Shown one piece after another: positions 1 to 47,821 of a stretch of DNA of 47,821 bases. Source of the DNA: Candidatus Eisenbacteria bacterium (GTDB lineage Bacteria > Orphanbacterota > Orphanbacteria > Orphanbacterales > Orphanbacteraceae). The stretch spans positions 90,519 to 138,339 of the forward strand of contig JAFGGD010000031.1 of assembly GCA_016930695.1 (NCBI GenBank), written 5' to 3'. Numbering within the stretch: position 1 is the first letter of the stretch; each line of letters begins with the position of its first letter. Both the position numbers and the translations under genes were made by a program. The notes beneath the pieces were generated by a model. That model made no database searches and was not told the origin of the DNA. It saw nothing but the letters and a program-made list of their open reading frames with translations.

Positions 1-1022
1 TCGCCGGCGGAGTTGGAGAATCGGTCCCAGTATTGGTAACGGACATAGGGAAGGACCGCCGGAAGCGCTTCACGGCCGGTGGACAAGCGATAGCCGGTCT
101 CGGCGTAGAACGCCTCCATCTCCCGGTCGCCGGGCGCGATCGATGGATCGATCGGGAGGGCTCCCATGCCGTCGCAGGAGCCGAACGCGCGTCCCCGGTA
201 ATACTCGCTTCGGAAAAGAAGCGCTTCGCCGGCGTAGTCGACGCCGAAGCCGAAGCGGTACCCGTCCTCATGGATCGGATCCCACGTTTCCAGATCGAAT
301 TCGCCGGTCGCTTCCCTCGCCGGGTTGTAGAAACCGCTCAGAGAGAGTTCCTCGCGCGGCGTGCGGAGGAGAAGCCCCAGATTGATGGAACGCTCGTCCT
401 CCAGCGTGCCGTCCGAGCCGCCGTTCAAGAAGGCGAATTGCCCTTCCGTCTCCATACCGGCGGGGAGGGGAATGGTGAATTCCGCGACGGCGCCCATGGG
501 GTGGCAGGGGGCGAAGGTCTGCGACCAAAGGGGTTTTTCCGCGGCCAGCACGTCCATGCATTCGTCGTGCAGCGCGAATCCGCGGAGGATGTGCCCTTTC
601 ATCATGCCGGCGCGAAGGTGCTCGTCGAACCGATAGAACGCGCCCGCTTCCATCAATTGGAAGGAGGTTCCCCCCGCGCACGTGGCGGTTCCTGCCTCGA
701 TGACGTACTCCCAGCGCGTGCCGCAGGAACCTTCCAGAGAGAGCGCGGCGTGGCGGACGACGAAGCGGTCGTCTCCGGCCCCGAAGGAGGTGGCCAGCCC
801 CGGGCCGTCGCCGTGGAAGCTCTCTGCCTGCACCGCCACGTCGACGTGGATTTCCGGAGGTTCGGGGTCCGAGGAATGGGCGGGAAGGCAAAGGATCAGA
901 AGACCGCACAGAGCGTCCGAGATGAGGGTGAGGTTCGTCCCGTTTCGCGGTTTCCACCGGAGGAGAGGGTTTTTCTCGCGAATTGCTGGCCGGCCGGAAG
1001 GAGGGCGGAGTGACGTCTTCAT
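1..1022 (-). CDS. Outer-membrane porin, OprP/OprO-like (3' end beyond window)
   Basis: The minus-strand frame stays open from an ATG at 1022-1020 to the left edge, giving about 340 residues without a stop. A Shine-Dalgarno sequence AAAGGGAG lies six bases before the ATG. An N-terminal hydrophobic stretch (DALCGLLILCLPAHS, about residues 36-50) after a basic region looks like a signal sequence with an unusually long n-region, so a later start is possible. The mature part alternates polar and hydrophobic residues with many aromatic residues. The segment FVVRHAALSLEGSCGTRWEY resembles the 'F-x-RRA-x-L-x-(V)-x-G' strand of phosphate-selective porins of the OprO/OprP family. The likely role is a substrate-selective outer-membrane channel; the substrate is unknown. 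The other long frames across this stretch are Arg/Pro-rich shadows. The gene diverges from the CYTH gene across a palindromic operator-like region. Confidence 0.75.
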   Translation of the reverse strand, partial: MKTSLRPPSGRPAIREKNPLLRWKPRNGTNLTLISDALCGLLILCLPAHSSDPEPPEIHVDVAVQAESFHGDGPGLATSFGAGDDRFVVRHAALSLEGSCGTRWEYVIEAGTATCAGGTSFQLMEAGAFYRFDEHLRAGMMKGHILRGFALHDECMDVLAAEKPLWSQTFAPCHPMGAVAEFTIPLPAGMETEGQFAFLNGGSDGTLEDERSINLGLLLRTPREELSLSGFYNPAREATGEFDLETWDPIHEDGYRFGFGVDYAGEALLFRSEYYRGRAFGSCDGMGALPIDPSIAPGDREMEAFYAETGYRLSTGREALPAVLPYVRYQYWDRFSNSAG

Positions 1023-1060
1023 CGATAACTCCCTTTCTCGCATCGGGTTGTTCTTGTAGA

Positions 1061-1099
1061 TAGACGTATCAACATATGTTAGACACGTCTAACAATACG
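1061..1099. promoter_or_regulatory. Overlapping palindromes between divergent porin and CYTH genes
   Basis: The palindrome TGTTAGAC-AC-GTCTAACA (1077-1094) has perfect 8-base arms. It overlaps a second perfect palindrome AACATATGTT (1071-1080), and both are enclosed by CGTAT (1065-1069) and ATACG (1095-1099). The block is AT-richer than its surroundings and lies 40-60 bases upstream of the porin ATG, where a repressor or activator of the porin would bind. The shape is similar to operators of metal-dependent DtxR/MntR-type regulators, but no regulator gene is adjacent, so the binding protein is unknown. Confidence 0.5.
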
Positions 1100-1217
1100 A
1101 TAAAGGGAGGACGGGCGTCAAGAAGGAAAAGGGGGAATGAGCGGGAGTGAAAGGGTATGATGGGCTGGGGCGGAGAGGATGGGGAAGAGCGAAACACCAG
1201 GTTTGTAAAGGAGTTGC

Positions 1218-1736
1218 ATGCCCCGAAACGTGGAGATCAAGGCCCGGGCGGCCGACCTGGAGGGGCAGATCCGCCTGGCCGAGCGTTTCGCCGACGCCGG
1301 CCCCGAGACGATCCACCAGGAGGATGTCTTCTTCGCCTGTCCCGAGGGCCGTCTCAAGCTACGCCGTTTCCCCGACGGGAGGGGGGAACTGATCTACTAC
1401 GAGCGTCCCGACGCCTCGGGTCCCAAGACTTCCGAATATACGATCGCACCCGTGGAGAGGGCGGACCCTCTGCGGGAGACGCTCGCACGGGCGTTCGGTG
1501 CGGTCGGCGTCGTCCGCAAGGTGCGTACGCTCTTCCTCGCCGGCAGGACGAGGATCCATTTCGACTCTGTCGAGGGGCTGGGGGACTTCATCGAGCTGGA
1601 AGTGGTCCTCGGTCCCGGGGAGGACGAGAGCGAGGGGGAGGCGACCGCTCGGGAGTTGATGGAACGCCTCCGGATCGCGCCGGAGGATCTCGTGGAGGGC
1701 GCATACATCGACCGACTTCGCCCTCCACCTGCCTGA
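1218..1736 (+). CDS. CYTH-domain protein (class IV adenylate cyclase / triphosphatase-like)
   Basis: This is a 172-residue cytoplasmic protein that begins RNVEIKARAADLEG, the N-terminal strand of the CYTH triphosphate tunnel fold. The first acidic residue of the usual ExExK motif is Asn here (N-V-E-I-K), a form also seen in the CyaB/class IV cyclase branch. Further charged strands follow in the order expected for a tunnel: RLKLRRF near 50, YYERPD near 65, KVRTLF near 100 and DFIELEVVL near 125. CYTH enzymes hydrolyse or cyclise triphosphates with metal ions; which substrate is used here (ThTP, inorganic triphosphate or ATP) cannot be read from the sequence. The start has a strong Shine-Dalgarno sequence AAAGGAG five bases upstream. 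The gene appears to be transcribed alone. Confidence 0.8.
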   Translation: MPRNVEIKARAADLEGQIRLAERFADAGPETIHQEDVFFACPEGRLKLRRFPDGRGELIYYERPDASGPKTSEYTIAPVERADPLRETLARAFGAVGVVRKVRTLFLAGRTRIHFDSVEGLGDFIELEVVLGPGEDESEGEATARELMERLRIAPEDLVEGAYIDRLRPPPA

Positions 1737-1886
1737 GAACGGCGCGGGGCGCGTCGGCACACCGCATCCGTCCGGCGCCTTCCGCCCGGTGGCCAACTCA
1801 AGTAATTCTCGGGAAAGTCGATAAAAGTCTCGTGGGCGCAGGCCGGTCCTTCGCCGGATCGGGCGCCCTCCCTGGGAGAAAAGGTG

Positions 1887-1910
1887 CGGCCGCGGTGTTC
1901 ATCGCGGCCG
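1887..1910 (+). other. GC-rich hairpin in the leader of the small barrel gene
   Basis: CGGCCGCG (1887-1894) and CGCGGCCG (1903-1910) form a perfect 8-bp stem with an 8-base loop, 25 bases before the next ATG. There is no T-run, so it is more likely a leader structure than a terminator. The rest of the 1737-1935 gap holds nothing else I can name. Confidence 0.35.
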
Positions 1911-1935
1911 GAACGAACCGTTAAGGAGGAGAAGG

Positions 1936-2562
1936 ATGCTCAGCAACCGCACCCCCCGGATCGTCCCGATCCTGCTCGCGGCGCTGCTCGCCACGAGCGT
2001 AACCGTCGCCGCCTCGTCCCTGAACGGAGGCACGGTGGAACTCCGCGCCCGCGGCAGTTTCGTCCATCACACGTTCGACGGCGGGAACGACGTGGAACAG
2101 ACCGCCAACGTAGCCTCCCTTAACTGCGACTTGGGCTATTTCCTGACGAGCATGGTCGAGGTCGCCGGCGGAGTCATTTACGAGCATTCTTCCGTCGAAT
2201 GGACGGGGCCGAATCAGGAGACGAAGGACACCGACTCCCGCATCGGGCTGATGGGTCAGCTCATTCTCAACTTCCCCTCATCGGGGGCGATCGTCCCCTT
2301 CGTCGGCGGCGGAGCGGGATTCCTCAGCCTGGACAGCAAGTTCGAGAACACGACCACCGGCTACGAGGACGAGGGGGATTACGAGAAGATCTACATCCTT
2401 CCCCGGGTGGAGGGAGGAATCCGCGTGTTGGTCGGCGACTCCGCGTCGATCAACATCGCCGGCTTTTACGAGCACCGGAAGAACGACGAGGGGATCGAGG
2501 ACGCCGACGCCGACAACATGGGCGTCAGCCTGGGAATCACGATTTTCCCGGTCCGGCGGTAG
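1936..2562 (+). CDS. Small outer-membrane beta-barrel protein
   Basis: The 208-residue precursor has a clear signal peptide (about residues 1-26: basic start, hydrophobic IVPILLAALLATSVTVA, AAS end). The mature protein of about 180 residues is rich in alternating strands such as VELRARGSFVHHTF, GQLILNFP, VPFVGGGAGF and SINIAGFYEHR. This is the pattern of eight-stranded OmpA/OmpW/OMP_b-brl barrels, whose usual length it matches. The function (structural, porin or adhesion) cannot be told. A strong ribosome-binding site AAGGAGGAG precedes the ATG. It is a single-gene unit closed by a bidirectional terminator shared with rpmB on the other strand. Confidence 0.7.
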   Translation: MLSNRTPRIVPILLAALLATSVTVAASSLNGGTVELRARGSFVHHTFDGGNDVEQTANVASLNCDLGYFLTSMVEVAGGVIYEHSSVEWTGPNQETKDTDSRIGLMGQLILNFPSSGAIVPFVGGGAGFLSLDSKFENTTTGYEDEGDYEKIYILPRVEGGIRVLVGDSASINIAGFYEHRKNDEGIEDADADNMGVSLGITIFPVRR

Positions 2563-2595
2563 AGAGGCGGAGCCTACAACGGAAAAACGACAAAC

Positions 2596-2634
2596 GGCCC
2601 GGGGCGGACGAATCGTCCCGGGCCTTCTTCTTTT
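2596..2634. terminator. Bidirectional intrinsic terminator (barrel gene / rpmB)
   Basis: GGCCCGGG (2596-2603) pairs with CCCGGGCC (2617-2624), with an inner GGACGA/TCGTCC arm, followed by TTCTTCTTTT. On the opposite strand the same stem is followed by a T-rich run from 2589-2582. It separates two convergent genes. Confidence 0.8.
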
Positions 2635-2649
2635 CACACGCGACGCGCG

Positions 2650-2838
2650 TTACGCCTTTTGGATCTTCCCCGAGCGGATGCAACGGGTGCAGACCATCCG
2701 TCGGCGGACCACGCCGTTCTCGACGACGCGCACCCGCTTCAGGTTGGGAAGAAAACGGCGGGCGGTCACGTTGTGAGCGTGGCTCACGTTGTGGCCGAAC
2801 TGAACGCCCTTTCCACAGATTTCACATTCACGGCTCAT
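2650..2838 (-). CDS. rpmB: 50S ribosomal protein L28
   Basis: This 62-residue protein has the bL28 pattern: SRECEICGK at the start, GHNVSHAHN at 15-23, then [11 protein letters not shown] and a C-terminal [10 protein letters not shown]. It is the zinc-binding (C+) form, with CxxC pairs at residues 5/8 and 49/52. bL28 is a component of the large ribosomal subunit near the E site. It stands alone rather than next to rpmG, which is a common arrangement. The upstream side (2839-2956) shows no promoter I would defend. Confidence 0.95.
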
Positions 2839-2956
2839 GATCTTGTCTCCCGAAGAAAACGCCCTTCCGGGGCGCCGATCTTTGCCTGTCCGACTACAGA
2901 CTCACAAGTAAATCACAGCGGGCTCGCCGGGGGCAAGCGATTTTTCCCCTCTCGGA

Positions 2957-4771
2957 TCAGCCGGTTTCCGGGGCGGGACCGCGGTATTCCAGGTCGTGTA
3001 ACTTCTTGTAAATACCGCCGTTGCGAATTAGTTCCTCGTGGGTTCCCTCTTCGCGCACACGGCCGTGGTGGAGGACGACGATCCGGTCGACGCGGCGGAT
3101 GGTGGAGAGGCGGTGCGCGATGATCAGCGCCGTCCGGCCCCGGAGGATCCTCTCGAGCGCCTCTTGGATGAGCGCCTCGGTCTCGCTGTCGATATTGGCG
3201 GTCGCCTCGTCGAGCACGAAAATCTCCGGATCCACGGCGAGGGCGCGGGAGAAGGCGAGCAGCTGCCGCTCCCCCGCCGAGAGCCCCGATCCCCGCTCGC
3301 GCAGCGCATGATCGTACCCTTCCGGTAGGCGCTCGATGAAACGGTCCGCGTTGGCGATCCGAGTCGCCTCGGTGATCCGGTCTGGCGGGATGCTCTCGTC
3401 GCCGAGACGGATGTTCCCCTCCACCGTTCCGCTGAAAAGGGTGACGTCCTGAAGAACCGTGCCGATCCGGCGGCGGAGGTCCCGCGGATCCATGTCGCGG
3501 AGATCGACGCCGTCCAGCGTGATCCTTCCATCTTCCGGATCCCAAAACCGCTCCAGTAGGGAGACGAGGGTGCTCTTCCCCGACCCGGTGGCGCCGACGA
3601 GCGCCACGCGCTCCCCCTTGCGCACCGTGAGCGACACCTCCCGGAGGACCGGTTCGCCGGGGCGGTAGGCGAAGGAAACGTTCTCGAAGCGAATCGCCTC
3701 CTCGAGCGGCCCGGGCCGCGCCGGCGCCTCCGGCGCCGCGATGGCGGGGGGCGTGTCGAGGAGAAGGAAGATCCTCTCCGAGGAAGCCATGGCGGACTGG
3801 AGGATGTTGTACTTTTCCGAGAGGTCGCGGATGGGGCGGAAGAACTGCCCCGTATACTGCAGGAAGGCGGCGAGAACGCCGAAGGTGAGCGCGCCGGAGA
3901 GAACCGCTCCGCCGCCCCGCCAAACCAGGAGCGCCACCGCCAGCGCGCCGATCACCTCCACCACGGGGAAGAAGATGGAGTGGTAGAGCACGGTGCGCAC
4001 GTGAGAGTCCCGCAGTTCCGCGTTTCGCTCGTCGAAGACGCGGAAGGTTCGCTCCTCGGCGTTAAAGAGCTGAATGACCCGCATCCCGACGAGACACTCC
4101 TGCAGCCATGCGTTCACCCGGGCCACCCGGGCGCGCACGTCCCGGAAGGCGCGGCGGACCTTCTTGCGGAAAAGGAAGGAGGCTGCGAAAAGGAGGGGCG
4201 CCACGGAGAAGACGGTGAGCGCCAGAGGGGCGTTCAGGACGAGCATGGCGGCGACGATGCCGGCGAGAAGAAAGACGTCGCCGAAGATCTGCACCACTCC
4301 GGACGTGAAGAGCTCGTTCAGCACGTCCACGTCGGAGGTGACCCGCGTGATCAACCGCCCCGTCGGGTTCTTCTGGAAATAGGATAGGGGCATCTTTTGG
4401 AGGTGGGAGAAGATCTCCATCCGGAGGTCCACCATCACCCGCTGTCCCACGACCTGGGTGATGTAGACCTGCACGTACCGGATGGTGAACTCCAGCACCA
4501 GCACGATCAGAAAGAGGACGCCCATTCGCGCGAGGGTCCGCGCCCGCTCCTGGAGGGCGATGTTCTCGGCGACGATCGCCCGGTCGATGGCGATCTTGGT
4601 GATCCAGGGGCCGACCAGCGCGAGAGCGGAGAGGAGGATGAGGAGTAAGACGGCGAGGGCCGTCCGCCCACGGTAGGGGCGCAGGTAGACGAGGAGCCGC
4701 CGGAAAAGAGCCGCGTCGAGCCCCTTCTGCAGAACGTCCTCGTCCGGGACGACGAGTGGACCGTGGCTCAT
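2957..4771 (-). CDS. ABC exporter subunit with catalytic (consensus) Walker B
   Basis: This 604-residue fused transporter half has six transmembrane helices in residues 20-310 and a nucleotide-binding domain from about 355. Visible motifs are Walker A GATGSGKST (393-401), Walker B IFVLDE (517-522) with catalytic Glu522, and switch His553. The signature is LSAGE (497-501) instead of LSGGQ. The start ATG overlaps the stop of the partner gene by four bases (ATGA, 4768-4771), so an upstream extension in this frame is not needed. With its partner, which carries Asp in place of the catalytic Glu, it forms a type IV heterodimeric exporter in the manner of TM287/288 or MdlAB. One ATP site is canonical and one degenerate, and both altered motifs fall in the same composite site. 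The substrate is unknown; lipids or drugs are typical. Confidence 0.92.
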   Translation of the reverse strand: MSHGPLVVPDEDVLQKGLDAALFRRLLVYLRPYRGRTALAVLLLILLSALALVGPWITKIAIDRAIVAENIALQERARTLARMGVLFLIVLVLEFTIRYVQVYITQVVGQRVMVDLRMEIFSHLQKMPLSYFQKNPTGRLITRVTSDVDVLNELFTSGVVQIFGDVFLLAGIVAAMLVLNAPLALTVFSVAPLLFAASFLFRKKVRRAFRDVRARVARVNAWLQECLVGMRVIQLFNAEERTFRVFDERNAELRDSHVRTVLYHSIFFPVVEVIGALAVALLVWRGGGAVLSGALTFGVLAAFLQYTGQFFRPIRDLSEKYNILQSAMASSERIFLLLDTPPAIAAPEAPARPGPLEEAIRFENVSFAYRPGEPVLREVSLTVRKGERVALVGATGSGKSTLVSLLERFWDPEDGRITLDGVDLRDMDPRDLRRRIGTVLQDVTLFSGTVEGNIRLGDESIPPDRITEATRIANADRFIERLPEGYDHALRERGSGLSAGERQLLAFSRALAVDPEIFVLDEATANIDSETEALIQEALERILRGRTALIIAHRLSTIRRVDRIVVLHHGRVREEGTHEELIRNGGIYKKLHDLEYRGPAPETG

Positions 4772-6507
4772 TCCCACTCCTCCAGTTCCCGCCGGAGCCT
4801 CTGCCGGCCCTCGATCCGCGCGTAGAGGCCGCCGCCGGCGACCAACTCGGCGTGGGTCCCCTCCTCGACGATCCGGCCCCCTTCGAGCACCACGATCCGG
4901 TCCGCGTCGCGCACCGCGCTGATTCGGTGGGAAACCACCACCGTGGTCCGTCCCCGGCGGAACTCGCGCAGCCCGGAGAGAATCGCCTCCTCCGTCCGCA
5001 GGTCCACGCCGGCGAGGGCGTCGTCGAGCACCAGGATGCGCGGGTCGCGGGCGAGGGCTCGGGCGAGGGCGATCCTCTGCTTCTGCCCGCCCGAAAGGCG
5101 GACCCCCCGCTCGCCGACACGCGTGCCGAAGCCGTCGGGGAACGCCTCGATCTCCTCGTCGATCCGGGCGAGGCGGCAGACCCGGCGGAGATCCGCCGGC
5201 GAGAGGGCGGGCGCGCCGAAGCGGATGTTCTCCTCGATGGTGAGGGAGAAAAGCTCCGTCTCCTGGGGGACGAAGCCGACGGCGGCGCGGAGAATGGCTA
5301 GGTCGCGCTCGGGGAGGGGGACGCCGTCGACGAGGACGCGCCCCTCCGTCGGATCGTGGAGCCGCGGGATGAGGCGGACTAGGCTGCTCTTGCCGCTGCC
5401 GATGGGCCCCACCACGGCGAGGGTGGTCCCCTCGTCGACGGCGAGGTCGAGGCCGCGGAGGATCGGATCGCCGCCGTCGTAGGCGAAGCCGACCCCTTCG
5501 AAGCGAAGGGCGCCCCGCACCGGCTCGGCGTCGCCGTCCGGCGGGCTCACGATCACCGGCCGCTCGTCCAGGATCCCGCCGATCCGCCCCATCGACGCCG
5601 CGCCGCGCTGGACCAGGTTGAGCACCCAGCCGAGGGCGATCGCCGGCCAGGTGAGCATCGCCAGGTAACTGGTGAAGGCGACGAAACCGCCGAGGGTGAG
5701 ATCGCCGCGCACCACCCGGAGCCCGCCCGCCCAGAGCACGATGAGCAGCGCCGCGCCGGTCAGCAGGCTCATGATCGGGAAGAAGAGCCCCCACACCTTC
5801 ACCAGGTCGATGTTGCGCCGCACCAGCTCCCGGTTGATTTCGCGGAAACGTTCAATTTCATCCTTTTCACGCACGAAGGATTGGACGACCCGGATGCCGG
5901 TCAGGTTCTCCTGCACCCGTCCGGTCATCGTGGAGACCTGCTCCTGGATCCTCTCGAAGCGGGTATGCATCGCCCCGCCGATCCGGTTCACCAGTATCGA
6001 GAGGATCGGGAAGGGGATGAGCGCGAAGAGAGTGAGGCGCGCGTCGATCCAGATCATCAGCGCGAGGCCGATGGCGAACGTGAAGAAGGTGTTCGCCAGA
6101 TACATGATCGCCGGGCCGAGGAACATGCGGACCGCGTTCAGGTCGTTGGTGGCGCGGGCGATGATGTCCCCCGTGCCGGTCCTGTCGTAGAAGGCGGGGG
6201 AGAGACGTTGCAGGTGAGCGAACAGGTCGTTCCGGAGGTCGTACTCGATCTCCCGGGAGGCGCCGATCATGATCCGCCGCATCAGGAAACGGAAAATCGC
6301 CTGCAGGAGGGCGACGGCGAGGAGCGCCCCCGCATAAACGGCGAGGGGATGCGCGAGCAGGCCGGCGCGCAGGTCGTCCACGGCGCGGCGTAAAATCAGG
6401 GGGGCGACGAGGGTGAAGGCGTTGGTCAGCAGGACGAAGAGGATTCCCCAGCCGTAGGCGGCGCGGTAGCGCCGGAGGTAGGGGCCCAGTCGGCGTAGGT
6501 CCTTCAC
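4768..6507 (-). CDS. ABC exporter subunit with degenerate Walker B (heterodimer partner)
   Basis: This 579-residue protein has six membrane helices in residues 15-300 and an ATPase domain from about 330. Walker A is GPIGSGKSS (367-375), the signature LSGGQ (471-475) is canonical, Walker B is ILVLDD (491-496) and the switch is His527. The residue after the Walker B aspartate is Asp496, not Glu. This is the known mark of the non-hydrolysing site in heterodimeric exporters. Translation starts at a GTG whose GTGA overlaps the stop of the dehydrogenase upstream, so all four genes of this operon are probably translationally coupled. The dehydrogenase neighbours hint at metabolite or lipid export but do not prove it. 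Confidence 0.92.
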   Translation of the reverse strand: MKDLRRLGPYLRRYRAAYGWGILFVLLTNAFTLVAPLILRRAVDDLRAGLLAHPLAVYAGALLAVALLQAIFRFLMRRIMIGASREIEYDLRNDLFAHLQRLSPAFYDRTGTGDIIARATNDLNAVRMFLGPAIMYLANTFFTFAIGLALMIWIDARLTLFALIPFPILSILVNRIGGAMHTRFERIQEQVSTMTGRVQENLTGIRVVQSFVREKDEIERFREINRELVRRNIDLVKVWGLFFPIMSLLTGAALLIVLWAGGLRVVRGDLTLGGFVAFTSYLAMLTWPAIALGWVLNLVQRGAASMGRIGGILDERPVIVSPPDGDAEPVRGALRFEGVGFAYDGGDPILRGLDLAVDEGTTLAVVGPIGSGKSSLVRLIPRLHDPTEGRVLVDGVPLPERDLAILRAAVGFVPQETELFSLTIEENIRFGAPALSPADLRRVCRLARIDEEIEAFPDGFGTRVGERGVRLSGGQKQRIALARALARDPRILVLDDALAGVDLRTEEAILSGLREFRRGRTTVVVSHRISAVRDADRIVVLEGGRIVEEGTHAELVAGGGLYARIEGRQRLRRELEEWE

Positions 6508-7541
6508 GGCTCAATCGCGATCTTGAGGGCCTTCCGGTTCTCCATCCGCTCGAAAGCCTCGGCGAGTCGGCCGAGGGGGAGCCGGTCGGTGATCAGCACC
6601 CGCTCGTCCACCTCCCCCCGGACGAGGAGGTCGTACGCCATGGCGACGAAGCGCGGCGTGTGGTGGAAGACGCTCAGGATCCGCTTCTCCTCGTAGTGGA
6701 GTTGGTGCGTGTCGAGGCGGACCGCGGTTCCCTTCTCGCAGCCGCCGAAGAGGTTCACCTTGCCGCCGCGCCGCGTGATGTTCAACGTGCGCTCCCAGAT
6801 CTCGGGGATGCCCACCGCTTCGATCACCACGTCCACGCCGCGGCCGTCGCTCAGCTCCCGCACAGCCTCCTCCGGATCGTCGAGGTCCGGGACGCTCAGC
6901 ACGTGGTCGGCGCCCATTCTTCGCGCCGCCTCGAGTTTCCACGGGGAGCGGCCGAGGACGATCACCTCCGCCCCCTTCAGCTTGATGAGACGGATGAAGA
7001 GGAGGCCGATCGGACCGGCGCCGACGACCGCCACGGTGTGATGCATCTTGATTCCGGTGCGTTGCACGCCGTGGACGACGCAGGCGAGCGGCTCCAGGAG
7101 GGCCATCCTCTCGTAGGGGATCCCCGCCGGAATCGGATAGAGGTTCTGCTTCACGATCGCTTCGGGAATGAGGATGAATTCGGCGTAGGCGCCGTTCAGA
7201 AAGCGGAGGTTCTCGCACAGGTTGTGCCGCCCGATCCGGCAGAAGGAGCACTGGTTGCACGGGGCGGAGTTGGCGCAGGCGACACGGGTTCCTTCCTCGA
7301 AGCCGGTCACCCCTTTGCCCAGCCGCTCGATCGTTCCGGCGAACTCGTGCCCGAACGGGGAGGGGAGGGAGGGAATCATCTTGTGGCCGCCGCGGATGAA
7401 GGTCTTCAGATCTGTGGCGCAGGTGAGTGCGGTGTGGATGCGGACCAGCGCCTCGCCGGGGCCCGGCTTGGGAACGGGGATCTCCTCGACGCGGACGTCC
7501 CGCGCGCCGTAGAAGAGGGCGACCTTCATTTTCCTCTGCAA
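6504..7541 (-). CDS. Zinc-dependent medium-chain dehydrogenase (paralogue 1)
   Basis: This is an MDR-superfamily NAD(P)-dependent alcohol/polyol dehydrogenase of about 341-345 residues. The catalytic-zinc region reads LTCATDLKTF and FGHEFAG. The structural-zinc loop CNQCSFCRIGRHNLC has all four cysteines, and the Rossmann motif VVGAGPIG is present. LEPLACVVHGV matches the threonine/sorbitol dehydrogenase branch. Two starts are possible: TTG at 7541 with a GGAGG seven bases upstream, or ATG at 7529 with a close AGAGG. The family N-terminus (MKVALFYG) fits the ATG. The gene lies between its paralogue and the ABC exporter with overlapping or two-base junctions. The substrate is not predictable; threonine, sorbitol or a galactitol-like polyol are candidates. 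Confidence 0.88.
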   Translation of the reverse strand: MQRKMKVALFYGARDVRVEEIPVPKPGPGEALVRIHTALTCATDLKTFIRGGHKMIPSLPSPFGHEFAGTIERLGKGVTGFEEGTRVACANSAPCNQCSFCRIGRHNLCENLRFLNGAYAEFILIPEAIVKQNLYPIPAGIPYERMALLEPLACVVHGVQRTGIKMHHTVAVVGAGPIGLLFIRLIKLKGAEVIVLGRSPWKLEAARRMGADHVLSVPDLDDPEEAVRELSDGRGVDVVIEAVGIPEIWERTLNITRRGGKVNLFGGCEKGTAVRLDTHQLHYEEKRILSVFHHTPRFVAMAYDLLVRGEVDERVLITDRLPLGRLAEAFERMENRKALKIAIEP

Positions 7542-7543
7542 GG

Positions 7544-8593
7544 CTAAGCCTCCGGCGCGGGCGCCGCGCCCGGTTCGATTACGATCTTGCGCGCCTCGCC
7601 GCGGCGGATCAGGCGGATCCCTTCTTCGATCCGGTCGAGGGGAAGCCGGTGGCTGATGAGCCGCGCGGCGGGGAAAGCGCCGCCGCGGATCAGGCGGAAC
7701 GCCTCGCGGAGGTCCGCCGGTGAGGACGAGTAGGTCGAGAAGACCCGCACCTCCCGTTTATAAACGAGATTGGGGTCGAAGGCAACGGTGGTCCCCTCGT
7801 CGGGGGCGGCGAACCAGTGAATCGATCCGCCGCGACGGACGGTGCGGAGGGCGAAGGCGAAGGCGGAGGGGACCCCGGCGGCGAGGAGGACCTGGTCGGC
7901 GCCGCGTCCCGCGGTGCGCCGGATCACGGCGCGGACCGCCTCATCTTCGTCCGGCGGGAGAGGGAGCGCGCCGGCGAAACGGCGGGCGAAGAGGAGCTTC
8001 TCCGGTAGGGGATCGCGGGCGAGGACGCGGACGCCGCGGCGACGGAGGAGATGGGCGATGGTCCCCCCCACGGCGCCGAGACCGGCGACGACGGCGGTCT
8101 CACCGCGCCGGAGGCCGGAGCGGCGGACGGCGCGGACGCAGCAGGCGAGAGGTTCCGTGAGGCTCGCCTCGGCGTCGGAGAGGGAGGCCGGAACGCGGAA
8201 GGCGACTTTCTCGAGGTGGAGGCGCGAGAGCGCGGCGTACTCCGCCCATCCGCCGGGAACGATGTTCGTCGAGCGGAAGAGGGCGCACTGCGATTCGTTG
8301 CCGCCGCGGCAGTAGACGCAAAGCCCGCAGGGGACGTGGTGCGCCGCGACGATCCGGTCGCCGACTCGGAAGCGGGGGGCGTCTCGGCCGGTCCGTTCCA
8401 CCACGCCGGCGATCTCGTGTCCGAGGATGGTCCCCGCGGGGAGGACGCGGAACTTGTGGAGGTCCGAGCCGCAGATGCCGACGGCGGTCACGCGGACGAG
8501 CGCACCGCCGGCCGGTGTGCGGGGCGGGGGGACGGACACGATCCGGAGCCCCCCTTTTCCGTCCAGCGCGGCGGCCCGCATCTTCCTCGGCAT
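7544..8593 (-). CDS. Zinc-dependent medium-chain dehydrogenase (paralogue 2)
   Basis: This 349-residue MDR enzyme is the first gene of the minus-strand operon. Catalytic-zinc motif GICGSDLHKF and LGHEIAGVVE are present, as is the structural-zinc loop CGLCVYCRGGNESQC. The nucleotide fold motif is AGLGAVGG, a variant of GxGxxG. It aligns along its whole length with the next gene (both end in RKIVIEP or LKIAIEP), so the pair arose by tandem duplication and divergence. A GAGGAGG ribosome-binding site precedes the ATG at 8593. Two different dehydrogenases in one unit may catalyse successive or opposite oxidations of one substrate, but this is inference. Confidence 0.88.
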   Translation of the reverse strand: MPRKMRAAALDGKGGLRIVSVPPPRTPAGGALVRVTAVGICGSDLHKFRVLPAGTILGHEIAGVVERTGRDAPRFRVGDRIVAAHHVPCGLCVYCRGGNESQCALFRSTNIVPGGWAEYAALSRLHLEKVAFRVPASLSDAEASLTEPLACCVRAVRRSGLRRGETAVVAGLGAVGGTIAHLLRRRGVRVLARDPLPEKLLFARRFAGALPLPPDEDEAVRAVIRRTAGRGADQVLLAAGVPSAFAFALRTVRRGGSIHWFAAPDEGTTVAFDPNLVYKREVRVFSTYSSSPADLREAFRLIRGGAFPAARLISHRLPLDRIEEGIRLIRRGEARKIVIEPGAAPAPEA

Positions 8594-8772
8594 CTTCTCG
8601 TTCCTCCTCGGCCCGGACTCGGCGGTCCGGAAAGGCGGTGACTCCTCCTGTTCGATCGGATAGGGTACAGTATGCGGGCCTCGGGGCGCCAGGTTCTCGT
8701 CGTGTGAATGGCGCGGAGAACGTGTCGGTACCGCATTCTCTTCGAGCGCCCGGAAGAGAGCGGGATCGGTGC

Positions 8773-8820
8773 CGGATCCTCTCCGAGCAACAAGGAGGTA
8801 TCCGGTGCCGAGAGGATCCG
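8773..8820. promoter_or_regulatory. 11-bp inverted repeat holding a Shine-Dalgarno in its loop
   Basis: CGGATCCTCTC (8773-8783) and GAGAGGATCCG (8810-8820) are perfect complements. The 26-base loop contains AAGGAGG followed six bases later by GTG at 8805. It sits in the 243-base gap between the divergent dehydrogenase operon and the barrel gene. It could act as an operator for either side or as an RNA hairpin controlling the leader ORF. Confidence 0.45.
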
Positions 8821-8840
8821 ATCAGGTGATTCGACCATGA
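8805..8840 (+). CDS. Putative 11-residue leader peptide coupled to the barrel gene
   Basis: A GTG start preceded by AAGGAGG at six-base spacing opens MPRGSDQVIRP and stops at TGA 8838-8840. The stop overlaps the ATG of the barrel gene (ATGA at 8837-8840). The overlap and the near-perfect ribosome-binding site suggest translational coupling. The peptide itself shows no attenuator-type run of one amino acid. Confidence 0.35.
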   Translation: MPRGSDQVIRP

Positions 8841-9652
8841 AGCTTCACGTTTCTATGGCGCTTCTCCTCCTCGTCGCGCTCCTTCTCCCCGCCGCCGCGG
8901 TAGGAGAGAGGCTCGAGGACGCCCTCCTCGGCGTGGCGCAGCATTACGATCCCGTCCCCTGGGCGGGGAATCGGACCGCTTCGGCGATCCTCACCTCTCC
9001 GGCGGACCTGGCGGTCTTCGATCACCCGGAACTCTCCTACGGGCGCACCGCCCGGGAGGGGGGTGAGGATGAGGAGGGGGTGTTCTGCGTCCGCTCCAAA
9101 TGGGTCGGCTTCGCCGTCGAGACTCTCGAGCCGTTTGAAGGGGAGGGCTATCGCCGTTACACCTTCGCCTTCGCGCGTCCTCTCTCGCGGAAACTCGCCG
9201 CCGGCGTCGCCTATACCCGCATCGGCTCCGCCGAGGGGGATCTGGACGGCTACGGGCACTGGGACGCCGGCGCGGCTTGGAGGCCGGTCGGATCGCTGGA
9301 GATCGCCGCGAACGGCCGCGGCCTGACCCGCGAGGAGTTGGGGACCCGAAAGCCGGGAAGGATCTGGGAGGGGGCGGTCCGCCTCGACCTTTCCAAGGAA
9401 CGTCTCGCCCTTTACACCCAGGCGCGCCACTTCGCGGGCGACGATTTCATGGAGGAAACGCGTCCACTTTTCGGGGCCGAGTACCGCCCCTGGTCCTCCC
9501 TCATCCTCCGAGGCTGGTCCGACACCGACCGCAACCGCGGCCTCGGCCTGGAGTTCAACTTCGGCACCTCCTCCATCGGTTTCCACTACCGGTTCACGGG
9601 GGGGGACGAAGATATTTCCTATTCCTACTTCAAGCTCCACGGGCAGGGGTAA
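8837..9652 (+). CDS. Secreted/outer-membrane barrel protein of unknown function
   Basis: The 271-residue precursor starts MKLHVSMALLLLVALLLPAA with a signal peptide cleaved near residue 22. The mature protein has repeated amphipathic strands (RYTFAFARPL, LAAGVAYTRIG, WDAGAAWRPVG, LIIRGW-like LILRGWSDT, LGLEFNFG, IGFHYRFTGG). This suits a 10-12 strand barrel similar to YjbH-like or transporter-type outer-membrane proteins. I do not recognise a named family. The longer frame upstream of this ATG lacks a signal sequence at its start and is rejected. Translation is supported by AGGTGA and probably by coupling to the leader ORF. No terminator is seen after it. Confidence 0.7.
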   Translation: MKLHVSMALLLLVALLLPAAAVGERLEDALLGVAQHYDPVPWAGNRTASAILTSPADLAVFDHPELSYGRTAREGGEDEEGVFCVRSKWVGFAVETLEPFEGEGYRRYTFAFARPLSRKLAAGVAYTRIGSAEGDLDGYGHWDAGAAWRPVGSLEIAANGRGLTREELGTRKPGRIWEGAVRLDLSKERLALYTQARHFAGDDFMEETRPLFGAEYRPWSSLILRGWSDTDRNRGLGLEFNFGTSSIGFHYRFTGGDEDISYSYFKLHGQG

Positions 9653-9730
9653 GACGTAGGACGGCGTATTTGGTCAACTCGTTATTTTATAAGGCGTTTG
9701 AAGCAGACAATGGCAAGGGCGGGTCATGGA

Positions 9731-9757
9731 TTGACAGGCGCGCCTAGTTGATATAAG
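9731..9757 (+). promoter_or_regulatory. Likely sigma-70-type promoter of perR
   Basis: TTGACA (9731-9736) is followed after 15 bases by TATAAG (9752-9757). TAAGTT two bases later would give 17-base spacing. The predicted start of transcription lies only about 5-8 bases before the perR ATG, and no Shine-Dalgarno is present, so the message may be nearly leaderless. An AT-rich TTATTTTATAA (9681-9691) upstream is a weak Per-box-like sequence. Confidence 0.4.
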
Positions 9758-9769
9758 TTCACAAGCGCC

Positions 9770-10228
9770 ATGAAAGAGCAAGATCGAAGAGAGAGAGTCC
9801 GCGAGTTCCAAGAGCGATGCCGGCGGGAGGGAATCCCCTTCACGGTTCAGCGACAAAAGACGTACGAGTCGCTGCTCCTCAGAAACGATCATCCCACCGC
9901 CGACAGGGTCTATGAGGATGTGCGGGTGAGTCTTCCCGGCATGTCCAGGATGACCGTCTACCGCGTGCTGGAACTGCTCGTCCGCTTCGGTCTCGTCAAG
10001 AAAGTCTGTCATCCGGGTAGCGCCGCGCGATACGATCCCAACCGACAACCACACCATCATTTGGTCTGCCTGCGATGCGACAAGCTGATCGATTTCGAGG
10101 AGAGCGCCTTCGATGAATTGAAGGCGCCGCCCGAGGCGCGACGTCTGGGATTCGAGGTGAACGACCACCTCGTCCAGTTCCGGGGCGTCTGCGCGGAGTG
10201 CGCGAGAAAGGGCGCATCGCCGGGATAG
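9770..10228 (+). CDS. perR: Fur-family peroxide regulator, PerR type
   Basis: The 152-residue Fur-family repressor has a winged helix at about 20-85 ([22 protein letters not shown]). Its dimerisation domain carries the structural-zinc pairs CLRC and CAEC. The regulatory site reads [20 protein letters not shown] followed by IDF. The Asp in 'RYD' and the Asp in 'LIDF' correspond to the Asp residues used by B. subtilis PerR, where Fur proteins have Glu, so PerR is preferred over Fur, Zur or Mur. PerR senses peroxide by oxidation of metal-bound histidines and derepresses catalase. The catalase gene lies 70 bases downstream with no promoter or terminator I can see in between. Autoregulation of a perR-katA unit is likely. 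Confidence 0.85.
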
Positions 10229-10298
10229 AGCTTTCGATTGGACTCCGATCCCCCGGCAGGGGCGAAAAACGAGGTTTCGTCTCACGAAAGGAAGGGCC

Positions 10299-11741
10299 AT
10301 GAAGAAAAAAAAGAAGCAACTCACCACCTCGGCGGGGATCCCCGTCGGAGACAACCAGAACTCGCTGACCGCCGGACCGCGCGGGCCGCTTCTGGTTCAG
10401 GACTGGCAGCTCTTCGAGAAGCACGCCCACTTCAATCGGGAACGGATCCCCGAGCGGGTGGTGCACGCGAAGGGCTCGGGCGCGTACGGCACCTTCACCG
10501 TCACCGGCGACATCACGAAATTCACCAAGGCCTCGCTCTTCTCCGAGATCGGGAAGAAGACGGAGTGCTTCGTTCGCTTCTCCACCGTCGCCGGAGAGCG
10601 GGGCGCCGCCGACGCCGAGCGGGACGTCCGGGGCTTCGCCATGAAGTTCTACACCGACGAGGGGAACTGGGACCTGGTGGGGAACAACACGCCGGTCTTC
10701 TTCGTCCGCGACCCTTACAAGTTTCCCGATTTCATTCGTACCCAAAAGAGAGATCCCAAAACCAATTTGCGGAGCGCGACCGCCATGTGGGACTTCTGGT
10801 CCCTCTCCCCGGAGAGCCTCCACCAGGTGACGATCCTCTTTTCCGACCGCGGCCTGCCGAAGAGTTACCGCCACATGAACGGCTACGGGAGCCACACCTA
10901 CAGCCTCATCAACGCCGGGGGGGAGCGGTTCTGGGTCAAGTTTCATTTCAAGACGTTGCAGGGGATCCAGACCCTGACCGGCGAAGAAGCGGCGCGCATC
11001 GTCGGCGAGGACCGGGAGAGCCATCAACGGGACCTCTTCGAGGCGATCGAGAAGAAGGAATTCCCGAAATGGCGCCTCATGGTTCAGGTGATGCCGGAGA
11101 TGGACGCGGAGAAGACTCCCTACAATCCCTTCGACCTGACGAAGGTTTGGCCCCACGGCGATTACCCGCTGATCGAGGTGGGCGTGATGGAGCTGAACAG
11201 GAACCCCGAGAACTACTTCGCCGACGTGGAGCAGTCCGCTTTCTCTCCGGGGAACGTGGTTCCCGGCATCGGGCACAGCCCGGACAAGATGCTTCAGTTC
11301 CGCGTCGTCTCCTACGCCGACGCGCACCGGTATCGTTTGGGCGTGAACTACGACAGCCTGCCGGTCAACAAGCCGCGCGTGGAAACGAACACCTATCACC
11401 GGGACGGCAAGATGCGCTTCGACGGCAACGGCGGCGGTTCGGTTCCCTATGAACCGAACAGCTTCGGCGGGCCGGTGGAGGACCACCGTTTCAAGGAGCC
11501 GCCGCTCCGGATCTCCGGCGACGCGGACCGTTACGACCACCGGGAGGGGAACGACGATTACACCCAGGCGGGTAATCTCTACCGGCTTCTTCCCGAGGAC
11601 CAGAAGAAGCGTCTCCACGCCGCGATCGCCGGGGCGATGTGCTGCGTGCCGGAAGAGATCGTGGAGCGCCAGCTCGGGCACTTCGCGAAAGCCGATCCGG
11701 CCTACGCGAAAGGCGTTCGGGCGGCGATGAAGAAAAAGTAG
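10299..11741 (+). CDS. katA: Monofunctional haem catalase
   Basis: This 480-residue small-subunit (clade 3-like) catalase decomposes hydrogen peroxide to water and oxygen. Visible are the distal His56 in [12 protein letters not shown], the catalytic Asn in [11 protein letters not shown] (about 129) and the proximal haem ligand Tyr339 in [14 protein letters not shown]. Family members usually have Phe before the Ser-Tyr (RLFSY); here it is Val. The N-terminus MKKKKKQ is polybasic with no signal peptide, so the enzyme is cytoplasmic. A GGAAGGG ribosome-binding site precedes the ATG. It follows perR and is closed by an intrinsic terminator, which makes the pair a self-contained peroxide-response unit. 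Confidence 0.96.
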
Positions 11742-11768
11742 GTTCGCGGTTCGCCGTCGAGGCGACTG

Positions 11769-11818
11769 GGGACGGCCGCCGGATCGCGCCGGCACCGAGC
11801 GGCCGTCCCTCTTTCCCG
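11769..11818 (+). terminator. Intrinsic terminator after katA
   Basis: GGGACGGCCGC (11769-11779) pairs perfectly over 11 bp with GCGGCCGTCCC (11799-11809), followed by TCTTT. The stem ends only ten bases before the Shine-Dalgarno of the next gene. Confidence 0.7.
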
Positions 11819-11831
11819 TAAGGAGGCCGCC

Positions 11832-12452
11832 ATCACGCCATCCACTCCCCTGCATTACCTGACCCGATCCTCGCGATTCGGAGAATTCGCGATTCTCTGG
11901 ATCGAGTGCGCGCGCCGTCCGGCCGTCCGAAGGATCCTTCTTCCGAGCGGGTTGGGACCGGCCGGAATCGAAGCCCTCTTTCCGGGGGCGCGGGCGGGCG
12001 ACGATCCGGTCGTGGACGCGCTCGCGCGGGAGATCGAGGCGGCCATCGGTGGAGCGCCGATCCGCTTCGCCCTCTCCCGAGTCGATTTGGAATCGTGCGG
12101 TGCGTTTCAAAGGAGGGTGTTGGAGGCGGAGCACGCGATCCCGAGGGGATGGGTGGCGTCCTACGGAGGGATCGCGGCGCGCATCGGCGCGCCCCGCGCC
12201 GCCCGGGCCGTCGGGCGGGCTCTGGCGACCAATCCCTTTCCGGTCGTGGTCCCCTGCCACCGCGCCGTTCGGGGGGACGGCGGGCTCGGCGGTTTCCAGG
12301 GCGGCGTGGAGATGAAGCGCGCCCTCCTGGAGATGGAGGGGGTGGCGGTTTCACCGGAGGGACGGGTGATCCGCCCCCGGCTCTTCTACACCGGGAGCGG
12401 TGCGTCGAACGGTCCGCATGGAAACGCCGGGAAGAGAACCGGGAACCCATAG
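11832..12452 (+). CDS. ogt: Methylated-DNA-protein cysteine methyltransferase, apparent ATC start
   Basis: This is an O6-alkylguanine-DNA alkyltransferase that repairs alkylated guanine by transfer to its own cysteine. The active-site motif PCHR (Cys about 142), the helix-turn-helix with RGWVASYGGIAARIG, and the C-terminal GGFQGGVEMKRALLEME are all present. The first ATG/GTG/TTG in frame (TTG 11952) would cut off the N-terminal domain. The frame continues upstream with family-like sequence (TPLHYLTRSSRFGEFAILW). The open stretch reaches an AAGGAGG (11820-11826) followed after exactly five bases by ATC at 11832. I therefore place the start at ATC. A CTG at 11850 or a base error changing ATG to ATC are alternatives. 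The total would be 206 residues, the usual family length being about 170-200. Confidence 0.82.
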   Translation: MTPSTPLHYLTRSSRFGEFAILWIECARRPAVRRILLPSGLGPAGIEALFPGARAGDDPVVDALAREIEAAIGGAPIRFALSRVDLESCGAFQRRVLEAEHAIPRGWVASYGGIAARIGAPRAARAVGRALATNPFPVVVPCHRAVRGDGGLGGFQGGVEMKRALLEMEGVAVSPEGRVIRPRLFYTGSGASNGPHGNAGKRTGNP

Positions 12453-12572
12453 GGGATCCCGCGCGCGGAAAAGAGTGCGGGCGCGGGAAACGCGGGACGG
12501 GGAATGGGGGTGCGCGCGATGAATCGAGCCGGCCCCCACTCCCGGGTGACCACAAACTCCGAGGTACGATCG

Positions 12573-12815
12573 ATGAGAAAGAACGCCGTTCTGAAGATCC
12601 TCAATCCGATTCTAGGGCTTCTTCTGCTCAATCAGCTTCTGACGGGGCTTTCGCGGGGCGGACTCCCCTCCGAAGCGTTCGAGACGCTTCACGAGGGGGG
12701 CGGTATCGCCCTGGCCGTCGTCGCCGTGCTGCACGTGTACATGAACCGGAACTGGATCCGGGCGCATTACTTTCGGAAAGGATTGGTCGTCAAACCGGAC
12801 ACGGGGCCGGAGTAG
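12573..12815 (+). CDS. Small membrane protein, DUF4405-like (cytochrome-b-type helices)
   Basis: The 80-residue protein has two hydrophobic helices: ILNPILGLLLLNQLLTGL (about 8-25) and GIALAVVAVLHVYMN (about 47-61). The pattern LHEGGGIALAVVAVLHVYMN followed by RNWI matches DUF4405-type proteins, in which the two histidines of LHE and LHVY sit one helix apart and may bind haem. It is shorter than most members. The start MRKNAV was chosen because GAGGT lies about eight bases upstream; an earlier in-frame ATG would add a charged non-family extension. It is followed after 14 bases by the interrupted small membrane gene and then the flavodoxin-fold protein, suggesting one small electron-transfer unit. 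Confidence 0.65.
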   Translation: MRKNAVLKILNPILGLLLLNQLLTGLSRGGLPSEAFETLHEGGGIALAVVAVLHVYMNRNWIRAHYFRKGLVVKPDTGPE

Positions 12816-12829
12816 GGGAGGGAGGAAAC

Positions 12830-13021
12830 ATGGAGAGCATACGGATGCCCCTCGTCGCCGCGGTCCTTTGATTCGCGTCGATCTGCGCCGTGAGCGCGGT
12901 AGTTCATACTAAAATAAAACCAATTCGTATGCGAAACATGATTGTCGTCGCGGCGATCATGGCATCCTTGGCTTTCGCGTCTATGTACTTCGTCCTCCGC
13001 GCTTGGGTCGAAAGGACGTGA
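12830..13021 (+). pseudogene. Two-helix small membrane gene interrupted by in-frame TGA
   Basis: An ATG at 12830 has an excellent ribosome-binding site (GGGAGGGAGG) but runs into TGA at 12869-12871 after 13 codons. Reading through, the same frame continues open to TGA 13019-13021 for a total of 63 codons. It encodes a helical hairpin: MPLVAAVL-stop-FASICAVSAVV, the basic turn HTKIKPIRMRN, then MIVVAAIMASLAFASMYFVL. The stop replaces a residue inside the first helix, and TGG (Trp) to TGA is the simplest change. A 30-residue single-helix product from ATG 12929 would still be possible but has no ribosome-binding site. I read this as a recent nonsense mutation or sequencing error. It lies 17 bases before the flavodoxin-fold gene. 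Confidence 0.45.
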
Positions 13022-13038
13022 GCCCCGAGGGGAGGAAC

Positions 13039-13557
13039 ATGGCGAAACGCGTTTTGATCGTCTACGCCACGAAGCACGGGGCGACCGAGGAAATCGCCGA
13101 GCGCATCGCCGGAGTGCTGCGCGAGGCGGGTCTACCGGTCGATCTGTTTTCCGCGGTGCGCGCGGCCGACCCGGCCGGATACGACGCGGTGGTGCTCGGC
13201 GCATCGGTGTACATGGGGCGTTGGAGGAAAGAAGGGGCGGCATTCCTCAAGGAGAACGCGGCGGCGCTCGCCGGACGCCCCGTCTGGGTGTTCTCCAGCG
13301 GACCGACCGGGGAGGGGGATCCGAAGGAGCTTGTGAAGGGGCGGCTCTTCCCCGAGAAGCTGCGGCCCCTTCTCGACGGGATCGGACCGCGGGAGATCAC
13401 CGTTTTCCTCGGCGCGATCGACGTGAAGAAACTGGGGCGGTTCGAGAGGTGGATCGTGCGGAATGTGAAGGCGCCCGTGGGTGATTTCCGGGATTGGGCC
13501 GCCGTCGACCGTTGGGCCGGGAGGATCGCGGAGGCGCTTCTTCGGAATCGGTCTTGA
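13039..13557 (+). CDS. Flavodoxin-fold protein (HemG/Flavodoxin_5-like)
   Basis: The 172-residue protein starts MAKRVLIVYATKHGATEEIA. The phosphate-binding loop TKHGATE is that of flavodoxin-domain proteins, including menaquinone-dependent protoporphyrinogen oxidase HemG. Other flavodoxin strands are YDAVVLGASVYMGRW (about 48-62, typical of the HemG/Flavodoxin_5 group) and VWVFSSGPTGEGD (about 87-99). It should bind FMN in the cytoplasm. Whether it oxidises protoporphyrinogen or serves another redox partner cannot be decided, as no haem genes are nearby. The ATG at 13039 with GAGGGGAGG is preferred over an earlier frame extension. Its closest neighbours are small membrane proteins, one with possible haem-ligand histidines. 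Confidence 0.8.
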   Translation: MAKRVLIVYATKHGATEEIAERIAGVLREAGLPVDLFSAVRAADPAGYDAVVLGASVYMGRWRKEGAAFLKENAAALAGRPVWVFSSGPTGEGDPKELVKGRLFPEKLRPLLDGIGPREITVFLGAIDVKKLGRFERWIVRNVKAPVGDFRDWAAVDRWAGRIAEALLRNRS

Positions 13558-13567
13558 CCGGGCTCAC

Positions 13568-13588
13568 CCGCCGCGCGAGGCGCGGCGG
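13568..13588 (+). terminator. Strong GC hairpin after the flavodoxin-fold gene
   Basis: CCGCCGCGC (13568-13576), loop GAG, GCGCGGCGG (13580-13588) forms a perfect 9-bp stem just after the stop codon. It is followed only by TGTTCGG, so termination without Rho is uncertain. The remaining gap to 13797 holds no other element I can name. Confidence 0.45.
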
Positions 13589-13797
13589 TGTTCGGCCTGA
13601 GGGCGGTCACGGAGTTCCGCCGGCGCCTCGGTGTCCCCTTGTTCGGGCGGACCGATGACCCGGCGGACAGCGCGACGCACGCGGTAGGCGTCCTTTTAAC
13701 GATCCTCTTCAAGAGGAAGATCCTCTCCCGCGTTTATGGGTCGATGAGAGCGTTTCCGGATCGAAGGGAACGAATCACGCATCCGAGGGAAAAGAAC

Positions 13798-16293
13798 ATG
13801 AGACGCTTCGTTTCCGTTCTCATTCTTCTGGCTCTCGTCCCGCCGCCGCGGGCCGGGGCGGATCCGGCTACGGAAAAGGACGTAACGGGAATCTGGAGAG
13901 GAATCATCCTCGCGAGGGACGTGGAAATCGATCTCTATTGGCGAGTCTACCGGGAGGGAGAAAGCGGCCTTCGCGCATACTACGACAGCCCCCTCTATGG
14001 GATCAAAGATGTGCCCGTCCCGGAAGTCCGGCTGGTGGGGGATCGGGTGGACATGGCGGTGGGGATGTTCCCCTCGTCTTTCTCCGGGAGGTGGATCGCG
14101 CCGGACAGAATCGAGGGTTCGTTTCGCGTGGAAGGCGATCCGCTTCCGATGACGCTTGAACGAATTCGCCGGGATCCGGAAGCGGTTCTCCCGTACAGGA
14201 CGCCGCGGCTGGACGGGGAAGGGCGGCCCGTTCTCCGCTACACCTATCGGGTTCCGGAGGCGGTTCCGGGCGATTGGGTGGTGGGGGACGCCTCGGAGGA
14301 GGGGCTCGATGAGGAGCGGCTCGAGCGACTCGTCGAACGCGTCCTGGCCGGTGCCTATCCAAACCTGCATTCCATTCTCGTCGTACGCGGCGGGCGGCTG
14401 GTGTTCGAGGAGTACTTCTACGGCTATGACGCCGCCAAGCCCCATCCGATTTACTCGAACGCGAAAGGGCTGATCGCGACCTCCATCGCCGTCGCCCTCG
14501 ACCGCGGAGAGATGACCGGACTCCATCAACACGTAGCGGAGTTTTTTCCCGAACACGCTTCCCTGTTCGACGAAGAGGGGAAGAGGGAAATGACGATCGA
14601 GCATCTACTGGCGATGACGGCCGGTTTCGAGTGGGACGAGCTTTCCTATTCCTATTATGACGACCGCAACACGAACCGCCGCATGCAGCAATGCCCCGAC
14701 CGCGTCGCCTTCCTGCTCGGCCTGCCTCTGGCCGATCCGCCCGGGACCCGTTTCGTATACAACAGCGGCCTGCCGGTGTTGTTGGGTGAGATCCTGCGCA
14801 AGGCGACGGGGATGCACGTTTGGGCGTACGCGGAGGAGCACCTCTTTCGGCCTCTCGGTTTTCAAAGATACTTATACGAGTATGCCGCGGATGGAACCGC
14901 AGGGGGAGTGCTTCTCCGTCCGAGGGATTTCGTGAAGGTCCCCCGGCTGTATCTGAACCGAGGCCTGTGGGAGGGGCGCCGGATCGCGCCCGCTTCTTGG
15001 TTCGACCGCTGCGGGGGACCGGGTCGGGAGTGTCCGAGTTCGGAGTACTGGAATCACTGGGGGAGAAGCGTTCTCTTCGTCGACGGTTCGCCCGTCCTTT
15101 TCTTCAGCGGCGGCGGTTTCGGAGGGCAGGCGATCTTCGGATTTCCCGACCTGGATCTGGTGGTCGCCATGACCGGCGGTAATTATTTCACCCCATCGGT
15201 GGATCAACACGAGATCTTGCGGCGCTATATTCTTGCACCCATCAAGGATTCGGCGATCAAGTATGATCCTCCCGATCCGGCCGTGGCGCCGGATTACGTC
15301 GGTTTGCATGGATTGGAGTGGAGGGAAACGTTCTTCACCGATTTGGGCGCCTTATGGGGATGCGCGGATTATCTGGGCTTCGATTTTTCCGAATCCCGGC
15401 TTTATGGAACGACGGGGTACGCCTTTCTCTTGAACGCGGCGCCGTCGATCCCGTCGAATTGTCTCGGTCTTTGGGACAAGAGGCGTTTTGAGGAGATTCT
15501 TCGCGCCGCCGGTCTCGAGGTGGCCACTTATGCCTCCCATGTTTCCCAGCCCTCCTTCGACGCGATCCGCGCCGCTGCGTGGGACTCGGTTCGGACAGCG
15601 ATCGAGAACGGGACGCCCGCCTACGGTTTTCACATGAACCTTCCCGAATCGTACGTGGTCTACGGCGTCGATGGACGGGGCTATTACTATAAGGGCGTGG
15701 ATTGTCGAACCGGATACGGGCCGCGGTGCCGGGACGAGGTCGCCGGAAGCGATCCCGGCTGGTTCGAGATGCACACCGTTCGCCGCGGGGCGGCCGAGCC
15801 GGCGGGGCGCGTAGCCGAAGCGGCCCTCGCCTATGCCCTCGAACTGAACCGTAAGCCGGAGGAGTACTGTTACAGGGGATTCGATATGGGGCCCGGCGCA
15901 TATGTTCATTGGAGAACGGCGATGGAGACCGGGGAGGGAGACGCGTTCGGAATTGCGTACACCGCCGCGGGATGGGCGGTGTGCCGGCGGAACGCGGTCG
16001 GTTATCTCCAAGAGGTCCGGCAGGTACTCCCCGAGGCCTGTGCAGCCTCGCTGAGCGAAGCGGAAGCCCGATATCGAAACGTTTCCGAGTGTTGGAACGA
16101 GATCGCCACGCTCTTTCCTTATTCCGGGGTGGAGCGCGCGGAAATGACGGCTCATTGGAAGAGCGCCGAAAGACGCGCCCGGGCGGAAGCTCGCCTCGCC
16201 GAAGCATCCAAGGAAGAGGCGCTCGGATTGGACGCGATCGAGGAGGCGCTCAAAATATTGAAAAAGGGGGGTGGCGGTTCCCCGACGCGCTGA
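13798..16293 (+). CDS. Exported serine hydrolase (beta-lactamase fold) fused to a C39/BtrH_N-like domain
   Basis: The 831-residue precursor has a signal peptide (MRRFVSVLILLALVPPPRAGA). Residues 25-130 form a beta-rich domain. Residues 165-485 are a class C beta-lactamase/esterase fold with S-x-x-K at 220-223 (YSNAK), Tyr321 in RFVYNSGLPVLLG and a GGGFGGQ motif at 438-444. The start of this domain, EEGLDEERLERLVERVLAG, is also typical. Residues 500-831 hold a second domain with WGCADYLGFDF (Cys522) and LYGTTGYAFLL, reminiscent of C39-peptidase-like/BtrH_N domains. Its later part (FHMNLPESYVVYGVDGRGYY) also fits that fold. The role may be periplasmic ester, amide or peptide turnover; the substrate is unknown. 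ATG 13798 has GAGGG upstream; the longer in-frame extension to 13588 has no signal sequence at its start. Confidence 0.75.
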   Translation: MRRFVSVLILLALVPPPRAGADPATEKDVTGIWRGIILARDVEIDLYWRVYREGESGLRAYYDSPLYGIKDVPVPEVRLVGDRVDMAVGMFPSSFSGRWIAPDRIEGSFRVEGDPLPMTLERIRRDPEAVLPYRTPRLDGEGRPVLRYTYRVPEAVPGDWVVGDASEEGLDEERLERLVERVLAGAYPNLHSILVVRGGRLVFEEYFYGYDAAKPHPIYSNAKGLIATSIAVALDRGEMTGLHQHVAEFFPEHASLFDEEGKREMTIEHLLAMTAGFEWDELSYSYYDDRNTNRRMQQCPDRVAFLLGLPLADPPGTRFVYNSGLPVLLGEILRKATGMHVWAYAEEHLFRPLGFQRYLYEYAADGTAGGVLLRPRDFVKVPRLYLNRGLWEGRRIAPASWFDRCGGPGRECPSSEYWNHWGRSVLFVDGSPVLFFSGGGFGGQAIFGFPDLDLVVAMTGGNYFTPSVDQHEILRRYILAPIKDSAIKYDPPDPAVAPDYVGLHGLEWRETFFTDLGALWGCADYLGFDFSESRLYGTTGYAFLLNAAPSIPSNCLGLWDKRRFEEILRAAGLEVATYASHVSQPSFDAIRAAAWDSVRTAIENGTPAYGFHMNLPESYVVYGVDGRGYYYKGVDCRTGYGPRCRDEVAGSDPGWFEMHTVRRGAAEPAGRVAEAALAYALELNRKPEEYCYRGFDMGPGAYVHWRTAMETGEGDAFGIAYTAAGWAVCRRNAVGYLQEVRQVLPEACAASLSEAEARYRNVSECWNEIATLFPYSGVERAEMTAHWKSAERRARAEARLAEASKEEALGLDAIEEALKILKKGGGGSPTR

Positions 16294-16341
16294 GGAGAGG
16301 CACATCGGTTTTCGAGGAAGGAAGCGTCTCTTCGAAAAGAG

Positions 16342-16377
16342 GGGCCGGACGGCAGGACCGCCCGGCCCGTTCGTTTC
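16342..16377. terminator. Terminator between convergent hydrolase and barrel genes
   Basis: GGGCCGG (16342-16348) pairs with CCGGCCC (16362-16368), extended inward by CGG/CCG pairs, and is followed by GTTCGTTT. It lies between the stops of two convergent genes and may serve both. Confidence 0.6.
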
Positions 16378-16400
16378 CCGAGCGCGATAGGGGACGGCGG

Positions 16401-16943
16401 TCAGCCGCCGAAGAAAAGCGTCACGGTAATCACGTAGAAATTGCTATCCGCCGATTGGAGCTCGGACGTCCCCTCCAATTCGTAATCCAGGAACACGTAG
16501 CGGACGTCGCCCGCCAGGCGCGCCCCCGTGCCGAGGGGGAGTTCGACGCCGGCGCCGACGTGCCACCCCATCTCGCTGGTCGTCTCCTCGTCGCCCAGGC
16601 CGGGGAATACTTGGCTGTCGTATTCGAAGGTGGTGTTGTACCAACCCGCGCCCGCCAGGCCGTAGACGAAGGGAATGGGATAGACGAGACCGGTCACCAT
16701 GACCGGCCAGCTCTTCACCTTAAGGGCGTCGTCGTAGTAGCTCTCTTGGCGGTAATTGATCGATCCCTCGACGCCGAGAAAGGGGATCGGTTTCAGCCGG
16801 AGAGCGCCGCCGAAGAGGAACTCTCCCTCGTCGGCGTCGGAAGCCTTGTAGTAGCCGACCTGGGGGCCGATGCCTAAGCCGGCGAGCGCCGGTCCCGCCA
16901 ACACAAGAATCATCAGAACCGGGAAAATCATCCTTCGCTTCAT
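16401..16943 (-). CDS. Small outer-membrane beta-barrel protein
   Basis: The 180-residue precursor begins MKRRMIFPVLMILVLAGPALA, a textbook signal peptide cleaved near residue 21. The mature part shows barrel strands (GIGPQVGYYKAS, LFGGALRLKPI, VEGSINYRQES, YGLAGAGWYNTTF, VGAGVELPLG, LAGDVRYVFLDYEL) and ends with VITVTLFFGG, an aromatic-rich last strand of the type used for barrel assembly. The size fits an eight-stranded OmpW/OMP_b-brl type. The ATG at 16943 has GGGAGGAG upstream; the longer frame to 17126 is rejected for lacking a signal sequence at its start. A 9-bp hairpin lies in its predicted leader. Confidence 0.72.
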   Translation of the reverse strand: MKRRMIFPVLMILVLAGPALAGLGIGPQVGYYKASDADEGEFLFGGALRLKPIPFLGVEGSINYRQESYYDDALKVKSWPVMVTGLVYPIPFVYGLAGAGWYNTTFEYDSQVFPGLGDEETTSEMGWHVGAGVELPLGTGARLAGDVRYVFLDYELEGTSELQSADSNFYVITVTLFFGG

Positions 16944-16984
16944 GTACTCCTCCCTTGTCGTTGAGGCGGGCCCGTGCCCGCTGA

Positions 16985-17012
16985 GTGGCGCCGAACCGTT
17001 TCCCGGCGCCAC
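16985..17012 (-). other. Perfect 9-bp leader hairpin upstream of the barrel gene
   Basis: GTGGCGCCG (16985-16993) and CGGCGCCAC (17004-17012) are exact complements with a 10-base loop, 42 bases before the minus-strand ATG at 16943. No T-run follows, so a role in mRNA stability or translation is more likely than termination. Confidence 0.4.
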
Positions 17013-17095
17013 CTCGCAATCATCGGCATTCGGGGGCGTCCGCGGAAGGGAAAAAGAAAGGCGGGGGGTGCGCCGGGCCGGGGCGCCGGCCAAAC

Positions 17096-17137
17096 CGTGG
17101 TCGTCTCGCGACGCATGAACGACCACGCCGTGGTCGT
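17096..17137. repeat. Three alternating copies of CGTGGTCGT
   Basis: CGTGGTCGT occurs at 17096-17104 and 17129-17137, with its reverse complement ACGACCACG at 17119-17127 between them. They lie in the 422-base gap between the divergent barrel gene and the two-LTD gene. Inverted and direct copies at this spacing suggest a protein-binding array. Apart from this and the leader hairpin, the gap 16944-17365 shows a short, poorly supported 37-codon frame only. Confidence 0.4.
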
Positions 17138-17365
17138 CCTTGGTAATCGATTCCCTCCACTCCGGCGGGCATCTCCCCTCTTTTCGGGGCTTTCCCTCAT
17201 CTCACCCGCATCCCGTGAAACGGCATGAACCGTGCGTCAGGCGCCTTCGTGGCCAGCTCGGGAAAGGGGGTGGTGTGGGGAACGCGATCGGGCCGTGACG
17301 GAGAAAGAACCGAACGAGTCGCAAAAAGAGGGAAAGAACCGGATACAAAGTGGAGGAAAAACACG

Positions 17366-18787
17366 ATGCGTTTGTTTTGGATGGTATTGCTGCTGTTCGT
17401 CTGCGCCTGGGCGGCGCCTCTGTGGGGCGCGAACCCGGGTGACGTGGTGATCACCGAAATCATGCAGAATCCGAATGAGGTGAGCGATACCTACGGCGAA
17501 TGGCTCGAGCTGTACAACCGGACCGGCGCGGCGATCGACATCGACGGCTGGACGATCGGCGACGGGCAGAGCGAGGAGCACGTGATCGACGGGGGAGGAG
17601 CGCTGGTGATCGGGCCGGGCGGCTTTCTCGTTCTCGGCCGGAACGACGACTTCTCGGTGAACGGCGGCTATAACTGCGACTATCAATATTCCGGAATGAC
17701 GTTGGGGAACGGAGAGGATCGCGTGGTTCTGCGTGCGGGGAGCGTCACCGTCGACTCGGTATACTACGACGACGGGGACACCTTTCCGGACCCGACCGGC
17801 GCTTCGATGGAGTGTATCGATCCGGAAGCGAACAACAATACCGGTTCGAATTGGCAGGAGTGCGTGATCTCCACCTACGGGGACGGTGACTACGGGACTC
17901 CGGGCGATCCGAACGATCCTTGGGGAGCGAGCACCAACTACCCGCAGTTTTTCGCGACGAGCCACGAACCCGCCTTCCCCTCGTCCGCCGACACGGTTCT
18001 GGTGAGCGCGCAGGTGACCGATGACGAGGGGCTTCTGGTGGTCGGTCTTTACTACAGGCTGGACGGCGGCGTGTATCAGATGGTTTCCATGATCGAGACG
18101 GGTGGAAACTGGTATGAGGGACTTATCCCGCCGGCGCCGGTGGGAACTGCGGTGGAGTATTACCTGTGCGCCACCGACACGGACACGTTGACCACTTGGG
18201 AGCCGGAAGGAGCGCCGGTGACCTTGTACGGCTATACCGTCGAGGACGGCCTGCCGATGGTGGTCATCAACGAGATCCTCGCCTCGCCGCAGCAGGACGC
18301 CAACAACGACGGTCTGATCGAGGCTTACGAAGACGAGTTCGTCGAGCTGTACAACGCCGGAGGTGCGTCCGTGGATCTCTCGGGGTGGACACTTTCCGAC
18401 GACGACGCGACCGCCTCCGCCTTCGCCTTCCCGGAGGGCACGGTGGTCGAGCCGGGCGGTTTCATCACGCTCTTCGGCGGCGGCGCACCGACCGGATTCG
18501 TCGGTCCGGTGTTTACCGACGACGGCAGGATCGGGAACGGTCTTTCGAACACGGGCGATACGGTGGAGTTGCGGCGGGACGGCGAGCTGATCGATCAGTA
18601 CACTTATGGATCCGAAGCGAATCACGGCGAATCACTGATCCGGCTCCCGGACGGCTATGGCGATTGGACCCGGCCCTCGTTGGAGGGGTTCGATTGGAAT
18701 TTCAGCCCTCAGGCGTCCAACGGAGCGACCGCGAATTGGGTGACCGGAAAGAGCTGGGGTGCGATCAAGCGCCTGTTCCACGATTAA
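17366..18787 (+). CDS. Secreted protein with two lamin-tail domains
   Basis: The 473-residue precursor has a signal peptide (MRLFWMVLLLFVCAWAAPLWG). LTD domain 1 spans about residues 26-165: VVITEIMQNP, GEWLELYNRTGAAIDIDGW, LGNGEDRVVL. A middle Ig/FN-like region (about 190-290) has ADTVLVSAQVTDDEG and VEYYLCATDTD. LTD domain 2 spans about 292-440: VVINEILASPQQDANNDG, DEFVELYNAGGASVDLSGW and LSNTGDTVELRRDG. Bacterial LTD domains occur in exported proteins, often with nucleases or cell-surface attachment functions; no nuclease motif or FlgD/type IX sorting tail is seen here. It ends in WVTGKSWGAIKRLFHD. A GGAGG site precedes the ATG. Confidence 0.85.
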   Translation: MRLFWMVLLLFVCAWAAPLWGANPGDVVITEIMQNPNEVSDTYGEWLELYNRTGAAIDIDGWTIGDGQSEEHVIDGGGALVIGPGGFLVLGRNDDFSVNGGYNCDYQYSGMTLGNGEDRVVLRAGSVTVDSVYYDDGDTFPDPTGASMECIDPEANNNTGSNWQECVISTYGDGDYGTPGDPNDPWGASTNYPQFFATSHEPAFPSSADTVLVSAQVTDDEGLLVVGLYYRLDGGVYQMVSMIETGGNWYEGLIPPAPVGTAVEYYLCATDTDTLTTWEPEGAPVTLYGYTVEDGLPMVVINEILASPQQDANNDGLIEAYEDEFVELYNAGGASVDLSGWTLSDDDATASAFAFPEGTVVEPGGFITLFGGGAPTGFVGPVFTDDGRIGNGLSNTGDTVELRRDGELIDQYTYGSEANHGESLIRLPDGYGDWTRPSLEGFDWNFSPQASNGATANWVTGKSWGAIKRLFHD

Positions 18788-18827
18788 GAAACCGGTCGAA
18801 CGGCGCGGTTTGGTTGAAAACGGGGTT

Positions 18828-18857
18828 GGGGCCCGCGCGACGGCGCGGGCCCCGGTT
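18828..18857 (+). terminator. Very strong intrinsic terminator after the LTD gene
   Basis: GGGGCCCGCGC (18828-18838), loop GACG and GCGCGGGCCCC (18843-18853) form a perfect 11-bp stem, followed by GGTTT. The rest of the gap to 19071 contains a small inverted repeat ATTCC-GCG-GGAAT (19029-19041) near the murJ start and nothing else I can name. Confidence 0.7.
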
Positions 18858-19071
18858 TCGGGGAAGAGATGTTCGGGCGGCGTGAGCCGCCGGGGGTTTC
18901 CGTCGAGGTGGGCGTGTGCCCGTTCGGTTGACTCCCCCTTTTTTCCCGGTGAGGCGACCCGCCTCCTCCCGCGCTTTCCTTCTTCTCTATCCGGCTCGGC
19001 CGGTGTAACTTGAGCTGCGGCGTGAGATGCATTCCGCGGGAATCCTAAAGTAGAAAGGGAGCGGGAGAGAG

Positions 19072-20661
19072 ATGGCGGCGCGGGACGAGCACGCGGAAAT
19101 TGGTCGGTCGGCCGGAAAGATCGGAGTGGGGACGGCTCTCTCTCATGTATTCGGCCTGATCCGGGACGTGATTTTCGCCTTTCTTTTCGGCACCTCCCTG
19201 TACGCGGATGCTTTCAATCTCGCCTTTTCGGTCCCCACGTTCTTCCGGCGCCTTTTTGGAGAGGGGGTAATGAACGCGGCGTTCGTGCCGATCTTTACCC
19301 AACATCGGATCGCGAAGGGAAAGGAAGAGTCGAATCGTTTCGGAAGCAACGCGTTGATCGTACTCGGGTTGCTTTTACTGCTCAGCGTCGGAGCCGGAGT
19401 AGTGATCGCTCCCTGGATACTCAGACTCTACGCTGCTGGGTGGAGGGAAGACCCGGAGAGAATGGCGGCGGCGGTGCGGTTGACCCGTATCCTTTTCCCC
19501 TATCTGCTTCTCATCGGACCGGCCGTGCTCACGATGGGGATCCTGAACGCACTTCGCCATTTCACGGTTCCCGCCTTCTCGCCGGTCTTCTTCAACATCG
19601 GGATCATCACTTTCGCCCTGATCGCCATGCGACTCCCCGACCGGGGATTTCTGCGAATCGATCTGTTCTGCGTAGGCGTGCTTGTCGGATCGCTCGGACA
19701 GCTGTTGTCGCAGCTCCCCATCCTCCCGCGACGGGGGTTCCATTTTCGGTTTCATTTCGACCCGAGAAGCCCGGAACTGAGCGCGGTGGGTGCGCTTATG
19801 CTCCCCGGGATCGTGGGGCTCGCGGTGGTTCAGATCAACATCATGGTGGACACCTTCTTCGCCACTCTGCTCGCGGAGGGTTCGGTGACGGCCCTCAGGA
19901 TGGGAAACAGGGTGATGCTCCTGCCGCTGGCGATTTTCGCGACGGCCATCGCCTCGGCGTCTCTCCCCACGTTGTCCGCGCAGGTGGCGCGGGAGGGAAT
20001 CGATGAAGCGAAGCAGACGTTGGCGTACACGCTCCGCCTGCTCTTTTTCCTGCTTCTCCCCTCGGCGGTGGGGCTCATCGTGCTCGGCCGGCCGATCGTC
20101 CGCCTGCTCTTCGTACGGGGCGCCTTCGACGCGGGGCGTTCGTTGGATATCACGGCAACGACGCTGGTTTTCTACTCGCTGGGACTCTTCGCCTATGGTG
20201 GAGTAAAAGGGGTGTCGCAGATGTTCTTCTCGCTCAGGGACACGCGGACACCGGTGATCGTGGGGGCGATCGCCATGGGGACCAACATCCTCTTCGACCT
20301 TCTCCTCTACCGGAGTCTGGCGGTGGGTGGATTGGCGTTCGCCACATCACTTGCGGGAGTGGTGAACTTTTTATTGCTGTTGTATCTTCTCGTCCGGCGT
20401 CACGGGCCGATCCGCGAGGGACGGCTTCTGGGCACCTGGCTACGGGTGTTTCTCTGCGCGATCGTCATGGGGGGGACGGTCCACGTCGTGTCGCTTCTTC
20501 TGGAACCCACCGATCCCGGTCCTCTCTCCGGTCAGATTCTTCACGTGGTCGGGGCCATCGCCGCGGGTGGGGTGGTCTATTTCGCCGCCGCGACCCTTCT
20601 CTGCCGGCGGGAGTTGGGGGACCTGAAGCGCGCTCTCCTCCTCCGGCGGTCCTTGTCGTAG
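19072..20661 (+). CDS. murJ: Lipid II flippase MurJ
   Basis: This 529-residue polytopic membrane protein of the MOP superfamily has the MurJ N-terminus: KIGVGTALSHVFGLIRDVIFAFLFG and ADAFNLAFSVPTFFRRLFGEGVMNAAFVP. About 14 hydrophobic segments are visible. It moves lipid-linked peptidoglycan precursor across the inner membrane, so the organism makes a cell wall. Length matches the family (510-530). The ribosome-binding site GGGAG lies just upstream. It heads a probable unit with uvrC (39-base gap) and the tyrosine recombinase. Confidence 0.95.
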   Translation: MAARDEHAEIGRSAGKIGVGTALSHVFGLIRDVIFAFLFGTSLYADAFNLAFSVPTFFRRLFGEGVMNAAFVPIFTQHRIAKGKEESNRFGSNALIVLGLLLLLSVGAGVVIAPWILRLYAAGWREDPERMAAAVRLTRILFPYLLLIGPAVLTMGILNALRHFTVPAFSPVFFNIGIITFALIAMRLPDRGFLRIDLFCVGVLVGSLGQLLSQLPILPRRGFHFRFHFDPRSPELSAVGALMLPGIVGLAVVQINIMVDTFFATLLAEGSVTALRMGNRVMLLPLAIFATAIASASLPTLSAQVAREGIDEAKQTLAYTLRLLFFLLLPSAVGLIVLGRPIVRLLFVRGAFDAGRSLDITATTLVFYSLGLFAYGGVKGVSQMFFSLRDTRTPVIVGAIAMGTNILFDLLLYRSLAVGGLAFATSLAGVVNFLLLLYLLVRRHGPIREGRLLGTWLRVFLCAIVMGGTVHVVSLLLEPTDPGPLSGQILHVVGAIAAGGVVYFAAATLLCRRELGDLKRALLLRRSLS

Positions 20662-20700
20662 GGCGATCACTTTTCTACACTCCCTGTCAGGGAGGCTTCC

Positions 20701-22503
20701 ATGAAGCAGCCGAAGGGTCTCGACCGCCTGCCGGACCACCCCGGCGTCTATCTGATGAAGGACGGCGGCGGGCGGGTGATTTACGTGGGGAAGGCGAACC
20801 GCCTGCGGCGGCGTGTGCGGAGCTATTTTCAGAGACACCACGAGTCGGCGCGCCTCCGGGCGCTCGTCTCCCGCATCGAATCGGTGGAGACGGTGTTGGT
20901 CGACTCGGAGACGGAAGCGCTCATCCTCGAGCAAAACCTGATCAAGGAGCACCGCCCCCGGTACAACGTCCGCCTCAAGGACGATAAGCGCTACCCCTTC
21001 ATCAAGATCACCGTGCAGGAACGTTTTCCCCGGGTCTTCGCGACCAGGAGGGTGGAGGCGGACGGCGCGCTCTACTTCGGGCCGTATACGGACGCCAAAG
21101 CGATGCACCGGGTCCTTCGCCTGGTGCATCGGATCTTTCCCGTACGCACCTGCCGGCACGATCCGGACCGGAAGGGGGTGCGGCTCTGCCTCGACTTCCA
21201 GATCGGCAAGTGTCTCGGTCCCTGTGAGGGACGAATCGGCGAGGAAGAGTACGGGCGGATGGTGGAGAAGATCATCCTCCTTCTTAAAGGGAAAAACGAT
21301 CGACTCGTGAAGGATCTGCGCGCGGAGATGGAGAGGGCCGGCGCGGAGAAACGGTACGAGGCCGCGGCGATCCTGAGGGACCAGGCGCGCGCGGTGGAGC
21401 GGGTGACGGAACGGCAGAGGATCACCAGTACGGATCGAGCCGACCGCGACGTAATCGCCCTCTCCTCGGGAGAGGGGGAGGATGTGGCGGTGCTCCTGCG
21501 GATTCGGGAAGGGAAGATGAGCGGGAAGGAGGCGTTTCCGATCCGGAGCGGGGCCGAGGAGGATCCCCTCGGGTCCTTCCTGAAACAGGTCTACGCCGGA
21601 GGCGCGGGCGCACCGGACGAAATCCTCTGCGACCGTGAAGTGGAGGACCGGGAGGCGATCGAGGCGTGGCTCTCCGCGGAGAGGGGACGGTCGGTCCGGA
21701 TCCACGCCCCTCTTCGCGGCGAGAAGCGGCGGCTGGTCGATCTGGCCCGGGCGAACGCGGAGCACGAGCGGGAATCGCTGCTTCTCCGGAAGCTGGCGCG
21801 CAAGGACCGCACTTACGAGGCGCTCCGGGTGCTGCAGCGCGTTCTCGAACTTCCCGTCCTGCCGAGGCGGATCGAGTGCTTCGACATCTCCAACCTGGGG
21901 GACCGAGATCTGGTCGGATCGTCGGTCTCCTTTCGAGACGGTCTCCCCGAGAAGGGGCGTTACCGGCGTTATCGCATCCGGACCGTGGAAGGAATCGACG
22001 ACTTCGCGTCCATAGGGGAGATCGTGGGACGGCGGTTCCTGAGGATGCTCGCGGACGGGGATCCCCTCCCCGACCTGGTGGTGGTGGACGGTGGGAAGGG
22101 GCAGTTGGGGGCGGCTCTCTCCGCGGTCCGCGTCCTCGGCGTGACGGATGTGACCCTGGTCGGACTCGCCAAAAGGGAAGAGGAGGTGTTCCGGGAAGGA
22201 GTGGGGGATCCGTTGCGCCTCGAGGCGGGGCCCGCGCTCTACCTGCTGCAGAGGATCCGTGACGAGGCGCACCGTTTTGCGATCACTTATCAGCGCCGCA
22301 CGCGCGGAAAGGGGGTGACCCGATCGGCGCTCGATACCGTCCCCGGTCTCGGCGCGGATCGCAAGGCGCGCCTTCTCGAGAGGTTTCGGTCGATCGAGGG
22401 GATTCTCCGCGCGGGGGAAGAGGGGATCCGGACCGTTCCCGGAATCGGCCCGGTGCTGGCGAGACGGATCCTCGATCGTCTCGGCGGAGGGAGCGTCCGA
22501 TGA
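20701..22503 (+). CDS. uvrC: Excinuclease ABC subunit C
   Basis: This 600-residue nucleotide-excision-repair nuclease makes both incisions after UvrAB recognition. The GIY-YIG domain is at the start ([19 protein letters not shown]). A CxxxC-type cluster region ([23 protein letters not shown]) lies at about 155-180 and the UVR motif for UvrB binding at about 200-235. The RNase H-like 5' nuclease domain has [16 protein letters not shown] and [12 protein letters not shown], and two helix-hairpin-helix motifs close the protein ([30 protein letters not shown]). All expected domains are complete. It overlaps the next start by four bases (ATGA). Confidence 0.97.
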
Positions 22504-23411
22504 GCCGTCGCGGCGTTCCTCCTTTACGACTCGTGCTGGGGGAGTTTCTCGCCTTTCTGAAAACGGAGAGGGGGCTCGCCGCGAACACCATCGAGAGCTA
22601 CCGGCGCGACCTGGAGCGATACCTGGCTTTCCTGCTGAAAGAGGGGATCCAGCGGCCTGAGGCGATTCTCCCCGTTCACCCGGCCCGCTTCGCCGAGGGG
22701 GAGGCCGCGCGGGGGCTGGGGGCGCGCACACTCGCGCGGCGCGCTTCCTCGCTCCGGATGTTCCACCGTTTTCTGGTGAGAGAAAGGATCCTCGACCGCG
22801 ACCCGACGGCGCGCCTCCTCTCGCCGCGACTCCCCCTCCGTCTACCGCACGCGCTCCCCGTGGCCGAGGTCGCCCGTTTGCTCGACCGCATCGAGCCGAC
22901 GATTCCCCTCGGTCTCCGGGACCGGGCGATGTTCGAGTTTCTCTACGCCACCGGGATGCGCGTCTCCGAGCTGACCGACTTTCCGGCACGGTCGCTTCAC
23001 GCGAAGGAGGGTTTCGCGCTGGTGGTCGGCAAGGGGGGAAAGGAGCGAATCGTTCCGGTGGGAGGGCGGGCCCTCCGCTTCGTGGAGCGTTATCGCCGCG
23101 ACGCCCGGGACCGTCTCCTCAAGGGGAGGCGGGGGGAGACCCTCTTCCTGAACTGGCGGGGCGCTCCTCTTTCCCGGATGGGCGTCTGGAAAATCCTGCG
23201 ACGACGCGCCCGGGAGGCGGGGATCACCACGCATCTCTCGCCGCACACGCTCCGGCACAGCTTCGCGACGCATCTCCTCGAGGGAGGCGCTAACCTCCGC
23301 GACGTGCAGGAGATGCTCGGCCACAGCGATCTCTCCACGACACAGATCTACACCGCGGTGGATCGATCCTATTTGAAGGAAGTACACCGCACCTTCCACC
23401 CGCGCGGGTGA
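22500..23411 (+). CDS. xerD: Tyrosine recombinase XerC/XerD
   Basis: This 303-residue site-specific recombinase resolves chromosome dimers at dif. The N-terminal SAM-like domain ([20 protein letters not shown]) is followed by the catalytic domain. Visible catalytic residues are Arg in GMRVSEL, Lys in GKGGKER, His/Arg in [15 protein letters not shown], the second His in [12 protein letters not shown] and the nucleophile Tyr in TQIYTAV. The sequence fits XerD slightly better than XerC, but only one Xer gene is visible, so the symbol is provisional. It is translationally coupled to uvrC. Nothing around it suggests an integron or phage. Confidence 0.9.
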
Positions 23412-23431
23412 TTGGGTCACCGCGCTTTCTT
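23402..23431 (+). terminator. Terminator overlapping the xerD stop codon
   Basis: GCGC plus GGTGA (23402-23411) pairs with TCACC plus GCGC (23417-23425) with one bulged G, followed by TTTCTT. The ascending arm contains the last codons and TGA of xerD, so the murJ-uvrC-xerD unit probably ends here, with a separate promoter for scpA. Confidence 0.6.
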
Positions 23432-23489
23432 GTGGAACGGCGCGGCGGCGTTGTGCTTCAATAGGGCGTCGCCGAAGGAGATGCGCATT

Positions 23490-24293
23490 ATGGTATCCAT
23501 CGCCGAGGAAATCCGGGGAACCGGGTATCGGGTGCAGCTCGAGAAGTTCGAGGGACCTCTCGATCTGTTGCTCTACCTGATCAAGCGGGACGAGATCGAC
23601 ATCTACGACATCCCCATCTCGCGGATCGCCGACCAGTATTTGGAACACGTGCAGATGATGCAGATGCTCGACCTGGACGTGGCCGGCGAATTCCTCGTCA
23701 TGGCGGCGACGCTCATGCGGATCAAGGCGAAGATGCTCCTCCCCCGCCCCGCGGAGGACGAGGAGGAGGAAGAGGAGGATCCGCGGGAGGAACTGGTCCG
23801 CCGGCTCCTGGAGTACCGGCGGTACAAGCGCGCGGCGGAGCAGCTCACGCGGGACCGGGAGGAACGGCGGTTGCTCGTGGGGCGCACGCGGTTTATGCCG
23901 GAGGAGGACGAGGAGGGGGAGGAGGAGGACCCGCCGGAGCTGCAGGTCCCTGTCGACATGGTCGGGCTGCTGCGGGTGTTCGCGCAGCTCATCGAGCGGG
24001 CGCCCCGAATCGATCCTTACGAGGTCATCCTCGACGAATACAACATGGAAGAGAAGGCGGAGCTGATCGAGCGGCGTCTCGGCGAGGAGGAGCAGGTCGA
24101 GTTTACCAGCCTCTTCGGCGAGGAGCCTCCCAAGCAGGAGGTGATCGTCACCTTCATCGCCGTGCTCGAGCTGCTTCGCCTCCAACGGATCCGCATGGTC
24201 CAGGCCGGTCTCTTCGGCCGCATCTGGATCCGGCGGCGAACGGAAGTGCCGGATGGAATCCCAGCAGAACAACAACACGAAACGGGTCCTTGA
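23490..24293 (+). CDS. scpA: Segregation and condensation protein A
   Basis: This 267-residue kleisin subunit links the SMC dimer and ScpB for chromosome compaction. Family motifs are YRVQLEKFEGPLDLLLYLI and IDIYDIPISRIADQYLEHV near the N-terminus, FLVMAATLMRIKAKMLLP at about 75, an acidic linker, and a C-terminal winged helix with VIVTFIAVLELLRLQRIRM. ATG 23490 was chosen because AAGGAG lies nine bases upstream; the frame upstream to 23412 overlaps the terminator and is unlike the family. It overlaps scpB by 41 bases. Confidence 0.95.
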   Translation: MVSIAEEIRGTGYRVQLEKFEGPLDLLLYLIKRDEIDIYDIPISRIADQYLEHVQMMQMLDLDVAGEFLVMAATLMRIKAKMLLPRPAEDEEEEEEDPREELVRRLLEYRRYKRAAEQLTRDREERRLLVGRTRFMPEEDEEGEEEDPPELQVPVDMVGLLRVFAQLIERAPRIDPYEVILDEYNMEEKAELIERRLGEEEQVEFTSLFGEEPPKQEVIVTFIAVLELLRLQRIRMVQAGLFGRIWIRRRTEVPDGIPAEQQHETGP

Positions 24294-25125
24294 AGCCCTT
24301 TTCTTCGCCGCCGACGAGCCGATGACGATCCGCCAGATCCGGCGGATTCTACCCGAGGCGGAGGCGAAGGAGATCCAAGACGCGGTCCGGGAGCTCAGGG
24401 AGGAGTACGACCGGGAGGGACGGAGCTTCCAGGTCGTCGAGATCGAGCGGGGTTACCAGATTTTCACGCGGAAGGAGTATTTCTCCTGGATCCGGAAGAT
24501 GCGCACCGACCTGAAGGCGATGCGTCTTTCCCGGGCGGCTGTGGAGACGCTGGCGATCATCGCCTATCGGCAGCCCGTAACCCGGCCCGAGATCGAACAG
24601 ATCCGGGGCGTCGACGCCGGCGGGGTCCTCAAGACCCTTCTCGACAGGAATCTGATCACTCTCCGCGGGCGGGCCGAGGGAGTGGGAAGGCCGATCCTGT
24701 ACGGCACGACCGATCACTTTCTCAACCATTTTGGATTAAAGGGTCTGGAGGACCTTCCCAGGATCGAGGAGCTGACGGAGCTGATGAAGGCGCAGGAGAT
24801 GGAAGAGGTGGAGGAGGAGGTGGAGCGCCGCCTCGGCCCGGCCGAGGAGGAGGGACCGGAGGAAGGAGAGGGCGGAGAGATTCTCGACGGGGATGCGTTC
24901 TCGGAGGGGGAAGGGGTCCCGGAAGAGGCGAATTCCGAGGAGGAAGAGACGCCTCCCTCCGGGGCTTCGGCGGAGGATCCGGTCATCGTCGAGGCGGAAG
25001 CGGAAGGGGATGCCGTGGAAACGGAAGAGACGGCGCTCTCCCCGCATGCGGAAGAGGCGACGGAGGAGGAGCCCGCAGAGGCTCCGGGGTCGGGACCCGA
25101 CCGGTCCGCCGCGGGCGGTGGGTAA
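24253..25125 (+). CDS. scpB: Segregation and condensation protein B with acidic tail
   Basis: This 290-residue protein has two winged-helix domains in residues 1-180 (KRVLEALFFAADEPMTIRQI, LSRAAVETLAIIAYRQPVTRPEI, GRPILYGTTDHFLNHFGL) that form the dimer bound to ScpA in the condensin complex. After about residue 185 comes a tail of roughly 105 residues made mostly of Glu, Ala, Gly and Pro. Typical ScpB is 170-200 residues, so the tail is an addition of low complexity. The start lies inside scpA, a long but convincing overlap because both reading frames are family-like there. Confidence 0.94.
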   Translation: MESQQNNNTKRVLEALFFAADEPMTIRQIRRILPEAEAKEIQDAVRELREEYDREGRSFQVVEIERGYQIFTRKEYFSWIRKMRTDLKAMRLSRAAVETLAIIAYRQPVTRPEIEQIRGVDAGGVLKTLLDRNLITLRGRAEGVGRPILYGTTDHFLNHFGLKGLEDLPRIEELTELMKAQEMEEVEEEVERRLGPAEEEGPEEGEGGEILDGDAFSEGEGVPEEANSEEEETPPSGASAEDPVIVEAEAEGDAVETEETALSPHAEEATEEEPAEAPGSGPDRSAAGGG

Positions 25126-25128
25126 ACC

Positions 25129-25866
25129 GTGGGTGAAACGATACGCATTAACCGTTTTCTGGCTTCCGCGGGCCTGGGGTCCCGGCGGAAGGTGGAGGAG
25201 ATGGTCCTCGCGGGGCGGGTGACCGTGAATGGGCAGCCGGTGCGGGATCTCACCGTCCGGATCGATCCGGAGAGAGACCGGGTCCGCGTGGGCGCCCGGG
25301 TCGTTCAGGTGCCTCGCCGGGTCGTGTACATTTTGTTCCATAAGCCGGTGAACGTCATCACCACCTCATTCGATCCCGAGGGGAGAAGGACCGTCTTCGA
25401 CTTCCTCCGCGGCGCGCCCCATCCCCTTTTCCCCGTCGGGAGGCTCGACCGGATGAGCGAGGGGCTGCTTTTGCTCACCAACGACGGTCCTCTCGCCCAT
25501 CGGCTCGCCCATCCTCGATACCACGTCCGCCGTGTCTACCGGCTCCGCGTGGCCGGCGCGATCGACGACGCGCGGATCCGCCGTTTCCAGGGGGGTGTGC
25601 GGATCGAAGGGCGCACCGCCCGCCCGGAGGAGGTGACCCTGATCCATCGCGGCAAGAGGACCACCACCTTGGAGGTGGTGCTCCAGGAAGGGCGGAACCG
25701 GGAAATCCGGAGGATTTGCGAGGCCCAGGAGTTGAACGTGGAGAGATTGCTCCGGATCCGTCTCGGACCGCTCTCGCTCCGCGGCTTGGCGGCCGGAGAG
25801 TGGCGCCATCTGACCGAAACCGAACTGGACCGCCTGCGCCTCTCGGTGCGTCTCGGAACGGCGTGA
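25129..25866 (+). CDS. rluB: Ribosomal large-subunit pseudouridine synthase RluB/RsuA family
   Basis: This 245-residue protein has an N-terminal S4 RNA-binding domain (RINRFLASAGLGSRRKVEEMV) followed by the pseudouridine synthase domain. The catalytic Asp is in GRLDRMSEGLLLLTNDG; family members more often have Thr where Ser occurs here. The C-terminal motif QEGRNREIRRICEA is also canonical. It converts a uridine of 23S rRNA (RluB-like) or 16S rRNA (RsuA-like); the position next to scpAB favours rluB. It starts with GTG three bases after the scpB stop and is followed by aroF after 13 bases. Confidence 0.92.
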   Translation: MGETIRINRFLASAGLGSRRKVEEMVLAGRVTVNGQPVRDLTVRIDPERDRVRVGARVVQVPRRVVYILFHKPVNVITTSFDPEGRRTVFDFLRGAPHPLFPVGRLDRMSEGLLLLTNDGPLAHRLAHPRYHVRRVYRLRVAGAIDDARIRRFQGGVRIEGRTARPEEVTLIHRGKRTTTLEVVLQEGRNREIRRICEAQELNVERLLRIRLGPLSLRGLAAGEWRHLTETELDRLRLSVRLGTA

Positions 25867-25879
25867 CATCGATCGAACG

Positions 25880-26893
25880 ATGATCCTTTATTTACATAGC
25901 AATGTCTCCCGGGCCGACCGGGAAGATCTACTCGGGCTTCTGGCGCGCCGGGGGGCGCGGGTGGTCGAGGCCACCGACCCGCCGGGACGCGTTCTCGCGT
26001 TGGTCGGAGAGGAGGGGGCGTCCGATCCGGCGGAGTGGGAGCGGCATCCGGCGGTGGAGCGCGTCCTTCTCCCGGCAACGCCCTATCATCTCGTCCACCG
26101 GGACTTTCACCCGGAACGGCCGGGGGTGCGCGCGGGAGAGCTCCTTTTCGGCGGCGAGAAGGTGCCGGTGATCGCCGGGCCCTGCTCGGTGGAGGTGGAG
26201 ATCGACCTGGTCGCCCTGGCGCGCTTTCTCCGGGATGCGGGCGCGTCGGCGCTCCGGGGGGGCGCGTACAAGATGCGCACGTCTCCCTACACCTTTCAAG
26301 GGCTCGGGGAGGAGGGGCTCGCCCGGCTCGCCGAGGCGCGCCAAGCGACCGGCCTCCCGGTGGTGACGGAGGTGGCCGACCCGCGGGACTTGGACCGGGT
26401 ATGCCGCATCGCCGACGTGGTGCAGGTGGGGGCCCGCAGCGCCCAAAATATTTCGCTTCTCAAGGAGGTGGGGCGGGCCGGAAAGCCGGTGCTCCTCAAG
26501 CGCGGAATGATGAGCACCCTCGGGGAGTACCTGCTGGCGGCGGAACATGTCGTCGCCGCCGGGAACGACCGGGTGATTCTCTGCGAGCGGGGGATCCGGA
26601 CCTTCGAGGGGGCGACGCGGAACACCCTCGACCTCTCGGCGGTGCCGGTGCTCCAGCGGGAGAGCTGGCTGCCGGTGATCGTCGATCCTTCCCACGGCAC
26701 CGGGCATCGGCGATGGGTGGCGCCCATGGCGCTCGCGGCGGTCGCCGCCGGCGCGGACGGCCTGATGATCGAGGTGCACCCCGACCCGGACGCCGCGCTT
26801 TCCGACGGAGACCAGTCGCTCCTCCCGGAGACCTTTCATGAGCTGATGGATCGTCTGCGGCGGGTGGCGTCGGCGGTCGGCCGCGAGATGTAG
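25880..26893 (+). CDS. aroF: DAHP synthase (type I-beta, with N-terminal regulatory domain)
   Basis: This 337-residue enzyme condenses phosphoenolpyruvate and erythrose 4-phosphate in the first step of aromatic amino acid synthesis. Residues 1-70 form a ferredoxin-like domain (MILYLHSNVSRADREDLLGL), which in related enzymes mediates feedback inhibition by Tyr or Phe. The barrel has VIAGPCSVE, LRGGAYKMRTSPYTFQGLG, DVVQVGARSAQN, LLKRGMMSTLGEYLLAAEH, CERGIRTFE and DPSHGTGHR with metal-binding Cys, His, Glu and Asp residues. It lies directly before aroA, forming a shikimate-pathway pair. Confidence 0.96.
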   Translation: MILYLHSNVSRADREDLLGLLARRGARVVEATDPPGRVLALVGEEGASDPAEWERHPAVERVLLPATPYHLVHRDFHPERPGVRAGELLFGGEKVPVIAGPCSVEVEIDLVALARFLRDAGASALRGGAYKMRTSPYTFQGLGEEGLARLAEARQATGLPVVTEVADPRDLDRVCRIADVVQVGARSAQNISLLKEVGRAGKPVLLKRGMMSTLGEYLLAAEHVVAAGNDRVILCERGIRTFEGATRNTLDLSAVPVLQRESWLPVIVDPSHGTGHRRWVAPMALAAVAAGADGLMIEVHPDPDAALSDGDQSLLPETFHELMDRLRRVASAVGREM

Positions 26894-26896
26894 GCG

Positions 26897-28237
26897 TTGG
26901 AGGCGCGTGGGAGATACCGGATCCTTCCGGGCGCGTCCCCCTCCGGTACGTTCCGTCCTCCGGGCGACAAGTCGATCACCCATCGGGGCCTTTTGCTCGG
27001 CGCGATGGCGGAGGGAACCACCCTTCTGCTCGGAGCGAACCGGGGAGAGGACTGCCGGGCTCTGGAGGGTGCGCTCTCGGCCCTCGGCGTGGCGATCACC
27101 GAAGAGGGGGAGGCGCTCCGGATCGAGGGGAGTGGCGGCCGCCTCCGGCCGCCCGGCGGGACGCTCCACTTGGGGAACGCCGGCACGGGTCTCCGTCTTC
27201 TGGCGGGGTTGCTCGCCTCGCAACGGTTCGATGCCCGCCTTGATGGGGATGATTCCCTCCGCCGCCGGCCCATGGGCCGGATCGTCGAGCCGCTTCGGCG
27301 AATGGGGGCTCTTGTCGAGGGGCGCGAGGGAGGGCGGTTTCCGCCCCTCTTTATCCGGGGCGGCCCCCTGCGGGGGATCGATTGGCGGACGGAAGTCGCG
27401 TCGGCGCAGGTCAAGTCGTCGATCCTCCTCGCCGGGCTCCGCGCCGAGGGGTGGACGAGCGTCACCGAACCCGCCCTCTCCCGGGATCACACCGAGAGGA
27501 TGATCCCCTACATGGGGGGGAAACTCCTGCGCGAAGGGCTCACCGTACGGGTCGAGGGAGGAACGTCCCTCCGTGGGAGGAGGATTCGGGTGGGTGGGGA
27601 TCCTTCCGCCGCCGCGTTTCCCCTGGCGATGGCGCTCCTCTCGCCGGAAGGGCGGGTGACGGCGGAGGGGATCCTGGCGAACGGGACGCGCACCGCCTTT
27701 TTGGACGTGCTGGAGAGGATGGGTGCCCGGATCCTCCGGGAGCCGGAGGAAGGGGGAGCGGAGGAAGGGGCGGAAGAGAGCATCCGCGTGACCGCCGAGG
27801 GGGGAGGGGCGCTTCGGGGGACCGTGATCGGCGGGGACGAAATCCCCCGCCTGATCGACGAGATCCCCCTTCTCGCGGTGGTGGGCGCGCGCTCCTCGGG
27901 GGTCTTTACGGTCCGGGACGCGCGGGAACTCCGGCGGAAGGAGAGCGACCGGATCGCGGCGACGGTCCGCCTGCTCCGCGCCTTCGGTGCGGAGGCGGAA
28001 GAGCGACCGGACGGATTCACGGTGCGGGGGGAATTGTCGCTCCGGGGGACGCGCGTCGAGAGCGGCGGTGACCACCGGATCGCCATGGCCGCCGTCGCGG
28101 CGGGGCTCGCCGCGGCGGGAGAGACGATCGTGGAGGGGAGCGCTTGCGCGGGTGTTTCCTTCCCCGGGTTCATGGAAACGCTCGCCGCCCTCGGACTCGG
28201 CGGATCGATCACGGAGGAGGAGCGATGCGAGGGGTGA
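26897..28237 (+). CDS. aroA: 3-phosphoshikimate 1-carboxyvinyltransferase (EPSP synthase)
   Basis: This 446-residue enzyme joins PEP to shikimate 3-phosphate. Motifs are PPGDKSITHRGLLLGAMAEG at the N-terminus, LGNAGTGLRLLAG at about 94, RPMGRIVEPLRRMGA, SAQVKSSILLAGL and RRKESDRIAATVRLLRAFG near the C-terminus. The PEP-site loop is GNAGTG, a variant also found among class II enzymes. It starts with TTG three bases after the aroF stop; the ribosome-binding site is weak (TAGG), which suggests coupling to aroF. Its 3' end overlaps cmk by 13 bases. Confidence 0.95.
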   Translation: MEARGRYRILPGASPSGTFRPPGDKSITHRGLLLGAMAEGTTLLLGANRGEDCRALEGALSALGVAITEEGEALRIEGSGGRLRPPGGTLHLGNAGTGLRLLAGLLASQRFDARLDGDDSLRRRPMGRIVEPLRRMGALVEGREGGRFPPLFIRGGPLRGIDWRTEVASAQVKSSILLAGLRAEGWTSVTEPALSRDHTERMIPYMGGKLLREGLTVRVEGGTSLRGRRIRVGGDPSAAAFPLAMALLSPEGRVTAEGILANGTRTAFLDVLERMGARILREPEEGGAEEGAEESIRVTAEGGGALRGTVIGGDEIPRLIDEIPLLAVVGARSSGVFTVRDARELRRKESDRIAATVRLLRAFGAEAEERPDGFTVRGELSLRGTRVESGGDHRIAMAAVAAGLAAAGETIVEGSACAGVSFPGFMETLAALGLGGSITEEERCEG

Positions 28238-28899
28238 TCGCCATCGACGGACCGGCCGGGGCCGGAAAGAGCAGCACCGCCCGGAAGGTGGCGGCGGCGC
28301 TCGGCTATCGCTATCTGGACACCGGGGCGCTCTACAGGGCGCTGGCGCTCTCGGTGATTCGCGCCGGCGCGGCGGAAGAGGGGCCGGAGAGGATGACGGC
28401 GATCGCGCGCGGCGCACGCGTGCGGGCCGAGTGGCGCGGCGCCGACGAAATGGGGGTCTTTCTGGACGGCGAGGAGGTGACGCGGGCGATCCGCGACCCG
28501 GAGGTGACCCGCCTCGTCTCCCCCCTCTCGGCGATACCGGAAGTCCGTGAGCTGCTGATCGTCTTGCAGAGAGAGGCCGCGGCCGCCGGCGGTCTCGTGG
28601 CGGAGGGGCGGGACATCGGGACCGTGGTCTTCCCGGACGCCCCTCTCAAGATCTTCCTCGTCGCCGATGCGCGGGAGAGGGCGCGCCGCCGCCGTCTGGA
28701 GCTGGAGGCGGCGGGGATCCGCAAGGACGAGAAGGAGATCCTACGGGAGATCGAGGAGAGGGACCGGCGGGACTCCGGGAGGGCGACGGCCCCTCTCCGG
28801 CGGGCGCCGGACGCGGTGGTGGTCGATACCACCGGGCTCTCCCTGGAGGGGCAGGTCGAACGCATCGTCGCGCTCGCGCGGGAGGCGGGTCTGTCGTGA
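28225..28899 (+). CDS. cmk: Cytidylate kinase
   Basis: This 224-residue nucleoside monophosphate kinase phosphorylates CMP and dCMP. The P-loop is IAIDGPAGAGKSS at residues 4-16, the NMP-binding region YLDTGALYRALAL lies at about 34-46, and VAEGRDIGTVVFPDAPLKIF and the lid region follow. ATG 28225 with GGAGGAGG is preferred to an earlier GTG-type frame start inside aroA. It is joined to plsC by a GTGA overlap. The order aroA-cmk-plsC-rpsA is well conserved in bacteria. Confidence 0.95.
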   Translation: MRGVIAIDGPAGAGKSSTARKVAAALGYRYLDTGALYRALALSVIRAGAAEEGPERMTAIARGARVRAEWRGADEMGVFLDGEEVTRAIRDPEVTRLVSPLSAIPEVRELLIVLQREAAAAGGLVAEGRDIGTVVFPDAPLKIFLVADARERARRRRLELEAAGIRKDEKEILREIEERDRRDSGRATAPLRRAPDAVVVDTTGLSLEGQVERIVALAREAGLS

Positions 28900-29510
28900 A
28901 GATGCGGTTCCATTACGCATTCGCCTATCAGGTGCTCCGCTTCCCCCTCCGTCTCCTCTGGGGTTTTCGCGTGGAGGGGGCGGAGAAGCTCCCGCGCGAG
29001 GGGGGAGTGCTGGTCGCGTCCAACCACATCTCCTATGCCGATCCGGTGGTGGTCGGCTCGGGCGTTCCCCGGGAGCTGCACTATTTCGCGAAGGTGGAAC
29101 TCTTCCGGAACCGGTGGTTCGGGAGGATGATCCGGTCGTACAACGCGGTGCCGGTCCGCCGCGGGGGAGTGGAGCGGGAGACCATCGCCCGCGTGGTCGC
29201 CATCCTCCGCGGCGGAGGAGCGCTTCTCTTCTTTCCCGAGGGAACCCGCTCCAAGGACGGGCGCGTCGGGGAGGCCCGCCCCGGTATCGGGATGATCGCA
29301 CTCTCCGCGGGGGTCCCCATCGTGCCCGTCTACGTCCGGGGGACCCGCGGCATGGGCCGCACCCTCTTCCGCCGGGGCCGTTTGGCGCTTTTCTACGGCG
29401 AGCCGGTCGATCCGGAGAAGGTGGAGGGGGAGAACCGGAAGGACCGATACCTCCGGATCGGGGATCGGGTGATCGCCGAAATCCGGCGGTTGGAGGCGAA
29501 TTATGGGTAG
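28896..29510 (+). CDS. plsC: 1-acyl-sn-glycerol-3-phosphate acyltransferase
   Basis: This 204-residue PlsC-family enzyme makes phosphatidic acid at the inner membrane. The acyltransferase motif NHISYAD has the catalytic His and Asp with four residues between them. RRGGVERE (block II), FPEGTRS (block III) and VPIVPVYVRG (block IV) follow in order. The N-terminal FAYQVLRFPLRLLWGF is a short membrane-associating helix. The GTG at 28896 overlaps the cmk stop; an ATG six bases later is possible. Confidence 0.92.
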   Translation: MKMRFHYAFAYQVLRFPLRLLWGFRVEGAEKLPREGGVLVASNHISYADPVVVGSGVPRELHYFAKVELFRNRWFGRMIRSYNAVPVRRGGVERETIARVVAILRGGGALLFFPEGTRSKDGRVGEARPGIGMIALSAGVPIVPVYVRGTRGMGRTLFRRGRLALFYGEPVDPEKVEGENRKDRYLRIGDRVIAEIRRLEANYG

Positions 29511-29592
29511 CCAGAGCCCCGCCGATCGCTTATGATGTTTATTCGCCCTCAGTGAGGGTGCATTTCCGGTACGAAGGAGGATGGAAAAGAGC

Positions 29593-31479
29593 ATGGAGGA
29601 CAGGCACGAGGAACGGGCGAACAGGGACCACGGTTACGATCGCGGCCGCGGCCGGGATCGTTACGACGATGACGACGCCCTGGACGCCGATAACGCAGCG
29701 CTGGACGGGAGCGATCTCGAACCGGCGCCCGCACGCATTCGCTTCGTCAACGTGGACGAGGACGACGACGAGGGAGATCGCGAATCCCTCGACGCGATGC
29801 TCCAGATCTACGAAGACTCGATGAAGGAGATTCGGGAGGGGCAGATCGTTCGCGGCACCGTCCTTCGCGTAGGCGAGAGTGAAGTGCTGGTCGACGTGGG
29901 CTTTAAGTCGGAAGGCGTGATCTCGTTGTCGGAGTTTCCCGAGCCGATCAACATCAAGGTCGGTGACGAGATCGATGTCTATCTGGAAAAGCTGGAAAAC
30001 CAGGACGGCCTGGTGGTCCTTTCCAAGCAGCGGGCCGATTTCCTGAAGGTGTGGAGCCGGATCAAGGAGGCCTACGACGACAACAACGTCGTCGAGGGGC
30101 GTTTGGTCCGCCGCATCAAGGGGGGTGTCGTGGTGGACCTCTTCGGGGTGGAAGCGTTCCTCCCCGGATCGCAGGTCGCCCTCCGTCAGGTCCCCAACCT
30201 GGACGACCTGATCGGGCATGTGTACCCCTTCAAGATCATCAAGCTGAACAAGCGCCGCCGGAACATCGTCGTTTCCCGGCGCGTCGTTTTAGAAGAAGAG
30301 CGGAACCAGAAGAAAGAGAAGCTGATCAAGGAGCTGGAAAAGGGCCAGATCCGGGAAGGCGTGGTGAAGAACATCACCGACTTCGGCGCCTTCGTCGACC
30401 TGGGCGGCATCGACGGGCTCCTTCACATTACCGATATGTCCTGGGGTCGGATCGGGCACCCCTCGGAGGTGGTCGGCATCGGCGACACCATCCAGGTGAA
30501 AGTGCTCGAGTTCGATCGGGAGAAGGAGCGGATTTCGCTCGGCCTCAAGCAGCTGACCCCCTATCCATGGGAAGACGTGGAAAACCGTTACCCGGTCAAT
30601 ACCCGGGTGGACGGCCGGGTCGTGTCGATCACCGACTACGGCGCCTTCGTGGAGTTGGAGAAGGGGATCGAGGGACTCATTCACGTTTCGGAGATGTCGT
30701 GGACCCGTCACATCCGTCACCCTTCGAAGATCCTCAACGTCGGGGATACGGTGGAAGCGGTGGTGCTCAAGGTGGACCGGGAGGCGGAGAAGATCAGTCT
30801 CGGTCTCAAGCAAACGGAGCCCGATCCGTGGCTCACCATCGAGCAACGCTATCCGGTCGGATCGAAGTTGAGCGGGAAAGTCCGCAACCTCACAAACTTC
30901 GGCGCCTTCGTCGAAGTGGAGGAGGGGATCGACGGGCTGGTGCACATCTCCGACATGTCGTGGACCAAGAGGATCAAGCACGCCAACGAGATCGTCAAGA
31001 AGGGCGAAGACGTGGAAGTGATGGTCCTGAACATCGACAAGGAGAACCGGCGGATCTCGCTCGGTCTCAAGCAGGTGCAGGACGATCCGTGGGAGCACAT
31101 GGCGGTCCGTCTCCCCGAGGGCTCGACCATCGACGCGCCGATCACCAAGGTGCTGGACAAAGGCGTCGTGGTGGACGTGGGGAACGACGTGGAGGGCTTC
31201 GTGCCCCTCTCCCAGATCACCGACAACCTGACGCGGGACAAGGACGCGCTGCAGCCCGACGAGATTCTCCAGCTGCGGGTGGTCCGGCTCGATCTGGCCA
31301 ACCGGCGAATCGTGCTCTCCGTCAAGGCGTATCTGGAGCAGGAGGAGCGGGACGAACTGGCCGGATACCACAGGAGGCAGCACCAGAGCGCGAAGACGAC
31401 CATCGCCGATCTGGTGGACCTCTCCGAGGCGGCCAACGCCGCCCCGACGGATCAGGAGGAGGAGGGGGATTCGGCTTGA
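29593..31479 (+). CDS. rpsA: 30S ribosomal protein S1, six S1 repeats with acidic N-terminal extension
   Basis: About 628 residues with six consecutive S1/OB repeats starting roughly at 82, 165, 250, 338, 424 and 512. Typical segments are GVVKNITDFGAFVDLGGIDG, GLIHVSEMSW and ISLGLKQ. S1 unfolds mRNA on the small subunit. Before repeat 1 lies about 75 residues rich in Asp, Glu, Arg and Gly (GYDRGRGRDRYDDDDALDAD), longer than usual. Start choice is awkward: AAGGAGG ends at 29580, immediately against ATG 29581, while ATG 29593 is 12 bases away. I favour 29593. A small palindrome CCCTCA-G-TGAGGG (29546-29558) lies in the 70-base leader and could belong to S1 autoregulation. Confidence 0.95.
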   Translation: MEDRHEERANRDHGYDRGRGRDRYDDDDALDADNAALDGSDLEPAPARIRFVNVDEDDDEGDRESLDAMLQIYEDSMKEIREGQIVRGTVLRVGESEVLVDVGFKSEGVISLSEFPEPINIKVGDEIDVYLEKLENQDGLVVLSKQRADFLKVWSRIKEAYDDNNVVEGRLVRRIKGGVVVDLFGVEAFLPGSQVALRQVPNLDDLIGHVYPFKIIKLNKRRRNIVVSRRVVLEEERNQKKEKLIKELEKGQIREGVVKNITDFGAFVDLGGIDGLLHITDMSWGRIGHPSEVVGIGDTIQVKVLEFDREKERISLGLKQLTPYPWEDVENRYPVNTRVDGRVVSITDYGAFVELEKGIEGLIHVSEMSWTRHIRHPSKILNVGDTVEAVVLKVDREAEKISLGLKQTEPDPWLTIEQRYPVGSKLSGKVRNLTNFGAFVEVEEGIDGLVHISDMSWTKRIKHANEIVKKGEDVEVMVLNIDKENRRISLGLKQVQDDPWEHMAVRLPEGSTIDAPITKVLDKGVVVDVGNDVEGFVPLSQITDNLTRDKDALQPDEILQLRVVRLDLANRRIVLSVKAYLEQEERDELAGYHRRQHQSAKTTIADLVDLSEAANAAPTDQEEEGDSA

Positions 31480-31538
31480 CAGAGCCGGTCCTTCTTCAAA
31501 TAATCATGCGGGGGTTATAGCGTAATTGCAAATATCGT

Positions 31539-31616
31539 GGGCGATTAGCTCAGCTTGGTTAGAGTGCTTGCTTGACATGCAAGAGGTCACTGGTTCAAGT
31601 CCAGTATCGCCCACCA
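31539..31616 (+). tRNA. tRNA-Val (anticodon GAC), CCA encoded
   Basis: The acceptor arms GGGCGAT (31539-31545) and ATCGCCC (31606-31612) pair perfectly, followed by discriminator A and encoded CCA (31614-31616). The D arm contains AGCTCAGCTTGGTTAGAG. The anticodon stem is CTTGC/GCAAG with loop TTGACAT, and the T arm is CTGG-TTCAAGT-CCAG. The anticodon GAC decodes GUC/GUU valine codons. It stands between rpsA and thrS. Confidence 0.97.
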
Positions 31617-31641
31617 CGCTTTCGATCTCGATGGGGAGGAG

Positions 31642-31679
31642 GGGTCTCGCGACGGGCGGACCCTTTCCCTTCCCGTTTT
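31642..31679 (+). terminator. Hairpin plus T-rich run in the tRNA-Val/thrS spacer
   Basis: GGGTC-t-CGC (31642-31650), loop GACGG and GCG-GACCC (31656-31663) are followed by TTTCCCTTCCCGTTTT. It may end the tRNA transcript or act as an attenuator in the thrS leader. Confidence 0.45.
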
Positions 31680-31734
31680 GGTATTCCGGAAACGGCGTCC
31701 CCGCGGGCGCTCGCGGTCCGGGGAGGGTGTTGTT

Positions 31735-33531
31735 TTGCCGGAACGGATGAACGAAGAGGCCTATGAGGTCTACCGGCATTCCGCGTCCCATCTGATGGCT
31801 TCGGCGATCGCCGAGCTCTATCCGGGCGTGAAGTTCGCCATCGGACCGCCCACCCGGGAGGGTGAGAAGTACGGAGGCGTCGGCTTTTACTACGACCTGG
31901 ACATGGATTCCGCGCTGACGCCCGAGGACTTCCCCCGGATCGAGAAGAAGATGCGCGGGCTCTCGGGGAGGGACCTTCCCTTCCTGCGCGAGGAGATCGG
32001 CCGCGAGGAGGCGATCGCCCTTTTCGAGAAGGCGGATCAGCCGTACAAGGTCGAGATGCTCCGGGAACTGCCGGAAGGGGAGACGATCACCCTCTATCGC
32101 CACGGCGATTTCATCGACCTCTGCCGGGGCCCCCACCTCTCGTCGACCGGCGAGATCCGCGCCTTCCGCCTGCTTGCGGTGGCGGGCGCCTATTGGCGGG
32201 GGGACGAAAAGAACAAGATGCTCCAGCGCATCTACGGCGTCGCCTTCCCGGACGACGCCTCCCTGGAGGCGTATCTGAAGCGTCTCGAGGAGGCGGAGAA
32301 GAGGGATCACCGCAAGCTCGGCCGGGAGCTGGATCTTTTCTCCAGCGACGAAACCTACGGGCCGGGATTGATCTTTTGGCATCCCCGGGGCGCGCGGATC
32401 CGCAACGAGATCGAGCGCTATTGGTACGACGAGCACTTCCGGAACGGATACGACGTGCTCTACACGCCCCACCTGGCGAAGCAGCATCTGTGGGAAATCT
32501 CGGGGCACATGGATTTCTACGCGGACCGGATGTACTCGCCCATGGATATCGACGGGATCAACTACATCGTGAAGCCGATGAACTGTCCCTTCCATATCCA
32601 TGTGTACAAGAGCCGTCTCCGGAGTTACCGGGACCTCCCCCTCCGCTGGGCGGAGCTGGGGACCGTCTATCGTTACGAGCAGTCCGGCGAGCTGCACGGC
32701 CTGAAGAGGGTGCGGGGATTCACGCAGGACGACGCCCATCTTTTCTGCACGCCCGAAACGCTGAACGACGAGATCGACCGCGTCTTCCGCTTCTCGATCC
32801 ATATTCTCAACGATTTGGGTTTCGAGGCGTTCGATGTCTACCTTTCCACACGGCCGGAGAAGTCGGTGGGGAGCGACGACGATTGGGAGAAAGCCACGGC
32901 GGCGCTCCGAAGCGCTCTGGACGATTCGGGAATCCCCTATCAGGTGGATCCGGGCGAAGGGGTGTTTTACGGGCCGAAGATCGACATCAAGATTCGGGAC
33001 AGCCTGGGGCGGTCCTGGCAGTGCTCCACCATCCAGGTCGATTTCAACCTGCCGGAGCGTTTCGATTTGGAGTATCGCGGCGCCGACGGAGGCGCGCACC
33101 GGCCCATCGTGATCCACCGCGCGCTCTTGGGAAGTTTCGAGCGTTTCTTCGCCTGTCTGGTGGAACACTACGCGGGCGCGTTCCCCGTCTGGCTCGCGCC
33201 GGAGCAGGCGCGGGTGCTCCCGGTGTCCGAAAAGCTGGACGCCTACGCGCGGGAGGTGGAGGATCGTCTCGTCGGTGAGGGTCTGCGCGCGACGCGCGAC
33301 GCCTCCAATGAGACGTTGGGGAATCGGATTCGCAAGGGACGGGAGGAACGGATCCCGTACCTGTTGATCGTGGGCGAGAGGGAGGCGGAAGCCCGGACCG
33401 TATCGGCGCGTGACCGTGCCGGCGGACAAACCGTGCTCCCGATCGAGGAATTCGTTCAAAGGATCAGGGGCGAGATCGAACGCCGGGAAACCGGTCTCGC
33501 GCCAGGGGAGGAGAGCCAATCAAACCAGTAA
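31735..33531 (+). CDS. thrS: Threonyl-tRNA synthetase lacking the TGS domain
   Basis: About 598 residues charging tRNA-Thr. The N2 editing domain comes first (HSASHLMASAIAELYPG, DLCRGPHL). The class II core follows: motif 1 region ARIRNEIERYWYDEH, zinc site MNCPFHIHVYKS, motif 2 RYEQSGELHGLKRVRGFTQD and motif 3 HRALLGSFERF. The anticodon-binding domain begins near FPVWLAPEQ. Most bacterial ThrRS carry a TGS domain of about 60 residues before the editing domain. Here the tRNA and leader directly upstream leave no space for it. Start choice: TTG 31735 has GGGGAGG at suitable spacing, whereas ATG 31747 has none. The last 13 bases overlap infC. Confidence 0.95.
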   Translation: MPERMNEEAYEVYRHSASHLMASAIAELYPGVKFAIGPPTREGEKYGGVGFYYDLDMDSALTPEDFPRIEKKMRGLSGRDLPFLREEIGREEAIALFEKADQPYKVEMLRELPEGETITLYRHGDFIDLCRGPHLSSTGEIRAFRLLAVAGAYWRGDEKNKMLQRIYGVAFPDDASLEAYLKRLEEAEKRDHRKLGRELDLFSSDETYGPGLIFWHPRGARIRNEIERYWYDEHFRNGYDVLYTPHLAKQHLWEISGHMDFYADRMYSPMDIDGINYIVKPMNCPFHIHVYKSRLRSYRDLPLRWAELGTVYRYEQSGELHGLKRVRGFTQDDAHLFCTPETLNDEIDRVFRFSIHILNDLGFEAFDVYLSTRPEKSVGSDDDWEKATAALRSALDDSGIPYQVDPGEGVFYGPKIDIKIRDSLGRSWQCSTIQVDFNLPERFDLEYRGADGGAHRPIVIHRALLGSFERFFACLVEHYAGAFPVWLAPEQARVLPVSEKLDAYAREVEDRLVGEGLRATRDASNETLGNRIRKGREERIPYLLIVGEREAEARTVSARDRAGGQTVLPIEEFVQRIRGEIERRETGLAPGEESQSNQ

Positions 33532-34118
33532 ACGTGCGGGTGAATCGGAGGATCCGCGTGCCCCAGGTGCGGGTGGTCGGTGATGACGGCGAGCAGATCG
33601 GCATTCTGCCGACGGAAGAAGCGCTCGCCATGGCGGAGGAGAAAGGTCTCGACCTCGTGGAGGTGGCCGCCAACGCCCGTCCCCCCGTCTGTCGGATCAT
33701 GGACTACGGGAAGTACAAATACCAAGCGTCCAAGCGGGCCCAGAAAGCGAAGAAGAAGCAGCACGTCACCCATCTGAAAGAGGTCAAGCTCCGGCCCAAG
33801 ATCGAGGAGCATGACTACCAGTTCAAGCTGCGTAACGCCCTCCGCTTCCTCGACGGTCGGGACAAGGTTAAGGTGACGATCCAGTTCCGGGGTCGGGAGA
33901 TGGCCCACACCGATATCGGCTGGCGGCTGATGGACCGTTTCGTGAAGGACGTGGGCGAAGGGGCCGTCGTCGAGTTGGCCGCCAAGATGGAGGGGCGGAC
34001 CCTCTCACTCGTGCTCGCCCCGAAGGCGAAGCCGAAACCGACTCCCCAAGCGGGACCGGGAGAGCCGGAGGAGGCAAAGGAGCCGGCACGGCTCCACGAG
34101 CCGGCGGAAGAGCGTTAA
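33519..34118 (+). CDS. infC: Translation initiation factor IF-3, apparent ATC start
   Basis: The 199-residue IF-3 has the N-domain VNRRIRVPQVRVVGDDGEQI, the linker KYKYQASKRAQKAKKKQ and the C-domain VKLRPKIEEHDYQFKLRNAL. It prevents premature subunit joining and checks the initiator tRNA-start codon pair. The first GTG (33534) follows the thrS stop, but the family N-terminus and the strong GGGGAGGAG (33506-33514) point upstream. ATC at 33519 stands four to five bases after that site and opens [start]-KPVNVRVNRRIR in frame. infC genes of many bacteria use AUU, and Myxococcus xanthus uses AUC, for IF-3 autoregulation. A Lys/Pro/Glu-rich tail of about 30 residues follows the C-domain. Confidence 0.93.
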   Translation: MKPVNVRVNRRIRVPQVRVVGDDGEQIGILPTEEALAMAEEKGLDLVEVAANARPPVCRIMDYGKYKYQASKRAQKAKKKQHVTHLKEVKLRPKIEEHDYQFKLRNALRFLDGRDKVKVTIQFRGREMAHTDIGWRLMDRFVKDVGEGAVVELAAKMEGRTLSLVLAPKAKPKPTPQAGPGEPEEAKEPARLHEPAEER

Positions 34119-34128
34119 GAACAAGAAC

Positions 34129-34149
34129 GCCCGGGTCGTTCGCCCGGGC
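34129..34149 (+). other. Hairpin between infC and rplT
   Basis: GCCCGGG (34129-34135), loop TCGTTCG and CCCGGGC (34143-34149) pair perfectly. No T-run follows. It occupies most of the 61-base gap where rpmI would normally sit, and it could be part of an L20-binding leader. Confidence 0.45.
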
Positions 34150-34179
34150 TCACGATAGGGGAACCCGAGGAGAAGAACC

Positions 34180-34578
34180 ATGCCGAGAGCGAAGAGCGGC
34201 CCTCCGGGACACCGGCGTCATCGCAAGGTGCTCGGTCGGGCCAAGGGATTTCGGGGCGGCCGCGGGAAGCAGTTTCGTGCGGCGTCCTACACCGTGCAGA
34301 AAGCGCTCCGCAACGCCTACGTCGGGCGGAAGCGGAAGAAGGGGGATTTCCGTTCCCTCTGGATCGTGCGGATCGGCGCCGCGACTCGAGTCCACGGCCT
34401 CTCCTACAGCCGCTTCATCGACGGGCTGAACAAGGCGGGTGTGGAACTGAACCGTAAGGCGCTCGCTCATTTGGCGGTCCACGACGAGCAGGCTTTCGGA
34501 GCCCTCGTCGAAACCGCCCGGGGCGCGCTCGGCGGCAAGGAAACCACCGCGGCCGGCGCGACCACCCAAGCGGAGTAG
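34180..34578 (+). CDS. rplT: 50S ribosomal protein L20
   Basis: This 132-residue bL20 is an early large-subunit assembly protein that binds 23S rRNA domain II. The N-terminal basic helix (GHRRHRKVLGRAKGFRGGRGK) and the globular part (VQKALRNAYVGRKRKKGDFR, WIVRIGAATR, SYSRFIDGLNKAGVELNRK) are canonical. About 15 Ala/Thr-rich residues extend beyond the usual length of about 118. It follows infC without rpmI and is ended by a strong terminator. In other bacteria L20 represses its own operon by binding the leader. Confidence 0.97.
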   Translation: MPRAKSGPPGHRRHRKVLGRAKGFRGGRGKQFRAASYTVQKALRNAYVGRKRKKGDFRSLWIVRIGAATRVHGLSYSRFIDGLNKAGVELNRKALAHLAVHDEQAFGALVETARGALGGKETTAAGATTQAE

Positions 34579-34588
34579 CCCGAAGAAA

Positions 34589-34635
34589 GGCGGCGGCGAC
34601 CGGTCGGAAAAGAGGCCGGCGCCGCCCGTTTTTTT
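34589..34635 (+). terminator. Intrinsic terminator after rplT
   Basis: GGCGGCG (34589-34595) pairs with CGCCGCC (34620-34626), supported by CCGG/CCGG inside, and is followed by CG and seven T residues (34629-34635). This is the clearest Rho-independent terminator in the window. Confidence 0.9.
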
Positions 34636-34689
34636 CTGGACTCGGCTCGGGGATATGCTATGTTACCAGGGGTTAAGGGGCAAAACCTC

Positions 34690-34965
34690 ATGGAAGACTT
34701 GAGCTTCGGTCCTCTCGACGAACAGATCGCCCATGTCCGGCACGTGTTTACCCGTATGGAGGAGCAGCGCCGGCAGTGGGAGAGGGATCGTCTGGAGTAC
34801 GAGGGCCGGCTTCGCGCCCTGGAAGAGGAACTGGAGAGCCTCCGCGCGGAGGGAGAGAACTTGGGGGCGCTCCGGTCGGAAAACGAGCTTTACCGAAAGA
34901 GCCGGGACGAGGCGCGGGAGCAGGTGCGCAGGATGTTGGAGCGCATCCGTTCCTTCGACGAGTAG
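34690..34965 (+). CDS. Short coiled-coil protein, ZapB-like by context
   Basis: This 91-residue protein is almost entirely a heptad-patterned, highly charged coiled coil from about residue 15 to the end (EEQRRQWERDRLEYEGRLRA, ALRSENELYRKSRDEAREQV). No membrane segment or signal is present. The start MEDLSFG has AAGGGG about nine bases upstream; an ATG at 34660 would add ten residues. It lies 119 bases before zapA, and small coiled-coil proteins of ZapB type are often encoded next to zapA. A role in Z-ring assembly is therefore plausible, though sequence alone does not prove it. Confidence 0.6.
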   Translation: MEDLSFGPLDEQIAHVRHVFTRMEEQRRQWERDRLEYEGRLRALEEELESLRAEGENLGALRSENELYRKSRDEAREQVRRMLERIRSFDE

Positions 34966-35084
34966 ATTCCGGCCGGTTTTCGGATTATTATATAAGCGGT
35001 GCTGGGCGCTCGGATCGAGCGGGCACTGCCCGGATTTCAGGAATTCTCGGACGTCGTCTATCGATCGTTCGTTCGTGAGGGGAT

Positions 35085-35378
35085 ATGGATCCTCGAGAAA
35101 AAAGCGCGAAAGTCACCATTTTCGGGAGCGACTACCACATCAAGGCGACCGAGGACCCCGGCTATATCGAGCGGATCGCCAAGTATGTGGACGAGAAGAT
35201 GCGCGAACTCCAGGGACGCGGCACGATTTCGTCGTCCACCAAAATCGCCATTCTGGCGGCGATGAACATCGCCGACGAGCTGCACAAGGAGCGGATCGCG
35301 GTCCTTCGGGTGCAGGAACAGGTGGACCATAGGGTGGCGGAGCTGCGGGACATCCTGGAGGAGGTCACGAACGGCTGA
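35085..35378 (+). CDS. zapA: Cell division protein ZapA
   Basis: The 97-residue protein has the ZapA pattern: KVTIFGSDYHIKATEDPGYIERIAKYVDEKM, then ILAAMNIADELHKERI and a C-terminal coiled coil (LRVQEQVDHRVAELRDILEEV). ZapA forms tetramers that bundle FtsZ protofilaments at the division site. GAGGGG precedes the ATG. The 119-base gap upstream contains an AT-rich TATTATATAAG (34986-34996), a possible -10 element, and a CGCTCG-GAT-CGAGCG hairpin (35007-35021) in the leader. Downstream follows a structured RNA candidate. Confidence 0.93.
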   Translation: MDPREKSAKVTIFGSDYHIKATEDPGYIERIAKYVDEKMRELQGRGTISSSTKIAILAAMNIADELHKERIAVLRVQEQVDHRVAELRDILEEVTNG

Positions 35379-35379
35379 T

Positions 35380-35497
35380 TCGATGCCCCGCCCGGGGCGA
35401 TGATGTACGAGAGATTCCGGAACGGGCCCTGCCCGCGACGCGGCGCACTCCTCGGGAGGAGGCCGTCCGCGCGCCGGCGGGGCTCGATGTTTTTTTT
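35380..35497 (+). ncRNA. Structured RNA candidate between zapA and rny (6S RNA-like)
   Basis: Starting one base after the zapA stop, TCGA-t-GCCCCGCC (35380-35392) pairs with GGCGGGGC-TCGA (35476-35487). This closes a rod of about 108 bases that ends in a run of eight T residues (35490-35497). Inside is an apical hairpin CTCCTC/GAGGAG with surrounding GC arms. In gamma-proteobacteria 6S RNA lies directly after zapA, and 6S is a long rod with a closing stem. The length is shorter than classical 6S (about 180), so a plain zapA terminator with a long loop is the main alternative. Confidence 0.4.
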
Positions 35498-35565
35498 CAC
35501 CGGACCGGGTCCGGAAGGATCCGCGGTCCGCGTTCACATAGACCCATTTCCGGGGGGAAAACGGA

Positions 35566-37125
35566 ATGGAAATCACGCAGATCCTCATCGCGATCGGCAT
35601 CGGGATCGCTCTCTTTCTCGTGGCTTGGGGCGTCAACCGGCGGCTCGGTAAGAACCGCCTCGAATCCGCCCAGAACCTGGCGGGGCGCATCGTCGAGGAA
35701 GCGAAGAAAGAGGCGGAGACCCGAAAGAAGGAAGTGATCCTCGAGGCTAAAGAGGAATGGTATAAGGCGAAGGAGAAATTCGAGCGGGAGACGGAGGGGC
35801 GCCGCAAGGAGCTGGCCAAGCTGGAGAAGCGCTCCACCGAAAAGGAAGCGACGCTGAACCGTCGGGCGGAGCTGGTGGAGAAGAAGGAGGCGGAGGCGAA
35901 GGGGCTCGAAGCGGAGCTGCAGAAGGTGGAGCAACAGATCCGGAAGGACCGGGAGGAACTGAAGGATCTGGTGGAGAAGGAGAACCGTCAGCTCGAGCGG
36001 ATCGCCGGACTCTCCACGGCGGAGGCGAAGGACATGCTGATGCGCAACCTGGAGGAGGAGGCGCGTCACGATTCGGCCCGGCTGGTCCGCCAGATCCGGG
36101 ACGAGGCGAAGCGGAACGCCGAGAGGGAGGCGAAGAAGATCGTCACCATGGCGATCCAGCGTTGCGCCGCGGAGCACTCCGTGGAGAACACCGTCTCGGT
36201 GGTCACCCTTCCGAACGACGAGATGAAGGGGCGCATCATCGGCCGGGAGGGGCGGAACATCCGCGCCTTCGAACAGGCGACCGGCGTGGACGTGATCATC
36301 GACGACACGCCGGGCGCGGTGGTCCTCTCCGGTTTCGATCCGATCCGCCGGGAGGTGGCGCGGAACAGCCTGGAGCGTCTCATCTCCGACGGCCGGATTC
36401 ACCCCGGCCGGATCGAAGAGGTGGTCGGCAAGGCGGAGAAGGACCTGGAGGAGCGCATCCGCGAGATCGGCGAGCAGACCACCCTGGAGATGGGGATCGT
36501 CGGTCTGCAGGACGTGCTGGTGCAGCTTCTCGGGCGGCTCCACTACCGGACCAGCTACGGGCAGAACGTGCTCCAGCACTCCAAGGAGGTGGGGTGGCTC
36601 TGCGGGCTGATGGCGTCGGAGCTGCGGCTGGACCCGCAGGTCGCCAAACGCTCGGGTCTTCTCCACGACATCGGCAAGGCGCTCACACACGAGACGGAAG
36701 GGCTTCACTCCCTGGTGGGCGGCGACGTGGCGGAGAGGTGCGGCGAGCCGCCGGTGGTGGTGAACGCGATCCGCGCCCACCACGAGGACGTGGAGGCCAG
36801 CTCGCTCTACGCGCCGCTCGTTCAGGCGGCGGACGCCATCTCCGGCGCGCGGCCCGGTGCCCGGGGGGAGACGCTGGAAACATACGTGCAGCGTCTCGAG
36901 AAGCTGGAGGCGATCGCCACGAGCTTCAAGGGCGTGGACAAATGCTACGCCATCCAGGCGGGCCGCGAGATCCGCATCATGGTCGAGAGCGGCATCGTGG
37001 GCGACGAGGACGCCGTCGGCCTCTCCACGAGCATCGCCCGCAAGGTGGAGAAGGAACTGGAGTACCCGGGCCAGATCAAGGTCGTGGTGATCCGGGAAAC
37101 CCGATCGGTCGAATACGCCAAGTAG
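35566..37125 (+). CDS. rny: Ribonuclease Y
   Basis: This 519-residue membrane-anchored endoribonuclease initiates mRNA decay. A transmembrane helix lies at residues 5-25 ([18 protein letters not shown]), a long charged coiled coil at 30-190, a KH domain at about 210-270 ([20 protein letters not shown]) and an HD domain with [14 protein letters not shown]. The terminal part [13 protein letters not shown] is canonical. Length matches B. subtilis RNase Y (520). It forms a conserved pair with the ymdB-type phosphoesterase downstream (34-base gap). Confidence 0.97.
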
Positions 37126-37159
37126 CGGGGGGCCCGCCCGGACCGGGCCCGGGGACGTG

Positions 37160-37984
37160 ATGGACCGGGTGCGCATCCTCTTCGTGGCGGACCTCTTCGG
37201 CGCCGCCGGCCGCCGCGCCCTCCGGGACCGTCTGCCCGATCTGAACGAGCGGTACCGGCCGGATTTCCGGATCGTCAACTGCGAGAACGCCGCCGGCGGG
37301 TTCGGCTTCACGGGGAAGATCGCCGAGGAGTTGTTCGAGGCGGGCTTCGATGTGCTGACCGGCGGCAACCACTCCTGGGACCGCAAGGAGTCGCTTCCCT
37401 TTCTGCGGGACCGGGACCGCGTGCTCCGGCCCGCCAACTTCCCCGCCGGTACGCCCGGCCGCGGGTGGGGGGTCTACCCGATCCCCTCGGGGGGAAAAAT
37501 CGGCGTGCTCAATCTGATGGGGCGCGTCTTCCTCGAGGGCGCGGACTGCCCCTTTCGGGCGGCCGACGCCGTGCTGCCGCGGATCGCGCGGGAGACGCCG
37601 ATCCTCTTCGTCGACATGCACGCCGAGGCGACCTCCGAGAAGGTGGCGATGGGGTGGCATCTGGACGGTCGGGTGAGCGCCGTCATCGGTACTCACACGC
37701 ACGTGCAGACCGCCGACGAGCGTCTCCTCCCCGGCGGCACCGCCTACATCACGGACGCCGGCATGACCGGTCCCCAGGACTCGGTGATCGGCGTGAAGAC
37801 CGAACTCATCCTCAAACGATTCCTCACACAGATGCCGGTCCGGTTCGAGGCGTCCACGCGGAATCCCTACGTGCACGGCGTGGTGGTGGACGTGGACCGG
37901 GAGACCGGCCGGAGCCTCCGCATCGAACGGATCCGCGAGCCCGCGGCGGTCGAGACGGAGGAAGAGCGGAGCGAAAGAGAATGA
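37160..37984 (+). CDS. ymdB: YmdB-type metallophosphoesterase (TIGR00282 family)
   Basis: The 274-residue di-metal phosphoesterase has the order typical of YmdB: VADLFGAAGRRAL, VNCENAAGGFGFT, LTGGNHSWDRKE, VDMHAEATSEKVAMG and GTHTHVQTADERLLPGGTAY followed by DAGMTGP. Family members hydrolyse 2',3'-cyclic nucleotides and influence mRNA decay, fitting the position after rny. ATG 37160 directly follows a GTG in the same frame; both are usable. It overlaps folD by four bases. Confidence 0.92.
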   Translation: MDRVRILFVADLFGAAGRRALRDRLPDLNERYRPDFRIVNCENAAGGFGFTGKIAEELFEAGFDVLTGGNHSWDRKESLPFLRDRDRVLRPANFPAGTPGRGWGVYPIPSGGKIGVLNLMGRVFLEGADCPFRAADAVLPRIARETPILFVDMHAEATSEKVAMGWHLDGRVSAVIGTHTHVQTADERLLPGGTAYITDAGMTGPQDSVIGVKTELILKRFLTQMPVRFEASTRNPYVHGVVVDVDRETGRSLRIERIREPAAVETEEERSERE

Positions 37985-38877
37985 CCGACCCCCGAGAGAA
38001 AAGGATCGACGGAAAGGCGCTGGCGGCGCGGATCGAGGAAGGGGTCCGGGCGGAGACGGAGAGGCTCCGGGCGCGGGGGGTTTTCCCCCGGCTGGTCTCC
38101 CTCGCGGTGAAGGACGCGGGCGCCGGGTTCGCGAGCTACATGCGTTCCCGGGAGAGGGCCTGCGCGCGCGTGGGGATCGAATCGGTGCTCGAGACGGTTC
38201 CCCTCCAAAACGCCGAGAGGGAGCTGGCGCGGGCGGTGATGCGCCTCAACGAGGACCGTTCGGTCCACGGCATCCTTCTCGGCCTCCCATTTCCTTCAGG
38301 AGTGAACGAAGAGGTCCTCTTCTCGTTGCTCGATCCGGAAAAGGACGTGGAGGGACAGCACCCGTGGAACGCGGGGCTTCTCGCCCTCGGCCGCCCTCGC
38401 TTCGCCCCCTGCACGGCGCTGGCGGTGCTGGAGATCCTGCAGGAGGAGGGGGTCCCGCTGGAGGGGACGGAGACGGTGATTCTGGGGAGGAGCCGCGTCG
38501 TGGGGGCGCCGCTCGCGAGCCTGCTCCTTCGAAAAGGAAAGGGGGGAGACGCGACGGTGACCGTTTGCCACTCCCGGACCCGGGATCTGCTCCATCACAT
38601 CCGCCAGGCGGAGGTGCTCGTCGCCGCGGTGGGGCGACCGGAGTTCGTGCGGGGCGAGTGGCTCCGGGACGGGTCGGTGGTGATCGACGTGGGGACTCAC
38701 GCGGTGGAGGATCCCTCGGCGAAGAAGGGATGGAGGATGGTGGGGGACGTGCATTATGCGTCGGCGGAGCCGGTGGCGTCCCGTATCACGCCGGTGCCGG
38801 GCGGCGTGGGGCCGGTGACCACCGCGATTCTGCTGCGCGCCACGGCGCGGGCCGCCGCCGGCCGGGAGGACGGATGA
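37981..38877 (+). CDS. folD: FolD-family methylene-THF dehydrogenase/cyclohydrolase with altered active site
   Basis: The 298-residue FolD homologue has the NAD(P) domain well kept (VILGRSRVVGAPLASLLL, VLVAAVGRPEFV, VVIDVGTHAV, ITPVPGGVGPVT). In the folate-binding domain the catalytic lysine of YxxxK is Arg57 (SYMRSRERA). The QLP motif glutamine is Gly101 (ILLGLPFPSG), and the second Asp of KDVDG is Glu124 (KDVEGQHP). The GxxPAS segment is also lost (VKDAGAGFASY). It may be a dehydrogenase with lost or changed cyclohydrolase activity, or act on another substrate. It sits in the tight ymdB-folD-xseA-xseB chain, the normal place of folD in many genomes. ATG overlaps ymdB; the longer frame upstream is a shadow. 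Confidence 0.88.
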   Translation: MTDPREKRIDGKALAARIEEGVRAETERLRARGVFPRLVSLAVKDAGAGFASYMRSRERACARVGIESVLETVPLQNAERELARAVMRLNEDRSVHGILLGLPFPSGVNEEVLFSLLDPEKDVEGQHPWNAGLLALGRPRFAPCTALAVLEILQEEGVPLEGTETVILGRSRVVGAPLASLLLRKGKGGDATVTVCHSRTRDLLHHIRQAEVLVAAVGRPEFVRGEWLRDGSVVIDVGTHAVEDPSAKKGWRMVGDVHYASAEPVASRITPVPGGVGPVTTAILLRATARAAAGREDG

Positions 38878-40106
38878 AGCGCGAGCCTTCGAGCGGGACC
38901 GGCGCGGACCGGAAGATCTGGTCCGTCTCGGAGCTGACGGCGCGGGTGAAGGGCGCCCTGGAGGAGGCCTTTCCCCCGCTCTGGGTGGAGGGGGAGATTT
39001 CCAACTTCGTTCACCACACATCGGGGCACATGTACTTCTCCCTCAAGGACGAGAGGGCGCAGCTTCGCGCGGTTTTCTTTCGGGGCAACAATCGACTGCT
39101 CAACTTTCATCCCGAGGACGGGCTTCGGGTGCGCGCCTATGGGTCCCTCACGGTTTACGAGAGGAGCGGCCAGCATCAGATCGTGGTGCGGAGTCTGGTG
39201 CCGGTCGGACGGGGGGAGTTGGAACTCGCCTTTCGGGCGCTGGTGGAGCGGCTGGAGAAGGAGGGACTCTTCGATCCGGCGCGGAAGCGCCCCCTCCCCC
39301 GGTGGCCGGAGAGGGTCGGCGTGATCACCTCGCCGACGGGCGCGGCGATCCACGACGTGATCCGCGTGCTCCGGGACCGCTTTCCCGTGACGCTTCTCCT
39401 CTATCCCGTCCGGGTGCAGGGGGAAGGGGCGGCGGAGGAGATCGCCGCCGCCATCGAGAGGATGAACGCCGCCGCGGCAGCGGACCTGCTCGTCGTCGGC
39501 CGGGGGGGAGGCTCGTTGGAGGATCTCTGGGCCTACAACGAGGAGCGCGTCGCTCGGGCCATCGCCGCCTCCCGGATCCCGGTGCTCTCCGCGGTGGGCC
39601 ACGAGGTGGATGTCACCATCGCCGACCTGGCGGCGGACGCCCGCGCCGCCACCCCCTCCGCGGCGGCGGAGATGCTGTCGCCGGACCGGGAGGAAGTGGA
39701 GCGGATCCTGGAGCATTTCGCGCGGCGTGTCGCCCGGCCGATGGAGGAGCGGCTCCGCTTTCTCGCGGAGAGGCTCCGCCGTTTCCGGGAGAGCCGCGCC
39801 CTCGCCGTTCCGGAGGCGCGGGTGCGGGAGGAGACGCAGCGACTGGACGATCTCTCCCGGCGGCTGGCGACCGCGGCGACGCGGGGGGGGGAACGCCGGA
39901 GGGAGAGGCTCGCCGCCCTTTCCGGGAGTCTCCGCGCGCTCGATCCGTCGGCGGTGCTCGACCGGGGGTACAGCATCGTGCGGGACGAGGTGGGACGGGC
40001 GGTGCTCGACGCGGCGGCGCTCGCGCCCGGCGCGCTCCTCACCATCCGTTTCCGAAGGGGAGAGGCGGACGCGAGAACCGAGCGGATCCGCCCCGCGGAT
40101 GGATAG
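38874..40106 (+). CDS. xseA: Exodeoxyribonuclease VII large subunit
   Basis: This 410-residue large subunit of a bidirectional single-strand DNA exonuclease has an N-terminal OB fold (WSVSELTARVKGALEEAFPP, VEGEISNFVHHTSGHMYFSL). The catalytic domain follows (RVGVITSPTGAAIHDVIRVL, VGRGGGSLEDLWAYNEERVA, PVLSAVGHEVDVTIADLAAD), then the long helical XseB-binding region and a C-terminal DRGYSIVR segment. The start overlaps the folD stop (ATGA). It overlaps the small subunit gene downstream. Confidence 0.96.
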   Translation: MKREPSSGTGADRKIWSVSELTARVKGALEEAFPPLWVEGEISNFVHHTSGHMYFSLKDERAQLRAVFFRGNNRLLNFHPEDGLRVRAYGSLTVYERSGQHQIVVRSLVPVGRGELELAFRALVERLEKEGLFDPARKRPLPRWPERVGVITSPTGAAIHDVIRVLRDRFPVTLLLYPVRVQGEGAAEEIAAAIERMNAAAAADLLVVGRGGGSLEDLWAYNEERVARAIAASRIPVLSAVGHEVDVTIADLAADARAATPSAAAEMLSPDREEVERILEHFARRVARPMEERLRFLAERLRRFRESRALAVPEARVREETQRLDDLSRRLATAATRGGERRRERLAALSGSLRALDPSAVLDRGYSIVRDEVGRAVLDAAALAPGALLTIRFRRGEADARTERIRPADG

Positions 40107-40377
40107 GAGTGAAAAATTGAGTGGCAAAAAAACCACGCCGGAGGCCGGCCGGATCGACTGGGAAAAGAGCATGACCCGGCTCGAGGAGATCGTGCGCGAT
40201 CTGGAGGCGGGAAAGGGTACGCTGGACGAGTCGCTCCGGCTCTTCGAGGAGGGGAACGGTCTCGTGAAGGAATTGGAACGCGCCCTCGCCGAGGCGGAGC
40301 TTCGGGTGCGGAAGATTCTCGATCGGGGAAGCGAGGGGATCCGAGAGGAACCCTTCGGCGAGGGGGAAGAGGAGTGA
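40099..40377 (+). CDS. xseB: Exodeoxyribonuclease VII small subunit
   Basis: This protein of up to 92 residues has the typical XseB helical hairpin: WEKSMTRLEEIVRDLEAGKG, LDESLRLFEEGNGLVKELER. It wraps around the extended helices of XseA. The ATG at 40099 lies inside xseA and lacks a good ribosome-binding site. A TTG at 40117 has TAGGAG seven bases upstream and would give 86 residues; both are compatible with the family. An acidic tail ends the protein. It is coupled to ispA by a GTGA overlap. Confidence 0.92.
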   Translation: MDRSEKLSGKKTTPEAGRIDWEKSMTRLEEIVRDLEAGKGTLDESLRLFEEGNGLVKELERALAEAELRVRKILDRGSEGIREEPFGEGEEE

Positions 40378-41273
40378 GCGAGGGCGTGCCGGAAGCGCTC
40401 GCGCCTTACCGCGACCGCGTGGAAAGGGCGCTGGAGCGTTACCTTCCTCTCGATCCGGAAGAGGGGCCGGAGGGGTTGATCCGGGCGATGCGCCACTCCG
40501 TCTTCGCCGGCGGGAAACGGATCCGGCCGATCCTCGCTCTGGCGGCGCACGAGGCGGCGGGGGGGAGCGGGGTCGGTGTGGACGCGGTCGCGGCGGCGAT
40601 CGAAATGATTCACACCTACTCGCTCATCCATGACGATCTTCCCTGCATGGACGACGACGATCTGCGCCGCGGTCGCCCCACCTGCCACGTCGCCTTCGGC
40701 GAGGCGACGGCGCTCCTGGCGGGGGACGCCCTCCTCACGCGGGGGTTGACGCTCCTCGCCCGAGCCGAGCCGATCCCGGCGGAGCGGCGGATCCGTCTGG
40801 TCGACGAGGTGGGCCGCGCGGTGGACACGACCGGCATGATCGGGGGGCAGGCGCTCGACCTCCTCGCCGAGACGGAACCGGTCCGGGAAAAAGGTGCGCT
40901 CGAGAGGATCCATCGGATGAAGACCGGCGCGCTCCTCTCGGTTTCCGCCGCCGCCGGGGGGATCGCCGCCGGCGCGTCCGAGGAGGCGATCGAGGGTCTC
41001 CGCTCCTACGGCGCCGCCTTCGGTCTGGTCTTCCAAATCGTCGACGATCTTCTGGACGTGACCGCCGGCGCGGAGCGGATGGGGAAGAGGACCGGCAAGG
41101 ACGCGGCGCGGGGGAAGGCGACTTTTCCGGGGCTGGTCGGCGTGGAGGCTTCGGCGGCGGAGGCGCGCCGTCTGGCAGGCGAGGCCGTTCTCGCCCTCCC
41201 CTTCGACACGGAGGGGGGACTCCTCGCGCGGGTTGTCCAGTTCGTGGTTGACCGCCTGAACGGAGCTTGTTAA
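40374..41273 (+). CDS. ispA: Geranyl/farnesyl diphosphate synthase
   Basis: This 299-residue short-chain trans-prenyl transferase makes farnesyl (or geranylgeranyl) diphosphate for quinones and undecaprenyl phosphate. The first aspartate-rich motif is HDDLPCMDDDDLRRGRPTCH with the DDxxxxD spacing of bacterial enzymes. The second is FQIVDDLLDVT. GGKRIRPIL and GQALDLL are also canonical. Start is GTG overlapping xseB. In many bacteria the order xseB-ispA-dxs occurs; here dxs is replaced by nadK and recN. Confidence 0.95.
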   Translation: MSEGVPEALAPYRDRVERALERYLPLDPEEGPEGLIRAMRHSVFAGGKRIRPILALAAHEAAGGSGVGVDAVAAAIEMIHTYSLIHDDLPCMDDDDLRRGRPTCHVAFGEATALLAGDALLTRGLTLLARAEPIPAERRIRLVDEVGRAVDTTGMIGGQALDLLAETEPVREKGALERIHRMKTGALLSVSAAAGGIAAGASEEAIEGLRSYGAAFGLVFQIVDDLLDVTAGAERMGKRTGKDAARGKATFPGLVGVEASAAEARRLAGEAVLALPFDTEGGLLARVVQFVVDRLNGAC

Positions 41274-41286
41274 GGGTGACGGTGTG

Positions 41287-42123
41287 ATGATACTCGGCGT
41301 GGTGGCGAACCGGAAAAAGCAGGGTGTCCCCGAGATCGCGGACCGCCTCAAGGCTTGGGCGGGCCGCTGGGGCGCCGAGATCCGGGTGCTCGACAACGGC
41401 GATCCCAGCGAAGAGGATCGCCTTCGCCTCATCTCCAGCGACTTCGTGATCAGCCTGGGCGGCGACGGCACTCTCCTCCATGCGGCGCGCCTCGTCGCCG
41501 AGAAGGAGACCCCGATCCTCGGAGTGAACATGGGCTCCCTCGGGTTTCTCACCGAGATCAGCATGACCGAGCTGCAGCCGGCGCTGAAGCGGGTTCGGGA
41601 GGGGAGCTACCGGATCGAGGACCGTATGAATCTGACCGTGACGATCGGCGGTGAGGAGGGAGGGGCGGCCGGCTTCACGGCGCTGAACGATGTGACCATC
41701 AACAAATCGGGGACCATGCGGATCGGCCACTACGAAACCCGCCTCGGCGGTCATCGCATCGGCCGTTACACCGCCGACGGGCTGATCCTCTCCACGCCGA
41801 CCGGATCGACGGCGTACAACCTCTCCGCGGGCGGCCCGCTGATCCATCCGGGCGTGAAGGCGATCGTGATGACGCCGATCTGCCCGCATGTCCTCGGCGT
41901 TCGCCCCCTGGTCCTCCCCGAAAGCGAGCAGATCGAAGTGCGGCTCGCCGAGCCGGGGGAGGAGATGCGCGTTACCGTCGACGGCCAGGTGTCGACGGTG
42001 GTCGGCTCCGACACGGTGGCGCGGATCAGCACCTCTCCCTTCGTCACCCGGCTGGTCCGCGTCGGCGGACCGGACTTCTACGAAACCCTGCGACGGAAAC
42101 TCCACTGGGGAAAGCGGGAATAA
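41287..42123 (+). CDS. nadK: NAD kinase
   Basis: This 278-residue enzyme phosphorylates NAD to NADP. Motifs are ISLGGDGTLLHAARL (GGDGT at about residue 58), GVNMGSLGFLTEI, LNDVTINKSGTMRI, the conserved GRYTADGLILSTPTGSTAYN with LSAGGPLIHP, and VDGQ near the C-terminus. ATG 41287 is preceded by an in-frame GTG, and AAGGGTGA lies upstream. It is followed by recN after 14 bases, an order conserved in many bacteria. Confidence 0.96.
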   Translation: MILGVVANRKKQGVPEIADRLKAWAGRWGAEIRVLDNGDPSEEDRLRLISSDFVISLGGDGTLLHAARLVAEKETPILGVNMGSLGFLTEISMTELQPALKRVREGSYRIEDRMNLTVTIGGEEGGAAGFTALNDVTINKSGTMRIGHYETRLGGHRIGRYTADGLILSTPTGSTAYNLSAGGPLIHPGVKAIVMTPICPHVLGVRPLVLPESEQIEVRLAEPGEEMRVTVDGQVSTVVGSDTVARISTSPFVTRLVRVGGPDFYETLRRKLHWGKRE

Positions 42124-42137
42124 CCCCGCGCCTGACG

Positions 42138-43850
42138 ATGCTGCGCGAACTCCGAATCGACGACTTTGCCCTGGTGGACCGGCTCGCTCTGCGTTTCGGT
42201 CCGGGTTTCAACGTGATCACCGGCGAGACCGGCGCGGGGAAGACGGTCCTTTTCGAGGCGCTCGCCCTGCTCCTGGGGCGCAAGGGCGCCCGCCCTCCCG
42301 TTCGGGAAGGGGCGGAGGAGGCGGTGCTGCAAGGTCTTTTTACCATCAAGAATCCGTCGTCGTTCCCTCTCGCCGACCTCCTCGACGAAGAGGGGAGCGT
42401 CCTTGTCGAACGGCGGATCCCCCGAAGCGGCCGGGGACGGGTGGAGGTGAACGGAAGGCTGGTGCCGCTCGATCGGCTCCGCGGGTTGGGTGAGGCGCTC
42501 GTCGATTTCCACGGACAGCAGGAAAGGGAGAGCCTTCTCGATCCCGCCCTGCAGAGGGCGTATCTGGACGCCTACGCGGGCGCCGGAGAGGCGCTCGGTG
42601 CGTACCGCGCGGCGGCGGAGGCGCTCGGCGAGGCGCGGGCGAAGCGCGCCGGCGAGGAGAAACGGATCGTCGCGGCGCGGGAGAAAGAGGATTTTCTCCG
42701 CTGGCAGGCGGAGGAGATCGATCGGACCGGTCTCCGTCCGGGCGAGGAAGAAGAGCTGGCGGAGGAGGCGCGCATCCTCAAACAGGCGGAGCGGATCCGG
42801 GAGCTCGTCTATCACGTGCGGGAGTCGCTCCGCGAGGAGGACGGGAGCGCCATGGACCGGCTGGGAGAAGCGGCGGAGAGGTTGGAGCGTTACGCCGACC
42901 ACGGCGACGCGCCCCGGGAGGCGGCGGAGGCGTGCCGGCGTGCTCTGGCCGAGGTGGAGGAGGCGCTTCTGCAGACCGATCGTCTCGCCGAACGGATCGA
43001 CGCCCCGGCCGGCGCTCTCGACAGGGCGATGGAACGACTCGAGTCGATCGCCGCGCTGAAGAGGAAACACCGCTCTTCGGTGGAGGAGATCCTGGCGATG
43101 CGCGAAAGGATCGCCGCCGACCTGGAGCGGATCGACGCAGGCGAGGAGAGGCTGCGCGTTCTGCATGAGGAGGAGGAGAGGCTCGCCGGGGAGGCCGCTC
43201 GGGCGGCGGAGGCGCTCTCGTCGCTCCGCTCGGGGAAGTCGGAGGCGCTCGGCGCGGCGATCGAAACGAACCTGCAACCCCTCGCCCTCCGGGGGGCGCG
43301 TTTCACGGTGACGGTGGAGAGGACCGAGGACCCGGAGGGCAAGATCGGGATCGGCGGCAAACGCTTCCGCGCCGGACGGGACGGAATCGACCGCGTGGAA
43401 TTTCTCTTCGCCGCCAACAAGGGGGAGCCGCTTCTCCCGCTTCGTCGCGTCGCTTCGGGAGGAGAGATCTCGCGGGCGATGCTGGCGATCAAGAGGGTGC
43501 TCGCCGATCACGCCCGGGTGCCGACGGCGCTTTTCGACGAGATCGACGCCGGCGTCGGCGGCGACGTGGGAGAGAGGATCGGCGAAGCGCTGGCGGAGGT
43601 TGGGGCGCGGCGGCAGGTCCTCTGCATCACCCATCTTCCCGCCATCGCCGGGCGCGCCGACCGCCACCTGCGCGTGGAAAAGAGGGAGGCGGGAGGAAGG
43701 ACGGTGATCCGCGTGGAGGAGATGGAGGGGGAAGCGCGCGTGGAGGAGATGGTCCGCATGATGGGCGGCTCGGCGCGCCCGGAGGTGAGCGTCCCCCACG
43801 CCAAGGAGATCCTCAACAGCGCCCGGAAGGGGCGGCGTCGCACGCGATGA
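42138..43850 (+). CDS. recN: DNA repair protein RecN
   Basis: This 570-residue SMC-like ATPase acts in double-strand break repair. The N-terminal ATPase half has FNVITGETGAGKTVLFEAL (Walker A at about 29-36). A central antiparallel coiled coil lies at about 155-375. The C-terminal half has the signature RRVASGGEISRAMLAIKRVL and Walker B ALFDEIDAGVGGDVGERIG, followed by VLCITHLPAIAGRAD. It is full-length compared with E. coli RecN (553). The start has only a weak ribosome-binding site. It overlaps pgsA by four bases. Confidence 0.96.
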   Translation: MLRELRIDDFALVDRLALRFGPGFNVITGETGAGKTVLFEALALLLGRKGARPPVREGAEEAVLQGLFTIKNPSSFPLADLLDEEGSVLVERRIPRSGRGRVEVNGRLVPLDRLRGLGEALVDFHGQQERESLLDPALQRAYLDAYAGAGEALGAYRAAAEALGEARAKRAGEEKRIVAAREKEDFLRWQAEEIDRTGLRPGEEEELAEEARILKQAERIRELVYHVRESLREEDGSAMDRLGEAAERLERYADHGDAPREAAEACRRALAEVEEALLQTDRLAERIDAPAGALDRAMERLESIAALKRKHRSSVEEILAMRERIAADLERIDAGEERLRVLHEEEERLAGEAARAAEALSSLRSGKSEALGAAIETNLQPLALRGARFTVTVERTEDPEGKIGIGGKRFRAGRDGIDRVEFLFAANKGEPLLPLRRVASGGEISRAMLAIKRVLADHARVPTALFDEIDAGVGGDVGERIGEALAEVGARRQVLCITHLPAIAGRADRHLRVEKREAGGRTVIRVEEMEGEARVEEMVRMMGGSARPEVSVPHAKEILNSARKGRRRTR

Positions 43851-44374
43851 AACGCCATATCCCGAACGGCCTCTCCCTCCTTCGGATTCTGCTCGCCGCG
43901 CCCGTGGTCCTCGCGATCCGCGACGGGAGGGATCTCCTCGCCCTCGCTCTTCTCGCCGCGGCGTTTCTCACGGACGGGCTGGACGGGTGGGCGGCCCGCC
44001 GCTGGAACGCATCCTCCGAGGCGGGCCGCGTGCTCGACCCCCTCGCGGACAAAGCGCTCGCCGCGGCCGTCGCCGTCTCCCTTTGGCTCTGGCGCGGCCT
44101 CCCCTTCTGGTTTCTCGCGGCGGTGCTCGCCCGGGATCTTCTGATCCTCGCCGGCGGCGCCCTCGTGATCCGACGCGCCGGTCGCGTCCCCGCCTCCCGC
44201 CTTCCGGGAAAGGTCGCCTTCAACGCCCTCGCCGCCGTTCTTTTCCTTTGGATCCTCCCTCTCCACGCCGCCCGTCCCTACGCACTCGCCGCGGGAACCG
44301 CCGCGCTGGTCCTCTCCTTCCTCCTCTATCTCCGGGTCTTCCTCGCGATCCGCGCGGGGCGGGAGAGGACCTGA
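43847..44374 (+). CDS. pgsA: CDP-diacylglycerol-glycerol-3-phosphate phosphatidyltransferase-like
   Basis: This 175-residue integral membrane enzyme of the CDP-alcohol phosphatidyltransferase family carries the full motif DG-x2-AR-x8-G-x3-D-x3-D in DGWAARRWNASSEAGRVLDP and LADK. About five hydrophobic helices are visible. The N-terminus RHIPNGLSLLRILLAAPVV matches PgsA, which makes phosphatidylglycerol phosphate. Other family members (cardiolipin or phosphatidylinositol synthases) share the motif, so the exact head group is an inference. It ends ten bases from the stop of a convergent gene, with only a weak GGAG/CTCC hairpin plus TTTTT (44377-44399). Confidence 0.85.
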   Translation: MKRHIPNGLSLLRILLAAPVVLAIRDGRDLLALALLAAAFLTDGLDGWAARRWNASSEAGRVLDPLADKALAAAVAVSLWLWRGLPFWFLAAVLARDLLILAGGALVIRRAGRVPASRLPGKVAFNALAAVLFLWILPLHAARPYALAAGTAALVLSFLLYLRVFLAIRAGRERT

Positions 44375-44383
44375 AGGAGATTT

Positions 44384-46144
44384 CTACTCCGGGTTTTTAT
44401 TAAGGACATAAACCGAACCGGTGATCCTCGCCTGCGAGGGAACGCGCCAGGCCGGGAGTAGATCGAAGGCGCGGCGGTGTCCCAAGACGCGGGCGAGACG
44501 GAACCGCGACCGCAGGGGATGCCGTTCCCACCGTAACGGATTGTCGCCGTAGACGCCGATGACGGCGGCGTCCGGAACGGGATCTCCCTCGGACCATGCG
44601 GAGAGGTTCAGCCATCTTCCGCGAAGAAGGGGAAGGGGGGGCGTGTCCCGCGGGTCCGGTCTCCCCTCGAAGGGGTACCCGAAGAAGCCGATCGTCGTGG
44701 AATCCCGCCACTCCGTCTCCTCGATCCAAGCCCGAGTGGGCGCCAGCCATTCCCGGTCGTCGATTACCTCCCAGGCGAAAAGGACGGCGCTCCCCAAGCC
44801 GAGGGCGAAGAGGAGCGAGAGAAGGAGGACCGAAACCGTCGCGCCGCCCTGCCGAACCCTCCCGAGCAAAGCGGCCGCCCCGACGCCGGAGAAGAGCGCG
44901 AAAAAAGGACCGATAAACAAATTGATTCGTAGGACGCAGATCGACGCGCCCGCGGCGAGCAGGATTCCCAGGGTGCCGGCCGCGAGCCTCCGAAGCGGGG
45001 GAGGACCGCGGAGAAGAACGGCGACGATCGTCGCCAGACCGACGAGAGAAGCGGGAAAGCAGTTCGCGCGGAAAATGAAATCGCGCAGAAAACGGGCGCA
45101 TTTCCGGAACGAGAACACCCCGTATCCGCAGCCCCATCCGGAAAGATGCTTGTCGGCGAAATGCAGATAGGAAGAGGGATCGTAGACTAAAAAGGGATTG
45201 AACAAGAGGAACACCGCGAGGGCGGTGAAAAGGGCGGCGGCGATACGGCGGGCCGCGGTCTTTCCGAGGAGGGGAATAAAGACCAGGAGAGCGAGAGCCG
45301 GTGGAGACGATCCGGCGGACCAACCGAAAGCGACGGCCGAGAGAAGGAGCGGACGAAACCCTCCCTTCTCGCGGTGGCGGAGGAGGAAGAAGAGGCCGGC
45401 CATCCCCCAGAAAGCCGCCCAGACGTGAGATTTGCTCACCAGGCTTTGATCGAGGGCGCAGGTCGAAAGAGCGAAGGAGGCCATGGATAGGGCGCCCGCG
45501 CGGGGAGAGTGCAGCCGCTCGCCCAGATCGGCGAGCAGAAGAAGGATCATGAGAAAAGCGAAAACGTTCATGAGGCGACCGGTCCGATAGACACGGGCCA
45601 TCTCTTCCGGATGGTCGAGATAATGGGCGTAGTTCCGGGTGACACAAAAGAAACCGAGCTTTTCCTCGATCGCGAGCGCCGCGCCGATCGGGTAGAGATA
45701 GGCGCCGCCGTAGAGGATATATCCCGGGGTGAAGCGTAGGCGGCTCGGGTCGATCGCGGACAAGGCGCTGTATGTTTTTTCCTCGTCCGCCGCGCTGCTG
45801 TGAATGGAGAATCGGCAGAGAGCGTCCAGTCGTTCGGTTTCGTCGAGGAGGACGCCGGGTTTTCGTTCCCTTACCCGCGAATGGGCGTGTTTCCCCGCGC
45901 GGCGCGCCTCCCGGGTCTCGGACATGCGCTGAGACCGCTCCGGAGTGAGCGTTCCTCCATCGAGAAGGATGCGGCTTCTTTCCGTCGAGGGAAGACCCCA
46001 GTCGGATCCGGCCAGAAGCACCGATGCCGACAAGAGCCAGATCACGGTGGAAACGGGCCGGCGCAGGGGGCGGAAGAGAAGACGGACAGGAGCGCTCACA
46101 CGACGGAAGAGCCGGGTTCGCCGGCATCGGTTCGGAACGCGCAT
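44384..46144 (-). CDS. Polytopic membrane protein, GT-C (family 39-like) glycosyltransferase
   Basis: About 586 residues with ten or more hydrophobic segments. The first helix (STVIWLLSASVLLAG) is followed by an extracytoplasmic loop with acidic residues (SDWGLPSTERSRIL), and another segment (IDPSRLRFTPGYILYGGAYL) follows. This is the layout of GT-C enzymes related to PMT/ArnT that use polyprenyl-phosphate sugars. A soluble C-terminal region of about 110 residues follows the last helix. The start is uncertain: ATG 46144 has weak AAGAG upstream, and the frame is open to 46348. It is monocistronic and divergent from trpD. No acceptor can be named. Confidence 0.65.
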   Translation of the reverse strand: MRVPNRCRRTRLFRRVSAPVRLLFRPLRRPVSTVIWLLSASVLLAGSDWGLPSTERSRILLDGGTLTPERSQRMSETREARRAGKHAHSRVRERKPGVLLDETERLDALCRFSIHSSAADEEKTYSALSAIDPSRLRFTPGYILYGGAYLYPIGAALAIEEKLGFFCVTRNYAHYLDHPEEMARVYRTGRLMNVFAFLMILLLLADLGERLHSPRAGALSMASFALSTCALDQSLVSKSHVWAAFWGMAGLFFLLRHREKGGFRPLLLSAVAFGWSAGSSPPALALLVFIPLLGKTAARRIAAALFTALAVFLLFNPFLVYDPSSYLHFADKHLSGWGCGYGVFSFRKCARFLRDFIFRANCFPASLVGLATIVAVLLRGPPPLRRLAAGTLGILLAAGASICVLRINLFIGPFFALFSGVGAAALLGRVRQGGATVSVLLLSLLFALGLGSAVLFAWEVIDDREWLAPTRAWIEETEWRDSTTIGFFGYPFEGRPDPRDTPPLPLLRGRWLNLSAWSEGDPVPDAAVIGVYGDNPLRWERHPLRSRFRLARVLGHRRAFDLLPAWRVPSQARITGSVYVLNKNPE

Positions 46145-46393
46145 CGGCCATCTCTTCGGAGAGGACGGCCGGGGAGGTCGTCGATCCGGGAAGCACCATC
46201 CGCGGCCGGTCCGTCCGACGATTCGAGTGGCGATTGGGGCGGGTCGGGAGAAACAAGGTGGAGTCGCGACCTGAAGAAGCGGTGTAAAAAAGAAGATCCG
46301 GCCCGTCATCGACAATAGAAATTTAACACGAAAAATAAAGAGCGACAAGAATCGCGCTCACCGGGCGCCGGCGAAAGGAAACACCCGGAGACG

Positions 46394-46412
46394 CGGCGGT
46401 CCAGGACCGCCG
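46394..46412. other. Perfect hairpin in the leader region of trpD
   Basis: CGGCGGTCC (46394-46402), A, GGACCGCCG (46404-46412) is a perfect inverted repeat in the 360-base gap between divergent genes. The gap also has an AT-rich stretch (46305-46342) likely to hold promoters. I see no Trp-rich leader peptide and no T-run, so this is not a classical trp attenuator. Confidence 0.4.
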
Positions 46413-46504
46413 ATATCCAAGAGGTGCCTTGAGAAATGCCCTGCTCCCGCCGATACGTCGGCGGAGGGGGCGAGCCGGCTTTTCGCCCGCGAGAGGAGGG
46501 AGCG

Positions 46505-47560
46505 GTGCACTACCAGGGGATTGCGCAGGCGATCGACCGCGTGGTCCGCCAAGGAGTCGGTTTCGACGCGCCGGAAATGCGCTTCGCCATGGGCGAGATC
46601 ATGGAGGGGCGGGCGACGGACGCGCAGATCGCCGCCTTTCTGGTCGGCCTGCACATGAAGGGGGTGACCGTGGAGGAGATCCTCGGCGCCGCCTCGGTGA
46701 TGCGGGAGCGCACACGCACCGTCCGGACCGCGCACGACGTAGTGCTCGACACCTGCGGCACCGGCGGCGACGGGACCGGCACCTTCAACGTCTCCACCGT
46801 GACCGCTTTCGTGACCGCGGGAGCCGGCGTTTGCACGGCCAAGCACGGAGGCTACCGGGTGTCGAGCCGCTGCGGGAGCGCGGAGCTTCTCGACGCGCTC
46901 GGCGTGAACATCCGTCCCGCGGTGACGGAAATGGAGACGGCCCTGCGGGAGGGGCGGATCGCCTTTCTCTTCGCGCCTCTGCTGAACGACGCCATGAAAC
47001 ACGCCGTCGGGCCCCGTGAGGAGATCGGCGTACGCACCCTCTTCAACCTGCTTCTCCCCCTCACCAATCCCGCCGGCGCCGGCCGGCAGCTGCTCGGCGT
47101 GTACGACCGGTCCCTTCTGGAGCCGGCCGCCGAGGCTCTCCAACGACTCGGCTCGGAGAGGGCTTGGGTGGTGCACGGCGCCGACGGCAGCGACGAGATC
47201 ACGCTGACCGGGACGACCTACGTGGCGGAGATGTTCGGCGGTACGGTGAAGACCTTTACTCTGGAGCCGGAGGATTTCGGTTTCGAAAAGGTCTCTCTGA
47301 GCGAGATTCTCGGAGGAGAGCCGGAGAAGAACGCCTCCATCGCCCTTTCGGTGCTCCATGGGGAGCCGGGGCCGGCGCGGGAGACGGTGATCGCCAACGC
47401 GGCGGCGGCCCTCCTCATCGCCGGTCACGCACTCACCCTGGAGGAGGGGGTGGATCGGGCGATGGAATCGATCGATTCCGGCGCCGCTCTCGGCCGCCTT
47501 GAATACCTCCGCTCCTTCGGCCGCGGCCCGGCGGACTTCCTGAGCGATCTATCCTGGTAG
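46505..47560 (+). CDS. trpD: Anthranilate phosphoribosyltransferase
   Basis: This 351-residue enzyme transfers phosphoribose from PRPP to anthranilate in tryptophan synthesis. Canonical motifs are DTCGTGGDGTGTFNVST (PRPP site), TAKHGGYRVSSRCGSAELLD (usually KHGNR.VSS; here Gly-Tyr replaces Asn-Arg), FLFAPLLNDAMKHAVGPREE, GVRTLFNLLLPLTNPAGA and VVHGADGSDEIT. GTG 46505 is chosen because GAGGAGGGAG lies just upstream; an ATG at 46436 would add a non-family extension. No other trp gene is in the window, so it may be transcribed alone. Confidence 0.95.
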   Translation: MHYQGIAQAIDRVVRQGVGFDAPEMRFAMGEIMEGRATDAQIAAFLVGLHMKGVTVEEILGAASVMRERTRTVRTAHDVVLDTCGTGGDGTGTFNVSTVTAFVTAGAGVCTAKHGGYRVSSRCGSAELLDALGVNIRPAVTEMETALREGRIAFLFAPLLNDAMKHAVGPREEIGVRTLFNLLLPLTNPAGAGRQLLGVYDRSLLEPAAEALQRLGSERAWVVHGADGSDEITLTGTTYVAEMFGGTVKTFTLEPEDFGFEKVSLSEILGGEPEKNASIALSVLHGEPGPARETVIANAAAALLIAGHALTLEEGVDRAMESIDSGAALGRLEYLRSFGRGPADFLSDLSW

Positions 47561-47596
47561 CGGATTCCACGACCATTCTTCCGGCACATTACGTGG

Positions 47597-47821
47597 ACGA
47601 ACCCCCGGTTCTCCTCCTCTCGGGATAAGAGAAAAGCCCTTCTCGCGAAAGGCTTCTCTCTTCTTATGGTACGCCCGAGAGGATTCCCCGCTCCCGGCTG
47701 GCGCCGGTCTCGGGATAAGGGGCTCTAGGAGGGCCGTTCCCTTCGGTCTCGTCCTCCAAGAGCCCCTAACGAACCCCCGGTTCTCCTCCTCTCGGGATAA
47801 GAGAAAAGCCCTTCTCGCGAA
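47597..47821. repeat. Array of long hairpins with an exact 53-base direct repeat (cut by window edge)
   Basis: The 53 bases 47597-47649 recur identically at 47769-47821, offset 172, and the second copy is still matching at the last base. The motif CTCGGGATAAG occurs three times (47619, 47709, 47791). Hairpin A: CCTCTCGGG (47616-47624) and ATAAGA (47625-47630) pair with TCTTAT (47662-47667) and CCCGAGAGG (47674-47682). Hairpin B: AGGGGCTCT and GGAGG (47718-47732) pair with CCTCC and AGAGCCCCT (47753-47767) with one A-A mismatch. There is no coding frame. Origin unknown; tandem terminators, a mobile hairpin repeat or an assembly effect near a contig end are possible. Confidence 0.75.

Follow-up and report, generated by a model that had tools for sequence, protein, structure and literature searches.

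A detached tRNA-Arg(CCG) 3' end in a tandem hairpin array at a contig edge: an island-like locus and possible recombination scar in Candidatus Eisenbacteria

Islands that integrate into tRNA genes can be recognized by the tRNA fragments they displace, a principle set out in the Islander paper, in which the crossover sites are the anticodon loop, the T loop, and the T-acceptor junction (PMC4383910). The Pf-5 paper likewise places attachment sites in the T and anticodon loops of tRNAs (PMC2647930). Here we describe a locus of Candidatus Eisenbacteria in which a tRNA 3' end lies apart from its gene, within a repeat of hairpins. The window is the whole stretch of 47,821 nucleotides that was analyzed, and the locus lies in its last 260 bases, directly after trpD. 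Its features are as follows.

46505-47560, plus strand: trpD (anthranilate phosphoribosyltransferase), the upstream neighbor, identified from its translation, the list of open reading frames, and Pfam Glycos_transf_3 and Glycos_trans_3N
47597-47649, plus strand: 53-nt direct repeat, copy 1
47615-47683, minus strand: hairpin H1, an outer 10-bp stem plus an inner stem
47618-47707, no strand assigned: sub-unit E1, 90 nt, consisting of motif, hairpin H1, tRNA end, and spacer
47619-47629, plus strand: 11-mer CTCGGGATAAG, copy 1
47627-47662, minus strand: inner stem-loop of H1, resembling an intrinsic terminator, with 16 pairs predicted by folding on the minus strand
47667-47686, minus strand: displaced tRNA-Arg(CCG) 3' end, from T loop to CCA
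47708-47789, no strand assigned: sub-unit E2, 82 nt, consisting of motif, hairpin H2, and tail
47709-47719, plus strand: CTCGGGATAAG, copy 2
47718-47767, no strand assigned: hairpin H2 (weak), with arms at 47718-47732 and 47753-47767
47769-47821, plus strand: 53-nt direct repeat, copy 2, truncated by the contig end
47791-47801, plus strand: CTCGGGATAAG, copy 3

The array is a 172-bp tandem repeat of two sub-units that is cut by the contig edge. The original prediction of a 53-base repeat at a 172-base offset, with a boundary motif present three times, holds exactly and at confirmed coordinates: the two 53-nt copies are identical, and the 12-nt direct repeat TCTCGGGATAAG occurs in three exact copies at 47618, 47708, and 47790, with spacings of 90 and 82 nt. 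When the sequence is cut at TCTCGGGATAAG, a division by motif spacing that is our own, it reads as the last 21 nt of E2, a full E1, a full E2, and the start of E1 again. Tandem Repeats Finder did not list the array, presumably because fewer than two full copies are present. Elsewhere in the genome, the start of contig C15 (L189) carries a tandem repeat in which two sub-types, each about 78 nt long, alternate with a period of 156, similar to E1/E2 in plan and dissimilar in sequence.

The repeat had also been expected to continue beyond the window, where it cannot be followed because position 47821 is the last base of contig C31 (138,339 bases). We therefore considered contig ends across the assembly, 118 in all after both ends of C1, which read N, were left out. 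Ninety finish in at least 15 nt that recur within the contig-end set, 37 of these in exactly 87 nt shared with another end, and six, including that of C31, close on a direct self-repeat 25 nt or longer, so that a contig breaking off within a repeat is ordinary for this assembly. Such ends, together with the second 53-nt copy stopping exactly where the contig does, are what would be seen if the contig had simply run into its own earlier copy and no real tandem duplication existed. We regard such an artefact as improbable, even for this part of the picture. The base preceding the repeat differs between the two copies, which rules out a trivial loop at the join, and an artefact would leave untouched the tRNA end, the hairpins, and motif copies 1 and 2, all of which lie inside the contig. 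Many contig ends (for example L237, L246, and L254) also carry a dispersed repeat, with GGCACGGTCCGGATGC at 30 of 120 ends and TCTCGCTCGCCGACCCACC at 23 of 120; this repeat does not occur in the window, and blastn shows no relation between it and the array. A further sequence, GTATTCCGTATTGTGTCCCCGGAATT, is found at two of 120 ends, the start of C43 (L217) and the end of C52 (L286), and at C43 it sits within a terminal repeat of offset 128.

The tRNA-derived part of the array is its most informative component. Read on the minus strand from 47686 to 47667, GAATCCTCTCGGGCGTACCA is identical at 20 of 20 bases to the end of tRNA-Arg(CCG) in G004, a genome of the same family, and it stands here without the 5' part of the gene. 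A 17-mer from this sequence, GAATCCTCYCGGGCGTA, matched 13 times in the seven genomes of the phylum: seven matches are exact, one per genome, and six carry one mismatch. In each of the six relatives the exact match lies inside an intact tRNA-Arg(CCG), and in the genome studied here the single exact match is the one in the array. Of the six one-mismatch matches, all in relatives, three fall in tRNA-Arg(TCT); the other three lie outside tRNA genes and, being within long open frames in every case, were set aside as chance matches. One stretch came up repeatedly in the short matches to the 260-bp query. Of the loci returned, eight were run in ARAGORN, which placed a tRNA-Arg at the match in six, the remaining two being matched by other parts of the array. 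An attempt to extend the tRNA match back to the anticodon was not significant, as 582 of 3000 random stretches of the window extend equally. The resemblance to a tRNA 3' end with CCA is thus stronger than first proposed, and derivation of the array from a tRNA end is strongly supported by the identity to G004 and by the 17-mer in all six relatives. The CCA of tRNA-Arg(CCG) itself is encoded in G002, G004, and G005 and is not encoded in G003 (L087 5692-5766) or G001 (L088 4033-4105).

An intact tRNA-Arg(CCG) is present in the same genome, at C43:21645-21720, 114 bases from the end of that contig. Its positions 1-49 are identical to those of all six relatives, and the 10 changes that separate it from the G004 gene all fall at positions 50-76, with the T stem and acceptor still fully paired. 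Clustering of this kind would have a chance of 8.8e-6 under independence of the changes, an assumption that does not hold for paired stems. Because the gene is unchanged over positions 1-49 and altered from position 50 on, its conserved tail appears to have been replaced, and we infer a foreign source for the new one. The array fragment and the intact gene have 13 of 20 bases in common and therefore do not provide an identical attachment core. The two boundaries also differ: a change in the 5' strand of the T stem means that the new tail begins by position 50 and would require a crossover before that point, whereas the fragment begins at tRNA position 57.

Gene order in related genomes suggests how the fragment and the intact gene may once have been connected. 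The trpD gene next to the array, for which an alternative upstream ATG at 46436 is also open, is 57-67% identical to trpD of four relatives; among the 80 loci listed in a search with a trpD alignment, the highest identity was 56%, and no close relative was among them. In all four relatives read (G001, G002, G003, and G004), trpC, trpF, and trpB come after trpD, with tRNA-Arg(CCG) next, all in the space of about 3-5 kb, the trp genes being assigned by eye from translations. A PilM protein adjoins tRNA-Arg(CCG) on C43, and a similar-looking protein, also judged by eye, lies beside the tRNA of G001 and G003. Given this order and this neighbor, C31 and C43, although unjoined, probably end in one unassembled interval. 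Reversing C43 puts its tRNA on the minus strand, matching G003; the 3' end of the gene would then point toward trpD, and the array fragment is oriented likewise. A fragment located 3' of the tRNA and oriented with it, the geometry of an island, is consistent with the G003 gene order, across two contigs that remain unjoined.

The genes expected between trpD and the tRNA (trpC, trpF, and trpB) are absent after trpD on C31. A search of the genome for trpC, run without a positive control, gave no match, trpF had none in the contig ends, the sole place searched, and trpA had none over the cut-off. For trpB there is one long match, on C25, 52% identical to the G004 protein, and two weak ones. The long match (G000:C25, L094 6645-7994) lies apart from trpD and has an N-terminal extension. 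Since trpC was not found and the sole long trpB match is on C25, the local trp genes would appear to be either lost or located within the gap. No integrase was seen among the 10 proteins scanned beside the C31 and C43 ends, between which the interval is unassembled.

Taken together, a tail conserved in six relatives survives here in detached form, and the intact gene on C43 differs from position 50 onward. We lean toward an explanation in which recombination at the tRNA-Arg(CCG) locus left the array as a scar, comprising the displaced 3' end and its terminator, probably generated through integration of an element and then duplicated. An integrating element, or another recombination within the 3' part of the gene, would have given the tRNA its new tail, and the old tail with its terminator hairpin would have been pushed toward trpD. 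The detached piece may then have undergone an inverted duplication, yielding the long H1 quasi-palindrome, followed by a 172-bp tandem duplication within whose second copy the assembler would have stopped.

A possible, if doubtful, alternative dispenses with the integrating element. The interval from trpD to tRNA-Arg could have been broken by deletion and template switching, leaving the tRNA end and its terminator, and the tail of the intact gene could have been changed by gene conversion or compensated drift. Several of the observations above are compatible with such a history, namely the lack of a visible integrase and of a common attachment core, the full pairing of T stem and acceptor in the new tail, the missing local trp genes, and H1 itself, a quasi-palindrome of the kind made by template switching. 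It accommodates less readily that the changes set in abruptly at position 50 and that the old tail survives at another place, two features that fit integration well.

Viral sequences point to this tRNA end as an integration target in other genomes. The 20-mer GAATCCTCTCGGGCGTACCA was found in eight IMG/VR contigs. It ends a whole tRNA-Arg(TCT) in two, and in the other six a partial tRNA-Arg occupies the position and ARAGORN finds no tRNA; five of these six retain a stretch running from the anticodon arm (CCTCCGGAGC) through CCA, and L295 has a shorter piece. Pfam identifies tyrosine integrases 35, 98, and 143 bp from the 20-mer in L295, L296, and L298, respectively, and about 1.8 kb away in L301, with the same protein at the same distance in L302; the piece of L299 that was fetched contains none. 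Given these partial tRNA-Arg sequences beside tyrosine integrases in proviral contigs, the tRNA end serves elsewhere as a landing site, the array and the viral contigs being compared by the 20-mer alone. The original suggestion of a recombination or attachment array consequently gains support from the proviral parallels and from the altered intact tRNA; with no common core and no integrase seen, it falls short of proof. We describe the array as island-like, not as a proven island, on those two grounds and because the crossover and the fragment start do not coincide (50 versus 57). A more specific proposal, that the 172-bp unit functions as an array of multiple attachment or integrase-binding sites, with tandem tRNA-end attachment sites, belonging to a mobile element in the unassembled gap, seems to us very improbable.

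Turning to the hairpins, both of the large palindromes that had been predicted are present, and they differ in strength. In comparisons with dinucleotide shuffles, H1 is very strong, with z scores of -4.30 on the plus and -4.82 on the minus strand and none of 200 shuffles as good on either, and H2 is weaker, with z scores of -2.35 and -2.07 and 4 and 6 of 200 shuffles as good. The minus strand of H1 folds better because its two G-U pairs turn into mismatches on the plus strand. On the minus strand, TAAG comes after the old tRNA end and leads into the 16-pair hairpin with a U-rich 3' arm, so that H1 sits 4 nt past CCA, as does the terminator behind the genome's own tRNA-Met. A fold of -25 kcal/mol or lower occurs within the next 50 bases of five of 37 distinct tRNAs of this genome (those found around 30 of 42 tRNA places), and the tRNA-Met hairpin is the closest in layout. 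A simple consensus terminator scan listed neither H1 nor H2, despite the great stability and U-rich 3' arm of H1, and Rfam gave no family at the gathering threshold in the array (best sub-threshold match E 0.21; nothing reliable at a loose threshold). Judged from its position and fold, the simplest predicted function of H1 is to terminate transcription of the former tRNA gene. In minus-strand transcripts it would be the old tRNA's intrinsic terminator, and, placed between convergent genes, it could stop transcription from either side. The proposal of stacked terminators is partly right: H1 comes after the tRNA end on the minus strand as a hairpin resembling an intrinsic terminator, with a layout found behind some of the genome's own tRNAs.

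The outer stem of H1 derives from part of the tRNA end copied in inverse orientation (TCCTCTCGGG, 10 of 10 bases), with GGTTC at the matching distance upstream. This copy looks like a template-switch product, an origin that we infer from its arrangement. This 18-base match of the plus strand to the tRNA end, taken alone, is within the range of shuffled sequences (score 21; largest shuffle 29), and the outstanding feature of the inverted copy is the pairing of both H1 arms.

The array is confined to one locus. Across the genome (3.78 Mb), the 11-mer CTCGGGATAAG has four exact occurrences, three of them inside the array; the sequence around the fourth, in C23, was read and contains no such array. 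With up to two mismatches it occurs 19 times in the window against 16.2 expected, so only its exact copies are special. The 260-bp query found only itself in its own genome at E 0.001 and gave short matches only in 145 genomes, as did the array in the seven phylum genomes; two short matches in G006 proved on reading to resemble ordinary genes. Phage and plasmid records yielded short, weak matches only, and other contig ends held no further array sequence, the blastn matches there being 13-17 bases long. Viral contigs had no match to patterns built from the array unit, from the altered tail of the intact tRNA, or from the array fragment plus TAAG, and genome contigs had none to the H1 pattern. 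The tandem hairpin repeat family initially envisaged thus has no other copy in the genome, the phylum, or the collections searched, and a genome-wide family was rejected. Alternating hairpins with a common boundary motif do recall a dispersed palindromic family such as REP or BIME, or a hairpin array like that of integrons. With no second locus in the genome, only short matches outside it, no viral or genome contig matching the patterns, and no cassette genes in the array, this reading is extremely improbable and largely refuted.

As an isolated repeat the array is of modest significance. Its interest lies in a tRNA gene that has apparently exchanged one 3' end for another, with the original end persisting apart from the gene, in a phylum for which only seven genomes were examined. 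Contig ends in such assemblies may conceal recombination junctions, and an element found in the gap would reveal a site of integration in a phylum that has been little sampled.

Among described systems, REP and BIME palindromes (PMC3733652) are, like H1 and H2, adjoining intergenic palindromes downstream of a coding region; they occur in high copy number, whereas the array is a single, tRNA-derived locus. In integron attC arrays gene cassettes separate the hairpin sites and an integron integrase is present; the 82-90 nt units here leave no space for cassettes. Among literature titles none describing a tRNA-end hairpin array was found. The intrinsic terminators behind the genome's own tRNA-Met, tRNA-Asp, and tRNA-Arg(ACG) resemble H1 in forming a hairpin within a few bases of CCA, with an A-rich 5' side and a U-rich 3' side. 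Unlike them, the array has only a 3' fragment of the tRNA, its U tract is interrupted, and its outer stem pairs with the tRNA end itself. The remaining comparison is with the displaced fragments at the far end of tRNA-integrated islands and prophages, as described in the Islander paper (PMC4383910). The array differs from these in that its fragment is not identical to the genome's own intact tRNA, lies within a tandem hairpin repeat, and has flanks on unjoined contigs with no integrase seen. It shares with them a detached tRNA 3' end running from T loop to CCA and an intact gene with a changed 3' part.
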